Shown in pieces: positions 1 through 64,000 of a DNA stretch of 64,000 bases. This stretch comes from Gammaproteobacteria bacterium (GTDB lineage: Bacteria > Pseudomonadota > Gammaproteobacteria > GCA-002705445 > GCA-002716945). Below the pieces are notes generated by a model that worked only from the letters and a program-made list of their open reading frames with translations, had not been told where the DNA came from and made no database searches. Within the stretch, counting starts at the first letter, position 1. Each line of letters begins with the position of its first letter. The DNA lies in contig PBCF01000002.1 in assembly GCA_002716945.1 (NCBI GenBank), positions 1 to 64,000 on the forward strand, read 5' to 3'. Made by a program: the position numbers and the translations under genes.

Positions 1-1
1 T

Positions 2-544
2 AATGAATCTGGAAAGGGATATCATTTTGAAAATAAGATAGTTGGTGGTGTTATCCCGAGGGAATATATTCCTTCAGTAGATAAAGGTATGCAAGAAGCG
101 CTTAAAAATGGGGTAATTGCTGGATATCCTATTGAGGATGTGCGTACTGAATTGGTGTTTGGTAGTTATCATGATGTTGATTCATCTGAGATGGCATTTA
201 AAATTGCTGGCTCAATGGCAATTCAGGAGGCTTGCAGAAAAGCTTCGCCAAAATTAATGGAGCCAATTATGAGGGTGGAAGTTATAGTCCCTGACGAATA
301 TTTAGGTGACGTGATAGGGGATTTAAACTCTCGACGAGGTAAAATAGAAGGGATGGAACAACGCAAAGAAGCTCAAGTAGTAGCTGCCTTTGTTCCGCTA
401 AGCAGTATGTTTGGCTATGTAACGGATTTACGTTCAATTACTCAAGGACGTACAGTATTCCATATGGAATTTGCAAAGTACCAGCAAGTACCATCTAGTG
501 TTGAAGAGGAAATCTTAGAAAAATATCATGGAAAAGTATCATAG
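2..544 (+). CDS. Elongation factor G paralogue, C-terminal part (5' end outside window)
   Basis: The reading frame is open from base 2 to a stop at 542-544, giving the last ~180 residues of an EF-G: part of domain IV, then domain V. Diagnostic strings are [23 protein letters not shown]-like [15 protein letters not shown] and [18 protein letters not shown] is the GTPase that moves tRNA and mRNA through the ribosome and helps recycle ribosomes. It is only about half identical by eye to the complete EF-G at 14377-16476, so it is a paralogue and not a recent copy. Features such as EPIMRVEV and [12 protein letters not shown] are closer to what I recall of Thermus/Chloroflexi-like or spd-type EF-Gs than to the usual gammaproteobacterial one. 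It sits 22 bases before tuf. GC content and CGN arginine codons are higher than in most of the window. Whether the gene is intact upstream cannot be seen. Confidence 0.9.
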
Positions 545-566
545 TTTAAATATACGGAGTTGAGCA

Positions 567-1754
567 ATGGCCAAGGAAAAATTTGAAAGAACAAAACCTC
601 ATGTAAATATTGGTACCATAGGTCATGTTGATCATGGAAAAACCACTCTTACCGCAGCAATTACCACAGTTCAAGCTGCACGTGGTTTAGCTGAAGTAAT
701 GGCTTTTGATAATATAGATAATGCCCCGGAGGAGAGAGAGCGCGGGATAACGATTCAAACTGCCCATGTAGAGTATGAAACAGAAAATCGTCATTATGCT
801 CATGTAGATTGTCCTGGTCATGCTGATTATATTAAAAATATGATTACTGGTGCAGCTCAGATGGATGGTGCGGTCTTAGTTGTTTCTGCGGCTGATGGTC
901 CAATGCCTCAGACTCGAGAGCATGTATTGCTTGCGAAGCAAGTAAACGTTCCTTCTATTGTTGTTTTTATGAATAAGGTTGATCAAGTTGATGATGAAGA
1001 ATTGTTAGAGTTGGTAGAAATGGAACTTCGTGATTTATTAAATGAATATGAATTCCCAGGAGATGATACGCCGATTATCAAGGGTTCTGCTTTAAATGCT
1101 TTGAATTCACCTAGTGATGATTCTGCTAATAAGTGCATTGTCGAATTAATGGAGGCTTGTGATAGTTTTATTCCTGAGCCGGAACGCGATGTGGATAAGC
1201 CGTTTCTTATGCCTGTAGAGGATGTATTTTCAATTACTGGGCGCGGTACAGTAGGGACAGGTCGTATAGAAAGAGGGATTATAAAAGTGGGTGATGAAAT
1301 ATCGATTTTAGGTATGGGTGCTGATAGTAAGACAACAGTTACGGGTGTTGAAATGTTTAGAAAGCTTTTGGATGAAGGGCAGGCGGGTGATAATGCGGGT
1401 CTTTTATTACGTGGTGTAGACAAAGAAGATTTAAGTCGTGGTATGGTGCTTGCAGCTCCAGGTTCAATTACTCCTCACACTAAATTTAAAGCAAGTGTAT
1501 ATGTGCTGAAAAAAGAAGAAGGTGGGCGTCATACTCCATTTTTTAATGGCTATCGTCCGCAATTTTATTTTAGGACTACCGATGTAACTGGCGCAATTCA
1601 GCTTCCTAAGGATGTTGAAATGGTTATGCCGGGAGACAATGTCAAAATGTCTGTTGAACTTATTACGCCAATTGCAATGGAAGAGAAATTGAAATTTGCG
1701 ATTCGCGAAGGTGGTAAAACGGTTGGTGCCGGCGTTGTTACAAAAATTTTATAG
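567..1754 (+). CDS. tuf: Elongation factor Tu
   Basis: EF-Tu carries aminoacyl-tRNA to the ribosomal A site as a GTP complex. The 395-residue product has the full GTPase set: GHVDHGKT (residues 19-26), the switch I string [16 protein letters not shown] with the catalytic histidine, and NKVD for guanine recognition, followed by the two beta-barrel domains. A GGAG ribosome binding site precedes the ATG. It lies between an EF-G gene and tRNA-Trp, the usual place for the tuf copy upstream of secE. It is the only tuf in the window; the normal second site after fusA is empty. Thirteen of 18 arginine codons are CGN, whereas AGA/AGG dominate in the ribosomal genes downstream. Several stretches (for example [17 protein letters not shown]) differ from typical gammaproteobacterial EF-Tu. 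Function is certain; origin is open. Confidence 0.98.
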
Positions 1755-1790
1755 AGTAAATAGCTATCATCTGAATTATTTTAGATTGAT

Positions 1791-1863
1791 AGGCTAGTAG
1801 CTCAATTGGTAGAGCGACGGTCTCCAAAACCGTAGGTTGGGGGTTCGAGTCCCTCCTGGCCTG
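1791..1863 (+). tRNA. tRNA-Trp (anticodon CCA), no encoded 3' CCA
   Basis: A full cloverleaf can be drawn. The acceptor stem is AGGCTAG/CTGGCCT with one T-G wobble. The D arm is GCTC...GAGC. The anticodon stem is ACGGT/ACCGT with loop CTCCAAA, so the anticodon is CCA (tryptophan). The T arm is GGGGG-TTCGAGT-CCCTC. The discriminator base is G at 1863. The next three bases are AAG, so the CCA end must be added after transcription. The gene lies between tuf and secE, a common arrangement in Proteobacteria, and is probably cotranscribed with them. Confidence 0.96.
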
Positions 1864-1888
1864 AAGTAGTGTAGGTAGGAAAGTTAAC

Positions 1889-2254
1889 ATGGCTGAAGCA
1901 AAACAAATTGATAGCAATATGCCGTTAATGTTTTTATCCATTGCATTGATCATTGGAAGCATCGTAGCGTTTTATTATTTTTCTGAAATCAGGCTTTTTT
2001 ATAGAGTTTTGGGTGTAATAGGAACTATAATAGTGTCAACTTTTATTATATATCAGACTGCTTTTGGTAAAATGGCCTATACGTATGTTGTAGAATCAAA
2101 AATCGAATTAAAAAAAGTAACCTGGCCAACAAAACAGGAAACAACACAAACAACTCTAGGTGTTATATTTATAGTAATTATTATTGGTGTTTTATTGTGG
2201 TTATTAGATATGTTATTAGGCTGGGCAATAGGAACATTATACGGAGTAACATAG
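1889..2254 (+). CDS. secE: Preprotein translocase subunit SecE
   Basis: SecE clamps the two halves of the SecY channel in the inner membrane. The 121-residue product has three predicted membrane helices (about residues 11-29, 34-53 and 89-112). The conserved amphipathic segment ESKIELKKVTWPTKQET lies just before the last helix. The three-helix form is typical of Gammaproteobacteria; most other bacteria have a single-helix protein of about 60 residues. It is followed after one base by nusG, the usual pair. Confidence 0.95.
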   Translation: MAEAKQIDSNMPLMFLSIALIIGSIVAFYYFSEIRLFYRVLGVIGTIIVSTFIIYQTAFGKMAYTYVVESKIELKKVTWPTKQETTQTTLGVIFIVIIIGVLLWLLDMLLGWAIGTLYGVT

Positions 2255-2255
2255 A

Positions 2256-2789
2256 ATGGGAATGAAATGGTATGTATTACAATCTTTTTCTGGTTATGAA
2301 AAAAAAGTAAAATCATCTCTTGAGGATAGAATCAAGAGAAGTGGATTCGATAAACTTTTTGAAGAAATACTAGTACCTACAGAAGAAGTCCTTGAAATAA
2401 AAGATGACAAACAAAAAAGAACTGAAAGAAAATATTTCCCTGGCTATGTAATGATAAAAATGGAACTTAATGATGATACTTGGCACTTAGTTAGAAATAC
2501 TCCAAAAGTATTAGGTTTTGTAGGTGGCAGTGGTGACAGACCTATACCATTAGCACAATCTGAAGCGGATAATCTAAAAAGATCGATGAAAGAAGGAGTA
2601 GACAGTCCGAAACCTAAAGTTATGTTTGAACCAGGTGAAATTGTACGGATCACGGATGGTCCATTTAATGATTTCAATGGCGAGGTTGAAAAAGTTGATT
2701 TTGAGAAAAATAGATTAAGGGTCGCGGTATTAGTTTTTGGGAAGAAAACACCTATAGAATTATCATTAACACAAGTTGAGAAAGGATAA
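2256..2789 (+). CDS. nusG: Transcription termination/antitermination factor NusG
   Basis: NusG binds the RNA polymerase clamp through its N-terminal NGN domain. Through its C-terminal KOW domain it contacts Rho or ribosomal protein S10. The 177-residue protein shows the NGN start (KWYVLQSFSGYEKKV), the FPGYVMIKME segment, and the KOW motif near residue 125 (FEPGEIVRITDGPFNDFNG). The length equals that of the family. A second methionine two codons downstream (2262) is an alternative start. With so few intrinsic terminators visible in this window, NusG/Rho-dependent termination may matter more than usual; that is inference. Confidence 0.97.
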   Translation: MGMKWYVLQSFSGYEKKVKSSLEDRIKRSGFDKLFEEILVPTEEVLEIKDDKQKRTERKYFPGYVMIKMELNDDTWHLVRNTPKVLGFVGGSGDRPIPLAQSEADNLKRSMKEGVDSPKPKVMFEPGEIVRITDGPFNDFNGEVEKVDFEKNRLRVAVLVFGKKTPIELSLTQVEKG

Positions 2790-2792
2790 TAA

Positions 2793-3224
2793 ATGGCTAA
2801 AGAATTAACAACACAAGTAAAACTTCAAGTTCCTGCTGGTAGTGCAAATCCAGCACCACCAATAGGCCCAGCTTTAGGACAACATGGACTTAACATTCAA
2901 GATTTTTGTAAACAATTTAATGACAGAACTAAAGATGTAGAAAAAGGCTTAGCTTTACCTGTTGTTATTAATGTTTATAAGGATCGATCTTTCGATTTTA
3001 TTATCAAATCGACACCAGCAGCTGTTCTTCTAAAAAAAGCTGCTGGAATCAAAAAAGGAAGTGCAACACCTCAAAGTGATAAGGTTGGCAAAGTGACAAT
3101 GAAACAATTGGAAGAAATTGTTAAACAAAAAGAAGGTGATTTGAATGCAACAGAAATGCAAGAAGCGGTCAAAATAATTGCTGGTACAGCTAGAAGCATG
3201 GGTATAGAGGTTGAAAATAAATGA
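2793..3224 (+). CDS. rplK: 50S ribosomal protein L11
   Basis: L11 forms the base of the L7/L12 stalk, binds 23S rRNA helices 43-44 and takes part in factor binding and RelA activation. The product is 143 residues with the proline-rich N-terminal stretch [19 protein letters not shown] and the C-terminal RNA-binding domain ending [11 protein letters not shown]. It overlaps the start of rplA by 4 bases (ATGA), so the two are likely translationally coupled. Confidence 0.97.
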
Positions 3225-3922
3225 CTCTCTCAAAAAGACAAAAACAAATATCAGATAAAATTGACTTAACCAAAGTTTATACTTTAAATGATGCCGTGGA
3301 TGTTATAAAAAGCATGCCAAAATTAAAATTTAATGAGTCAATTGATATCAGCATTAATTTAGGTATTGATCCAAAAAATTCAGAGCAAAATGTTCGTGGA
3401 GCATCATCACTTCCTCATGGAATAGGAAAGGAAGTAAAAGTTGTTGTATTTGCAGATGGAGATGATGCATCTACTGCCAAAAAAGCTGGAGCAGATAAAG
3501 TTGGATTTGAGGATTTAATTGAATCTATAAAAAAAAATAAAGATTTGGATGCTGATATTGTTATATCTACTCCTGATTGCATGAAATCACTTGGACAATT
3601 AGGAAGAATTTTGGGACCAAAAAGCCTAATGCCAAATCCGAAAGAAGGGACAGTTACAAAGAATATTGAAAAAGCTGTTAAAGATGCCAAAAAAGGCCAA
3701 ATAAGATATAAAATTGATAAGGCCGGCATAATTCATACTACCATTGGAAAAGTAGACTTTGACTCAAAAAAGTTAGTCGAGAACATTGATACGCTTATTA
3801 ATGACCTAAATAAAGCTAAACCAGCTTCTGCTAAGGGAAAATATATGAAAAATATTACATTATCCTCTACTATGGGGCCTGGAATTAGGGTAGACTTATC
3901 CACAGTTGAAAGGAGCAGCTAA
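3221..3922 (+). CDS. rplA: 50S ribosomal protein L1
   Basis: L1 forms the mobile L1 stalk that guides deacylated tRNA out of the E site. In many bacteria it represses its own rplKA mRNA. The 233-residue product contains the signature [19 protein letters not shown], the usual length and the C-terminal [13 protein letters not shown]. Arginine codons are almost all AGA/AGG (5 of 6), the background usage of this genome. rplJ starts two bases after its stop. Confidence 0.97.
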
Positions 3923-3924
3923 TC

Positions 3925-4446
3925 ATGGCGTTGAATCTAGAAGCAAAAAAAGAGTTGGTTAATGAAGTTTCAGACGTACTTGGCAAAGCTGAAACCATAG
4001 TAACTGCTGACTATAGAGGATTAACTGCAAACCAGCTAAATGAGTTTAGAAAGATTTCTAAAAAATCTGACATATATGTAAAAGTTGTTAAAAACAATAT
4101 GTTGAAAATGGCACTAAAGAAGTCTGAGTTCTCTATTTTAGGAGAAAAAGTAGTTGGCCCTCAGATATTAGCTGTATCTAGGGAAAATCCTGGGGAATTT
4201 GCAAAAATCATTAAAAAATTCATTGATAGTAATGATAATATTGAGATAAAATCTCTAGCTTATAAAGGCAACGAATTAGATGTTTCAGAGATTAAAAAAC
4301 TAGCATCATTACCAACATATGAAGAAGCTATAGCGAGATTATTGTCTGTAATGCAAGCACCTATACAAAAACTATTAACAACTTTAGATGCAATACCAAC
4401 TAAAATAGTGAGAACTTTAGATGCTTTAAAAGAGTCAAAGAATTAA
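3925..4446 (+). CDS. rplJ: 50S ribosomal protein L10
   Basis: L10 anchors the L7/L12 dimers to the ribosomal stalk. The 173-residue product has the conserved N-terminal rRNA-binding part (VTADYRGLTANQLNEFRK) and a C-terminal helix (IQKLLTTLDAIPTKIVRTL) that binds L7/L12 dimers. It lies in the standard order rplK-rplA-rplJ-rplL. No obvious leader hairpin is seen between rplA and rplJ because only two bases separate them. Confidence 0.96.
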   Translation: MALNLEAKKELVNEVSDVLGKAETIVTADYRGLTANQLNEFRKISKKSDIYVKVVKNNMLKMALKKSEFSILGEKVVGPQILAVSRENPGEFAKIIKKFIDSNDNIEIKSLAYKGNELDVSEIKKLASLPTYEEAIARLLSVMQAPIQKLLTTLDAIPTKIVRTLDALKESKN

Positions 4447-4467
4447 TATTAAGATGGGAGTTAAAAA

Positions 4468-4857
4468 ATGGCAGCTGTGAAAAAAGAAGAAATATTAGAA
4501 ACAATTTCTAAGATGTCTGTAATGGAGGTAGTTGATTTAATTTCAGAAATGGAAGAAAAATTTGGAGTTAAAGCGGCAGCACCAGTCGCTGCAGTGGCAG
4601 CGCCAGCTCAAGCTGGTGGTGAAGCAGCAGATGCTGCTGAAGAAAAATCATCTTTTGATATTTCTTTAGCTAGTGTTGGTGATAAGAAAATTGATGTGAT
4701 TAAAGCTGTAAGAGCAGTCACAGGTTTAGGTTTAAAAGAAGCGAAGGATAAAGTAGAAGGAGCACCATGTGTTTTGAAAGAGGGAGTCAAGAAGGAAGAG
4801 GCTGACGATTTCAAAAAACAATTAGAAGCAGCTGGTGCGACTGTTGAACTTAAGTAA
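4468..4857 (+). CDS. rplL: 50S ribosomal protein L7/L12
   Basis: L7/L12 is the multicopy stalk protein that recruits translational GTPases. The 129-residue product has the N-terminal dimerisation part, a flexible alanine-rich hinge (about residues 34-56) and the globular C-terminal domain with [27 protein letters not shown] ribosome binding site lies upstream of the ATG. The 54 bases to rpoB hold no clear terminator. Confidence 0.97.
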
Positions 4858-4911
4858 GTATTTTGACACGTTATTATTTAAATTGGTAAATACCAAAAGG
4901 TTGATTTGGTT

Positions 4912-7900
4912 ATGAAGTATTCTTTTACTGAAAAAAAGAGAATAAGAAAAGACTTTGGCAAGCTAAGCGATATACTTAATATTCCTAATTTAATACAACT
5001 TCAAGTTTCTTCATATAATGCGTTCTTAGGAAGAAATGATGATGGAAAAATTAATAACGCAGAGTCTGGTCTCAATAATGTATTTGAATCTGTGTTTCCA
5101 ATATATGATTATTCTGAAAATTGCAAACTTGAATATACATCCTACACATTAGGTAATGAGGAATACACTGAAGAAGAATGTAGAATAACTGGCAAAAGTT
5201 ATTCTGTTCCATTAAAAGTTGATTTAAAACTCCATGTAAATATTGATAGAAAGAATTCTACTGAACCTATGGAAATACGTGAAAACGCAAGTGTTTTTTT
5301 AGGCGATCTTCCTTTAATGACAAAATATGGAACATTTATAATAAATGGAACAGAAAGAGTAGTTGTTTCACAATTGCATCGTTCACCTGGTGTATTTTTT
5401 GATCATGACAGAGGGAAAACACATGCATCGGGTAAATTACTTTTCAACGCCAGAGTTATTCCCTACCGTGGTTCGTGGTTAGATTTTGAGTTTGATCAAA
5501 AAGATATAATATTTGCTAGAATTGATAGAAGAAGGAAAATTGCATCTACTATAATTTTACGAGCATTAGGGTTAAATACAAAACAAATTATAAATATCTT
5601 TTATACAAAGAACGAAGTCACATTATCTAAAAACCAATTTATGCTACGTCAAAATCTTGCAGATTTAAAAGGTAGAATTGCAGAATTTGATATTAAGGAT
5701 CAAAAAAAGAAAATAATCGTTGGTAAAAGCAAAAGAATTAACATTAGACATATTGAATTGGCAAAAAAATCAAAAATGAAAAGTTTTGCAATTCCATCAG
5801 AATATCTGCTGGGAAAAAGAGTTGGAGAGGATATTAAAATATCTCTTAATAAAACAAAACTTAATATAGACGACGTAGCAGCAGAAGATATTGTAGATAA
5901 AAAGACTGGTGAAGAAATTGTAATAACTGGGAAAACAATCGATAAGAAAATTTTGGAACAAATAAAAGCATCAGATGTGTCTTCAGTCAAAGTTTTTTTA
6001 CTTCGTTGCAATCAATTAATTGATAGAGACACTATTGATTATATTATAGAGAAAAAAATAAATAAATTTGAAATTTTATATACTAATGATTTGGACAAAG
6101 GACCATGGATTTGTAATACAATTGACGAAGAATATAAAACGCTAGATGGAAAAACTACTCAGAACAAAGCTTTAGAAGAAATTTATCGAATGATGAGACC
6201 TGGCGAGCCACCAACTAAAGAAGCTGCAACACAATTATTTAACAACCTATTTCAATCACAAGATAGATATGATTTATCTTCAGTAGGAAGAATGAAGTTT
6301 AACACTAGAGTTGGCCGAACTAGCAAAGATGGCAAAGGTACATTATCTGAAACAGATATAATTGATGTTTTGAAAACTTTAATTGACATAAGAAATGGCT
6401 CTGACTCAGTTGATGATATAGATCATCTAGGTAATAGGCGGGTTAAATCGGTTGGCGAAATGGTGGAAAATCAATTCAGAATTGGATTGGTTAGAGTGGA
6501 AAAAGCTGTCAAAGAGAGACTTAGTGCTATGGAAATAGCAGATAAGCTTCAACCCAAAGATATTGTAAATTCAAAACCTATAACAGCAACTTTGAAAGAG
6601 TTTTTTGGTACAAGCCAACTATCACAGTTTATGGATCAAAACAATCCGCTTGCAGAAATAACGCATAAAAGACGTATATCTGCTCTTGGCCCAGGCGGAT
6701 TAACTAGAGAAAGAGCTGGATTTGAGGTTAGAGATGTACATCCAACACACTATGGTAGGGTTTGTCCAATAGAAACCCCAGAAGGACCAAACATTGGTTT
6801 GATTAATTCTTTGGCCACATATTCAAGAACGAACTTATATGGATTTTTAGAAACTCCTTACAGAGAAGTAGTTAAAGGAAAGGTGATGAAAAATAAAATT
6901 AAATGGCTATCAGCAATAGAAGAAAGCAAATATGTTATAGCTCAAGCAAATACAAAACTAGATAAAAATAATAAAATTACTACGGAATTAGTTTCATGTA
7001 GACATGAGAATGAATTTACAATTTCAAATCCAGATAAAGTTGAATTAATGGATGTATCACCTAAGCAAGTCGTATCAGTTGCAGCTGCATTAATCCCATT
7101 TTTAGAACATGATGATGCTAATAGAGCTCTTATGGGTTCTAATATGCAAAGACAGGCTGTACCAATATTAAAACCAGAAAAACCACTCGTTGGAACTGGT
7201 ATTGAAAAAACCGTTGCAATAGACTCTGGCGCATCTTTTGTGTGTCGAAGAGGTGGGGTTGTAGATTACGTCGATGCTTCAAGAATTGTTGTAAACGTAA
7301 ATGACAATGAAGTAGCTTCTACAAAAGATGATACAGGTGTAGATATATATTCTCTAACTAAATATACAAGAACAAATCAAAACACATGTATTAATCAAAG
7401 GCCATTAGTTAAATCAGGAGATATAATTGAGAAAGGAGATGTCATCGCTGACGGCCCTTCAACAGACTTAGGGGAACTAGCTTTAGGACAGAATTTATTG
7501 ATAGCGTTTATGCCATGGAATGGTTATAACTTTGAAGATTCTATATTAGTATCAGAAAGAGTTGTGCAGGAAGATAAATTTACATCAATTCATATTGAAG
7601 AATTGGAATGTATAGCTAGAGATACAAAACTTGGTTCAGAGGAAATAACATCCGACATTCCTAATGTTAGTGAAAACCTTCTCAATAAACTCGATGATTC
7701 AGGAATAGTCTATGTTGGTGCAGAAGTTAGATCAGGAGATATTTTAGTTGGAAAAGTAACCCCAAAAGGAGAAAGTCAATTAACACCAGAAGAAAAATTA
7801 TTAAGAGCAATATTTGGAGAGAAAGCTTCAGATGTGAAAGATACTTCTTTAAAAGTCCCATCTGGAATGGATGGAACAGTTATAGATGTTAGAGTATTTA

Positions 7901-9174
7901 CTCGTGAAGGCGTAGATAAAGATAAAAGAGCACTTGATATACAAGATTCTTCAATAAGTGATGCTAGAAAAAATTTGGAGGATGAGCTTAGAATAAATCA
8001 GGGTAATATTTATTTGAGAACACGTAAATTATTATTGAATAAAACTGTATCGAAAGGATTTGATAGCATTAAAGCTGGATCAAAGATAACGCAAAGTGTT
8101 TTAGATTCTATTTCTGATGAACATCTTTTTAAAGTTCAATTAAAAAATGAATCAGCAAATATAAATTTAGCTAATTTACTAGTACAGTTAGATAAACTTC
8201 AATCAAAATTCAATGAAGATTTAGAACGAATTACATTAAAAATCTCTGCACCAGATGATCTTGGACCGGGCATTCAGAAAAAAGTTAAAGTTTATTTGGC
8301 GGTGAAGAGAACATTACAACCTGGCGATAAAATGGCTGGTAGGCATGGAAACAAAGGAGTTATATCTCAAATAGTACCTGTTGAAGATATGCCTCATACA
8401 GAAGACGGAATACCTGTTGATATTGTTTTAAATCCGCTTGGAGTTCCATCTAGGATGAATGTAGGACAAGTATTGGAAACTCATTTAGGTTGGGCCGCAA
8501 AAGGAATAGGATTAAAAATTGGAAATATGCTTGAAAATAATGAACAATCAAAAAAATTGAGAACTTTCTTAAGCAAAGTCTACAGCACATGTCCAGGCCA
8601 TAATAAATATGATTTAAAATCATTCACGGATGATGAAATACGCACACTATCTCATAATTTAAAAGAAGGTGTGCCCATGGCTACCCCAGTTTTTGATGGA
8701 GCATCAGAAATTGAAATTAAAACCATGCTTGAATTAGCAGAATTACCATCAAGTGGACAAGCGGTGTTGATAGATGGAAGAACGGGAGAAAAGTTTGAAC
8801 GTCCTGTTACCATTGGATATATGTATATAATCAAACTTAATCATCTTGTTGATGATAAGATGCACGCACGTTCTACTGGACCTTACAGTCTTGTTACGCA
8901 ACAACCATTAGGCGGTAAGGCTCAATTTGGAGGACAGAGATTTGGCGAAATGGAAGTATGGGCATTACAAGCATATGGCGCGGCTAGTGTTTTACAAGAA
9001 ATGCTGACGGTAAAATCTGACGACATAATGGGGAGAAATAGAGTTTATAAAAATATTGTAGATGGAGATTATTCTACTGACTCTCATGTACCTGAATCGT
9101 TCAATGTTTTGCTGAAAGAAATTAGATCACTTGGGATAAATATTAATTTAGACTCAGATAATAAAAAAACATAA
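4912..9174 (+). CDS. rpoB: DNA-directed RNA polymerase subunit beta
   Basis: This subunit forms one half of the polymerase active-site cleft. The ATG at 4912 is chosen because the family starts [17 protein letters not shown]; a TTG two codons earlier has no support. The rifampicin pocket reads [20 protein letters not shown]...ALGPGG, the wild-type drug-sensitive form with the usual Asp, His and Ser. The gammaproteobacterial C-terminal part ([36 protein letters not shown]) is present. At 1420 residues it is about 80 longer than the E. coli protein (1342). Part of the excess is a charged lysine/isoleucine-rich insertion around residues 300-375, before TNDLDKGP. rpoC starts 9 bases after its stop. 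Confidence 0.98.
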
Positions 9175-9183
9175 GGAAAATTT

Positions 9184-12100
9184 ATGAAAGAAATTTTAAA
9201 TTTATTCAAAAGAAATAATCAAGATGATGAATTTGATCATATAAAAATATCATTATCATCTCCTGATTTAATGAGATCTTGGTCTTATGGTGAAGTTAGA
9301 AAACCGGAAACAATTAATTATAGAACATTTAAACCGGAAAGAGATGGCTTGTTTTGTGCTAAGATTTTTGGACCTATCAAAGATTATGAATGTTTATGTG
9401 GAAAGTATAAGAGATTAAAACATAGAGGTGTTATTTGTGAGAAATGTGGAGTAGAAGTTACATTATCAAAAGTTAGAAGAGATCGAATGGGACATGTTGA
9501 ATTAGCATCTCCCGTAGCACATATTTGGTATTTACGATCGTTGCCGTCAAGAATTGGACTAATGCTTGATATGACTTTAAGAGAAATCGAGAAAGTTTTG
9601 TATTTTGAAGCTTATATTATACTTGATCCTGGAATGAATGAATCAGTTGTGATAAACGAAAAAGAAATTAAATTACAAAAAGGAGCTTTATTGACAGAAT
9701 CTCAATATCAACAAATAACCACTGAACATGGATTGGATATAAAAGTTGGAATGGGTGCTGAAGCCATAGAGGAATTATTAAAAGAAATTGATTTAAAAAA
9801 ATCATATGAAAGTTTAAAAGAAGAGATTAAAACCACAAAGTCTCAAGCAAAAAACAAAAGAAATGTAAAAAGATTAAAATTGATGGAATCATTTATTAAA
9901 TCTGGCAATCTACCTGAGTGGATGATTTTAAATGTTTTGCCTGTATTGCCGCCAGATTTAAGACCACTAGTTCCGCTTGAAGGTGGAAGATTTGCTACCT
10001 CAGATTTAAATGATTTATATAGGAGAGTGATTAATAGAAATAATAGACTTAAGCGTTTATTAGAATTAAAGGCGCCGGAAATAATAGTAAGAAATGAAAA
10101 AAGAATGTTACAGGAATCTGTTGACGCGTTATTGGATAATGGTCGTAGAGGGCGTGCAATTACAGGAAGCAATAAACGACCACTGAAATCACTTGCAGAT
10201 ATGATTAAAGGAAAGCAGGGGAGATTTAGGCAGAATTTATTAGGTAAAAGAGTTGATTATTCTGGTAGGTCGGTAATCGTTGTAGGGCCAACTCTAAGAT
10301 TACATCAATGTGGTATTCCTAAAAAAATGGCTCTGGAATTATTTAAGCCTCACATATTTGGAAAATTACATACAAGAGGATTAACTACGACAATTAAAGC
10401 AGCTAAAAAAGTTGTAGAAAAAGAAGGAGAAGAAGTTTGGGATATTTTAGATGAAGTAATCAAAGAATATCCAGTGCTTTTGAATAGAGCACCGACTTTA
10501 CATAGATTAGGTATACAGGCATTTGAACCAATATTGGTTGAAGGTAAAGCGATACAGCTACATCCTCTAGTTTGTGCTGCTTTTAATGCAGATTTCGACG
10601 GAGATCAGATGGCAGTACACGTGCCCCTATCTTTAGAGGCTCAAGTTGAGGCAAGGGTTTTGATGTTGTCGTCAAATAACATTTTATCGCCATCTAATGG
10701 AAGTCCTATCATAGTTCCATCTCAAGATATAGTATTGGGGTTATATTATATGTCCAGAGAAAAACCTAACGCTTTAGGCGAAGGTATGATTTTTACTGAT
10801 ATTGAAGAAGTTCATAGAGCTTATCAAAAAAAAGCTGTTGAGCTGCATGCTAAAGTTCGAGTTAGAATACAAAATACTTTAAAAGATAATTCAGACACCA
10901 AACCAAAATTAGTTGAAACAACAGTAGGAAGGGCATTATTAGCGGAAGTTATACCAAATGAAATACCTTTTGATTATATAAACAAAGATTTAGATAAAAG
11001 AGCAATTTCAGAGTTATTTGATGTTTCATATAGACTTGCAGGATTAAAATCTACAGTGATTATGGCCGATCAAATGATGTATACCGGTTTCAAATATTCA
11101 ACAATTGCAGGTGTCTCAATTGGAGTTAATGATATGGTAATCCCAGATGAGAAAGATAAAATAACTGGCAATGCTGAGAAAGAGGTAAAAAGTATAGAGA
11201 AACAATATAATTCTGGATTGTTAACAGCAGGGGAAAGGTATAATAAAGTTGTTGATATATGGTCTCACACTAACGATCAAGTTTCAAAAGCTATGATGAA
11301 ACAGTTAGGAACAGAAACAACTAAAATCTCATCAAATAAATCAGTTGAACATAAATCATTTAATTCCATCTACATGATGGCAGATTCTGGAGCTAGGGGG
11401 TCTGCAGCTCAAATTAGACAATTATCTGGTATGAGAGGACTAATGGCAAAACCAGATGGATCTATAATAGAAACACCTATTACTGCAAATTTCAGAGAAG
11501 GTTTAGATGTAATGCAATATTTTATATCAACTCATGGCGCTAGAAAAGGTTTGGCAGATACAGCATTAAAAACAGCAAACTCTGGATATTTAACAAGAAG
11601 ATTAGTTGATGTTGCACAAGATCTGGTTGTCACAGAAGATGATTGCAAAACTAATTCCGGAATATTAATGAAACCTCTCATAGAAGGGGGGGATATTGTT
11701 GAACCATTGAGAGAGAGAGTTTTAGGAAGAACTGTTCTGAAAGATGTTAAAAAGCCAAATACAGATGAAATTATTTTAGAAAAAGGAACAATGCTTGATG
11801 AAATTAATGTTGCATTATTAGAAGAAAATGTCATAGATGAGATCTGGGTTAGATCTGTCATTACCTGCGATACTAGATATGGAGTATGTGCTAAGTGCTA
11901 TGGCAGGGATTTAGCAAAAGGTACTAAAGTTGCAAATGGTGAAGCCGTTGGAGTTGTAGCCGCTCAATCAATCGGTGAACCAGGAACTCAACTTACTATG
12001 AGAACATTCCATATAGGTGGTGCAGCATCAAGAGCTGTAGCTGCTAATAGTATTGAGGTTAAAAATTCTGGTATTACAAGATTTCATAATTTAAATGTTG

Positions 12101-13425
12101 TTGTAAATACTAGCAAAGAAAAAATTGTAGTGTCTAGATCTGGAGAATTAGGAATATTAGACGATAGTGGAAGAGAAAAGGAAAGATATAAAATTCCATA
12201 TGGATCTACTATAACTATTGAGAATAATGAAAAGGTTGAGAGAGGGCAAAATGTTGTTGCATGGGATCCGCACACCACACCAATAATAACGGAGACCTCA
12301 GGAATAGTTCAATTCGTTGATTTTGTAGAAGGTGTAAGTATAGAAAATGTCACGGATGATTTAACAGGAATATCATCTATTAAGGTTAATGATTTTACTA
12401 GCGTCACATTTGATAAGAATCTTAAACCAATGGTTAAGCTAGTTGATAAAAAAGGAGCTGATTTAAATATTACAAATACTAATATACCGGCACATTATAT
12501 TTTACCGTCTAATACAACAGTTAATTTAAATAATGGTGATACAGTTGGTATTGGTGATGTAATTGCTAGGACGCCTAGAGAAACGTCTGGAACAAGAGAT
12601 ATTACTGGAGGGTTACCAAGAGTCGCAGATTTATTTGAGGCGCGTGAACCTAAAGACAAGGCAGAATTAGCTGAAAGAACAGGTATAGTATCTTTTGGTA
12701 AAGAAACAAAAGGCAAAAGAAGATTAATTATTACAGATGAAAAAGGAAACGAGCACATTCAAATGTTAGCTAAGAATAAGCTATTAAATGTTTTTGAAGG
12801 TGCAAATGTGAAAAAAGGTGAAATAATTTCTGATGGTGAATTAAATCCACATGATGTTTTAGAATATAGAGGAGTTACAGATTTAGCTGATTACCTGGTA
12901 AAAGAAGTGCAAGATGTATATAGATTACAAGGTGTTGCTATTAATGATAAACATATAGAAGTTATACTCCGTCAGATGTTAAAGAAAGTTGAGATAGTTA
13001 CATCAGGAGATACCGAATTATTAGTAGGTGAACAGATGGAAAAAAACTCAATACTCGAAATAATAGATCAGTTAAAAATCGATAAACCTGATTCAAAAAT
13101 ACCAACATTTAAACCTCTTTTATTGGGAATTACCAAAGCGTCTTTGGTGACTAGTTCATTTATTTCCGCAGCATCGTTCCAGGAAACTACTCGTGTCTTA
13201 ACGGAAGCCGCAGTAAATGGAAAGAAAGATTATTTGAGAGGGTTAAAAGAAAATGTGGTGGTTGGAAGATTAATCCCATGCGGAACTAGTTTGTCTTCTA
13301 ATAGAAATAATGTACAACTAGATAAAAAATCTATTATTGAGCAAGAAATTGCAAATGAGATGACTGCTTATAAGGATTCGGAACAAGAAAAAGCAAAGGA
13401 AGAATTACCACAAGAGACAACATAA
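9184..13425 (+). CDS. rpoC: DNA-directed RNA polymerase subunit beta'
   Basis: This is the largest polymerase subunit and carries the catalytic magnesium. The 1413-residue product contains the N-terminal zinc site ([20 protein letters not shown]), the active-site [14 protein letters not shown], the bridge helix region ([15 protein letters not shown]), the second zinc site ([17 protein letters not shown]) and the C-terminal [10 protein letters not shown]. Length and architecture match the gammaproteobacterial form. A 97-base gap with a promoter separates it from rpsL. Confidence 0.98.
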
Positions 13426-13466
13426 ATAATATCTTTCATATTATTCATTTAAATAGCAATCTCTAC

Positions 13467-13495
13467 TTGACACATCTATGATGTACTAATAGACT
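13467..13495 (+). promoter_or_regulatory. Predicted sigma70 promoter of the rpsL operon
   Basis: A consensus -35 box TTGACA (13467-13472) is followed after 17 bases by TAGACT (13490-13495), a 4/6 match to the -10 box. Transcription would start about 20 bases before the rpsL ATG. This lies in the 97-base gap after rpoC, the longest gap between 1.9 kb and 29.8 kb, so it plausibly drives the ribosomal genes downstream. Confidence 0.6.
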
Positions 13496-13522
13496 TTTTG
13501 AAAATTATTTAATATTTGAATT

Positions 13523-13897
13523 ATGGCAACAATTAACCAATTGGTAAGAAAACCAAGAAAAAACAAGCTGACTAAAACAGCTGTTCCGGCTCTAGATGCA
13601 TGTCCTCAAAAGCGTGGTGTATGTACACGCGTATATACTACAACGCCTAAAAAACCGAATTCTGCCCTTAGAAAAGTCGCTAGAGTTAGACTAACGAATG
13701 GTCAAGAAGTTACATCATATATTGGTGGAGAAGGTCATAATTTACAAGAACACTCGGTTGTTGTAATAAGAGGTGGAAGAGTGAAAGATTTACCAGGCGT
13801 AAGATATCATATCGTTAGAGGTAGTTTAGATACACAAGGGGTTGAAAATCGCAAACAAGCGAGATCAAAATATGGGGCAAAAAGACCTAAGGGATAA
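13523..13897 (+). CDS. rpsL: 30S ribosomal protein S12
   Basis: S12 lies at the decoding centre and controls accuracy. The 124-residue product has [21 protein letters not shown] and the downstream [17 protein letters not shown]. Both lysines whose mutation gives streptomycin resistance in E. coli appear wild type (TPKKPNS and VKDLPG). It is the first gene of the str cluster, 5 bases before rpsG. Confidence 0.97.
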
Positions 13898-13902
13898 ATT
13901 GT

Positions 13903-14373
13903 ATGCCAAGAAAAAGAGATATACAAAGAAGAAAAATTAATCCAGATCCAATATACAAAAGCGTCTCTCTTTCTAGGTTTACAAATATGATCATGGTAGA
14001 TGGAAAGAAAAGAGTTGCTGAAAAAATAATTTATGATGCTCTTAATATTATGTCAAAAAAAAATAAAAACGATCCACTAGAAACAATGGATAAAGCATTA
14101 CAAAATGTTGGACCTTCGGTTGAAGTAAAATCTAGACGTGTTGGTGGTTCGAACTACCAAGTACCAGTCGAAGTTAATTCAAGAAGAAGAATGTCATTAG
14201 CTATGAGATGGATAATTGAAGCTGCAATAAAAAGGAATGAAAAATCTATGAAACATAAAATAGCATCTGAATTATTAGATGCTTCTGACAATAAAGGATC
14301 TGCAGTAAAGAAAAAAGAAGATGTACATAGAATGGCTGAAGCTAATAAGGCTTTTGCTCATTATAGATGGTAA
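13903..14373 (+). CDS. rpsG: 30S ribosomal protein S7
   Basis: S7 starts assembly of the 30S head and contacts E-site tRNA. In E. coli it is the autogenous regulator of the str operon. The 156-residue product begins [16 protein letters not shown] and contains the conserved [11 protein letters not shown] and the C-terminal [15 protein letters not shown]. It lies 3 bases before fusA. Confidence 0.97.
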
Positions 14374-14376
14374 ATT

Positions 14377-16476
14377 ATGGCAAGAAATACACCAATTGAG
14401 AAATATAGAAATATTGGAATAATGGCTCACATTGATGCTGGCAAGACCACTACTACAGAAAGGGTCCTTTATTATACAGGTGTCTCGCACAAAATAGGTG
14501 AAGTGCATGATGGTGCAGCTACTATGGATTGGATGGAACAAGAGCAAGAACGAGGTATAACAATAACATCTGCAGCAACGACATGTTTTTGGAAAGGTAG
14601 TGATGAACAATATCCAGAACACAGAATTAATATTATTGACACACCTGGACATGTTGATTTCACAATTGAAGTTGAGAGGTCACTCAGAGTTCTTGATGGT
14701 GCAGTTGCAGTATTTTGTGCAGTTGGTGGAGTTGAACCTCAATCAGAAACGGTGTGGAGACAAGCTAATAAATATCATGTGCCAAGAATGGCATTTGTTA
14801 ATAAAATGGATAGAGCGGGAGCAGATTTTTTTAGAGTAGCAGATCAAATCAAAACCAGACTTGGTTCTATTCCAATTCCACTTCAAATACCAATAGGCTC
14901 TGAAGATGCTTTCAAGGGTGTTGTAGATTTAATTAAAATGAAAGCAATAACATGGGATGAAGAATCTAAAGGAATGAAATTTGAGATATCTGATATACCA
15001 AATGAATTAGCTGACGATGCAAAAAAATATAGAGAAGAACTTTTGGAGACTGCTGCAGAAGCAAACGAGCAACTGATGGACGAATATCTAAACAAAGGAG
15101 AATTAAACGAGGAACAAATTATACAAGGAATTAGAGCTAGGACTCTTTCCAATGAAATTGTTCCTATGATGTGTGGTTCTGCATTTAAGAATAAAGGAGT
15201 ACAAGCTATGTTAGATGCAGTTATTAATTTTATGCCATCACCTATAGATGTACCTGCAATAACTGGTACATTGAATGATAAAAATCAAACCGAGGAAAAA
15301 CGAGAATCTTCTGATGATGAACCATTTTCGTCATTAGCATTTAAAATTGCTACAGATCCATTTGTTGGTTCTTTAGCATTCTTCAGAGTATATTCAGGAG
15401 TTCTTAAATCTGGTGATACTGTTTTTAATGCAGTAACAGAAAAAAAAGAAAGAATTGGTAGAATTTTACAAATGCATGCTAACTCCCGTGAAGAAATTAA
15501 GGAAGTTAGAGCTGGAGATATAGCAGCTGCAGTTGGTTTGAAGCAAGTTACTACAGGCGATACACTTTGCACGCCAGATTCTGTAATAACTTTGGAAAGA
15601 ATGGAGTTCCCAGAACCAGTTATATCAATTGCAGTAGAACCCAAAACTAAAGAAGATCAAGAAAAAATGGGTATTGCTCTTGGGAAACTTGCACAAGAAG
15701 ATCCATCTTTTAGAGTTTCTACAGATGAAGAATCAAATCAAACTATAATCTCAGGAATGGGTGAATTACATCTAGAAATTATTGTAGATAGATTAAAAAG
15801 AGAATTTAATGTTGAAGCAAATGTAGGTAAGCCCCAAGTGGCTTATAGAGAAACTATTAAAAATACTATTGAACAAGAGGCCAAGTATATTAAACAAAGT
15901 GGAGGTAGGGGGCAGTATGGGCATGTCTGGCTTAAGCTCGAACCACAAGAATCTGGAAAAGGGTATGAATTTGTAAATGAAATAGTCGGAGGAACTATAC
16001 CAAAAGAATTTATTAACCCAGTTGACAAAGGTATAAAAGAACAAATGGAAAATGGTGTAATCGGTGGATTTCCAGTAGTTGATGTAAAAGTTACACTTTA
16101 TGATGGATCATTTCATGATGTAGACTCAAGTGAGGTTGCATTTAAAGTTGCAGGTTCAATGGCATTTAAAGAAGGAGCCAAAAAAGCAAATGCTGTTTTA
16201 TTGGAGCCGGTTATGAAAGTAGAAGCTGTAACACCGAAAGATTATTTAGGAGATGTAACTGGAGATCTTAATCGTAGAAGAGGAATTGTATTGGGTATGG
16301 AAGAAAGCGTTGCAGGAAATATTGTAAAAGCTTCAGTACCATTAGCTGAAATGTTTGGATATGCAACAGATTTAAGATCTATGACGCAGGGAAGAGCTAC
16401 ATACACTATGGAGTTTGAAAAATATTCCGAGATTCCAAACAATATAGCAGAAGCATTAATTCAAAAGGCATCTTAA
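14377..16476 (+). CDS. fusA: Elongation factor G, main copy
   Basis: This is the ribosomal translocase GTPase. The 699-residue product is full length: G1 [15 protein letters not shown] near residue 19, EQERGITI switch, [17 protein letters not shown], then domains II-V including [28 protein letters not shown] and [16 protein letters not shown]. Codon use is like its neighbours, with mostly AGA arginine. It is therefore likely the native EF-G, in contrast to the partial paralogue at the left edge. The stop is followed one base later by rpsJ, so the tufA gene usually found here is missing. Confidence 0.98.
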
Positions 16477-16477
16477 A

Positions 16478-16801
16478 ATGGCAAGAAGAAAAAAAGCACA
16501 AACTATAAGAATAAGATTAAAAACATTTGACCATAAATTAATAGATTTATCAGCAAAAGAAATTCTTGAAACTGCTAAAAGAACTGGGGCAAGAGTTCTT
16601 GGACCTATTCCATTACCAACAAAAAAAGAGCGATTTACCATATTAATTTCACCACATGTTGATAAAGACGCGAGAGATCAATATGAAATTCGTACCCATA
16701 AAAGACTAATGGAAATAGTTGAGCCAACTGACAAAACAGTGGATGCTTTGATGAAACTTGACTTAGCCGCTGGTGTTGATGTTCAAATAGAATTAAATTA
16801 A
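16478..16801 (+). CDS. rpsJ: 30S ribosomal protein S10
   Basis: S10 (NusE) is part of the 30S head and also binds NusB and NusG during antitermination. The 107-residue product shows [37 protein letters not shown] and the end [12 protein letters not shown]. It directly follows fusA. A 95-base AT-rich gap separates it from rplC. That gap contains an isolated TATAAT (16822-16827) without a good -35 box and a T-run near 16855; I cannot assign a promoter or terminator there. Confidence 0.97.
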
Positions 16802-16896
16802 CTTTTTTCCCAAAAAACCTATATAATATGCTGATTTTATGTTAAGATTTGGCGTTTTTTTATATAAATTAACTTTGTCATTTTGAGGATAATAAA

Positions 16897-17742
16897 ATGA
16901 GTCTCGGCATGATAGGCCAAAAGGCTGGTATGACAAGAATTTTTGATGGATCTGGTATATCTGTACCAGTGACAGCGATAAACTTTGCTCCAAATTATAT
17001 TATACAAGTTAAAACTCATGAAAAAGATGGGTATAATGCCGTCCAAATAGGATACGGTAAGAAAAAAGAGAATAATTCTAATAAAGCGATCCAAGGACAT
17101 TATAAAAAATCTAATATTCCAGCAACACAAGGATTAATCGAATTTCGAACAAACAATAATAATTCAGAAAATTATCAATTAGGGCAACAAATCGATCTTA
17201 ATATTTTCAAAGTTGGAGAACATGTAGATATAACAGGCACAACTATTGGTAAAGGTTTTCAGGGAGGAGTTAAAAGACATCATTTCAAAACACAAGATGC
17301 AACTCATGGAAACTCATTATCTCATCGTGCTCTTGGATCTACTGGACAATGCCAAGATCCAGGCAGAGTATTTAAAGGAAAGAAAATGGCAGGTCAACTT
17401 GGAAATAAAAAAAATACAATTCAAAATTTAGTTATAGTGAAAATTATTCCGGAAGATAATATTATTCTCGTTAAAGGCTCTGTACCAGGATATAAGGGTT
17501 CAAATTTAATAGTTAGACATACACAAAAAAAATACGTTGTTAGAGATATATTAGAAGCTGCCAAATTAAACCAACAAGAAGAAAATACCGAGAAGTCTAA
17601 AAAGAAAACTAAATCAGAAGGTACAGAAACAGATGAGCTAAAAAAAGAAGAGAATAAAACAAATAATTCAGAAAACAAAAAACCCCCTAAAGAAACCTCA
17701 GATAATACCGAAGATAAAAAAAATGAAGACAAGAAGGCATAA
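16897..17742 (+). CDS. rplC: 50S ribosomal protein L3 with charged C-terminal extension
   Basis: L3 is an early 23S rRNA-binding protein near the peptidyl transferase centre. The L3 fold is complete: MIGQKAGMTRIFDGSG at the start, GTTIGKGFQGGVKRHHF, and the loop GSTGQCQDPGRVFKGKKMAGQ with the glutamine that PrmB methylates in E. coli. The protein is 281 residues against about 209 in E. coli. The last ~55-60 residues (from about 17577) are a low-complexity Lys/Glu/Asn/Thr tail with no hydrophobic core, probably disordered. Alphaproteobacterial L3 proteins are known to carry C-terminal tails, but of different, alanine-rich composition. GAGG precedes the start. Confidence 0.97.
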   Translation: MSLGMIGQKAGMTRIFDGSGISVPVTAINFAPNYIIQVKTHEKDGYNAVQIGYGKKKENNSNKAIQGHYKKSNIPATQGLIEFRTNNNNSENYQLGQQIDLNIFKVGEHVDITGTTIGKGFQGGVKRHHFKTQDATHGNSLSHRALGSTGQCQDPGRVFKGKKMAGQLGNKKNTIQNLVIVKIIPEDNIILVKGSVPGYKGSNLIVRHTQKKYVVRDILEAAKLNQQEENTEKSKKKTKSEGTETDELKKEENKTNNSENKKPPKETSDNTEDKKNEDKKA

Positions 17743-17745
17743 TCA

Positions 17746-18324
17746 ATGACCAAAATAGAATTAAGTAAAATATTTAAAAAACAATTCAATGAATCGCTTG
17801 TTCATCAAGTTACTGTTGATTTTTTGTCTAATCAAAGACTATTTACAAAGGGACTCAAAAACCGTTCCGATGTAAGTGGTGGTGGTGCTAAACCCAGACC
17901 TCAGAAAGGTTCTGGTCGAGCAAGAGCCGGGACTTCTAGAAATCCAATATGGCGTGGTGGAGGTGTTACATTCGCACCAACAAAAAACAAAAGTACTAAA
18001 AAAATTAATAAAAAAATGTATAAAAACGCTTTGAATTGTATTCTTTCTGAACTTTTAAGAAAAAAACGATTACATGTAGTTAAGGATTTGAAAGTTGATA
18101 AACCTAAAACAAAACTTTTTTTAAAAATACTCAAGAGTTTAAAAATAGATAATTCACTAGTAGTCACAGATGAAAGTAAAATTAATAATTTTTTAGCTGC
18201 TAGAAATATAAAAGATATAGAAATTATTTCTGTAAATGATATTAATCCATTTAATTTAATGAAATACGATAATGTAATAATTGATTCGTCTATAGTAGAA
18301 AAATTGGAAAAAATAACATCATGA
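17746..18324 (+). CDS. rplD: 50S ribosomal protein L4
   Basis: L4 lines the nascent peptide exit tunnel; in E. coli it represses the S10 operon. The 192-residue product contains the tunnel loop GAKPRPQKGSGRARAGTSR and NPIWRGGGVTFAP. The C-terminal half is more divergent but of normal length. It overlaps rplW by 4 bases. Confidence 0.96.
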   Translation: MTKIELSKIFKKQFNESLVHQVTVDFLSNQRLFTKGLKNRSDVSGGGAKPRPQKGSGRARAGTSRNPIWRGGGVTFAPTKNKSTKKINKKMYKNALNCILSELLRKKRLHVVKDLKVDKPKTKLFLKILKSLKIDNSLVVTDESKINNFLAARNIKDIEIISVNDINPFNLMKYDNVIIDSSIVEKLEKITS

Positions 18325-18623
18325 ATAATCAACGACTAGCTAAAATAATATTATCTCCCCGTGTGTCAGAGAAATCTGCATTACGCGCTGATACTGAAAA
18401 TCAGCATGTTTTTTCTGTATGTAAAGATGCCACCAAATTAGAAGTAAAAAAAGCTGTGGAAAAAATGTTTGAAGTAAAAGTAAAAGGAGTAACAATTTTG
18501 AATATTAAAGGGAAATTGAAAAGAGTAGGACGATCATATGGCAAAAGAAAAGATTGGAAAAAAGCTTATGTTAGTTTACAGGACGGGTTTGATATTAGTT
18601 ATGGAGAAGGAGAAAATAAATGA
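18321..18623 (+). CDS. rplW: 50S ribosomal protein L23
   Basis: L23 sits at the tunnel exit and is the docking site for trigger factor and SRP. The 100-residue product has [20 protein letters not shown] at its start and a [18 protein letters not shown] stretch typical of the family. It overlaps rplB by 4 bases (ATGA). Confidence 0.96.
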
Positions 18624-19456
18624 CATTAATAAAGTCAAAACCAACTTCGCCAGGTAGAAGATTTAGAGTAAAAATTTCTGACGTAGATTTATACAAAGGT
18701 AAACCATATAAACCTTTAATCGAAAAAAACAAAAAGACCGGTGGAAGAAATAATCAAGGTAGAATAACTACAAGACACATAGGCGGAGGACATAAAAAGA
18801 AATATAGAATTATTGATTTTAAAAGAGATAAAGAAAATATGCCTGCTAAAGTTGAAAGATTGGAGTACGATCCAAACAGAAATGCAAATATAGCACTTAT
18901 TCAATACGATGATGGTGAAAGAAGATACATAATAGCACCAAAAGATTTGAAAATTGGAGACACAGTTATTTCTGGCTCTAATTCTGCCATATCAGTTGGA
19001 AACACTCTTCCGTTAAAAGAAATACCTGTTGGTACTCAAGTTCATTGTATAGAAATGAAGCCAGGCAAGGGAGCGCAAATAGCTAGAGCCGCTGGCACCG
19101 TCGCTCAAATAGTCGCTATGGAGGGTAATTATGTAACTGTCAAACTTAGATCTGGTGAGCTGAGAAAAATATTAAATAAATGCAAAGCAACCATTGGAGA
19201 GGTTGGTAATAGTGAATATAATTTACAGGCTCATGGTAAAGCTGGTGCAAAAAGATGGCTTGGTATAAGACCAACTGTGAGAGGTGTGGCAATGAACCCA
19301 ATAGATCATCCTCATGGAGGTGGTGAAGGAAAAACTTCTGGTGGAAGAGATCCAGTATCTCCTAAGGGTGTACCTACAAAAGGATTTAAAACACGATCAA
19401 ATAAGAGAACAAATAATATGATTGTGAAAAGACGAACCAACAAAAAGAGAAAATAA
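18620..19456 (+). CDS. rplB: 50S ribosomal protein L2
   Basis: L2 is needed for subunit association and peptidyl transferase activity. The 278-residue product contains [19 protein letters not shown], the conserved [17 protein letters not shown] with the functionally important histidine, and a basic C-terminal end. It has the usual length and context between rplW and rpsS. Confidence 0.98.
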
Positions 19457-19459
19457 AAA

Positions 19460-19738
19460 ATGACTAGATCTTTAAAAAAAGGACCATTTATTGATTATCA
19501 TCTTCAAGACAAGATAGATAAAGCACTAGAATCTAACGATAAAAAACCAATTAAAACTTGGTCTAGAAGATCAGTAATTTCTCCCGACATGGTAGGCCTA
19601 ACATTTTCAGTACATAATGGAAAACAGCATGTACCCGTGTATGTTACAGAGAATATGGTTGGACATAAACTAGGTGAGTTTTCGCCTACTAGAGTTTTTA
19701 AAGGTCATTCCGGAGACAGAAAAGCTAAGGTAAAATAA
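19460..19738 (+). CDS. rpsS: 30S ribosomal protein S19
   Basis: S19 lies in the 30S head next to the A-site tRNA and bridge B1a. The 92-residue product starts [15 protein letters not shown] and contains [16 protein letters not shown] and [16 protein letters not shown], all diagnostic. rplV begins one base after its stop. Confidence 0.97.
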
Positions 19739-19739
19739 T

Positions 19740-20081
19740 ATGGATACTAGAGCAATTTCTAAATATCAAAGAATATCAGCACAGAAGTGTAGATTAGTTG
19801 CTGATTCTGTTCGTGGGTTGAAGGTTGAACAAGCGTTAGACTTTTTAAATTTTGATAAGAAAAAAGCGTCACGTATGATTTTAAAAGTTTTAGAATCAGC
19901 TGTGGCTAATGCCGAAAATAATCATTCAAGCGATATTGACACTCTAAAAGTAAAAAATGTTTTAGTGAATGAAGGCCCATCTCAGAAGAGACACGTACCA
20001 AGAGCTAGAGGAAGAGTAAATCAGATTTTAAAAAGAACAAGCCATATAACTGTTGTAGTAACAGATGGTAAAGAGGTTTAA
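19740..20081 (+). CDS. rplV: 50S ribosomal protein L22
   Basis: L22 lines the exit tunnel with L4. The 113-residue product has [21 protein letters not shown] at its start and the hairpin region [21 protein letters not shown] that reaches into the tunnel. It has the standard position before rpsC. Confidence 0.96.
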
Positions 20082-20083
20082 TT

Positions 20084-20803
20084 ATGGGACAAAAAGTACA
20101 TCCAACTGGAATAAGATTAGGAATAGCCACTGATTGGAATTCGAAATGGTATGCCAACAGTCGTGAATTTCCTCGATTTCTAATGGAAGATATTAAAATT
20201 AGAGAATATTTGAAAAAAGAACTAAAACAAGCTTCTATTAGTAAAATTGCAATAGAGAGACCTACTAAAGAGGCTGTAATTACTATTTATACATCTAGAC
20301 CTGGTATTGTCATAGGTAAAAAAGGAGAAGATATTGAAAAATATAAAGATAAAATTGGCGTTATATTAGGGATAGATAAAAAAACTGTGAAAATTAATGT
20401 TAAGGAAATAAGGAAACCTGAGCTTGATGCGCAGTTAGTATCAGAAGGCATAGCCCAACAATTAGAAAGAAGAATTATGTATAGAAGAGCTATGAAAAGA
20501 GCAGTTACGAATACGATGAGATTAGGAGCTTTAGGTATTAAAGTTAATGTTGCTGGCAGATTAAATGGAGCTGAAATAGCCAGAAGTGAATGGTATAGAG
20601 AAGGTAGAGTTCCATTACACACATTAAAAGCTCATATAGATTATGGATTTTCTGAAGCACAAACTACTTACGGGATTATAGGTATCAAAGTTTGGATTTA
20701 TCAAGAACAATTAGAAGAAGATAACGATCTTAATGAAAAAACTACTGCTAAGTCAAAAAAATTAAAAACGGAAGGAAAAAATGTTACAACCAAAAAAGAC
20801 TAA
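20084..20803 (+). CDS. rpsC: 30S ribosomal protein S3
   Basis: S3 guards the mRNA entry channel and has helicase activity with S4. The 239-residue product starts [14 protein letters not shown], has the KH motif ([17 protein letters not shown]) and the C-terminal [19 protein letters not shown]. After the core there is a short basic, low-complexity tail. Its end overlaps the start of rplP by 23 bases. Confidence 0.97.
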
Positions 20804-21194
20804 ATTTAGAAAGCAGCAAAAAGGTAGGCTTAGAGGATGTGCAACTTCTGGAGCTAAAGTAAGTTTTGGCGAGTATGGCTTAAAAGCAGTAACTAGAGGT
20901 AGAGTTACAGCTAGACAAATCGAAGCTGCAAGACGAGCTATGACTCGTTTTATAAAAAGGAATGGGAAAGTTTGGATAAGGATTTTTCCAGATGTACCTA
21001 TCACAAAAAAACCTATAGAGGTAAGAATGGGTAAAGGAAAGGGTAATGTAGAATATTGGGTTGCCAAAATTCAGCCTGGAAAAGTTCTGTATGAAATGGA
21101 AGGTGTTTCTGAAGATGTTGCAAGAGAAGCATTCAGACTTGCCTCGGCCAAATTACCTGTTATGACTACTTTTGTAACGAGGACACTAATGTAA
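20781..21194 (+). CDS. rplP: 50S ribosomal protein L16
   Basis: L16 organises the A-site region of the large subunit. The 137-residue product starts [16 protein letters not shown] and contains [21 protein letters not shown] and [13 protein letters not shown]. The start lies inside rpsC, but the N-terminus matches the family exactly, so the 23-base overlap is accepted. It shares one base with rpmC. Confidence 0.97.
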
Positions 21195-21379
21195 TGAGTA
21201 CTAAAGATTATAGATCGAAAACAGTTGATGAATTAGCTAAAACATTACAAGAGTTACTTAAGGAGAGATTTACTCTTCGTATGCAACGCGGTGCTGGATT
21301 AAACCCTAAACCACATCTATTTGCTATTAATAAAAAAAATATAGCCAGACTAAAAACGGTTATTAGAGAGAAAAAATAA
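21194..21379 (+). CDS. rpmC: 50S ribosomal protein L29
   Basis: L29 lies near the exit tunnel beside L23. It is a small two-helix protein of 61 residues with the conserved [18 protein letters not shown]. One-base stop/start overlaps (TAATG) on both sides suggest translational coupling with rplP and rpsQ. Confidence 0.95.
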
Positions 21380-21624
21380 TGGAAAATAAAAAAACAAAAA
21401 CTCTTTTGGGTAAAGTTTTAAGCACTAAAATGAATAAATCGGTGACAGTGATTGTTGAAAGACAAATTAAACATCCTGTGAATGGCAAATTTATAAAAAA
21501 GACAACAAAATATCATGTTCATGATGAAAACAATCAGTGCAAGATAGGACAGGTTGTCAAAATAAAACAATGCAAACCAATTTCCAAAACTAAAACTTGG
21601 ACATTGGCAGACAATAATTTATAG
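21379..21624 (+). CDS. rpsQ: 30S ribosomal protein S17
   Basis: S17 is a primary 16S rRNA-binding protein with an OB fold. The 81-residue product shows [23 protein letters not shown] and [17 protein letters not shown] followed by [10 protein letters not shown]. The length and position are typical. Confidence 0.96.
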
Positions 21625-21634
21625 GAATATAAAA

Positions 21635-22003
21635 ATGATTCAAATGCAAACAGTTTTAAAATCAGCAGATAACAGCGGTGCTAGAAAGCTAATGTGCATT
21701 AAAGTATTAGGTGGCTCACACAGAAGATTTGCTAAGTTGGGAGATGTGATAAAAGTTACTGTAAAAGATGCAATACCACAAGGAAAGGTTAAAAAGGGTG
21801 AAGTATATAATGCGGTAATAGTCAGAACTAAAAAAGGCATTAGAAGATCTGATGGTTCTGCTATCAGGTTTGATAGCAATGCGGTAGTTCTTTTAGATAA
21901 TAAACTTGAACCATTGGCAACAAGAATTTTTGGACCAGTTACTAGAGAGCTGAGATCTAGAACTTTTATGAAAATTATTTCTTTAGCACCGGAGGTATTA
22001 TAA
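21635..22003 (+). CDS. rplN: 50S ribosomal protein L14
   Basis: L14 forms intersubunit bridges and is the docking site of RsfS, whose gene is at 49805. The 122-residue product starts [20 protein letters not shown] and has the family end [19 protein letters not shown]. It shares one base with rplX. Confidence 0.97.
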
Positions 22004-22320
22004 TGAACAAATTTAAAAAAGGAGATTCTGTAATAGTGACCGCAGGCAAAGATAAAGGTAAAAAAGGTGAAATAATGAAAATGATTGGTGCTGATAGAAT
22101 GATTATATCTAATGTGAATTTAGTAAAAAAACATGTCAAACCCAATCCCAATAAGAAAATTGATGGGGGAATTATGGATCGTGAAATGTCAATCCATATA
22201 TCAAATGTAAGTATATTAAACCCGCTTAGCAAGAAACAGGACAAGATTGGATTCAAGAAATTACAAGATGGAAAAAAAGTTAGAATTTTTAAATCAAACA
22301 ATGAGGTTATTGACGTCTAA
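22003..22320 (+). CDS. rplX: 50S ribosomal protein L24
   Basis: L24 starts 50S assembly. The 105-residue product opens with a KOW motif ([21 protein letters not shown]) and contains [11 protein letters not shown]. It shares one base with rplN upstream and rplE downstream. Confidence 0.96.
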
Positions 22321-22856
22321 TGAATACTTTTCAGCAGTATTATACTGAAAATATTGTTCCAAGCATGATGGAACAAATGAAAATTAAAAGCCCAATGGAA
22401 GTGCCTAGGTTGAAAAAAATTACATTAAATATGGGATTAGGATCTGCTGTGAATGATAAAAAAATATTAGAAACTGCTGTTAATGAACTAACTAAAATAA
22501 CTGGCCAAAAAGCTGTACTTACATATGCAAAAAAATCTATTGCGAATTTTAAACTCAGAGAAGGAATGCCGATTGGTTGTAAAGTAACTTTAAGAAAAGA
22601 AAAAATGTATGATTTTTTTGAGAAACTAATTAAAATTTCATTGCCTAGGACAAGAGATTTTAGGGGACTAAACCCTAATTCTTTTGATGGCAGAGGTAAT
22701 TATACTCTTGGAGTAAAAGAACACATAATTTTTCCAGAAATTGATTTCGATAAGATAGATAAAATAAAAGGACTAGACATAACGATAACCACTACAGCTA
22801 AAACAAATAAAGAGGCAATGGAATTGTTTAAACAATTTAATTTTCCATTTAAATAA
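22320..22856 (+). CDS. rplE: 50S ribosomal protein L5
   Basis: L5 binds 5S rRNA in the central protuberance and contacts P-site tRNA. The 178-residue product has [19 protein letters not shown], the loop [15 protein letters not shown], and [19 protein letters not shown] followed by [12 protein letters not shown]. Four bases separate it from rpsN. Confidence 0.97.
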
Positions 22857-22860
22857 AATC

Positions 22861-23166
22861 ATGACAAGAGCATCAATAATAGAAAGAGAAAAAAAACGCG
22901 AAAAACTTATTGCGAAATATGCAAAGAAACGCAATGAAATAAAAGAACAACTAAAAAAAACTAATTTAGATATGAATACGATTAAAGAGTTGAGAACAAA
23001 ACTGCAAAAATTACCTACCAATTCTATACCTATTAGAAAGAGAAATCGTTGTAGTCTGACTGGTAGACCTAGAGGCGTTTACAGAAAATTTGCTTTAGGT
23101 AGAACAAAATTAAGAGAAATTGCCATGAAAGGCGATATTCCTGGATTAACAAAAGCAAGCTGGTAA
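22861..23166 (+). CDS. rpsN: 30S ribosomal protein S14, zinc-free long form
   Basis: S14 completes the 30S head. The 101-residue product is the long type without the two CxxC zinc pairs. It ends [21 protein letters not shown] then IPGLTKASW. The cluster thus combines a zinc-independent S14 with a cysteine-containing L36 (rpmJ at 26922). Confidence 0.96.
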
Positions 23167-23171
23167 CAACT

Positions 23172-23564
23172 ATGAGTATGAATGATACAACCGCTGATCT
23201 ATTGACACGTATAAGAAATGCACAAAGGGCTTTTAAAGAAACTGTAAATGTTCCGTTTTCAAAATCTAAGTTATCTATTTGCAATGTATTAAAAGATGAA
23301 GGTTATATATCTTCTGTCAATGTAGAAGGCGAAACTAAAAAAATTATAGCAATTGCATTGAAATATTACGAAGGTAAACCTGTAATAGAACAAATTGAAA
23401 GAGTGAGTAGACCAGGATTAAGAATTTATAAATCAAGCAAGAAAATTCCTCTAGTAAAAAATGGGTTAGGTATTTGTATAATTTCAACATCTAAAGGGAT
23501 TATGACTGATAAGACTGCTAGAGAACAAAATTGCGGCGGAGAAATAATCTGTTATGTTTCGTAG
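23172..23564 (+). CDS. rpsH: 30S ribosomal protein S8
   Basis: S8 binds helix 21 of 16S rRNA; in E. coli it represses the spc operon. The 130-residue product starts [18 protein letters not shown] and contains [15 protein letters not shown] and the C-terminal [21 protein letters not shown], all typical. Confidence 0.97.
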
Positions 23565-23573
23565 GATAATATA

Positions 23574-24101
23574 ATGTCAAAAATAGCAAGAAAACCAATA
23601 GAGTTACCAGAAAATACTAAAATTAATATCGATAATAATGTTATAACTATTGAAGGCCCTAAAGGAAAATTATCCTTCCAGAAATTCTCTGATATTACTG
23701 TCAAAGAAGAGACAGGCCGTATACATATAACAAGTTTAAAGAAAGATAACACGTCTATTTCAGGAACAACTAGAGCATTATTATCAAATATGGTTCATGG
23801 TGTCTCTAAAGGTTGGGAAAAGAAATTAGCTTTAGTTGGAGTAGGTTATAGAGCAAAAGCTGATAATAAAAATCTTGAATTGAATGTAGGCTATTCTCAT
23901 CCAGTTAAATATCCAATACCTGAAGGAATAAAAATCGAAACACCTAGTCAAACTGAAATTATAGTTACGGGAATAGATAAACAGCAAGTGGGACAAGTAG
24001 CATCTGAAATTAGATCAGTTCGTTTGCCTGAACCTTATAAAGGGAAAGGTATAAGATATTCTGATGAACACATAGTTAAAAAAGAGGCTAAGAAAAAATA
24101 A
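23574..24101 (+). CDS. rplF: 50S ribosomal protein L6
   Basis: L6 lies near the factor-binding site. The 175-residue product starts MSKIARKPIELPENTKI and has two repeated alpha-beta domains. The end LPEPYKGKGIRYSDEHIV is diagnostic. It shares one base with rplR. Confidence 0.97.
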   Translation: MSKIARKPIELPENTKINIDNNVITIEGPKGKLSFQKFSDITVKEETGRIHITSLKKDNTSISGTTRALLSNMVHGVSKGWEKKLALVGVGYRAKADNKNLELNVGYSHPVKYPIPEGIKIETPSQTEIIVTGIDKQQVGQVASEIRSVRLPEPYKGKGIRYSDEHIVKKEAKKK

Positions 24102-24460
24102 TGACTAATGGCAATAAAAAAGTTTCAAGATTAAGAAGGGCTACCAAAACTAGACAAAGGATTTCTTTATCAAAAAATCACAGATTGAGTGTTTTTAAAT
24201 CTATAAATCATATTTACTTGCAATTGTTGACACCTAATGGAGATAAAGTTATTACAACTATTTCATCAACTCAAAAAGAATTTAAAAAAAAGAAAAAAGT
24301 TAATAATATTGAGAGTTGTAAAATTTTGGGAAAAAAAATGGCTGATTATATTAAGAAAAAGAAAATTGATAAAGTCGCTTTTGATAGGTCAGGTTATAAA
24401 TTTCATGGTCGAGTTAAAGCGTTAGCCGATACAATCCGAGAAAATGGAGTAAAAATCTAA
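24101..24460 (+). CDS. rplR: 50S ribosomal protein L18
   Basis: L18 binds 5S rRNA. The 119-residue product has the basic N-terminus ([15 protein letters not shown]), [16 protein letters not shown] and the C-terminal [21 protein letters not shown]. It shares one base with rpsE. Confidence 0.96.
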
Positions 24461-24951
24461 TGGCGAATGAAGAACAAAAATCAGATTATATTGAGAAACT
24501 AGTTCATGTTAATCGTGTAGCTAAAGTAGTTAAAGGTGGACGTCAGTTTGGTTTCACTGCATTGACTGTAGTTGGCGATGGACATGGAAGAGTAGGGTTT
24601 GGATATGGAAAAGCCAAGGAGGTCCCAATAGCTATACAAAAGGCAATGGAAAAAGCTAAAAAGAATATGATTTCAGTAGCACTAAAAAAAGGAACATTAC
24701 ACCATGCTGTAACATATCGACATGGTTCAGCTAAAGTTTATATGCAGCCAGCTGGAGAAGGAACTGGTGTCATTGCTGGCGGAGCTATGAGAGCTGTATT
24801 TGAAGCAACTGGAATCCACAATGTACTAGCAAAAAGTTTTGGTTCTACAAACCCAATTAATGTTGTTAAAGCAACGATTAAAGGATTAGAAGAAATGTAT
24901 TATCCAAGTCAAGTAGCATTAAAGAGAAACAAAAAAACAAGTGAATTGTAA
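24460..24951 (+). CDS. rpsE: 30S ribosomal protein S5
   Basis: S5 contributes to decoding accuracy and mRNA unwinding. The 163-residue product contains [39 protein letters not shown] and [18 protein letters not shown]. It shares one base with rpmD. Confidence 0.97.
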
Positions 24952-25142
24952 TGGTTAAATCTAAAGCAAAAAAAATTACCATAACACAAATTTCTAGTCT
25001 TATAGGCAAAACTAGAACACAAATATCATGTATTAAGGGGTTAGGTTTAAGAAAAATAAACCATAAAGTTGTGTTGAATAATACACCAGAAATCATCGGA
25101 ATGATTAAAAAAGTTAAACATATGATAAAGATTGAAGAATAA
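24951..25142 (+). CDS. rpmD: 50S ribosomal protein L30
   Basis: L30 is a small 50S protein. The 63-residue product has the pattern [16 protein letters not shown] then [20 protein letters not shown], as in the family. It lies between rpsE and rplO. Confidence 0.94.
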
Positions 25143-25143
25143 T

Positions 25144-25587
25144 ATGAAAAAGATTGCGCTAAACCAATTAAAACCAAAAGACTCAAGCAAAAAAAATAAA
25201 AAAAGAGTAGGTAGAGGTATTGCTTCTGGAACGGGCAAAACTGCAGGAAGAGGACATAAAGGGCAAAAATCTAGATCAGGCGGAAAGATTCAAGTTGGTT
25301 TTGAAGGTGGTCAGATGCCGCTTCAAAGAAGATTACCGAAAGTTGGTTTTACCAGCCCTAAAAATATTTTCTCAACTGAACTTAAATATGATCGTTTAGC
25401 GACTATCAAAGAAGATAAAATAGATATGGAATTATTGAAAAAATATAAACTAATTAAGAAGAATATTAAAAAAGTCAAAATAATAGGTCCTTGCACAATT
25501 AAAGTCAAGAAATCTTTCAAAGATATTTCATGTACAAAATTAGTTGAGGATTATTCTAAGAGCACAAATAATGTCAAGAAAAAGTAA
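25144..25587 (+). CDS. rplO: 50S ribosomal protein L15
   Basis: L15 is a late-assembly 50S protein. The ATG at 25144, one base after the rpmD stop, is preferred over an upstream TTG at 25132. The family starts with a short run leading to L-x2-L-x-P and then [21 protein letters not shown], which is present. [18 protein letters not shown] is also diagnostic. The product is 147 residues, and its end overlaps secY by 17 bases. Confidence 0.96.
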
Positions 25588-26920
25588 TGATATAACTTCA
25601 GGATTGGATGGTTTAACGAAATCAAGAGAGATAAGACAAAGAATCTTTTTTGTGATTTTTGCTTTGATTATTTTTCGTCTTGGTAGTTTTATTACTTTAC
25701 CTGGAATTGATCCTACAATTATGAAATCGATTTTTGATCAACAGAGAGGAAGTATTCTTGATATGTTTAATATGTTTTCTGGAGGAGCGCTATCAAGAAT
25801 GTCCATCTTTGCTCTAGGAGTGATGCCCTATATCTCCGCATCAATCATTATGCAAATGATGACACATATTAGTGCTCCATTGATTCAATTACGTAAAGAA
25901 GGAGAAAGAGGAAGAAAAAAAATTACAAAATATACAAGATATTTCACTGTTATCTTGGCTTTCTTGCAATCTTTTGGTGTAGTCACCGCCTTACAAAATC
26001 AAAATACCGCAAACACACAACTAGTTATAGATCCAGGTCTGAGTTTTTTTATAATAGCAGTTGTAACATTAGTGACTGGAACCATGTTTTTAGTGTGGCT
26101 TGGTGAGCAAATCACTGAAAGAGGAATTGGAAATGGAATTTCTATTATAATATTTGCAGGTATTGTTGCTGGATTACCATCTGCTATAGGCAATACAATT
26201 GATTTAGCAAGAAATGGTGAACTACAGAACTTCACTGTTATTCTTATATTTTTACTTGCATTAGTCATTACAGCATTTGTTATTTATATAGAGCGTGGAC
26301 AAAGAAAAATACCAATAAATTATGCAAGAAAGGTACAAGGAAGAAAAATGTATGCAGCACAGAGCAGTTATTTACCATTGAAAATAAATATGGCTGGAGG
26401 TATACCGCCAATATTTGCATCAGCAATAATTTTATTTCCTGCCACAATAGCAAGTTGGGCAGGAACAGGAGGAGAAGGAGGTGTCATACAGACCTTAGCT
26501 CTCACTTTATCTCCCGGGCAACCTTTGTACATACTCTTGTATTCATTGGCAATAATTTTCTTCTGTTATTTCTATACTGCTTTAGTGTTTAATGCTAGAG
26601 AAACAGCAGATAATTTAAAAAAATCAGGTGCTTTTATACCCGGAATAAGACCTGGGGATCAGACCGCATCTTATATTGATGACATTACTACGAAATTAAC
26701 AACAGTTGGGGCAATCTACATTACGAGTGTATGCTTATTACCAGAATTCTTAATACTTTACTTAAATGTACCATTTTATTTTGGTGGAACTTCTTTATTA
26801 ATCGTGGTGATAGTGGTAATGGATTTGATGGCACAAATACAATCACATTTACTATCACATCAATATGAGGGCATGATGAAGAAAGCTAATTTAAAAGGTA
26901 TAGGCGGAGGAATGAGATAA
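25571..26920 (+). CDS. secY: Preprotein translocase subunit SecY
   Basis: SecY is the protein-conducting channel of the inner membrane, partner of SecE (1889). Ten membrane helices are expected and hydrophobic segments fit. The family strings [16 protein letters not shown] and [15 protein letters not shown] are present, as is the cytoplasmic loop [18 protein letters not shown] place the start at the ATG 25571 ([11 protein letters not shown]); the longer frame uses a TTG at 25544 and adds nine residues with no family match. The product is 449 residues. Confidence 0.96.
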
Positions 26921-26921
26921 C

Positions 26922-27035
26922 ATGAAAGTCAAAGCATCAGTAAAAAAACTGTGTAGAAATTGTAGGATTATTAGGAGAAATCGTGTAGTAATGGTGATTT
27001 GTAAAGATCCGCGTCATAAACAAAGACAGGGCTAA
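26922..27035 (+). CDS. rpmJ: 50S ribosomal protein L36
   Basis: This short gene lies one base after secY. It encodes 37 residues starting [19 protein letters not shown] and ending DPRHKQRQG. The zinc ligands are Cys11, Cys14, Cys27 and His32, so this is the zinc-binding form. Its position after secY (where alphaproteobacteria usually have adk) supports a gamma- or betaproteobacterial origin. Confidence 0.96.
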
Positions 27036-27038
27036 TTT

Positions 27039-27092
27039 ATGTTGTATTTAAATCAAATGAAATATAGAATCATCGAGCAAGAGAGACATTAA
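27039..27092 (+). other. 17-codon open frame abutting rpsM (possible leader peptide)
   Basis: Between rpmJ and rpsM an ATG at 27039 opens 17 codons (MLYLNQMKYRIIEQERH). The frame ends with TAA at 27090-27092, directly before the rpsM ATG and in the same frame. It fills the gap exactly. There is no strong ribosome binding site in front of it. It could be a chance frame or a short coupled leader. Confidence 0.2.
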
Positions 27093-27452
27093 ATGGCTAG
27101 AATAGCAGGAATAAATTTACCAAACGATAAACACATATGGGTGGCGCTGACATCTATATATGGCATTGGTCCATCAAGAGCTATAAAAATATGTATGGAT
27201 TCAGGTGTAGAGAAAACCAAAAAAGTTAAAGATTTGGCTGAAAAAGATTTAGAAATTTTGAGAAATTTTATTTCAAAATATCAATTAGAAGGAGATTTAA
27301 GACGTGAAATCTCCCTTAATATAAAAAGATTACAGGACATTGGTTCATATAGAGGCATAAGACATAGGAAAAGTCTTCCTCTTAGGGGTCAAAAAACAAA
27401 AAATAATAGTCGGACTAGAAAAGGGCCAAGAAAACTTTTAAAAGCAAAATAA
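27093..27452 (+). CDS. rpsM: 30S ribosomal protein S13
   Basis: S13 forms the B1a/B1b bridges and contacts P-site tRNA. The 119-residue product starts [19 protein letters not shown] and ends with the basic tail after [18 protein letters not shown]. It is the first gene of the alpha-operon part: rpsM-rpsK-rpsD-rpoA-rplQ. Confidence 0.97.
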
Positions 27453-27453
27453 T

Positions 27454-27837
27454 ATGATAAATAAAGCGAAAAAGAAAAAAGTAAAAAAAATTGTTAATGA
27501 AGGAATTGCTCACATATATGCATCTTTTAACAATACAATAATTACAATAACTGATAAGCAAGGCAATACAATATCCTGGGCTACATCTGGTGGGTCTGGC
27601 TTTAGAGGATCAAGAAAGAGTACACCATTTGCAGCACAAATTGCTGCAGAAAAAGCAGGACAAAAAGCACAAGAATTTGGCTTGAAAACTCTTGAAGTAC
27701 TAGTTAAGGGACCTGGTCCTGGCAGAGATTCCGCTGTTAGAGCTTTAAATAATGCCGGCTATAAAATATTAAATATAACAGATATTACACCATTGCCGCA
27801 CAATGGTTGTAGACCTCCAAAAAAGAGAAGAGTTTAG
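27454..27837 (+). CDS. rpsK: 30S ribosomal protein S11
   Basis: S11 lies on the 30S platform at the mRNA exit. The 127-residue product has [37 protein letters not shown] and the end [18 protein letters not shown]. Two bases separate it from rpsD. Confidence 0.97.
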
Positions 27838-27839
27838 TC

Positions 27840-28460
27840 ATGGCAAAATATACTGGATCAAAATGTAAATTAATGAGAAGAGAAGGTACGGATTTATATT
27901 TAAAATCTGGATCGAGAGCATTGGATACAAAATGCAATATAGATAAAAAACCTGGAGATTCTGGCGAAAAAAGAACTAAAATCTCTGATTATGCATTACA
28001 ATTAAGGGAAAAACAGAAAGTAAAAAGACTTTATGGTGTTTTAGAAAGGCAGTTCAGAAATTATTATAAAAAAGCGGCTAGCAAAAAAGGCTCAACAGGT
28101 GAAAATCTTCTAAGTTTGCTTGAATCTCGTTTGGATAATGTTGTCTATAGAATAGGTTTGGGTTCGACTAGATCAGAATCAAGGCAATTAGTTAATCATA
28201 AGAATATAGAAGTTAACGGAAAAATTATAAATGTACCATCTTATCAAGTAAACCCTCAAGATAAAATTTCGATTCGTAGCAGTTGTAAAGAACAATCTAG
28301 AATCAAACTAGCAATGACATTAGCTGAAAACCGTGGGTTTAGTGATTGGATTGAAACTAATGCAAAGAATTTTGAAGGTACTTTTTTAAGAACCCCAGAA
28401 AGAAAAGAACTTCCAGCAGAAATTAATGAATCTTTAATTGTTGAATTATACTCAAAATAG
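27840..28460 (+). CDS. rpsD: 30S ribosomal protein S4
   Basis: S4 starts 30S assembly and is the repressor of the alpha operon in E. coli. The 206-residue product contains the S4 RNA-binding motif ([20 protein letters not shown] and [15 protein letters not shown]) and a family-typical N-terminus. Its place between rpsK and rpoA is a gamma/beta trait; alphaproteobacteria keep rpsD elsewhere. Confidence 0.97.
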
Positions 28461-28467
28461 GTGATAT

Positions 28468-29451
28468 ATGAAAAAAAATAATTTCTTAAAACCAAAATTA
28501 GTTGACATTGAAATGGTCGGTCAATCACATGCAAAGGTAACAATTGAACCCTTAGAAAGAGGATTCGGGCACACTCTAGGAAATGCACTTCGAAGAGTTT
28601 TGTTATCATCATTGCCGGGTAGTGCCGTAACTGAGGTATCAATAGAAAATATCTTACATGAATACACAACGATTGAGGGTGTTCAAGAGGATGTATTGGA
28701 GATATTGTTAAACCTCAAAAAACTTTCATTAATACTTTATGAGAAAGATTCAATAGAAGTTACACTTAAGAAGAAAGGCAAAGGCCCAGTGTTAGCATCT
28801 GATATAACAGATAATCCAAATTTAGAAATTAAAAATCCAGATTTTTGTATTGCAAATATTACTAACGACAGCATTGAGTTGATCATTCATTTGACAATTT
28901 CAACTGGGCGAGGATACCAGCAAGCACAAAAAAGTAAATTTAATGAATTGGAAGATTTAGGAATAGGTAAACTACAATTAGATGCATCATTTAGTCCAAT
29001 AACACAAGTTACATATACAGTAGATTCGGCCCGTGTAAAACAAAGAACTGATTTGGATAAATTGATAATTGATATTAAAACAAATGCCACTATAGAGCCG
29101 GAAGATGCAATTAGAAGAGCAGGTAAAATTCTTAGAGATCAATTAGAAGTTTTCAGTGCTCTTGAAATAAGGGAAGAACCGGAAGAAGATTTGGATGCTC
29201 CACAAGTGGATCCAGTATTACTCAGACCGGTGGATGATTTGGAGTTAACAGTAAGATCGGCAAATTGTTTAAAGGCTGAAAATATATATTATATAGGTGA
29301 TTTAGTACAAAGAACTGAAAATGAATTACTGAAAACACCTAATCTAGGAAAAAAATCATTAACTGAGATAAAGGATGTTTTAGCAACTCACAGTCTATCT
29401 TTAGGGCAAAAACTAGAAGAATGGCCACCAAAAAATATTGAGAAAAGATAA
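28468..29451 (+). CDS. rpoA: DNA-directed RNA polymerase subunit alpha
   Basis: The alpha dimer assembles RNA polymerase, and its C-terminal domain binds UP elements and activators. The 327-residue product has the N-terminal assembly domain ([22 protein letters not shown]) and a linker ([12 protein letters not shown]). The C-terminal domain is [19 protein letters not shown] and [13 protein letters not shown]. It shares one base with rplQ. Confidence 0.98.
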
Positions 29452-29822
29452 TGAGACACAAAAAATCAGGTAAACGATTAAATAGGAATTCATCACACAG
29501 AAAAGCACTGATGAAAAATCTTACAATTTCTCTTTTTAATCATGAAACAATTAAAACAACTTTACCTAAAGCTAAAGAATTAAGAAGAGTAACTGAGCCA
29601 CTAATCACATTAGCTAAAACTGACTCTCTTATGAAAAGAAGATTGGCGTACGCTAGAGTTGGAGATAAAAAAGTCGTGAAAAAATTATTTGAAAACATCG
29701 GACCAAGATTTAAAGAGAGATCTGGTGGTTATTTGAGAATCTTAAAGTGTGGACACAAATTAGGGGATGCATCTCAACAAGCTTTTGTGGAATTAGTGGA
29801 AAAAGAAAAGTCTACTAATTGA
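29451..29822 (+). CDS. rplQ: 50S ribosomal protein L17
   Basis: L17 lies near the exit tunnel. The 123-residue product starts [20 protein letters not shown] and contains LVEK at its end. It is the last gene of the ribosomal run. Its stop region overlaps the 3' end of convergent uvrA by 8 bases, leaving no room for an intrinsic terminator. Confidence 0.97.
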
Positions 29823-32637
29823 GTTTTAATTTTAAATATTTTCCAGTATACGATAATTTATTTCTAGAAATTTCTTCAGGATTTCCAGATCCAATAATAT
29901 CTCCACCACTAAATCCCCCTTCAGGTCCTAAATCTATTATCCAATCTGAAGTTTTAATGACATCTAGATTATGTTCTATCACAACTAAAGTATTACCTCT
30001 GTCTCTAAGTTTATGAAGTACTGATAGTAGTCGTTCTACATCATAAAAATGTAATCCGGTGGTTGGCTCATCTAATACATATAAAGTTTTACCTGTATCT
30101 CTTTTTATTAACTCTTTCGATAATTTGATACGTTGTGCCTCTCCACCTGATAACGTAGTCGCACTCTGCCCAAGCTTAATATAAGATAGTCCAACTTCTT
30201 CTAAGATTTCAAGCTTTCTTTTTATTAAAGGTATATTTTGAAAAAATTCAATTGCTTCGGATACAGTAAAATCTAAAACATCACTAATATTTTTTCCTTT
30301 GAAAGTAATTTCCAAAGTTTCCTTGTTGTATCTTTTACCATTACATTTTTCACATCTAATATAAATATCAGATAGAAAATGCATCTCAACTTTTATTACA
30401 CCATCTCCACTACAAGTTTCACATGATCCATCTTGAACATTAAAACTAAACCTTCCAGGAGAATAGCCTCTAGATTTAGATTCCTTAGTTTGGGTAAAAA
30501 GATCTCTTATATGTTTGAAAATTCCTGTATATGTCACTGGATTTGATCTTGGTGTTCTACCAATTGGGCTTTGACTGATGTCAATAATACTATCAATTTC
30601 TTGAACACCAATAATTTTTTGACATTCAATTTTTTTAGTATCTTTTTCAGATATTTCGTTGTATACATATTCATATAAAAGATCGACCAAAGTTGATTTA
30701 CCAGAGCCTGAAACACCAGTAATACATGTAAATAAACCAATTGGAATATCTACATCAATATTTTTTAGATTATTTTTATGAGCTTTTTTAATTGAGAGTA
30801 ATTTTTTTTGATTTATTTTACGTCTTTTTTTAGGAATAGATATTTTTCTCTCTCCAGATATGTATTGTCCGGTATAAGATTTTTTAGCAGATGTAATATT
30901 TTTAGGGGATCCAGAGAATACTATTTCCCCTCCATGTTCACCTGCCCCAGGTCCTACATCGACAATATGATCAGAAGATAAAATTGTATCCTCGTCATGC
31001 TCTACAACAATAACTGTATTACCCAGATCTTTTAAATTCTTTAAGGTTTTAAGCAATCTATTATTATCTCTTTGATGCAATCCGATAGTTGGTTCATCTA
31101 ATATGTACATCACTCCAACTAATCCAGAACCTATTTGACTTGCCAATCTAATTCTTTGTCCTTCACCACCCGATAATGTTTCCGCTGTTCTATTTAAAGT
31201 TAGATAATTTAAACCTACATCTATCAAAAATTTCAATCTACTTTGAATTTCATTAATAATTTTTGTAGAAATTTCTTTCTTCATTCCTTTAAGTTTTAGA
31301 TTATTAAAGAAATTATAGCTATCCTGTATGGTTAGAGCTGTTATTTGGTTAATTGACTTATCAGCTATAAATATATTACGTGCTTTTTTGTTTAACCTGG
31401 ATCCATTACATTCTTCACATTCTATTGTGCTTAGGTAGTTTGCAAGGATATTTTTTTTACTGAACGATCCATGATCATAACTTTTTTTTAAAATTTTGGT
31501 TAAACCTTGCCAAGGCTCATTTTTTTGAACTGATTTATTAGTAAAGATAGATCTTCCGTAAGTAATATTAATTTTTTCATCTCCACTTCCATGCATTAAG
31601 ATATTTGTGAAGCTCTTAGGTAATTTTCTATATTGTATTTCAATATTTACACCATAATGTTTTGCTAGAGATTTGAGTTGTTGGTGATAATAATCATTAC
31701 GTTTATCCCACTTGGCAACAGCTCCATTTGTTAGACTCAATTCTTTATTTACTATGAGTTTATTTTCATCAATAAATTCTCCCATACCAAGTCCGTCACA
31801 TGCTTCACATGCCCCCATGGGACTATTAAATGAGAATAATCTAGGTTCTAATTTATTTACAGAATAGCCGCAATGAGGACAGGAATGTTTAGTAGAGAAA
31901 GTATATTTAATTTTTTCTGATTTACTATCTACAATTTGTATTATTCCATCAGATATTTCTGATGTAGTTTTTAATGATTCACTTATTCTTAATTTGTTTT
32001 CATCTTTAACTTCTATTCTATCTACCACTAATTCAATATTATTTTTCTTCTTAGGATTAATGGTATATTTATCTGCCAGATTGATAATTTCATTGTTTAA
32101 TCTTATACGCATATATCCCTGTTGTTGGAAATTGCGTATAAGATTAGCATGTTCACCTTTTTGTTGATTAATTATTGGAGCGAGAATAAATATTAAATGA
32201 CCACTACATTCATTAATTATTTTTTCAGTTATATCTATATTCGACATTGCGTCTAACGAAATTTTATGAACCGGGCATTTTGGAGTTCCAATTCTAGCAA
32301 AAAGTAACCTTAAATAATCATAAATTTCTGTAACTGTTCCAACAGTTGACCTAGGATTATGTGAAGAAGATTTTTGTTCTATAGAAATTGCAGGAGAAAG
32401 ACCATCAATAGAATCTACATCTGGTTTATCCATCATTGATAAAAACTGTCTGGCGTAGGCAGAAAGAGACTCCATATACCTTCTTTGTCCTTCAGCAAAA
32501 ATTGTATCAAACGCCAAAGATGATTTTCCAGACCCAGACAAACCAGTTATGGTAACCATTTTATTTCTAGGTATTTCAATATTAATGTTCTTAAGGTTAT
32601 GCGTTCTAGCACCCTTTACAAATATGTTCTTTTTCAT
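29815..32637 (-). CDS. uvrA: Excinuclease ABC subunit A
   Basis: UvrA finds bulky DNA lesions and loads UvrB in nucleotide excision repair. The 940-residue product has two ABC ATPase modules: Walker [10 protein letters not shown] near residue 33 and [10 protein letters not shown] in the second half, with two LSGGE signature motifs ([30 protein letters not shown]). It also has the two zinc modules (CPHCGYSV...CEACDGLG and CETCSGDG...CEKCNGKRY). The length matches the family. It is divergent from ssb across 91 bases, an arrangement common in Gammaproteobacteria. I see no clear LexA box in that gap, so SOS control is not supported here. Confidence 0.98.
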
Positions 32638-32728
32638 CAGTGGAATTTAGTTTGTCTGTGCTATAATATCATCTATATAGTTTATAACAAGATTGTTAAT
32701 AGACGTGAGAGGTACCGAATAAACAAGT

Positions 32729-33166
32729 ATGTCAGTAAATAAAGTCATCCTTCTAGGCAGAGTTGGGAATGAGCCGGAAGTCAAATATATGCCAAGCGGT
32801 AATGCAGTTTTAAACTTATCAATAGCCACAAATCGTAAAATAAAAAATCAAGAATCTGATACGTGGGAAGATAAAACTGAATGGCATAGAGTGGTTTTTT
32901 TTAACAAACCTGCAGAAATTGTTTCTCAATATGTTAAAAAAGGCCAACAACTATATGTTGAAGGTAGATTGCAAACTAGAAAATGGCAAGATAAAGATGG
33001 AATTGAGAAATACTCCACCGATATAATCTCTGATAATTTTACATTTGTAGGTAGCAAGAGTGATAATCTTGAAGAACCTACAAAAACACAACAACCTCCA
33101 TCCAATGAAAAACCCGTTGAAGACCATTCTCCACAGCAATCTGATGATATGGACGTTCCATTTTAA
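32729..33166 (+). CDS. ssb: Single-stranded DNA-binding protein
   Basis: SSB coats single-stranded DNA and recruits replication and repair proteins. The 145-residue product has an OB fold in the first ~110 residues (NKVILLGRVGNEPEVKYMPSG, TEWHRVVFFNKPAEI, GQQLYVEGRLQTRKWQDKDG). A flexible Gln/Pro-rich linker follows, then the acidic tip DDMDVPF, the partner-binding tail. Its stop shares one base with the miaB start. Confidence 0.97.
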   Translation: MSVNKVILLGRVGNEPEVKYMPSGNAVLNLSIATNRKIKNQESDTWEDKTEWHRVVFFNKPAEIVSQYVKKGQQLYVEGRLQTRKWQDKDGIEKYSTDIISDNFTFVGSKSDNLEEPTKTQQPPSNEKPVEDHSPQQSDDMDVPF

Positions 33167-34485
33167 TGGCCGCAAAAAAATTTTTCATTAAAACTCAAGG
33201 ATGTCAGATGAATGAATATGATTCTGAAAAACTTGGAGATATTCTAAAAAATAATTTAGATTTTATTCCATCAGATGATCCCAAAATAGCTGACTTGTTA
33301 GTCTTAAATACATGCTCAATAAGAGAAAAAGCTCAGGAAAAGGTTTTTTCTGAACTTGGAAGATGGAAAAAAATTAAAGAAAAAAATCCAGACACACTTA
33401 TTGCCGTTGGTGGTTGTGTTGCTTCGCAAGAGGGCGAGCAAATAAAATTGCGATCACCTCAAGTAGATATTGTTTTTGGACCACAAACTATTCATAGATT
33501 GCCAAAAATGATTAAAGACATAAGGAGTCAAAAAAAAACTTCAGTAGACATTAGCTTTCCAGAAATTGAAAAGTTTGATTATATACCAAATTCTAAAAAA
33601 AAATTTCCTTCAGCATACGTTACCATTATGGAAGGTTGTAGTAAATATTGTACTTTTTGTGTAGTGCCATATACACGTGGAGAGGAAGTAAGCAGACGTC
33701 TTGATGATATAATATATGAAGTTAATCACTTAGCAGAACTGGGCACGAAAGAGATTATCCTGTTGGGTCAAAATGTTAATGCTTATAATTCATACACAAC
33801 GAATAATCAAAAAGCTGATTTTGCTACACTTGTGAGACATATATCATATATTGAAGGTATAAAGAGAATCAGACATACAACCTCTCATCCAATTGATTGC
33901 AGTGAAAGTTTTATCAAAGAACACACCAATCCAATATTGGCAGATAATTTACATTTACCTGTTCAATCAGGATCAGATGTTATCTTGGCAAAGATGAAGA
34001 GAAAACATTCTATTTTAGAATACAAAAATATTATCAAAAAAATACGAGCGTTGAGACCTGGTATCAGTATTACATCTGATTTTATTGTTGGATACCCAAA
34101 TGAAACTGATTATGATTTTGAGCAAACTATGAACCTTGTTAATGAGATCGAGTTTGATGATGCATATAGTTTCATATACAGTAAAAGACCAGGTACTCCT
34201 GCATCTTCTGAATATGATAATATTTCAGATCAGATCAAAAAAAACCGATTACATGTATTACAATCAAGAATTAAAGACTTATCATATAATTATCTAGAAA
34301 AAATGATAAACACCAATCAGCAAATATTGGTAGAAGGTTCTTCAGCAAGAAATAATCGAGAATTATTTGGAAGAACGTATAACAACAAAATTGTAAACTT
34401 TGATGGTTCAGCAGATTTAATAGGAAAAATGATTGATATAAAGATTACTGATTTAAGATCAAAGACATTAAGAGGCAAATTATAA
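33166..34485 (+). CDS. miaB: tRNA-2-methylthio-N6-dimethylallyladenosine synthase MiaB
   Basis: MiaB is a radical SAM enzyme that adds a methylthio group to i6A37 of tRNAs reading UNN codons. The 439-residue product has the UPF0004 domain with cysteines in KTQGCQMNEYDSEK, LNTCSIREKA and VGGCVASQEG. The radical SAM motif is EGCSKYCTFCVVPYTRG, and a C-terminal TRAM domain follows. Its TAA stop (34483-34485) overlaps the predicted phoH start, in the pattern ATAA where ATGA would be expected. Confidence 0.97.
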   Translation: MAAKKFFIKTQGCQMNEYDSEKLGDILKNNLDFIPSDDPKIADLLVLNTCSIREKAQEKVFSELGRWKKIKEKNPDTLIAVGGCVASQEGEQIKLRSPQVDIVFGPQTIHRLPKMIKDIRSQKKTSVDISFPEIEKFDYIPNSKKKFPSAYVTIMEGCSKYCTFCVVPYTRGEEVSRRLDDIIYEVNHLAELGTKEIILLGQNVNAYNSYTTNNQKADFATLVRHISYIEGIKRIRHTTSHPIDCSESFIKEHTNPILADNLHLPVQSGSDVILAKMKRKHSILEYKNIIKKIRALRPGISITSDFIVGYPNETDYDFEQTMNLVNEIEFDDAYSFIYSKRPGTPASSEYDNISDQIKKNRLHVLQSRIKDLSYNYLEKMINTNQQILVEGSSARNNRELFGRTYNNKIVNFDGSADLIGKMIDIKITDLRSKTLRGKL

Positions 34486-35450
34486 CTACGAAAATCACAC
34501 ATCAGAACATAATCCTACAACCACAAGATAATGAGAGGCTTGCGAATCTTTGTGGATTATTAGATGAAAACCTTAGACAAATTGAAACTCATATGAAAGT
34601 TGAAATATCTAATAGAGGAAATTCATTTCGAATCAAAGGTGATGAAAAAATTGTTCCATTAACATCACAACTTTTGGAAGAGCTTTATAAAATTTCTGAA
34701 TATGAGGAGCTTACTCCAAAGCAACTTCATATGTATATGAATAAACAAGCCCACAAAGATAAAAATTATATAGAAGAAAATATTGAAACTACAATTAGAT
34801 TAAAGAAAATAACAATCAAACCCAAATGTAAATCTCAAGAAGATTATATTCTTGGTATAAATAATAATGAGTTAACATTTGGAGTTGGATCTGCCGGAAC
34901 TGGTAAAACGTACTTAGCTGTTGCTTGTGCAGTTCATTATCTAGAAAATAATTTAGTAAAAAAAATATTTCTAGCACGACCAGCCATAGAGGCTGGTGAA
35001 AAATTGGGTTTTCTTCCTGGCGATCTAGCGGAAAAAGTCAATCCTTATCTACAGCCTATTTATGATGCATTGTATGAAATTATTGGTTTTGATAAAGTTA
35101 CAAAATTATTAGAGAAGAAGATTATTGAAATTGCACCGCTTGCCTATATGAGAGGCAGAACACTCAATGATGCATTTATTATATTAGATGAAGCTCAAAA
35201 CACTACTATTGCTCAAATGAAAATGTTTTTAACAAGAATTGGTTATGGATCAAAAACTGTTGTTACTGGCGATACAAGTCAAGTTGATTTACCTAGTGAC
35301 ATTAAGTCTGGATTAAAAGATGCGCTTGAATTCATACCAAAAATTAAAGGCGTACATACCACAAAATTTAAACCTCAAGATGTTATGAGACATCAAATTG
35401 TTAAATCTATTATCAGCCAATATGATAAAAGAAAAAAAGAATCTACTTAA
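34482..35450 (+). CDS. ybeZ: PhoH-like ATPase (YbeZ), predicted ATA start
   Basis: YbeZ is a cytoplasmic P-loop ATPase of the PhoH family, linked to YbeY and RNA metabolism. It has the Walker A GVGSAGTGKTYLA, RPAIEAGEKLGFLPGDL, APLAYMRGRTLNDAFIILDEAQN and TGDTSQVDLP. The first ATG in frame is at 34593, but the frame upstream encodes the family's conserved N-terminus (DNERLANLCGLLDENLRQIE). It has no stop back to 34449 and no ATG, GTG or TTG. An ATA at 34482 lies 6 bases after AGAGG (34471-34475), exactly where an ATGA stop/start overlap with miaB would sit. I therefore start the gene at 34482 (322 residues); the fallback is a 285-residue form from 34593. Downstream it overlaps ybeY by 29 bases. 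Confidence 0.85.
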   Translation: MTTKITHQNIILQPQDNERLANLCGLLDENLRQIETHMKVEISNRGNSFRIKGDEKIVPLTSQLLEELYKISEYEELTPKQLHMYMNKQAHKDKNYIEENIETTIRLKKITIKPKCKSQEDYILGINNNELTFGVGSAGTGKTYLAVACAVHYLENNLVKKIFLARPAIEAGEKLGFLPGDLAEKVNPYLQPIYDALYEIIGFDKVTKLLEKKIIEIAPLAYMRGRTLNDAFIILDEAQNTTIAQMKMFLTRIGYGSKTVVTGDTSQVDLPSDIKSGLKDALEFIPKIKGVHTTKFKPQDVMRHQIVKSIISQYDKRKKEST

Positions 35451-35892
35451 AATAAAAATAATTAGAAAAATTACGAGAGGATATATTCCAACAGATTATA
35501 AAATCTCAAAATGGGCAACATTATCATATATGAGAAAAAAAAAATCTTTGGTTACTATCAAATTAGCTGATAAAAAAGAAATGATGCAATTAAATCAATT
35601 ATATTCGAATAAAAAAATAGCATGTAATACTTTGTCTTTTTCATGTGATCAGACTCTAGGGATAGATTTACACGTATTAGGTGACATTGCTCTCTGTCCA
35701 TCTTTAGTGAATAAAGAATCTAAGATTTATAATAAAACCCCAGATTCACGTTGGGCTCATATGATAATACATTCAATGTTACACCTCCAAGGATATAAAC
35801 ATAATTCTGTAATCAACCGAAATAAAATGGAATCTATAGAAATAAAAATTATGAAAAAACTTGGTTATAAAAACCCATATTATGCAAACTGA
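35422..35892 (+). CDS. ybeY: Endoribonuclease YbeY (16S rRNA maturation)
   Basis: YbeY is a zinc-dependent endonuclease for 16S rRNA 3'-end maturation and ribosome quality control. The zinc site HSMLHLQGYKH (HxxxHxxxxxH) is near the C-terminus, and NTLSFSCDQ corresponds to the family's TDVLSFP stretch, although degenerate. The ATG at 35422 is preferred to a TTG at 35398. It lies inside phoH (29-base overlap), and its last 11 bases overlap corC. The product is 156 residues, and the sequence is quite diverged but the context (phoH-ybeY-corC-lnt) is decisive. Confidence 0.93.
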   Translation: MIKEKKNLLKIKIIRKITRGYIPTDYKISKWATLSYMRKKKSLVTIKLADKKEMMQLNQLYSNKKIACNTLSFSCDQTLGIDLHVLGDIALCPSLVNKESKIYNKTPDSRWAHMIIHSMLHLQGYKHNSVINRNKMESIEIKIMKKLGYKNPYYAN

Positions 35893-36706
35893 AACAAAAA
35901 AGAAGAGATGGCTCGATAAACTTTTGAGTCTTATGGCTGATAGTCCCAAGAAGAAATCTGATTTATTGGAAGTTTTAAGCGAATCAGTCAAAGATGGATT
36001 AATTGACTCTAATTCATTGGAAATGATAGAGGGAGTTTTTAAAGTTTCTGAAATACAAGTTAGAGAAATTATGATCCCTAGACCACACATGAGTGTTATT
36101 GATGTAAATGATGATATAAACGAAGTAATCAAAAAAGTTGTCGACTCTGGACATTCAAGATTTCCAGTTATTGATCAAAACAGAGATAATATAATTGGAA
36201 TTTTATTTGCTAAAGATCTACTTAAAAGAGCGAATACAGAAAAGATTACAGATTTTGATTTACATGATTGTTTAAGGCCAGCTATATTTGTACCCGAAAG
36301 CAAACGTCTAAATATATTATTAAATGAATTTAAATCTGGAAGAAATCATATAGCAATTGTTATTGGCGAACATAGTAACGTATCTGGACTGGTAACAATT
36401 GAAGATGTTCTTGAAGAAATTGTTGGAGAAATAGATGATGAGCATGATAAAACGAGTGAAACAAAAATTCTTTCTCAAGGTAAAGGAAAATATTTAGTTG
36501 ATGCACTTACAAATTTAGATGAATTCAATAATTACTTCTCGACTAGTTTTAATGATAAGGATATTGAAACATTAGGAGGTTATTTGATAAATAAATTTGA
36601 GAGAGTTCCGTCTAAAAATGAAATTATTAAAATAGATAACTTAATTTTTAAGATTATTGCCGTTGATTCTAGAAAAATTAATAGAGTTCAAGTTGTTGTT
36701 GAATAA
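35882..36706 (+). CDS. corC: CBS-domain protein CorC/YbeX
   Basis: CorC is a cytoplasmic protein with paired CBS domains and a CorC_HlyC domain, linked to magnesium/cobalt efflux and ribosome function. The 274-residue product shows VREIMIPRPHMSVIDVN and FPVIDQNRDNIIGILFAKDLL for CBS1. CBS2 ends HSNVSGLVTIEDVLEEIVGEI, and the transporter-associated C-terminal domain is DALTNLDEFNNYF...ETLGGYLI. The ATG at 35882 replaces an upstream TTG. There are no membrane helices. Confidence 0.93.
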   Translation: MQTETKKKRWLDKLLSLMADSPKKKSDLLEVLSESVKDGLIDSNSLEMIEGVFKVSEIQVREIMIPRPHMSVIDVNDDINEVIKKVVDSGHSRFPVIDQNRDNIIGILFAKDLLKRANTEKITDFDLHDCLRPAIFVPESKRLNILLNEFKSGRNHIAIVIGEHSNVSGLVTIEDVLEEIVGEIDDEHDKTSETKILSQGKGKYLVDALTNLDEFNNYFSTSFNDKDIETLGGYLINKFERVPSKNEIIKIDNLIFKIIAVDSRKINRVQVVVE

Positions 36707-38162
36707 AAAAGTTTTTTTACTTTTTTTATCTGCCGCAATATATCCTTTAGCGTTTTCACCTATAAATCTAAAATTTTTGAGTTATATTTCTATATCTGTA
36801 TTTATCATATTACTTTTAAGATCGAATCGAAAAGAATCAATTAGACTCTCATTTTTTTATGGATTTATTCTTTATTTTGTGGGCGTTAGCTGGGTATTTA
36901 ATAGTATTTATAATTTTGGTGGTGAAAATTTATTTTCTTCGGTTTTAATTACATTAATATTTATATTAACCTTAGCAGCCACTTTTATTCCAATTGGATT
37001 TTTTATAAATAAGTCTTTAAAGCTGTCTCCTACCAAATCTTCTTTATTGATATCTTCGTTATGGATAGCTTGTGAATTTATTAGATCAAATTTATTTGGT
37101 GGTTTTCCATGGCTTATCATAGGACATAGTCAAATACATACTATCTTTGATAATTTTTTCCCAATCTTGGGTTCATATTTTGTTGGGTTCATTGTTATAG
37201 TTCTTTCATCTTTTTTTTCCATAATTCTTATACAAAATCTTAATAAAAAATATTTTATACAATTATTTGTAGCTGCTGCGACACTATTTATAATTAATCT
37301 AATACCAATTCATTGGACAAAACACTCAAATGAAAATATCAATTTTGCAGTCATACAGGCTAACATTCATCAGGGACTTAAATTTGATACATCATTAACT
37401 GAAAAAATAAAATATAAATATCAAAAAATGTCAGAGCAGCATAGTGATAAAGACTTGATAGTATGGCCAGAAACTGCTATCCCTGAACTTATTGGTAATC
37501 ATCAATATTTAAATAAATTAAAAGAAAATTATAATGAGTCACTATTAATATCCGGGATATTTCGGTTTGACCTATCATCGAATAAAATTTTTAATAGTAT
37601 TGTGTTTTTGAAAGAGAGTATGCAGTTTTACGACAAACGACACCTTGTTCCTTTTGGAGAATATATACCATTAAAAGATTTTATAAAACCCTTGGGAAAA
37701 TTATTAGATGTACCTATGTCCGATATTTCAGAAGGCAATCGTAACCAATCATTTATTAAATTCAAGAACTATAATATTTATCCTCTCATATGTTATGAAA
37801 TAGCGTACCCCGATTTAATTTACACCAACAAAGATGAATATGGTTTGATATTAAATTTGAGCAATGATGGATGGTTTGGAGATTCATTTGCTCCTCATCA
37901 ACATTTACAAATAGCTCAGATAAGAGCTATAGAGACTCAAAGTTACATACTAAGAGCTGCAAACACTGGAATTTCAGCGGTAATAAATCCTACAGGGAAA
38001 ATTAATAATTTCATTCCTCTTAACGAAGAGGGTGTTTTAACCGGTAATATTTTCACAACAAAATTTCTGACCCCATATATGGTTTTTGGAGATTATCCTA
38101 TTTTGATGCTAATATTCTTATTGATATTTTTACATATTTATAGATTTAAAAGAAATGGATAA
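36699..38162 (+). CDS. lnt: Apolipoprotein N-acyltransferase
   Basis: Lnt adds the third acyl chain to lipoproteins in the inner membrane. About six N-terminal membrane helices are followed by a periplasmic nitrilase-like domain. The catalytic triad is visible: Glu in IVWPETAIPE, Lys in YDKRHLVPFGEY, and Cys365 in PLICYEIAYPD. The start is uncertain. No ATG fits, and three adjacent TTG codons (36693, 36696, 36699) lie just before the corC stop; I use the last, giving 487 residues starting NKKVFLLF. The gene overlaps leuS by 8 bases. LptE (40597) is a likely substrate. Confidence 0.94.
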   Translation: MNKKVFLLFLSAAIYPLAFSPINLKFLSYISISVFIILLLRSNRKESIRLSFFYGFILYFVGVSWVFNSIYNFGGENLFSSVLITLIFILTLAATFIPIGFFINKSLKLSPTKSSLLISSLWIACEFIRSNLFGGFPWLIIGHSQIHTIFDNFFPILGSYFVGFIVIVLSSFFSIILIQNLNKKYFIQLFVAAATLFIINLIPIHWTKHSNENINFAVIQANIHQGLKFDTSLTEKIKYKYQKMSEQHSDKDLIVWPETAIPELIGNHQYLNKLKENYNESLLISGIFRFDLSSNKIFNSIVFLKESMQFYDKRHLVPFGEYIPLKDFIKPLGKLLDVPMSDISEGNRNQSFIKFKNYNIYPLICYEIAYPDLIYTNKDEYGLILNLSNDGWFGDSFAPHQHLQIAQIRAIETQSYILRAANTGISAVINPTGKINNFIPLNEEGVLTGNIFTTKFLTPYMVFGDYPILMLIFLLIFLHIYRFKRNG

Positions 38163-40593
38163 AGAATATAAACCAAAAATCATAGAAGAAGAAGCCCGGG
38201 AATATTGGGAGAAAAACAATTCATTCAAAACTGATTTATCTAATACAGAAAATAAGTTTTATTGTTTGAGTATGTTCCCTTATCCTAGTGGCAAGTTACA
38301 TATGGGTCATGTTAGAAATTATACTATTGGAGACTTAATATCGCGTTCTAATAAGATGAGAGGCAAAAATGTTTTTCAACCTATGGGATGGGATTCATTC
38401 GGTCTTCCTGCAGAAAATGCTGCTATAGAAAATAATGTACACCCAGCAAAATGGACAGAAAAAAATATAAAACATATGAAAGAACAATTAACTAATCTAG
38501 GTTTTTCTTATGATTGGTCATCAGAACTTTCAACATCAGACCCAAAATATTTTAGGTGGGAACAATGGTTTTTTTTACAATTGTTGAAGAATAAGATTGT
38601 ATATAAAAAAAATGCAGAAGTTAATTGGGATCCAGTGGATAAAACAGTCCTAGCAAATGAACAAGTAATTGATGGAAGAGGCTGGAGATCAGGTGCTCTG
38701 ATTGAACGCAAACAAATACCTCAATGGTTTTTGAATATCTCCAATTATTCTCAAGAATTACTTGATAGCATAGAAGAACTTGAGCATTGGCCTTCATCAG
38801 TCAAAATCATGCAAAAAAATTGGATAGGGAAGTCTGAAGGAGTAAATATAGAATTCAAAATCAAAAATAGCCAATCATGTGTTTCGGTATTTACAACAAG
38901 ATTAGATACATTATTAGGTGTAACATTTATTTCTATCAGCCCTTCTCACCCATTAATTTCTAAAAATGTTGTAAAAAATAAAGAGATAAAAGTTTTTCTA
39001 GAAAAATTTTCATCTACAAAATTATCAGAAGAATCTCTTTCAACGATTGAAAAAGATGGGGTCGATACTGGATTGAGAGCTATACATCCACTAACCAACG
39101 AAGAAATTCCTATTTGGATTGCAAATTATGTATTAGAAGGATATGGAACTGGGGCTGTTATGTCTGTTCCCGGTCATGATGTTAGAGACTATGATTTTGC
39201 CAAGAAATTTAATCTCCCGATTATAAACGTAGTAACATCGTCTAATAATCAAGATAATACTGAAAGCCCGTTTGTTGAGGAAGGAATACTAATAAATTCT
39301 GGGAAATATAATAATTTAACCTCTATCCGAGCTAAAGATGTAATTTTGAAAGACTTAGCAAATAGAAATCAAGCATCTAAAAAAATAAAATATAGGTTAC
39401 GAGACTGGGGTATATCTAGACAGCGTTATTGGGGTTGTCCTATACCGGTTTATTATCATAATGATGATAAATCATTACATCCGATACCTGAGGATCAATT
39501 ACCGGTTAAATTGCCCGATGACATAGATTTTTCCTTGGATGGAAATCCATTAGCAAATCATCCAACATGGAAAAAAATCAAATGTCCGATAACAGGTAAA
39601 GATTCCACGAGAGAGACAGATACATTTGATACATTTTTTGAATCTTCCTGGTATTACATAAGATTCCTATCAGCAAATAATAACAAAGAATTATTAGATA
39701 AAAAACATAATCTATGGTTGCCTGTAGACCAATATGTTGGAGGAATAGAACATGCAATATTGCATTTACTTTATGCACGCTTTTTTCATAAATTAATGCG
39801 TGATTTAAAGATTGTGAATAACTCTGAACCTTTTTTGTCATTACTATCTCAAGGCATGGTATTAAAAGATGGAGCTAAAATGTCTAAATCTAAGAATAAT
39901 ACTGTAGATCCTAACGATATGATTACAAAATATGGAGCTGACACGATTCGTTTATTTATAATATTTGCATCACCAGCAGATCAAAACTTAGAATGGTCAG
40001 ATTCCGCAATAGAAGGATCGTTTAAATTTCTAAAAAGATTATGGTCTCTATGTTACTCATATAACGAAATCAAAGAACACGTTGTCTGTTCAAAACAAAA
40101 TGATATAAAAAAAATAAGAAAAAAAATACACCATTCTATAATGAGGGTTACGCAAGATTTTTTTGAACGCAAAAGTTTTAATACGGCCGTTGCAACAATG
40201 ATGGAACTACTTAATGAACTAATTAAGTTTCACAAATTATATCCAAATGAAAAAGATACTTTGTATGAAGGTATTTCTAGTTTATTGAAGATGTTGTCAC
40301 CAATATCGCCACATATAACTCATTATATTTGGTTTGTCCTTGGAAGCGATAATCCTATCCATTCAGAATCATGGCCAAATTTAGATAAATCCGCACTAGA
40401 AGAATCAAAAGCTGAGCTTATTATTCAAATAAATGGTAAACTTAGATCAAGAATACTTGTTGATACTGGGGCTAACGAAGAGTCAGTAAAAGCTATAGCA
40501 AGTTCTGAGCAAAAAATTAAACCATATCTTATGAACAAAAAAATCAAAAAGATTATATTCGTCAAAGACAAACTAATAAATTTTGTAGTGTAA
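38155..40593 (+). CDS. leuS: Leucyl-tRNA synthetase
   Basis: This class I synthetase charges tRNA-Leu. The 812-residue product has the HIGH-type motif PYPSGKLHMGHVRNYTIGD, GWDSFGLPAENAA, the editing (CP1) domain with TRLDTLLGVTF and GTGAVMSVPGHD, and KMSKSKNN. It is slightly shorter than E. coli LeuS (860). It overlaps lnt by 8 bases and is followed by lptE after 3 bases. Confidence 0.98.
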   Translation: MDKEYKPKIIEEEAREYWEKNNSFKTDLSNTENKFYCLSMFPYPSGKLHMGHVRNYTIGDLISRSNKMRGKNVFQPMGWDSFGLPAENAAIENNVHPAKWTEKNIKHMKEQLTNLGFSYDWSSELSTSDPKYFRWEQWFFLQLLKNKIVYKKNAEVNWDPVDKTVLANEQVIDGRGWRSGALIERKQIPQWFLNISNYSQELLDSIEELEHWPSSVKIMQKNWIGKSEGVNIEFKIKNSQSCVSVFTTRLDTLLGVTFISISPSHPLISKNVVKNKEIKVFLEKFSSTKLSEESLSTIEKDGVDTGLRAIHPLTNEEIPIWIANYVLEGYGTGAVMSVPGHDVRDYDFAKKFNLPIINVVTSSNNQDNTESPFVEEGILINSGKYNNLTSIRAKDVILKDLANRNQASKKIKYRLRDWGISRQRYWGCPIPVYYHNDDKSLHPIPEDQLPVKLPDDIDFSLDGNPLANHPTWKKIKCPITGKDSTRETDTFDTFFESSWYYIRFLSANNNKELLDKKHNLWLPVDQYVGGIEHAILHLLYARFFHKLMRDLKIVNNSEPFLSLLSQGMVLKDGAKMSKSKNNTVDPNDMITKYGADTIRLFIIFASPADQNLEWSDSAIEGSFKFLKRLWSLCYSYNEIKEHVVCSKQNDIKKIRKKIHHSIMRVTQDFFERKSFNTAVATMMELLNELIKFHKLYPNEKDTLYEGISSLLKMLSPISPHITHYIWFVLGSDNPIHSESWPNLDKSALEESKAELIIQINGKLRSRILVDTGANEESVKAIASSEQKIKPYLMNKKIKKIIFVKDKLINFVV

Positions 40594-40596
40594 TTT

Positions 40597-41094
40597 ATGC
40601 ATAGTATATTTAAAATTTTCTTATTTTTTATAATGTCTTCATCATTAATCTCGTGCGGATATACGATGAGGGGAAGCTTAAAAATCTCTGAAAGCATTAA
40701 TACTATAAGTATACAATCACAACAATATTCTGATGTTTCAAATGATATAAATTTACTTTTGACAAGCATGGATATACAAACAACAAACCAATTAGATAAG
40801 TCAGGTTATACGATCAAAATTATTAATGAAAGGTTGGATAAAAGACAACTAACCATAAACCCAGATGGTAGAGTTAACGAATATGAATTAATTTTTACTG
40901 TAACGTTTTCTGTAATCACCCCATCAAAAGAATTTGCTCCTGATACGATTACTTTGTATAGAGATTATTCTTTTGATGAGAGTAAAATATTGGGTACATC
41001 TGATAGAGAAACTGCACTCCATAAAGAAATGATATCTACAGCATCAACGATTATTATCGATAGATTCAAGGCAAAAATAACTAACAACCCCTAA
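40597..41094 (+). CDS. lptE: LPS-assembly lipoprotein LptE
   Basis: LptE is the outer-membrane lipoprotein that plugs the LptD barrel and delivers lipopolysaccharide to the cell surface. The 165-residue product has a lipoprotein signal peptide with lipobox LISC (cysteine near residue 20), followed by GYTMRGSLKI as in the family. The location after leuS is the classic one. In E. coli holA would follow directly; here a 5.8-kb block intervenes. The TAA stop overlaps the TAG of the convergent gene in a CTAA tetranucleotide. Confidence 0.93.
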   Translation: MHSIFKIFLFFIMSSSLISCGYTMRGSLKISESINTISIQSQQYSDVSNDINLLLTSMDIQTTNQLDKSGYTIKIINERLDKRQLTINPDGRVNEYELIFTVTFSVITPSKEFAPDTITLYRDYSFDESKILGTSDRETALHKEMISTASTIIIDRFKAKITNNP

Positions 41095-41792
41095 GTTTTC
41101 CTTTTTATAAAGTCATATGGTTCAGGTCTTGTTTTATCATGAATATTCATTCTATATTCGATAAAATTATCTAAATCATTAAAATGGAAAAACGGATTCC
41201 CTTCTATTTGTTCGCTCATAGTCGAAGTCTTTTTTGTAGAATAATCATGACCCGGCAAGATTAATGTTGAATCTGATAAATTATTTTTTAAATCTTTTAA
41301 TGAATTATACATATCTTCAGGTGAACCTCCGTGTAAATCACATCTTCCGCACCCATAAACAAATAGTGTATCACCAGCAATAAGATTTCCTTCAATATTG
41401 TAGCATGCTGATCCAGGTGTGTGACCAGGTGTATGTATAGATCTTATTTCACATTCACCTAGTGCAATAATATCATCAGCTCCAGTGAGTTGAATATTAT
41501 CATATTCCTTGCCCCAGAAAGAATATTCTTTTTTATTTAAAAAAATTTGCGCATCATAAGCCTCCAAAACATGATCGACTGCATTTACATGATCATGATG
41601 ACTATGAGTTAAAAATATTTTTTCTAAAATTAAATGGTTTTCTCTAATATATTTAGTTGGCCCAGTTAGATCCCATGCAGGATCAATAATTGCAGCTCTC
41701 TTAGTTTTTATATCCCAAATTATATATATAAGATTCTGCATAGGACCGACGGCAAATGTTTTAATATTAAACTTATTTATTTCTTGTTGCAT
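41091..41792 (-). CDS. Metallo-beta-lactamase fold hydrolase (glyoxalase II / persulfide dioxygenase-like)
   Basis: The 233-residue product has the metal-binding motif THSHHDHVNAVDH and further ligands in HTPGHTPGS, AGDTLF and PGHDY. The string GCGRCDLHGGSPEDMY resembles the persulfide dioxygenase and YcbL-like branch more than classical GloB. Members hydrolyse thioesters or oxidise persulfides; the substrate cannot be decided from the sequence. No signal peptide is seen, so it is probably cytoplasmic. It is divergent from the small gene at 41841 and convergent with lptE. Confidence 0.85.
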   Translation of the reverse strand: MQQEINKFNIKTFAVGPMQNLIYIIWDIKTKRAAIIDPAWDLTGPTKYIRENHLILEKIFLTHSHHDHVNAVDHVLEAYDAQIFLNKKEYSFWGKEYDNIQLTGADDIIALGECEIRSIHTPGHTPGSACYNIEGNLIAGDTLFVYGCGRCDLHGGSPEDMYNSLKDLKNNLSDSTLILPGHDYSTKKTSTMSEQIEGNPFFHFNDLDNFIEYRMNIHDKTRPEPYDFIKRKT

Positions 41793-41840
41793 AATTTCAG
41801 TGCTATAATAGGATAGTAATGTATTATATCGGAAATTTCT

Positions 41841-42134
41841 ATGACTGAGATAATTTTAAAACCTGAACTTATAAAAAATATTCAAAAGGTTCTCGTTGAT
41901 TATGAACCTAAGAATCAAGATCCAATTCTTGCTGCACAATATCTATCTGCTGTAGTTGGATCTATCATTGCCACAGCTGATATACCAAAAGAAGAACAAG
42001 ACAATATTTTGAAACAGTTATTAGATTTTACAAGATATGTTTTTGATCAACAAACATCTACATTACAGTCTGGTGAAAGTCAGAATAACCAAAATAATCC
42101 AACAGAGTCATTTGGTAAGTGGAAACCTGAGTAA
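41841..42134 (+). CDS. Small protein of unknown function (97 residues)
   Basis: I do not recognise this protein. It is acidic to neutral and looks helical. A possible amphipathic stretch (ILAAQYLSAVVGSIIATADI, about residues 29-48) is not long or hydrophobic enough to be a clear membrane helix. The C-terminal ~25 residues are Gln/Asn/Ser-rich and probably disordered. The ATG is preceded by a short AT-rich region shared with the divergent hydrolase gene. The stop is 2 bases from the end of convergent pyrD. Coding is supported by the uninterrupted frame filling the gap between two real genes. Confidence 0.7.
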   Translation: MTEIILKPELIKNIQKVLVDYEPKNQDPILAAQYLSAVVGSIIATADIPKEEQDNILKQLLDFTRYVFDQQTSTLQSGESQNNQNNPTESFGKWKPE

Positions 42135-42136
42135 TT

Positions 42137-43162
42137 TTATAAATTTTCCACGATTTCTTTAATTAGATTTGTACCTGAATACACTAATCCAGTATACATT
42201 TGCAATAACTTTGCTCCGTTATCCATCTTTTGTTTAGCTGATTGATAAGAATGTACACCACCAACACCTATGATTGCAACATCATTATTTAGATTAGTTT
42301 TCAATAATTCTATTACAGTATTTGATTTTTCATTGAGAGGTTTTCCGCTTAATCCACCTTGAAAATAGTGATACTTATTATTTTGCAATAATGATTTATT
42401 TACTGTTGTATTTGTGGCAATAATTCCTTCAATTTCATATTTCTTGACATATCTACATATACTTATAATTTGATCTTCAGTTAAATCTGGTGATATTTTT
42501 AAAATTAAAGGAATTCTCATTTTATAGACTTTGATTAATTTTTCATGTAATTTCTTTATATTTTTGAGAAAACCATTCATATACTTTTCCAAATGCAAGT
42601 CTCTTAAATCTTTAGTGTTTGGAGATGATATATTTAGTGAAATATAATCACAGAGAGAATATATTTGCCTCATACAATATTCATAATCTTGGTAGGCATT
42701 TTCGATTGGTGTTGATGAGTTTTTACCAATATTAACTCCAATTGGTACAACTTGTCGGAAATTTTTTAAATTTGATTTTAAGTAATCTACTCCTTTGTTA
42801 TTAAAACCAAGATGATTAATGATAGCCTGTTCTTCTTTAATTCTAAAAATTCTCGGTTTTGGGTTACCAATTTGCGGTTTAGGGGTAACTGTCCCAATTT
42901 CAACAAAACCAAATCCAATATTACTTATGAAATTCAGATAATCTCCGTTTTTATCAAACCCTGCCGCTAAACCTATCGGATTTTCAAATTTGATTCCCAT
43001 AGAGTCGGTAGGGAATTTTTTTGTCTTAGATTTTAAAAATCTTTTTAGCCAAGATTTATAAAGAGTTTCAGCAATTGTTAAAGATATGTAATGTGCTTTT
43101 TCAGGTTCGAATAAAAAAATTAAACGTTGATATAATGTGAAAAAAATTTTTGTTAAGTTCAT
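42137..43162 (-). CDS. pyrD: Dihydroorotate dehydrogenase (quinone), class 2
   Basis: PyrD oxidises dihydroorotate to orotate with ubiquinone in pyrimidine synthesis, attached to the inner membrane. The 341-residue product has the class 2 N-terminal membrane-associating helix region (FFTLYQRLIFLFEPEKAHY), GLAAGFDKNGDYLNF, IGTVTPKPQIGNPKPRIFR, NISSPNTKDLRDLH with the catalytic serine, and FMN-phosphate binding near IGVGGVHS. Its start region faces katG across 179 bases. Confidence 0.96.
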   Translation of the reverse strand: MNLTKIFFTLYQRLIFLFEPEKAHYISLTIAETLYKSWLKRFLKSKTKKFPTDSMGIKFENPIGLAAGFDKNGDYLNFISNIGFGFVEIGTVTPKPQIGNPKPRIFRIKEEQAIINHLGFNNKGVDYLKSNLKNFRQVVPIGVNIGKNSSTPIENAYQDYEYCMRQIYSLCDYISLNISSPNTKDLRDLHLEKYMNGFLKNIKKLHEKLIKVYKMRIPLILKISPDLTEDQIISICRYVKKYEIEGIIATNTTVNKSLLQNNKYHYFQGGLSGKPLNEKSNTVIELLKTNLNNDVAIIGVGGVHSYQSAKQKMDNGAKLLQMYTGLVYSGTNLIKEIVENL

Positions 43163-43220
43163 ATTATTACTTATTTTTAATTTAGAACCATTATACTATA
43201 AACAGCTTAACAGATTTAGT

Positions 43221-43249
43221 TTGACTATTTTTAATTTACAATTTAGAAT
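43221..43249 (+). promoter_or_regulatory. Predicted katG promoter
   Basis: TTGACT (43221-43226) is a 5/6 match to the -35 box. After exactly 17 bases comes TAGAAT (43244-43249), a 5/6 match to the -10 box. The -10 lies in the left arm of a perfect palindrome (43241-43259). This gives a leader of about 85 bases before the katG ATG, which has a strong GGGGAG ribosome binding site. Confidence 0.7.
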
Positions 43250-43259
43250 GATTCTAAAT
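43241..43259. promoter_or_regulatory. 19-bp perfect palindrome matching the Irr operator (ICE)
   Basis: ATTTAGAAT-G-ATTCTAAAT is a perfect inverted repeat. Its core TTTAGAA-N3-TTCTAAA equals the iron control element consensus described for Irr in alphaproteobacteria, as I recall it. It covers the -10 box of the predicted katG promoter, so a bound regulator would repress. The likely binder is the Irr-like protein encoded at 45544-45942. A PerR box (TTATAAT-N-ATTATAA) is a near relative but fits less well. Confidence 0.75.
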
Positions 43260-43329
43260 ATAGACTAACTCTATCTGTAATATTATAATGAAGAATAGGA
43301 AGTTTATAAAGTAGAAACAGGCTAGCTAA

Positions 43330-45528
<2,199 letters not shown>

Positions 45529-45543
45529 AATTTAAAAGATAAA

Positions 45544-45942
45544 TTATTTATTTTTAACTTTTATTAAAACTTCTGTTTTTTCAAGTTTCATTGAATCCGG
45601 AAGCTTTGGTAATTTTGAAAATGATATTCTTTTTTCATCTATATCAAATAAACTATTATCATTCAGATTAAAAATATGATGGTGATGTTTTAAATTTGTA
45701 TCATAAAATTTTTGTTCACTACCTAAATTGATTACTTTTAACAAGCCTTTAGACTCAAAGATAGATAATGTATTATAAATGGTAGCTTGAGAAATATGAA
45801 TTTTTGATTTTTTAACTTTTTTGATTAGATCTATGGCTGTAAAATGTTGATCTCCGATAAAAATAAGATCAGCAATTTGTAGACGTTGCCTTGTTGGGGT
45901 TATTTGATTTTTAGCCAAATAGTTTTTAAAGTCGTTTTTCAT
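45544..45942 (-). CDS. irr: Fur-family regulator, Irr-like
   Basis: The 132-residue protein has a Fur-type winged helix (NQITPTRQRLQIADLIF, ISQATIYNTLSIFESKGLL) and the HHHH metal/haem-binding run after KFYDTNLK. It has no cysteine at all, so the CxxC structural zinc sites of PerR and most Fur proteins are missing. The C-terminal SKLPKLPDSMKLEKTEVLIKV strongly resembles alphaproteobacterial Irr (LPEPPEGMEI followed by VDVVIRLR). Irr senses haem status and binds ICE operators; the N-terminal haem motif of the Bradyrhizobium protein is absent. A katG-convergent position plus an ICE-like palindrome at katG suggest it controls katG. The call as Irr, as opposed to another Fur subgroup, is inference. 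Confidence 0.8.
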   Translation of the reverse strand: MKNDFKNYLAKNQITPTRQRLQIADLIFIGDQHFTAIDLIKKVKKSKIHISQATIYNTLSIFESKGLLKVINLGSEQKFYDTNLKHHHHIFNLNDNSLFDIDEKRISFSKLPKLPDSMKLEKTEVLIKVKNK

Positions 45943-45982
45943 ACTCTCATTATATAATCAAAGAAAATAATTGAAAGTATTT

Positions 45983-46870
45983 TTATTTATTGTAATTCTC
46001 AATAATTTTATTTATTACTGACGAGTCCTTGTTACCTAACTTTTTATCAATAGTTTTTTGCATTAATTGATTGACATATCTAGCTCCTTTTAATTGTATC
46101 TTCAGTTTCTTTGCAAGCTTATTAGCTATATTTAAATCCTTTAGATGAAGGGATGCCTTAAATCCAGGTTTATAGTTTTTGTTAATCATTCTTAGACCAT
46201 GTATATCTAATATCATGCTATACCCAAAACCACCTAATAATGCATCTCGTACAAGTTTCTGATTACATCCAGATTTTTTAGCTAGGATTAATATTTCACT
46301 AACTGCCATCATTGTTTCTGCTACTAAAATCTGATTACAAGCTTTTGTAATCTGCCCTGATCCACTCTTTCCAATATACTTAATATTTTTTCCTAAAACT
46401 TTTAAAATAGGTTTAACTTTATCAAATGTTTTTCTTTTTCCTCCTGCCATTATTGATAATTCTCCATTTATTGCACCTATTTCACCGCCAGAAACAGGAG
46501 CATCGATAAGATCAGAATCTTTCTTTTTTAGTTGATTAGAAATAGAGATGGTTGTTTCAGGATCAATAGTACTCATATCAATTATGATCGAACCTTTAGT
46601 AATATGTTTATGCAAACCATCTGCTCCTAAAACAACATCAAAAACATCTTTGGAGTCAGGTAAGTTTGTAATTATTGTCTTTGACTTGCGTGGAATATCT
46701 TCAATTTTAGGTATAAATTCACCACCAAGCCTTCTAATCTCATTTATGATAGACTTTTTTCGTGCAAAAAAAATTACATGATAATTAGATTTTAATAAAT
46801 TTTTGACCATAGGTTTCCCCATTATCCCTAATCCTACGAAGCCTATAATTTTCTTAAGTTTTTTAGCCAT
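45983..46870 (-). CDS. NAD-dependent 3-hydroxyisobutyrate dehydrogenase-family reductase
   Basis: The 295-residue product is a beta-hydroxyacid dehydrogenase: Rossmann motif GFVGLGIMGKPMVKNLLK at the start, substrate-binding DAPVSGGEIGAINGELSIMAGG, catalytic lysine in GSGQITKACNQI, and KDLNIA in the C-terminal helical domain. It could be tartronate semialdehyde reductase (GarR), 3-hydroxyisobutyrate dehydrogenase or a succinic semialdehyde reductase; sequence alone does not decide. I start at the ATG 46870, although a GTG one codon earlier is possible. The start is only 37 bases from divergent holA. Confidence 0.88.
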   Translation of the reverse strand: MAKKLKKIIGFVGLGIMGKPMVKNLLKSNYHVIFFARKKSIINEIRRLGGEFIPKIEDIPRKSKTIITNLPDSKDVFDVVLGADGLHKHITKGSIIIDMSTIDPETTISISNQLKKKDSDLIDAPVSGGEIGAINGELSIMAGGKRKTFDKVKPILKVLGKNIKYIGKSGSGQITKACNQILVAETMMAVSEILILAKKSGCNQKLVRDALLGGFGYSMILDIHGLRMINKNYKPGFKASLHLKDLNIANKLAKKLKIQLKGARYVNQLMQKTIDKKLGNKDSSVINKIIENYNK

Positions 46871-46907
46871 CACATGCTATATTATATATTATCTTTAAAT
46901 TAATTAT

Positions 46908-47915
46908 ATGATACTTGATTATAAAGGACTAACAGAAACGAAAACAATACCACAGTCATCTATCTACATGATACATGGCAGTCCTAGAATTCTTCAAAAT
47001 GAAATAGAAAAAAGAATAGAAAATTATTATAAAAATTATGAATTTTTATCTAAGAAAAATTTTATACTTGATACGGATTCGTCAATAGAAGAGATTGAAA
47101 ATGAATTACAATCTTTATCATTATTTGATGAAAAAAAAATAATTACAATAAACATTGTATCAAAAACACTACCGTCAAAAATCAAAACCGTTCTAACAAA
47201 AAATTTAATTCCAGAAAGTATTAAAATTATTCTTAAATTAGATAGACAGCAAAGCTCTTTTAAAAAAAATGCATTCTATCAAATGTGTTCAAAGTCCGAA
47301 TGTGTGATAGAAGTTTATGAATTACAAGGAGCATATCTTAAAAATTGGGTTAAAAACAAATTAATTAAAAATCAAATTAATTTTTCCGACGAACTATGCA
47401 CTTCTCTTATTGAAAAAAATGAAGGCAATACCTTATCTATAGCTCAAGAACTCTATAAGCTGACTTTACTCGAAAAAGATTTTACTAATGAAAATATAAA
47501 CAAAATGAATACGAATTACAAATTCAACGAATTTTCTTTAATTGATGCTATACATGATGCTGATTTGATTAAATCTTACAAAATTCTAGATTATTTGAAA
47601 TTGATTAATGTTCAGCGACCTTTCATCTTATTTCTTTTAAATAATGAAATCAAAAAAATATATAATTTAAAGAATAATAATGATTGTTTAATACCTACTT
47701 TTAAATTAGAAAAATATAAAAGACTTACCAGTAAATATAATAACGATATCTTAGAAGATTTTTTGAGATTTTCACAATTTATAGATTTGAATATTAAATC
47801 CAATAAAAATAATATAGATACATGGCATTTATTATCAGTCCTGATATCATGTTTTGTATTAAATATTCCTTCTCAAAATTATTATAAAGATAAAAATGGA
47901 ACAATCTTCAATTAA
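46908..47915 (+). CDS. holA: DNA polymerase III subunit delta
   Basis: The delta subunit of the clamp loader opens the beta clamp. The 335-residue product is diverged but keeps the family layout: YMIHGSPRILQNEIEKRI at the start, LSLFDEKKIITIN, an ATPase-like fold without Walker motifs, and the C-terminal helical collar. Its position before proA-nadD-rsfS (holA-nadD-rsfS in E. coli) supports the call. It overlaps proA by 20 bases. Confidence 0.9.
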   Translation: MILDYKGLTETKTIPQSSIYMIHGSPRILQNEIEKRIENYYKNYEFLSKKNFILDTDSSIEEIENELQSLSLFDEKKIITINIVSKTLPSKIKTVLTKNLIPESIKIILKLDRQQSSFKKNAFYQMCSKSECVIEVYELQGAYLKNWVKNKLIKNQINFSDELCTSLIEKNEGNTLSIAQELYKLTLLEKDFTNENINKMNTNYKFNEFSLIDAIHDADLIKSYKILDYLKLINVQRPFILFLLNNEIKKIYNLKNNNDCLIPTFKLEKYKRLTSKYNNDILEDFLRFSQFIDLNIKSNKNNIDTWHLLSVLISCFVLNIPSQNYYKDKNGTIFN

Positions 47916-49161
47916 AAAGTATATTCAACAAGTATGCGTCAGAGCTTCTAATGCTTCCAGGACAAGTGCTATGAGGTCTACACAAGAAAAAAATAGATTA
48001 CTTGACTTAATAATTAAAAATATTACTAAAAATACTAAAAGTATACAAAGAAATAACTCTTTGGATATAAAAGCAGCTATTAAAAATAAAATACAAGAGG
48101 CCATGATTGATCGACTAACTTTAACTCCTAAGCGAATAAAGTCAATGTGCGACGGACTACAAGCAATCATAAAAATTCCTGATACATTATATAAATTAGT
48201 TAATTCTAAAAAACAAAAGAATGGAATCACTGTAAGTCAGATGAGAGTACCTTTGGGTGTAATTGCGATGATATACGAGTCAAGACCTAATGTTACTATA
48301 GATGCAGCTGGATTATGTTTAAAGTCTGGAAACAGCGTTATTCTAAGAGGTGGCTCAGAAGCAATTCACACCAACAAGATACTAATGAAAATTATCAAGA
48401 TGTCTTTACAAAAATCAAATTTTGATAACTACATGGTTCAATTGATTGAGACAACTGATAGAAATGCTGTAAATCATTTGCTTAAAATGGATAAGTGTAT
48501 TGATGTAATCATTCCTCGTGGCGGAAAAAGTCTTATCAAGAAAGTTTCGAAAGATTCAAAAATACCTGTAATTAAACATTTAGATGGTAATTGTCATGTT
48601 TATGTAGATAAGTATGCAAAAGAACAATTAGCAGAAAAAATTGTAATTAATTCTAAAACTCAAAGATATGGTGTATGTAATGCGATGGAAACACTTTTGA
48701 TCCACGAAAAATTTTCAAAAGATTCAACTCGTTCGATAGTCAATAAACTTCTTGAGATGGGTGTCGAACTAAGAGGTTGTAGAAAAACGAAAAAAATAAA
48801 CAATAAAATTAGAATAGCTACAGAAGAAGATTGGTTTACTGAATATTTAGCACCAATTCTTTCTGTAAAAATAGTATCAAATATAGATGAAGCAATTAAT
48901 CATATAGAAAAATATGGCTCTAAACACACGGAGGCAATCATTTCAGATAATGACAAACAAATTGATAAGTTTACAAAAATAGTTAATTCAAGCTCTGTAA
49001 TGTCAAATACATCGACTAGATTTGCTGATGGTTTTGAATACGGGTTGGGAGCAGAAATAGGAATTAGTACAGATAAATTACACGCACGAGGCCCGGTTGG
49101 TTTGGAAGGTTTAACAAATTTAAAATTTGTAGTGAGTAGTAAAGGGAAAATACGTAATTAA
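47896..49161 (+). CDS. proA: Gamma-glutamyl phosphate reductase
   Basis: ProA reduces gamma-glutamyl phosphate to glutamate semialdehyde in proline synthesis. The 421-residue product has MRVPLGVIAMIYESRPNVT, GNSVILRGGSEA, IPRGGKSLIKKV, the catalytic Cys261 in QRYGVCNAMET, and the end HARGPVGLEGLTNLKFV. It starts within holA and is one base from nadD. proB is not in the window. Confidence 0.97.
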   Translation: MEQSSIKKYIQQVCVRASNASRTSAMRSTQEKNRLLDLIIKNITKNTKSIQRNNSLDIKAAIKNKIQEAMIDRLTLTPKRIKSMCDGLQAIIKIPDTLYKLVNSKKQKNGITVSQMRVPLGVIAMIYESRPNVTIDAAGLCLKSGNSVILRGGSEAIHTNKILMKIIKMSLQKSNFDNYMVQLIETTDRNAVNHLLKMDKCIDVIIPRGGKSLIKKVSKDSKIPVIKHLDGNCHVYVDKYAKEQLAEKIVINSKTQRYGVCNAMETLLIHEKFSKDSTRSIVNKLLEMGVELRGCRKTKKINNKIRIATEEDWFTEYLAPILSVKIVSNIDEAINHIEKYGSKHTEAIISDNDKQIDKFTKIVNSSSVMSNTSTRFADGFEYGLGAEIGISTDKLHARGPVGLEGLTNLKFVVSSKGKIRN

Positions 49162-49162
49162 A

Positions 49163-49801
49163 ATGACAAAAAGGTTAGGTATTTTTGGAGGATCGTTTGA
49201 CCCTATTCATTTGGGACATATAATACCTGTGAAAAATATTTATGAAAAATATCAGCTTGAGAGTGTATTTTTTGTACCTGTAAATATACCAAACTCTTCA
49301 AAAAAAATTGTTGCATCAGCAGATTACAGATTACAGATGTTGAAAGTTTCACTCAGCAATTATTCTAATTTTAAAATAGATGATAGAGAAATTAAAAGAG
49401 GAGGTATCTCGTTCAGTTATGAAACAATTTTGGAAATTAGCCAAAATTATTCAGATCATCAAATTTTTTTCATTATTGGTGATGATGCATTAAAAAATTT
49501 ACATACTTGGAAGCAGTACAAAAAAATTTTTGAAATATGTAATATTATTGTGACAAAGAGGTTTGAGAAAAATTTTAGTGATTATAGTGCTTTAGTAATT
49601 AATCAATACGTCAAATCTCATATAAAAGAACATCAGACTGTATTTTCTGATTCATCATATGGTAATATAATTTTAGAGAATACACCTGTTATAAATGCCG
49701 CATCAAAGGAGATTAGAGAAAAATTGATGAAAAATGAGAACGTCAGTAATTTGGTGGATAAGAATCTCGAAGCGTGGCTTAAAAAAAATAAAGTTTATTA
49801 A
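49163..49801 (+). CDS. nadD: Nicotinate-nucleotide adenylyltransferase
   Basis: NadD makes deamido-NAD from nicotinate mononucleotide and ATP. The 212-residue product has the nucleotidyltransferase motif GIFGGSFDPIHLGHI, FIIGDDALKNLHTWKQ, and a diverged C-terminal ISTxxIR-like motif (NAASKEIREKL). It is functionally linked to nadC at 55280. Confidence 0.96.
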   Translation: MTKRLGIFGGSFDPIHLGHIIPVKNIYEKYQLESVFFVPVNIPNSSKKIVASADYRLQMLKVSLSNYSNFKIDDREIKRGGISFSYETILEISQNYSDHQIFFIIGDDALKNLHTWKQYKKIFEICNIIVTKRFEKNFSDYSALVINQYVKSHIKEHQTVFSDSSYGNIILENTPVINAASKEIREKLMKNENVSNLVDKNLEAWLKKNKVY

Positions 49802-49804
49802 TAT

Positions 49805-50149
49805 ATGAAATCATTAAAACAATTTATGATAGATGTTTTGGAAGATAACAAGGCTGAAAATATAATATCTATAAATGTCAAAAACAAATCGTCAATTACA
49901 GATATCATGATATTGGTATCAGGTAGATCCACCAGGCATGTTCAATCAATTGCAGATAACTTAATAAATAAACTTAAAAAAAATAAGATTAAACCTCTTG
50001 GAATTGAAGGATATTCGCAATCCGAGTGGATACTTATTGATTATGGAGATATTCTTATTCACGTTATGCATCCTGATGCAAGAGAGTTTTATTCAATTGA
50101 AAAGTTATGGGATGAAAGCTTACAATCAGATGGTTTAATATATCAATAG
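49805..50149 (+). CDS. rsfS: Ribosome silencing factor RsfS
   Basis: RsfS binds L14 and blocks subunit joining in slow growth. The 114-residue product has ITDIMILVSGRSTRHVQSIAD, GIEGYSQSEWILIDYGDILIHVM and AREFYSIEKLWDES. In E. coli and Pseudomonas it is followed by rlmH and mrdAB; here yhdP follows directly. Confidence 0.96.
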   Translation: MKSLKQFMIDVLEDNKAENIISINVKNKSSITDIMILVSGRSTRHVQSIADNLINKLKKNKIKPLGIEGYSQSEWILIDYGDILIHVMHPDAREFYSIEKLWDESLQSDGLIYQ

Positions 50150-50153
50150 TAAA

Positions 50154-53100
50154 ATGAATAAATTTGTTAAATCTTTTTCTTATTTTTTTTCATTCACTAT
50201 AGTATTTTTATTTTTGTTTGTAGCTATTACAGAAAATACAAATATTATTGATGCTAATTTTAAAAAACCTATAATATCTAAAATAGAAAAATCATTTGAT
50301 ATTAAAATACAAATTAAAAAAATTGATATTAATTGGTATGGAATATCTCCAATAATAAATTTTCATGATATTAAAGTTTTTAATGAAAATAACGATAATC
50401 AAATAATTGAAGGGGAAAGACTTGAGGCTTCATTAGATATTATTAATTCAATTCAAAACTGGGAATTAACACTCAAAGAATTGAATCTTGTCCACACTGA
50501 TATAAACTTTTCATATGAAGGTGGTCGACTCTTTTTTAGAGGGAAAGATATTTTAAAATATGATAATTTAGCCAATAACAAAAAATCAACAGACAAATTT
50601 TTAGATCTTCAATTTAGAATCAGCAAATCTAAAATTACAATCAATGATACAAAAACAAATAATATTTATCGTTTGAATAATATAAATTTAGTCTTGGTAA
50701 AAGCAAATTCTATCACTAAAGTTTTTACAACTTTCAACTATAATGATTCTGAAGAATTAATTCAGTTAGCAGCTAATTTAATTAACACTAAAAATAAACT
50801 TTCTGGTCAAATATATACAAAAGGAAATAATCTTAATCTTCAAAAAATATCATTCATGTCTAATATATATAATTTCTCATCAGAAAAGTTAAATTATCAG
50901 GTCTGGATTAATCTGAAAGCAGATAGTATTACATCTGTTCATGGTAATATATCATCTGAAAATATAACCATTCATAACGACTCAAATCATAATATTTTTA
51001 AAAATGTACATGCTAATGTAAAGTATGAAAAAGATAAAGACATTTCTTTTATAACATTATCTAATTTAGATTTTAATTCAAAAAATCATGAGTATTCGAA
51101 TAATGAGATACTTTTAAAAATATCTAACAAATCGAAAATGAGTCTTTTCATTAAACAAATTTTTGCATCTGATTTAAAAAATTTAATTCTAGTCAACACT
51201 TCTAATAAAGAAAAGCGTCTCAACACACTTCTAAACAATATCAATCATGGGGAAATTAAAAATCTCAATGTGTATCAATTCAACAAAGTACCAAAATCAC
51301 AATTATCTTTTAAATTTGATGAAATTGACTTTCAAGATACTGAAAATTCCTTACATATTAAAAATCTATCAGGTAATTTTATTGGAAGTTTTTTTAATGG
51401 TTACCTAAAAATCAATAATGGCAAAACAAAAATTAATATTCGTGATAATGAAGGCTATCTTCAATTGGACAAAATTAAGGGTTCACTGAGTTATCAAATC
51501 AAAGGAATATCACTCTATTTCAATACGAATAATTTAATGATCAATGAGAATCATAGATTGTCGATTAATGGCAATGCGCAACAAGATAAATTAAATTATA
51601 GAGTTCAAAGTAGTGGATCCTTAAACTCCTTATCAGAGATGATAAATGTGCAAGAAGATACAATTGATCTTAGAAAAAACTTTAAAATATATGGTGATTA
51701 TAAAATTGATATTAGATCTGATAATACAAATATATATGGTGCTCTTAATTTAAAAAATATGGTATTAGAAAATCAAACAAACGACTTTATCATTAATAAA
51801 TTAAACACAAGAATAAATTTTTCTGATGATTATATTATTTCAAATAAATCTCAATTTTTTTTGAATAAATCTCCATTTAAGTTTCAAATAAATACAGATA
51901 TATTAAACAATAAACCTAAGTATTTTATAAAAACTAGTGGACAATTAAATTCAAACTTAATTGGAAAATACACTAAATTAGATTATAAAAAATACATTAG
52001 TGGAGAAACTAAATCAAAAGTCATATTATATTATGAACCTAAAAATATTGAAAAAAAAATCCATGTTACTTTGATAAGCGATTTACTTGGTTTAAAAATT
52101 AATACCATTAAACCATTCTATAAAAAATCAAATCAAAAAAAATCATTTCAAGTTTCATATATCATAAATCCTATTAAAAAATACAGATTACAGATAATTT
52201 TTGATAAATATAAGATACTTTTAAATAAGAATGATAAAAATTGGCTGGTTAATGTAAATTCACCTTTTATACAAGGCAATGTTTTATTACCATTAAAAAT
52301 TTCTCCTGACAATCGTATTAAAGCAAAGCTAAAATATTTTAATATTGACAATTTCAGCTTTAAATCAAGACCTGATGATATCCCTTATATGCATTTGATA
52401 GCCCAACAAGCAAAAATTGGAGGTGTTCTTTTAGACAATGTCTCTGTAATTTTAACGCCATCAAAAGATACTTTGAAAATTGAGAAATTAAAATTTAGCA
52501 ATGCTTATTTATCCATGAATGCAAATGGCACATGGACTACTAAAAATAAAAAACAAGAAACTTTTTTTGTGGCAGATTTTAAAAGCGACAATTTTGGTAG
52601 AGCTCTAAAAGGATTAGGGCATGATGGTTTGGTTAAAAAAGGGACTTTAAATGCAAAATTAAGTGGCTCATGGAAAGGTTCACCTGAAATGTTTGAGCTT
52701 TCTAAATTAAATGGTGATGTCAAAATCAATGTTAAAGATGGAGAAATTCTGCAGGTTGAAAAACAAGCAAAAGCAATAGGGCAAGTACTTGGATTATTTA
52801 GTATATCTTCTCTTCCCAAAAGATTGAATTTAGATTTTAGTGATTTATTTTCTAAAGGTTTGCAGTTCAACGATTTAAATGCTGAGATGGATTTTAATAA
52901 TGGATTAGCTAATACAAAAAAAATGATAATTGTGGGTGGTTTTGGTGAAATGAGATTAACAGGAGAAACAAACCTAAGGAAGAAAACTTATAATCAGATT
53001 CTTTTATATATACCAGATTTATCATCTACAAGTTTAATTACAGGTGCTGCGATAGGAGGGCCTGTTGGTGCTGTTGCATCTATTTTTTATGATCAATTGC

Positions 53101-53216
53101 TAAAAGAATTTGGTATTGATACTAATAAATTAGCTGCTATTGAATATTCTCTTACAGGGCCTTGGGATAATCCTGATATAAAAGTCACTCAGTCATTTAA
53201 ACCTATTTTGAATTGA
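50154..53216 (+). CDS. yhdP: YhdP-like AsmA-family protein
   Basis: YhdP is an inner-membrane-anchored, periplasm-spanning protein that helps move phospholipids to the outer membrane. The 1020-residue product has one N-terminal membrane helix (about residues 6-27), then a long beta-rich, Asn/Lys/Ile-rich repeat region. A better conserved C-terminus follows (GLGHDGLVKKGTLNAKLSGSWKG, KDGEILQVEKQAKAIGQVLGLFSISSLPKRLNLDF, ITGAAIGGPVGAVASIFYDQLLKEFGID). It is shorter than the E. coli protein (about 1270). It overlaps the frame of the next gene, whose chosen start is 26 bases after its stop. Confidence 0.9.
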   Translation: MNKFVKSFSYFFSFTIVFLFLFVAITENTNIIDANFKKPIISKIEKSFDIKIQIKKIDINWYGISPIINFHDIKVFNENNDNQIIEGERLEASLDIINSIQNWELTLKELNLVHTDINFSYEGGRLFFRGKDILKYDNLANNKKSTDKFLDLQFRISKSKITINDTKTNNIYRLNNINLVLVKANSITKVFTTFNYNDSEELIQLAANLINTKNKLSGQIYTKGNNLNLQKISFMSNIYNFSSEKLNYQVWINLKADSITSVHGNISSENITIHNDSNHNIFKNVHANVKYEKDKDISFITLSNLDFNSKNHEYSNNEILLKISNKSKMSLFIKQIFASDLKNLILVNTSNKEKRLNTLLNNINHGEIKNLNVYQFNKVPKSQLSFKFDEIDFQDTENSLHIKNLSGNFIGSFFNGYLKINNGKTKINIRDNEGYLQLDKIKGSLSYQIKGISLYFNTNNLMINENHRLSINGNAQQDKLNYRVQSSGSLNSLSEMINVQEDTIDLRKNFKIYGDYKIDIRSDNTNIYGALNLKNMVLENQTNDFIINKLNTRINFSDDYIISNKSQFFLNKSPFKFQINTDILNNKPKYFIKTSGQLNSNLIGKYTKLDYKKYISGETKSKVILYYEPKNIEKKIHVTLISDLLGLKINTIKPFYKKSNQKKSFQVSYIINPIKKYRLQIIFDKYKILLNKNDKNWLVNVNSPFIQGNVLLPLKISPDNRIKAKLKYFNIDNFSFKSRPDDIPYMHLIAQQAKIGGVLLDNVSVILTPSKDTLKIEKLKFSNAYLSMNANGTWTTKNKKQETFFVADFKSDNFGRALKGLGHDGLVKKGTLNAKLSGSWKGSPEMFELSKLNGDVKINVKDGEILQVEKQAKAIGQVLGLFSISSLPKRLNLDFSDLFSKGLQFNDLNAEMDFNNGLANTKKMIIVGGFGEMRLTGETNLRKKTYNQILLYIPDLSSTSLITGAAIGGPVGAVASIFYDQLLKEFGIDTNKLAAIEYSLTGPWDNPDIKVTQSFKPILN

Positions 53217-53242
53217 TATATCCTATCTATTGTGGGAGAAAA

Positions 53243-54061
53243 ATGTCAACGGTTGCAGCTATTCAATTAACATCCGGACCTAACATACAAGCTAACTTGT
53301 ATGAAGTGGCGTTATATTTTGAAGAATTAAGTAAATTAAAGTGTAAATTAGTTGTTTTGCCAGAAAATTTTGCACTTATGCCTGAAAAAGATAATGATTT
53401 TTTGAAATATGCTGAAAAAACAGGTAGTGGAATTATTCAAGATTTTTTATCTGAAAATGCTAAAAAATATAAATTTTGGATTGTTGGTGGAACAATACCA
53501 ATAAAAACAAAGAACCCAAACAAATTAACTGCAACAACTTTTGTATACGATGATAAAGGAAAAGTTGTCTGCAAGTATGATAAAGTTCATCTTTTTGATG
53601 TTAAACTCCCAAATTCTAAAGAGTCCTATAATGAATCCAAAGTATTCAATCATGGTAAAGACCTTGTAGTTCTTGATACACCTATAGGCATGACAGGCTT
53701 AGTGTGTTGTTATGATTTGAGATTCCCAGAAATTTTTAGATTACAACATAAACATGGTGTCCAATTATTTGTATTACCAGCTGCATTTACTGAACAAACA
53801 GGTAAAGTTCATTGGGAGACACTCGTAAAAGCTAGAGCAATTGAGAATCTATCGTACATGATTACAGCTTGTCAAGGCGGCTATCATATGAATGGTAGAA
53901 AAACTTTTGGTCATACAATGATTGTCAATCCTTGGGGTCAAGTTTTATCAAAAATTAATGATGGTAAAGGCTTTATAACAGCCAAAATGGATTTAAAACA
54001 ATTAGCATCAATTAGAAAAAACTTCCCTGTGCTCGAACATATCAGATTACTTAAAAGTTAA
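53243..54061 (+). CDS. Carbon-nitrogen hydrolase (Nit-type omega-amidase-like)
   Basis: This is a nitrilase-superfamily amidase; relatives hydrolyse deaminated glutathione or omega-amides. The 272-residue product has the catalytic Glu in LVVLPENFALMP, Lys in YDKVHLFDV, and Cys156 in GLVCCYDLRFPE. The ATG at 53243 is chosen because GGGAG precedes it and the family begins VAAIQL; a frame start at 53213 adds ten unmatched residues. yhdP followed by a nitrilase is also seen in Pseudomonas-like genomes. Its stop shares the TTAA tetranucleotide with the nhaA stop. Confidence 0.92.
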   Translation: MSTVAAIQLTSGPNIQANLYEVALYFEELSKLKCKLVVLPENFALMPEKDNDFLKYAEKTGSGIIQDFLSENAKKYKFWIVGGTIPIKTKNPNKLTATTFVYDDKGKVVCKYDKVHLFDVKLPNSKESYNESKVFNHGKDLVVLDTPIGMTGLVCCYDLRFPEIFRLQHKHGVQLFVLPAAFTEQTGKVHWETLVKARAIENLSYMITACQGGYHMNGRKTFGHTMIVNPWGQVLSKINDGKGFITAKMDLKQLASIRKNFPVLEHIRLLKS

Positions 54062-55242
54062 ATCTCATTAGAGAAATTACGATTTTTGAGAATTCTATAA
54101 CCAATTATGGCTGATAAGATTGATCCAACAAATATACCTAATTTACTCAAATCTAGTAACTCTGTAGATGAAAAAGCAAGACTGTTTATAAATAGGCTCA
54201 TCGTAAAACCAATACCACAAAGAAAAGATAAACCTAAGATATCAATTAAATCTAACCCTTTAGGTAATCTACATATGTTTAATTTGATAGATATATAAGT
54301 GAACAAAGTAATACCAATTGGTTTGCCAACAAGCAGACCTAAAATAATTCCTAAAGAAATAGGATTGACAAAATTATTTAAGGATAATGAACTTAGATTA
54401 ATATCACTATTAAAGAAAGCGAAAATTGGTAATATTAATATACTTATATAATTATGAAGTGCATTTTCTATATTTTTTAACATTGATGTCCCGTTAGCTT
54501 CTTGATGGTTAGGTATCGTGGCTGCTAGCAGAACACCCGCTATAGTGGCATGAATTCCAGACTTTAAAACAAAATACCATAACAGTAAACCTAATAGAAT
54601 ATATATTCCCATTCTTGTTACACCGATAAAATTGATAAAAATTAGTAATGACAAAACAATTAATCCATAACTAAGATTTATCATACTCAAATCAGACGAA
54701 TAGAATAAAGCTATAATTAGAACAGCTCCTAAATCATCAATTATGGCTAATGATAAAAGAAATATTTTTAAGCTGGTCGGTACACGACTACCAATTATTA
54801 ATAAAACTGCTAATGAAAATGCTATATCTGTTGCAGTTGGTATTGCCCAACCTGCCAAGTTTTGTTCGTAGTCATGATTTATAAAATAATATATTAATGC
54901 AGGCGCAATCATTCCACCCAGTGCAGCGATACCAGGTGACAGCATTTTAGAGAAGCTAGATAATTCTCCCTCAAGTATTTCTCTTTTCAGTTCCAAACCT
55001 ATCACAAAAAAGAATATCGCCATTAACCCATCATTAACCCAGTGTTCAATAGGTTTAGATAAATCAAAGTCGCCTATGCTAATAGGTATTACAAAATTTT
55101 TTATTTCATAATAGTTATTTTGAAATGGACTATTAACGATTATTAAAGCGAAGATAGAAAAAATTAGTAGTAAAATGCCAGTTTTTTCTTCCTTAGAAAA
55201 AAAATTGGTTAAAAAGTCTTGTATTGTAGAAGGCTGACCCAT
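54058..55242 (-). CDS. nhaA: Na+/H+ antiporter NhaA
   Basis: NhaA exports sodium in exchange for protons at the inner membrane. The 394-residue product has about 12 membrane helices. The ion-binding pair of aspartates is in LAIIDDLGAVLIIALFY, and GWAIPTATDIAFSLAVL holds the conserved TATDI of the discontinuous helix IV. DGLMAIFFFVIGLELKRE and GIGFTMSLFI are also diagnostic. It is the last gene of a minus-strand operon. A sodium-handling role fits with the Na+-coupled AlsT upstream and a marine habitat. Confidence 0.97.
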   Translation of the reverse strand: MGQPSTIQDFLTNFFSKEEKTGILLLIFSIFALIIVNSPFQNNYYEIKNFVIPISIGDFDLSKPIEHWVNDGLMAIFFFVIGLELKREILEGELSSFSKMLSPGIAALGGMIAPALIYYFINHDYEQNLAGWAIPTATDIAFSLAVLLIIGSRVPTSLKIFLLSLAIIDDLGAVLIIALFYSSDLSMINLSYGLIVLSLLIFINFIGVTRMGIYILLGLLLWYFVLKSGIHATIAGVLLAATIPNHQEANGTSMLKNIENALHNYISILILPIFAFFNSDINLSSLSLNNFVNPISLGIILGLLVGKPIGITLFTYISIKLNICRLPKGLDLIDILGLSFLCGIGFTMSLFINSLAFSSTELLDLSKLGIFVGSILSAIIGYRILKNRNFSNEI

Positions 55243-55279
55243 CGCAATTATTATAGCAATTTAAACACCAACTATGTAG

Positions 55280-56101
55280 TTAAACTATTAAAAGAGATAT
55301 ATCTTTAGAAAAAATATTTTTAGTTAAGTCGCCTATCGATATAAAATCAACACCTTTTATGGCAAATTTATTTATATTTTTTAGATTAATAGAGCCTGAG
55401 ATCTCTATTTCACATTTTCTTACACATTTAATAACTTCTTTTATTTTTTGTGGTTTAAAATTATCTAGCAAAATCCTATCAACTTTAAATCGGTTAACAT
55501 ATTTAGCAAATTTTAGAGTTTGTACTTCTACGACTACTTTTTTCCCAGTTTTTTTAGCTGCATTGATAGTATTTTGAAAATTATGAATAAATCTGAGATG
55601 ATTTTCTTTAAATAAGATAGTATCTGATAATGACTTTCGATGAGCTGGGCACCCTGCCTCTAAACATGCTTCCCCATATGGTAGACGTGTCAATGGTAAA
55701 GTTTTCCTTGTATGTAAGATTTTAATTTTTGTTTTTGATATTTTTTTTTGATATTTCATGCAATTATCATAAACACCCGACATAGATTGAAGATAATTTA
55801 GAGCCGTTCTTTCAGCAATTATAATATTACGATTATTGCCTTTTATTTTAGCTATTAATTGATTTTTTTTAATATATTCACCATCTTTAACTAATGCTTG
55901 AACGGTTAGATTTGGATCGACAATTTTAAATACTTTTTTCATCCATTTCATACCATAAACATAAAAGGATTCTTTAGATTTTATCTGTGCTTCAGCTTTT
56001 TTATTTATTGGTATAAGTTTTGCAGTAATATCATTTTTATAGCTATCTTCATTAAGGCTATTAATTATATGAAGATGTATCTGTTTGAGTTTATTGTTCA
56101 T
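55280..56101 (-). CDS. nadC: Nicotinate-nucleotide pyrophosphorylase (quinolinate phosphoribosyltransferase), diverged
   Basis: NadC converts quinolinate and PRPP to nicotinate mononucleotide, the substrate of NadD. The 273-residue product has the right length, AERTALNYLQSMSGV, HTRKTLP, and HRKSLSDTILFKENH with the expected His, Arg, Lys and Asn-His. The glycine-rich part that reads CGGGxNHR in most NadC proteins is EAGCPAHR here, so one active-site loop is unusual. ModD-like proteins share this fold but no mod genes are near, and the KENH motif favours NadC. It overlaps alsT by 11 bases. Confidence 0.85.
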   Translation of the reverse strand: MNNKLKQIHLHIINSLNEDSYKNDITAKLIPINKKAEAQIKSKESFYVYGMKWMKKVFKIVDPNLTVQALVKDGEYIKKNQLIAKIKGNNRNIIIAERTALNYLQSMSGVYDNCMKYQKKISKTKIKILHTRKTLPLTRLPYGEACLEAGCPAHRKSLSDTILFKENHLRFIHNFQNTINAAKKTGKKVVVEVQTLKFAKYVNRFKVDRILLDNFKPQKIKEVIKCVRKCEIEISGSINLKNINKFAIKGVDFISIGDLTKNIFSKDISLLIV

Positions 56102-57443
56102 TTTGTTTATTGAAACTATCTCTTAATTTTTTTGTTTGACCAAAGATTAATGGACTTAATAATAACAATGCAATTAAATTGGGAAGGGCCATGAGACCAT
56201 TCATAACATCAGCAATCAACCATACGAGATTTAATTTTATTATAGCTCCAAATGGAATGATAAAAATCCATAGTATTCTATAAATAGGTATAATTTTTTC
56301 TCCAAAAATAAACTCAGCACATTTTTCTCCGTAATAACTCCATCCAATAATTGTACTAAAAGCAAATAAAGTTAAACCAAAGACAACAATATATTTACCC
56401 AGCACAGGCAATTCTGAATCAAAGGCTGACATTGTTAGAGCCGCTCCATTAATTCCGTTCAACCAGTTTCCACTTAACAAAATTACAAAAGCTGTGATTG
56501 TGCATACAACCAGTGTATCAATCAAGGGTTCTAACATCGAAATAGAACCTTGTTTCATAGGATTATTAGTTTTTGCAGCAGCATGTGCTATGGGAGAACT
56601 TCCTAATCCGGCTTCATTAGAAAATACTCCTCTAGATACGCCAAATCTTATAGCTGCCCAAACTGTTGCTCCTGCAAAACCTCCAGAAGCAGCTGTGGCA
56701 TTGAATGCTGAATCAATAATAAGTGCAAATATATCTGGAACAACATTTGCATTTTTTAAAATTATAAATAAACCTCCAACTACATAAATAATAGACATTA
56801 TTGGAACGAGTTTTGATGCTATATTACCAATACTTTTGATACCACCCAATACAACTAATCCCACTAGCAGAGCAACCGACAGCCCAATCAAGAGTTTAGA
56901 AATACCAAATTCATTGTTGACAACTTGTGTAACAGAGTTTACTTGAACTCCATTGCCTATACCAAACGCCGCTATCATTCCAAATACTGCAAATAAATAT
57001 GCTAGAAAATGATATTTTTGGTCTAACCCATTTTTAATATAATACATTGGACCTCCAACAATATTTCCATTTGCATTTTTTTCTCTAAAATAAATAGCTA
57101 GAAATGCTTCACAGTATTTTGTAGCCATTCCAAACAATGCCGTTAGCCACATCCAAAAAATTGCACCTGGTCCACCAAGAAAAATTGCAGTTGCGACGCC
57201 CGCTATGTTTCCGGTTCCAACCGTCGCCGAGAGAGCAGTCATTAGTGATTGAAACGATGATATATCACCATCACTTTGTTTTTTTTCTTTTCGGAAAAGC
57301 GATTTGAATCCAAAATTTATATTAGTGATAGGAAATGCCTTGAGACCAATTGTCAAATAAATTCCAACACCAAGCAATAAAGATAAGGTGATCGGTCCCC
57401 ATACCAGACCACTTATATCATTTAGTAAATTTGTGAAATTCAT
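56091..57443 (-). CDS. alsT: Sodium:alanine symporter family protein
   Basis: AlsT-type (AGCS) permeases take up alanine, glycine or glutamine with sodium. The 450-residue product has about ten membrane helices. Family strings are SLMTALSATVGTGNIAGVATAIFLGGPGA, GGPMYYIKNGL, GVSRGVFSNEAGLGSSPIAHAAA and GWSYYGEKC. Both ends overlap neighbours (4 bases with the unknown gene, 11 with nadC), so it is in a translationally coupled operon. Confidence 0.96.
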   Translation of the reverse strand: MNFTNLLNDISGLVWGPITLSLLLGVGIYLTIGLKAFPITNINFGFKSLFRKEKKQSDGDISSFQSLMTALSATVGTGNIAGVATAIFLGGPGAIFWMWLTALFGMATKYCEAFLAIYFREKNANGNIVGGPMYYIKNGLDQKYHFLAYLFAVFGMIAAFGIGNGVQVNSVTQVVNNEFGISKLLIGLSVALLVGLVVLGGIKSIGNIASKLVPIMSIIYVVGGLFIILKNANVVPDIFALIIDSAFNATAASGGFAGATVWAAIRFGVSRGVFSNEAGLGSSPIAHAAAKTNNPMKQGSISMLEPLIDTLVVCTITAFVILLSGNWLNGINGAALTMSAFDSELPVLGKYIVVFGLTLFAFSTIIGWSYYGEKCAEFIFGEKIIPIYRILWIFIIPFGAIIKLNLVWLIADVMNGLMALPNLIALLLLSPLIFGQTKKLRDSFNKQNEQ

Positions 57444-58594
57444 TGTTTTTGGATAACATTAATTACATTTTCTCGGAATTTATTTTCCTTTTTAAGTTCA
57501 TCTACAATTATATCTGAATAATGAGGTATATTTCGTTTTTTATCTAGTTTGGTTGCTACTATAGAAGAATATTGACAATGTTTATATTGTTTCTTCAAAG
57601 ATATTAAAATATTATCAATAGAAAAATTTTTTTTATCATTAAAAATAATCAAACCACCTGTTCTCAAACTATCAAAGGCATCTTCTATATATTTAATTTT
57701 TTCCTCAACATTTTCTATATTATCATGAAGCTTAAATACAGTTATCACATCAAAAAGATTATCTGATAAAATTTTATCTGAAAAATACACATCCAGTTTT
57801 TTTGAAAAACCATCTGATAGATATTTGTTATAAGTATCATTTTTTTCTGCATTATTTGTTATAAAGGATGCTTTATTTACATTGATATAATCACTTTGAA
57901 ATATTTCAGAAGACAATAATCCGTCTCCATCTATCTCGCAAAAAGTTATAGGTTTCTTTCTTCCAAAAAAATCTATAATTATTTTTTCAACAATTGCACT
58001 TATAGTGGCATTAATAATATTTTTTTTAATTATTTTATGAAATTCATTTTCATTTTCAATCCCCTTCTCTTTTAATTGTTCAAAATAATGATCAAATAAA
58101 TAATTTAGAGAACTATTTTTTTTTGGTGGTTCTTTTCTTCCAATTCTTACTGACATTACCCCATCATTTTCTGCCCAAATATTACTCATACCCCACCATT
58201 TTATTCTGCTTCTAAAAATATCTTCTAATGCGCTTCTCGACCAGTAGTTTTTTTCTATTCCCTGTCTTTCGGCATAAACTGGAAGTACTACGTAACCATT
58301 TTTATCTACAAGATATAATAAATATCTTAAAAAAACTGCACCCCAATTATTTGCAAATAATGGAACACTTAATCCGATATAAATTCTATTAAAAATATGT
58401 TTATTGAATGGAAAAAAAGCAGAACTTATCTCCTCTTTTTTTATAAGATCAGTAAATTTTTTTGAATTTAATGTCAGACTTATTATACTGCGATCCGGCT
58501 TGATCATCCCATGCTTATCACGCATATCTGAACAATAATAATCAATATCTTCATTTATATATTTTTCTGATTTGTGTAGAATAATATCTGTCAT
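57440..58594 (-). CDS. Unrecognised protein with a possible methyltransferase-like C-terminal half
   Basis: I do not recognise this 384-residue protein. It has no signal peptide or membrane helix. The N-terminal half contains an aromatic-rich conserved-looking part (LLYLVDKNGYVVLPVYAERQ and WWGMSNIWAENDGVMSVRIGR). The C-terminal half looks like a degenerate class I SAM-methyltransferase fold: ITFCEIDGDGLLS as motif I, LFDVITVFKLHDNIEN as a motif III/IV equivalent, and AFDSLRTGGLIIFND as the next strand. The GxGxG loop is imperfect (DGDG). It is the first gene of the operon with alsT (4-base overlap), nadC and nhaA, so an envelope, transport or metabolite role is possible but unproven. Confidence 0.85.
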   Translation of the reverse strand: MTDIILHKSEKYINEDIDYYCSDMRDKHGMIKPDRSIISLTLNSKKFTDLIKKEEISSAFFPFNKHIFNRIYIGLSVPLFANNWGAVFLRYLLYLVDKNGYVVLPVYAERQGIEKNYWSRSALEDIFRSRIKWWGMSNIWAENDGVMSVRIGRKEPPKKNSSLNYLFDHYFEQLKEKGIENENEFHKIIKKNIINATISAIVEKIIIDFFGRKKPITFCEIDGDGLLSSEIFQSDYINVNKASFITNNAEKNDTYNKYLSDGFSKKLDVYFSDKILSDNLFDVITVFKLHDNIENVEEKIKYIEDAFDSLRTGGLIIFNDKKNFSIDNILISLKKQYKHCQYSSIVATKLDKKRNIPHYSDIIVDELKKENKFRENVINVIQKQ

Positions 58595-58750
58595 TTGTTT
58601 GTCTTATTATAAGTTTATGAGATAATAACATGTGACATAAAGAGCAACAATACATCATAATCTATATGAGTATTGTCCTCACGTTTTATGAAAAACTACT
58701 CTTATTTTTTGGGGTTATAGTGTTAATAAATTATATTCATTGGCTTAAAT

Positions 58751-59707
58751 ATGGAACTTAGTGTTGTTTGGATGTACTTGGGGTTTTTTCTGGCAGCCTA
58801 TTCGGTTATTGCAAATGACTCTATTCAAACATTAGGTACATTTCTTTCTGCTAATAAAGAAAGGTTTTCTTGGTATACACTTTGGTTTGCTGCTTCAATT
58901 ATGTTGGTTTTTACTATTACCTATGGTTGGTATTTTTATGATGGAGATATTTCATATGAAAGATTAACACGAATACCATATCAAGAAGTCCAATGGTATC
59001 ACGCTCTTGCTCCAGGGATTTTACTTCTTTTAACGCGTGCTGGAATTCCAGTTTCCACTACATTTTTAGTATTATCAGCTTTTGCTACTATAACAGTTCT
59101 TGAGAAAATGCTTATAAAATCAATTGTTGGTTATGGTGTGGCTGCAATAACCGCATATCTTGTTTGGATTATTTTGGAACGATTTATTAATGAAAAAACA
59201 GAACACCCAGTACACAGAAACTTTTGGAGAGTAAGCCAGTGGGTAACAAGTGGATGGTTATGGTTTGCATGGCTGCAACATGATATGGCAAATATTGCAG
59301 TTTTTTTACCTAGACAGCTCATGTTAGGTGATTTGATAATAGTGTTAATCACGCTTATTTTAATTCTTGGATACGTTTTTTATACAGGAGGAGGAAAAAT
59401 TCAAGAAGTGGTAATTAGCAAGCATGGAGCAAGATTCGCAAGATCTACTACTATTATTAATCTTGTTTATGCTTTTGTTTTGTTTTATTTTAAAGAACTT
59501 AATGATTTACCAATGTCCACAACTTGGGTTTTTGTAGGTTTGTTATCAGGACGAGAATTGGCTATTTCATCAGTCATTGAAGATTATCGTTTTAAGTATG
59601 TATTCCCAATCATTGCAAAAGATTTTGGTAAGATGATGTTTGGATTAGGGGCAAGTGTTGCGATTGTTCTAATAATTCACCAAGTAATAGTACCTAATGG
59701 ATTATAA
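58751..59707 (+). CDS. PiT-family-like inorganic phosphate permease
   Basis: The 318-residue inner-membrane protein has about eight hydrophobic segments. Two internal P-[VM]-S-T-T motifs (AGIPVSTTFLVLSAF and DLPMSTTWVFVGLLSG) and an ND-type motif near the start (SVIANDSIQTLGTFLSANK) resemble the repeated signatures of PHO4/PiT phosphate transporters. It is shorter than typical PiT proteins (about 400-500) and only the first repeat has the ND motif. Substrate is therefore inferred. Its end overlaps the following porin gene by 11 bases, suggesting joint use. The 156 bases before it, shared with the divergent unknown gene, show no convincing promoter pair. Confidence 0.7.
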   Translation: MELSVVWMYLGFFLAAYSVIANDSIQTLGTFLSANKERFSWYTLWFAASIMLVFTITYGWYFYDGDISYERLTRIPYQEVQWYHALAPGILLLLTRAGIPVSTTFLVLSAFATITVLEKMLIKSIVGYGVAAITAYLVWIILERFINEKTEHPVHRNFWRVSQWVTSGWLWFAWLQHDMANIAVFLPRQLMLGDLIIVLITLILILGYVFYTGGGKIQEVVISKHGARFARSTTIINLVYAFVLFYFKELNDLPMSTTWVFVGLLSGRELAISSVIEDYRFKYVFPIIAKDFGKMMFGLGASVAIVLIIHQVIVPNGL

Positions 59708-60833
59708 CCAATCATTCAATAAATTACTTGTTTTAGCAATTTCTTTATATCTATTTTTTGGTGTTAATAATATATTTGCAGGACAAATAGAAAACAAATC
59801 AAAAAATTTCTCAACAGAAGCAAAGAAAATAAAAAAAAGATCTAGCGCAACTTTCTACGGTCGACTTTGGATTCAGTATGATAATACTGATGAGGAAACC
59901 GGTTCTAACGATATGAAATCATCTCTTCGTGATAACGAAGGTATGGGACGATTCGGTATAAAGGGCAAAGAGAGTATCGGTAATGGTTATACCGTGAATT
60001 ATAAAATTGAATATGCTATAGATTTAGGTGATGGTATAGCAACATCTGATAGTACAACTTGTTCCAGAGATAACGTTTCTGGAAGTAAAAAAGATTGTCA
60101 GACTTTTCTACTTAAACAAGGTTGGATTGGATTTTTAACACCTATTGGTCAATTTAAATTTGGTTCAATGGAGTCTCCTTATAAATATCTTGCAAAACAT
60201 GATATTTTGCACGATACAATTTCACAAGCTCGTGATACGAGAATGATTTCTCAAGGCTCTATGTCACACAGCTCGTACTGGAGAGAATCTATGCAGTATG
60301 AATTAAAATCTGGAAACTTAAGATTTGCAGCGATCTATGGCATTGGCGAGAGTTCAAATAATTCCGTAACAAACAAAGACTCAGGTCTTGGAATTGAGTA
60401 TAAAAACTTCTTGATACCAAACTTTAGTGTTGTATATGCAAGAAATCATGATGATAGCGCAGATGAAGAAAATACCAAATACACAATTACATATGATATG
60501 AAACTAGACGGTAAGAAAAAAATTAAAGTTTGGTACATGCATGAAGATGTTGAATTAGATACTAAATTATTTACCACATCTGGTAATGGTGAAGTTGATT
60601 GGTATGGCATAAGATATTCATCAGGTCCTATGACTTTACAATATTCTTATGCTGACGCTAAGCATGATGATGCGTCCAACAAAGACCGTGATGGCTATAA
60701 CATTGGTATGACATACAAATTGTCCAAGCAAAGCAGATTATATGTTGGACATTCTGATAGTGAAGCTGGATCAGGTGATGGTACAAACCAAGATATATCA
60801 TCAACTATGCTAGGAATTAGACATGACTTTTAA
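59697..60833 (+). CDS. Gram-negative outer-membrane porin
   Basis: The 378-residue product has a signal peptide (about residues 1-28, cleavage after NIFA). A beta-barrel with alternating aromatic and polar residues follows. The start of the barrel (SATFYGRLWIQYDN, GRFGIKGKESIGNGYTVNYKIEYAID) is typical of general diffusion porins. It ends in phenylalanine (RHDF), the outer-membrane insertion signal. One disulfide is possible (Cys in TTCSRD and KKDCQTF). It overlaps the PiT-like gene by 11 bases, so it may serve phosphate or anion entry; that is inference. Confidence 0.93.
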   Translation: MDYNQSFNKLLVLAISLYLFFGVNNIFAGQIENKSKNFSTEAKKIKKRSSATFYGRLWIQYDNTDEETGSNDMKSSLRDNEGMGRFGIKGKESIGNGYTVNYKIEYAIDLGDGIATSDSTTCSRDNVSGSKKDCQTFLLKQGWIGFLTPIGQFKFGSMESPYKYLAKHDILHDTISQARDTRMISQGSMSHSSYWRESMQYELKSGNLRFAAIYGIGESSNNSVTNKDSGLGIEYKNFLIPNFSVVYARNHDDSADEENTKYTITYDMKLDGKKKIKVWYMHEDVELDTKLFTTSGNGEVDWYGIRYSSGPMTLQYSYADAKHDDASNKDRDGYNIGMTYKLSKQSRLYVGHSDSEAGSGDGTNQDISSTMLGIRHDF

Positions 60834-60941
60834 AGTTATTTAAGTTTTTTTAAAGAATAGACCTAATTATTTTACATCTAATTTACTAAAGTATTTTGTT
60901 AGAATATTGCAATGTTTCTATTTAGGTAGATAATAAGAGGC

Positions 60942-62306
60942 ATGGAAAATGATAACACAAACAAAGATTCTATTACTATAGACCAATTAACGGAAGTTCT
61001 AGATAGTGGTGCAATAATGAAAGCTAGAAATTTACTTAATTCATTGTATCCGTCAGAAATTGCCGATGTTATCGAAGGAACTCCTCGTCATAGAAGAGAT
61101 TTAATTTGGAAATTAGTAAGTAATGATAATAAAGGTGAAACATTGGCTGAACTAAATGAAGAGGTCAGAGAAAATCTTATTGATGAATTAATTGAAGAAG
61201 ATGGAACCGAAGGGTTAGTAAAAATTTCGCAAAATTTAGATACTGATGATTTAGCTGACATTATCCAGTCTTTACCTAAACATTTAACCAAAAAAACTAT
61301 TAAAAGTTTAGATAAACAAAATCAAGAGAGACTAGAGAAAGTTCTTTCATTTCCAGATGATACCGCAGGCGGTTTAATGAATACAGATACAGTTAATATA
61401 AGAGATAATGTAACAGTAGATGTATTACTCAAATATTTGCGAAGATTAAAAAACTTACCTGAACAAACAGATAGAGTTTTTGTTACTGACAAGATGAACA
61501 AATATTTTGGATATGTTTCTATCCAAGATGTTTTAGTAGCTGATCCGTCAAAATATGTTTCAGAAATTATGATTAATGATAGTAATATTATTGATCCAAA
61601 TCTGGATCAGCATGAAGTAGCAAGGATTTTTGAGAATGCTGATCTTGTTTCTGCGGCGGTTGTTGACTATGATGGGATGCTTTTAGGAAGAATAACTATT
61701 GATGATGTGGTCGATGTGATTAGAGAAGAAGCAGATGAATCAGTTTTAAACATGGCTGGTTTAAAAAAAGATGATGATATTTTTGCACCAATTTTCCAGA
61801 GCACAAAAAGAAGAACCATCTGGCTTGGGGCGAATTTAATAACTGCCTTATTGGCAGCTACAGCAATTGGTATATTTGAAGCTACAATAGAAAAAGTTGT
61901 TGCGCTCGCTATATTAATGCCTATTGTTGCAAGTATGGGAGGTATTGCAGGATCACAAAGTCTTGCGTTAGTTATAAGGGCGCAAGCATTAGATCAAATT
62001 GGAAGCACCAATTCCAAATTATTGATACTAAAAGAATCAGCTATTGGATTTTTAAACGGTTTTTTATGGTCAAGTGTTGTTGCCGCTCTTACATATTTTT
62101 GGTTTGACAGTCTTTTTTTAGGAATTGTCATTGCTTCAGCTTTGATGATTAATTTAATCATAGGTGCCATCAGCGGTGTAACCTTGCCGTTGATTTTAGC
62201 TAAAATAAACATAGATCCTGCTCTTGCAGGGGGTGTAATTTTAACCACTATTACAGATGTTGTTGGTTTTATTTCTCTTTTAGGAATAGCCACATTTATG
62301 ATGTAA
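60942..62306 (+). CDS. mgtE: Magnesium transporter MgtE
   Basis: MgtE is a gated magnesium channel of the inner membrane. The 454-residue product has the N-terminal helical superfamily domain (about residues 10-130), and two CBS domains (FPDDTAGGLMNTD leads in, then VFVTDKMNKYFGYVSIQDVL and DYDGMLLGRITIDDVVDVI). Five C-terminal membrane helices follow, with PIVASMGGIAGSQSLALVIRA and the pore aspartate region ITDVVGF. The AAGAGG before it ends one base from the ATG, unusually close. The 108 bases upstream show no riboswitch fold that I can recognise. Confidence 0.96.
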   Translation: MENDNTNKDSITIDQLTEVLDSGAIMKARNLLNSLYPSEIADVIEGTPRHRRDLIWKLVSNDNKGETLAELNEEVRENLIDELIEEDGTEGLVKISQNLDTDDLADIIQSLPKHLTKKTIKSLDKQNQERLEKVLSFPDDTAGGLMNTDTVNIRDNVTVDVLLKYLRRLKNLPEQTDRVFVTDKMNKYFGYVSIQDVLVADPSKYVSEIMINDSNIIDPNLDQHEVARIFENADLVSAAVVDYDGMLLGRITIDDVVDVIREEADESVLNMAGLKKDDDIFAPIFQSTKRRTIWLGANLITALLAATAIGIFEATIEKVVALAILMPIVASMGGIAGSQSLALVIRAQALDQIGSTNSKLLILKESAIGFLNGFLWSSVVAALTYFWFDSLFLGIVIASALMINLIIGAISGVTLPLILAKINIDPALAGGVILTTITDVVGFISLLGIATFMM

Positions 62307-62352
62307 AAAGAATTAGAAAATAATAATATTCTAATATATATCTTTCAACAGC

Positions 62353-62372
62353 TTATCCACAACTTATATACA
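62353..62372 (+). promoter_or_regulatory. Tandem DnaA boxes upstream of nrdA
   Basis: TTATCCACA (62353-62361) is a perfect consensus DnaA box. TTATATACA (62364-62372) has one mismatch to TTATNCACA. Both face the same way and start 11 bases apart, one helical turn. In E. coli, DnaA bound upstream of nrdAB regulates its transcription. The boxes end about 30 bases before the -35 box. Confidence 0.7.
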
Positions 62373-62378
62373 ACAAAA

Positions 62379-62426
62379 ACACAAGATATTGTGTTATCAA
62401 GTAATTACAACCACAAGAAATAGTGT
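62379..62426 (+). promoter_or_regulatory. Paired NrdR boxes
   Basis: ACACAAGATATTGTGT (62379-62394) matches the NrdR consensus acaCwAtATaTwGtgt at 15 of 16 positions. CCACAAGAAATAGTGT (62411-62426) matches at 13 of 16. They start 32 bases apart, about three helical turns, which is the known paired arrangement. The second box ends directly at the -10 box. NrdR represses ribonucleotide reductase genes when dATP is abundant. Confidence 0.85.
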
Positions 62427-62432
62427 TATAAT
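62404..62432 (+). promoter_or_regulatory. Predicted nrdA promoter
   Basis: A consensus TATAAT (62427-62432) is preceded at 17 bases by ATTACA (62404-62409), a 4/6 match to the -35 box. NrdR box 2 fills the spacer, so repressor and polymerase would compete. The leader to the nrdA ATG is about 30 bases. Confidence 0.7.
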
Positions 62433-62470
62433 CGTATTTCATGCGAGAAGAATAATTTATAAAAAGCGAA

Positions 62471-64000
62471 ATGACAGAAGAACAACACAAAATTAATGTA
62501 GAAAATCAAACCGATCAAGCTCATTTTGTTGGAAGCGATGAAACATCTCCAGTGCCAGGTCGTTATCGTGTTATGCGAAGAAATGGCAAAGTTACATCAT
62601 TTGACTTAAATAAAATAGTTGTAGCAATGACTAAGGCTTTTTTGAGCTTGGAAGGAAGCAGCGCAGCTGCATCAACTCGTATTCACAATGAAGTACAGAT
62701 TTTATCTGAAAAAGTATACAAGGCAATCAAAAGGAGATTCCCTGACGGTGGAGTCATTCATATAGAAGACATTCAAGATCAAGTTGAGTTAGCAATAATG
62801 AGAGCTGGGTACCAGGATGTTGCAAGAGCCTATGTAATTTACCGAGAAGAAAGGTCGAAGGAAAGGAGCCAAAAGACCGTAAACAATATAGAAGATCTCC
62901 CTATAACAAAGAGTGTTATACTTCCCGATGGCTCCACCGTTCCTTTAGATTTAAATAAACTCAGACTGATTATAAATGAGTGCTGTAAAGGTGTCAGTGA
63001 CGTATCTGAAGAACACGTTTACAACATAATTGATAAAAACATTTATGATGGAATAAAAAAAGAAGATTTATCTAGTTCAATATTAATTTCAGTTAGACCT
63101 CTTATTGAAAAAGAACCTAATTACTCAAAAGTTGTTGCTAGATTATTATTACATTCTATTAATGAAGAAGCTTTTACATTTTTAGGTTTCGAAGATTTTA
63201 ACCCTTCTTTGGCTGAAATCAAAAAAGTTTACCCAAATTATTTTAGTAGGTATCTTCAAAAAGCTTGTGAATTAAAATTGTTAGATCCGGAATTACTTCA
63301 TTTTGATTTGAACTATATTGCAAAGAATATTGATGTTAGCAAGGATTTAAATTTTAATTACCTTGGTCTACAAACACTGTATGATAGATATTTTATTCAC
63401 CACAAAGAAACTAGATTTGAACTACCTCAAGCATTTTTCATGAGAGTAGCTATGGGGCTTGCCATGAATGAGTCTAATCGTGAAGAAAAAACTGTTGAAT
63501 TTTATAATTTAATTTCTTCTTTTGATTTCATGTGTAGTACTCCGACATTGTTTAACTCTGGAACATTAAGGCCACAATTATCATCATGCTATCTTTCTAC
63601 ATTGCCAGATGATCTAAAAGGTATTTTTCAAGGTATAAGTGATGATGCAATGTTGTCTAAGTTTGCCGGAGGATTAGGAAACGATTGGTCGCAAGTTAGA
63701 GCTTTAGGTTCTTATATAAAAGGAACAAACGGGAAGAGCCAAGGTGTAATACCATTCTTAAAAGTGGCTAATGATACTGCAGTAGCTGTCAATCAGGGTG
63801 GAAAGAGAAAAGGAGCTATGTGCGCTTATCTTGAAACGTGGCACCTCGATATAGAACAATTTTTAGAATTAAGAAAAAATACTGGTGATGACAGAAGAAG
63901 AACTCATGATATGAATACTGCAAACTGGATACCAGATTTATTTATGAAAAGAGTTCATAACAACTCTTCTTGGACATTATTTTCTCCAAGTGATACCACA
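62471..64000 (+). CDS. nrdA: Ribonucleoside-diphosphate reductase, alpha subunit (3' end outside window)
   Basis: NrdA reduces ribonucleotides to deoxyribonucleotides, supplying DNA synthesis. The first 510 codons are present. There are two tandem ATP-cone domains (about residues 30-135, starting RYRVMRRNGKVTSFDLNKIV, and about 145-240, starting ITKSVILPDGSTVPLDLNKL). These are the allosteric sites for ATP/dATP; a two-cone layout is known in Pseudomonas NrdA. The reductase core follows with TPTLFNSGTLRPQLSSCYLST (redox cysteine), KFAGGLGNDWSQVRA, and KRKGAMCAYLETWHLD. The start at ATG 62471 is preceded by AAAGCGAA, a weak ribosome binding site. nrdB is expected downstream. Confidence 0.97.
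   Translation, partial: MTEEQHKINVENQTDQAHFVGSDETSPVPGRYRVMRRNGKVTSFDLNKIVVAMTKAFLSLEGSSAAASTRIHNEVQILSEKVYKAIKRRFPDGGVIHIEDIQDQVELAIMRAGYQDVARAYVIYREERSKERSQKTVNNIEDLPITKSVILPDGSTVPLDLNKLRLIINECCKGVSDVSEEHVYNIIDKNIYDGIKKEDLSSSILISVRPLIEKEPNYSKVVARLLLHSINEEAFTFLGFEDFNPSLAEIKKVYPNYFSRYLQKACELKLLDPELLHFDLNYIAKNIDVSKDLNFNYLGLQTLYDRYFIHHKETRFELPQAFFMRVAMGLAMNESNREEKTVEFYNLISSFDFMCSTPTLFNSGTLRPQLSSCYLSTLPDDLKGIFQGISDDAMLSKFAGGLGNDWSQVRALGSYIKGTNGKSQGVIPFLKVANDTAVAVNQGGKRKGAMCAYLETWHLDIEQFLELRKNTGDDRRRTHDMNTANWIPDLFMKRVHNNSSWTLFSPSDTT

Follow-up and report, generated by a model that had tools for sequence, protein, structure and literature searches.

The miaB-phoH-ybeY locus

The window, that is, the whole 64-kb stretch of DNA analysed, lies on contig C4 of a 1.09-Mb gammaproteobacterial genome (G000) and contains, in one orientation, the genes miaB, phoH (ybeZ) and ybeY, with the following features around the beginning of phoH:

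33166-34485, plus strand: miaB, the upstream gene (TIGR01574, 562.9 bits), whose TAA stop overlaps the phoH ATA
34470-34475, plus strand: AAGAGG, a Shine-Dalgarno-like sequence 6 nt 5' of the ATA (anti-SD duplex energy, -5.8 kcal/mol)
34482-34484, plus strand: ATA, the proposed start codon of phoH, in a column that is TTG in 15 of 19 relatives
34482-35450, plus strand: phoH/ybeZ, 322 codons plus stop (Pfam PhoH, PF02562)
34485-34592, plus strand: conserved N-terminal stretch of phoH (codon comparison, AlphaFold model), which would be gone if the first ATG were used
34593-34595, plus strand: first canonical in-frame start codon of phoH, a rejected alternative without Shine-Dalgarno sequence
35422-35892, plus strand: ybeY, operon partner of phoH (TIGR00043, 94.9 bits against a cut-off of 45)

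The assignment of phoH to the PhoH/YbeZ family follows from the PF02562 match (297.5 bits, cut-off 27) and from the position of ybeY directly 3' of it; the co-occurrence of ybeZ and ybeY is highly conserved (PMC5101352). The likely start of ybeY is an ATG within the 3' end of phoH.

The phoH reading frame is bounded by a TGA at 34449-34451, is open from 34452 to 35447 and ends with a TAA at 35448-35450. From 34452, its codons read TTT AAG ATC AAA GAC ATT AAG AGG CAA ATT (34479) ATA (34482) ACT ACG AAA ATC, and the earliest ATG, GTG or TTG is the ATG at 34593. The ATA at 34482-34484 is separated by six bases from AGAGG (34471-34475) and, together with the miaB stop at 34483-34485, forms the overlap ATAA. 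Reading the frame thus confirmed the original prediction, which had pointed to the open frame devoid of canonical start codons ahead of 34593 and to the ATA that follows AGAGG and overlaps the miaB stop. By itself, an ATAA junction is not evidence of an unusual start: it often arises by chance when a normal ATG follows TAA.

The start column in relatives and other non-canonical starts

The relatives of G000 are uncultured Gammaproteobacteria known from metagenome-assembled genomes; the family compared comprises 25 genomes, and the order is represented in the set by this one family. The start column was taken to lie 45 nt ahead of the Asp codon in the DNxRL motif, and 19 relatives cover the site. 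The alignment with close relatives, which had been proposed as a check, places the ATA in this conserved column, with no ATG, GTG or TTG in G000, whereas the codon is TTG in 15 of the 19, including the sister of G000 in the tree (G017). In genus g2, three genomes (G001, G007 and G008) instead carry an ATG at a distance of two or three codons upstream. In G020 (L009), the column holds TTA and an ATG lies seven codons upstream, another shift of the start position. The stop/start overlap closest to that of G000 occurs in G014, where TTGA contains the TGA stop of miaB. Since the relatives have TTG in this column, the ancestral start was TTG and not ATG, so that the ATA of G000 is two substitutions away. 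The suggestion that a single base change turned a classical ATGA into ATAA is not borne out by this comparison; at most, ATG may have been an intermediate between TTG and ATA.

The ATA of phoH was observed in one genome, the only representative of its genus in the set. A scan of contigs for closer relatives yielded none beyond about 74% identity, and the viral contigs scanned contained no copy of this phoH. Conservation of the non-canonical start among the relatives, the mark of an infC-like start regulated by IF3, was not found, the relatives having TTG.

The original prediction treated phoH as a single odd gene; phoH itself was confirmed, but it is not alone. A survey for conserved protein sequence 5' of the first canonical start codon, covering 813 genes of contig C4 and 824 genes of G015, identified at least five genes with a non-canonical start in G000 (phoH, trxB, a secreted SNase-family nuclease, queD and infC); as the survey finds only genes in which the next canonical codon is distant, five of 813 is a lower bound. 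In trxB (C4:478147-479109; L255:14147-15109; TIGR01292, 404.7 bits), 69 codons lack a canonical start, and an ATC preceded by TCTGGAGAATATTTC stands at the position of an ATG that is common to all 22 relatives. The nuclease (C4:360196-360681, minus strand; L236) has 109 such codons, and its ATA and the stop codon of the gene before it form an ATAA overlap, the counterpart of which is ATGA in eight relatives; this upstream gene is, judging from its C-terminus, presumably homoserine O-acetyltransferase-like. Here, a single G-to-A change explains both the stop and the start, which is the very event that had been proposed for phoH.

The two remaining genes have non-canonical starts that are shared with other genomes. 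The start of queD (C4:608075-608455; L305; TIGR03367) is ATA in G000, and 13 relatives have either this codon or ATT, making 14 genomes of the family in total, with ATG in genus g2 and G020. The infC gene, which encodes IF3, has in G000 the start AGGAGAAGTATT ATA, conserved across the family: the ATA lies directly 3' of AGGAG in G000 and nearly all other members, and G016 has ATT. In most genomes, an ATG follows about eight codons further, but at some 30 nt from the Shine-Dalgarno sequence. Elsewhere in the family, nadD starts with ATT in G011, G013, G015 and G018 (L130, L136, L139 and L143) and with ATG in G000 (in the window, near 49160), and a neuB-like gene of G015 is also without a canonical start. 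The anti-SD energy is -5.8 kcal/mol or lower in four of the five G000 genes (phoH, infC, trxB and queD), and the fifth, the nuclease, has the stop overlap; the windows used for these energies lay too far downstream by 3 nt for infC, whose AGGAG was still inside, and by 1 nt for the nuclease. A codon-by-codon comparison at ATG columns returned mostly start shifts of one or two codons, without adding a firm case in G000.

Separately, an ftsI-like gene after ftsZ (C4:533874-535631, minus strand; L335) has 38 codons without a canonical start, as do its counterparts in several relatives; its candidate start, a CTG inside the end of ftsZ, was not counted because that codon is constrained by FtsZ coding.

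Base error and alternative start sites

Could the true codon be ATG (or TTG), with the ATA arising from a base-call error or a strain variant? A single G at 34484 would restore ATGA, and a nonsense base that replaces a conserved Gly codon in a GyrB/ParE-like gene (C4:171468) points to some wrong or variant bases in the assembly. Among 251,384 codons, this was the only nonsense codon inside a gene, the other stops listed in the scan lying before gene starts or between genes. Should it be an error, then, with 5.5% of substitutions in the scanned codons creating stops, the error rate would be about 2.4e-5 per base, and about 0.05 start losses (upper bound, about 0.25) would be expected in 813 genes, against the three private losses in G000 (phoH, the nuclease and trxB), all to AUA or AUC. 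Moreover, two bases separate the ATA from the TTG of the relatives, the non-canonical starts of queD and infC recur in other genomes, and the window is free of N. Because the genome holds further non-canonical starts, sequencing error is unlikely as a general cause, an estimate that does not prove the phoH base itself; for phoH, we give an error or variant roughly one chance in eight or so, that is, we consider it improbable. The in-frame TGA at C4:171468 may be an error, a variant or real damage. The first 464 kb of the contig contain 35 N bases, every one of them within a stretch of 25 kb (C4:380776-405615).

We consider it distinctly less probable that phoH starts at the ATG at 34593, the first canonical codon, with a protein shorter by 37 residues. 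The Pfam PhoH ATPase domain begins later and would be intact, but the residues that would be lost are well conserved, as the original prediction had maintained: in the comparison with G014, codons 2-37 show 12 synonymous and 4 non-synonymous differences, proportionally fewer amino-acid changes than codons 38-100 (ungapped; 16 and 25, respectively). Ranked by conserved residues before the first canonical start among the 813 genes, those with homologues in G015, only trxB and the nuclease exceed phoH, so that the conservation of its N-terminus surpasses chance. Such conservation is inherited from the past and would still be seen if the loss were very recent. In an AlphaFold model of the protein (25 sequences; mean pLDDT, 84.7), the N-terminus is predicted to form a strand (5-11) and two helices (17-24 and 26-38) with a block pLDDT of 77-91, and a start at 34593 would delete this first strand and both helices of the N-terminal domain. 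The ATG at 34593 is also without a Shine-Dalgarno sequence, its anti-SD duplex energy being +0.4 kcal/mol as against -5.8 kcal/mol for AAGAGG at 6 nt from the ATA, a normal distance; over genes, the median is -1.5 kcal/mol, and 22% are at or below -5. Least credible of all is a start at another near-cognate codon: ATT 34479, which the original prediction had admitted beside the ATA, and ACG 34488 are both in frame and near the same Shine-Dalgarno sequence, but the former lies only 3 nt from it in a column that varies among relatives (ACT, ATT, AAT, ATC), and the latter 12 nt from it in a column that is GAA in most close relatives.

Proposed initiation at AUA and its known parallels

The position of the ATA, the conservation, the overlap, the Shine-Dalgarno sequence and the other non-canonical starts are observed directly, and from these we infer that phoH is most probably translated from the AUA at 34482. 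The 30S subunit would be positioned by AAGAGG six bases upstream and by ribosomes terminating miaB at the overlapping UAA, reinitiation at short overlaps being an established process in E. coli (PMC10666635). AUA would then be read, with a third-position mismatch, by the usual initiator tRNA (anticodon CAU), inserting fMet and giving the full 322-residue PhoH, presumably at reduced yield. AUA took the place of the ancestral UUG on the branch leading to G000, and IF3 might discriminate against it as against the infC start of E. coli. A changed initiator tRNA was rejected as a cause, the anticodon (CAU) and the GGG/CCC stem being normal, and so was loss of RF2 driving TGA to TAA, stop usage being equal to that of G015 (61 TGA each). 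The IF3 arginines are kept except for R112K and R116K; these and Y75F are family-wide, and nothing is concluded from them. YbeZ is a binding partner of YbeY with a possible role in 16S maturation (PMC5101352), so that a link of initiation fidelity with ribosome maturation via phoH is conceivable.

More tentatively, start-codon selection may be relaxed throughout this family of marine, AT-rich Gammaproteobacteria with genomes of roughly 1 Mb, with AUA, AUU or AUC as the start codon in 0.6% or more of the conserved genes (infC, queD, phoH, trxB and the nuclease; nadD in relatives), some of these starts being conserved across species, and with the IF3 level possibly tuning all of them, phoH included. 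"Relaxed" is meant relative to published figures: in Listeria, less than 0.3% of core ORFs have rare or flexible starts (PMC13068326). Gene finders limited to ATG, GTG and TTG would truncate the conserved phoH, trxB and queD in the lineage of G000. If the proposed starts are real, they make up a naturally occurring collection of near-cognate starts, part conserved and part private, for studying the drift of start-codon discrimination in small AT-rich genomes and for asking whether a ribosome-biogenesis gene is tuned through a near-cognate start.

AUA starts as such are already known; what is new is phoH as the gene and the small lineage-wide repertoire. The infC gene of E. coli starts with AUU, and IF3 discriminates against this start. 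The infC starts (AUU in E. coli, AUA in S. aureus and also in G000) and that of phoH are alike in being near-cognate AUN codons with a Shine-Dalgarno sequence; phoH differs in that it is not known for such a start and in that its AUA is private to G000 among the genomes compared. According to the accessible portion of PMC13009471, S. aureus uses AUA starts in infC, ccpN and citZ, with reporters yielding about 10-30% of AUG, and its near-cognate starts carry extended Shine-Dalgarno sequences. There, ccpN and citZ share the AUA start with phoH, theirs being demonstrated by Ribo-Ret and reporters, but they are different genes of a different phylum, and that portion of the paper describes no overlapping upstream stop for them. 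In Listeria, where start strength decreases in the order ATG > ATA > ATT, rsbW, which overlaps rsbV, resembles phoH in having its start replaced (ATG to ATA or ATT) at an overlap with the upstream gene, the ATA being functional but weaker; the rsbW changes come from laboratory selection and rare strains, and the gene and the phylum are different (PMC13068326). Finally, Deinococcus deserti parallels G000 in having several genes with non-canonical starts in one genome (Baudet et al. 2010, as cited in the portion of PMC3305630 consulted); those starts were found by proteomics, those of G000 by conservation.
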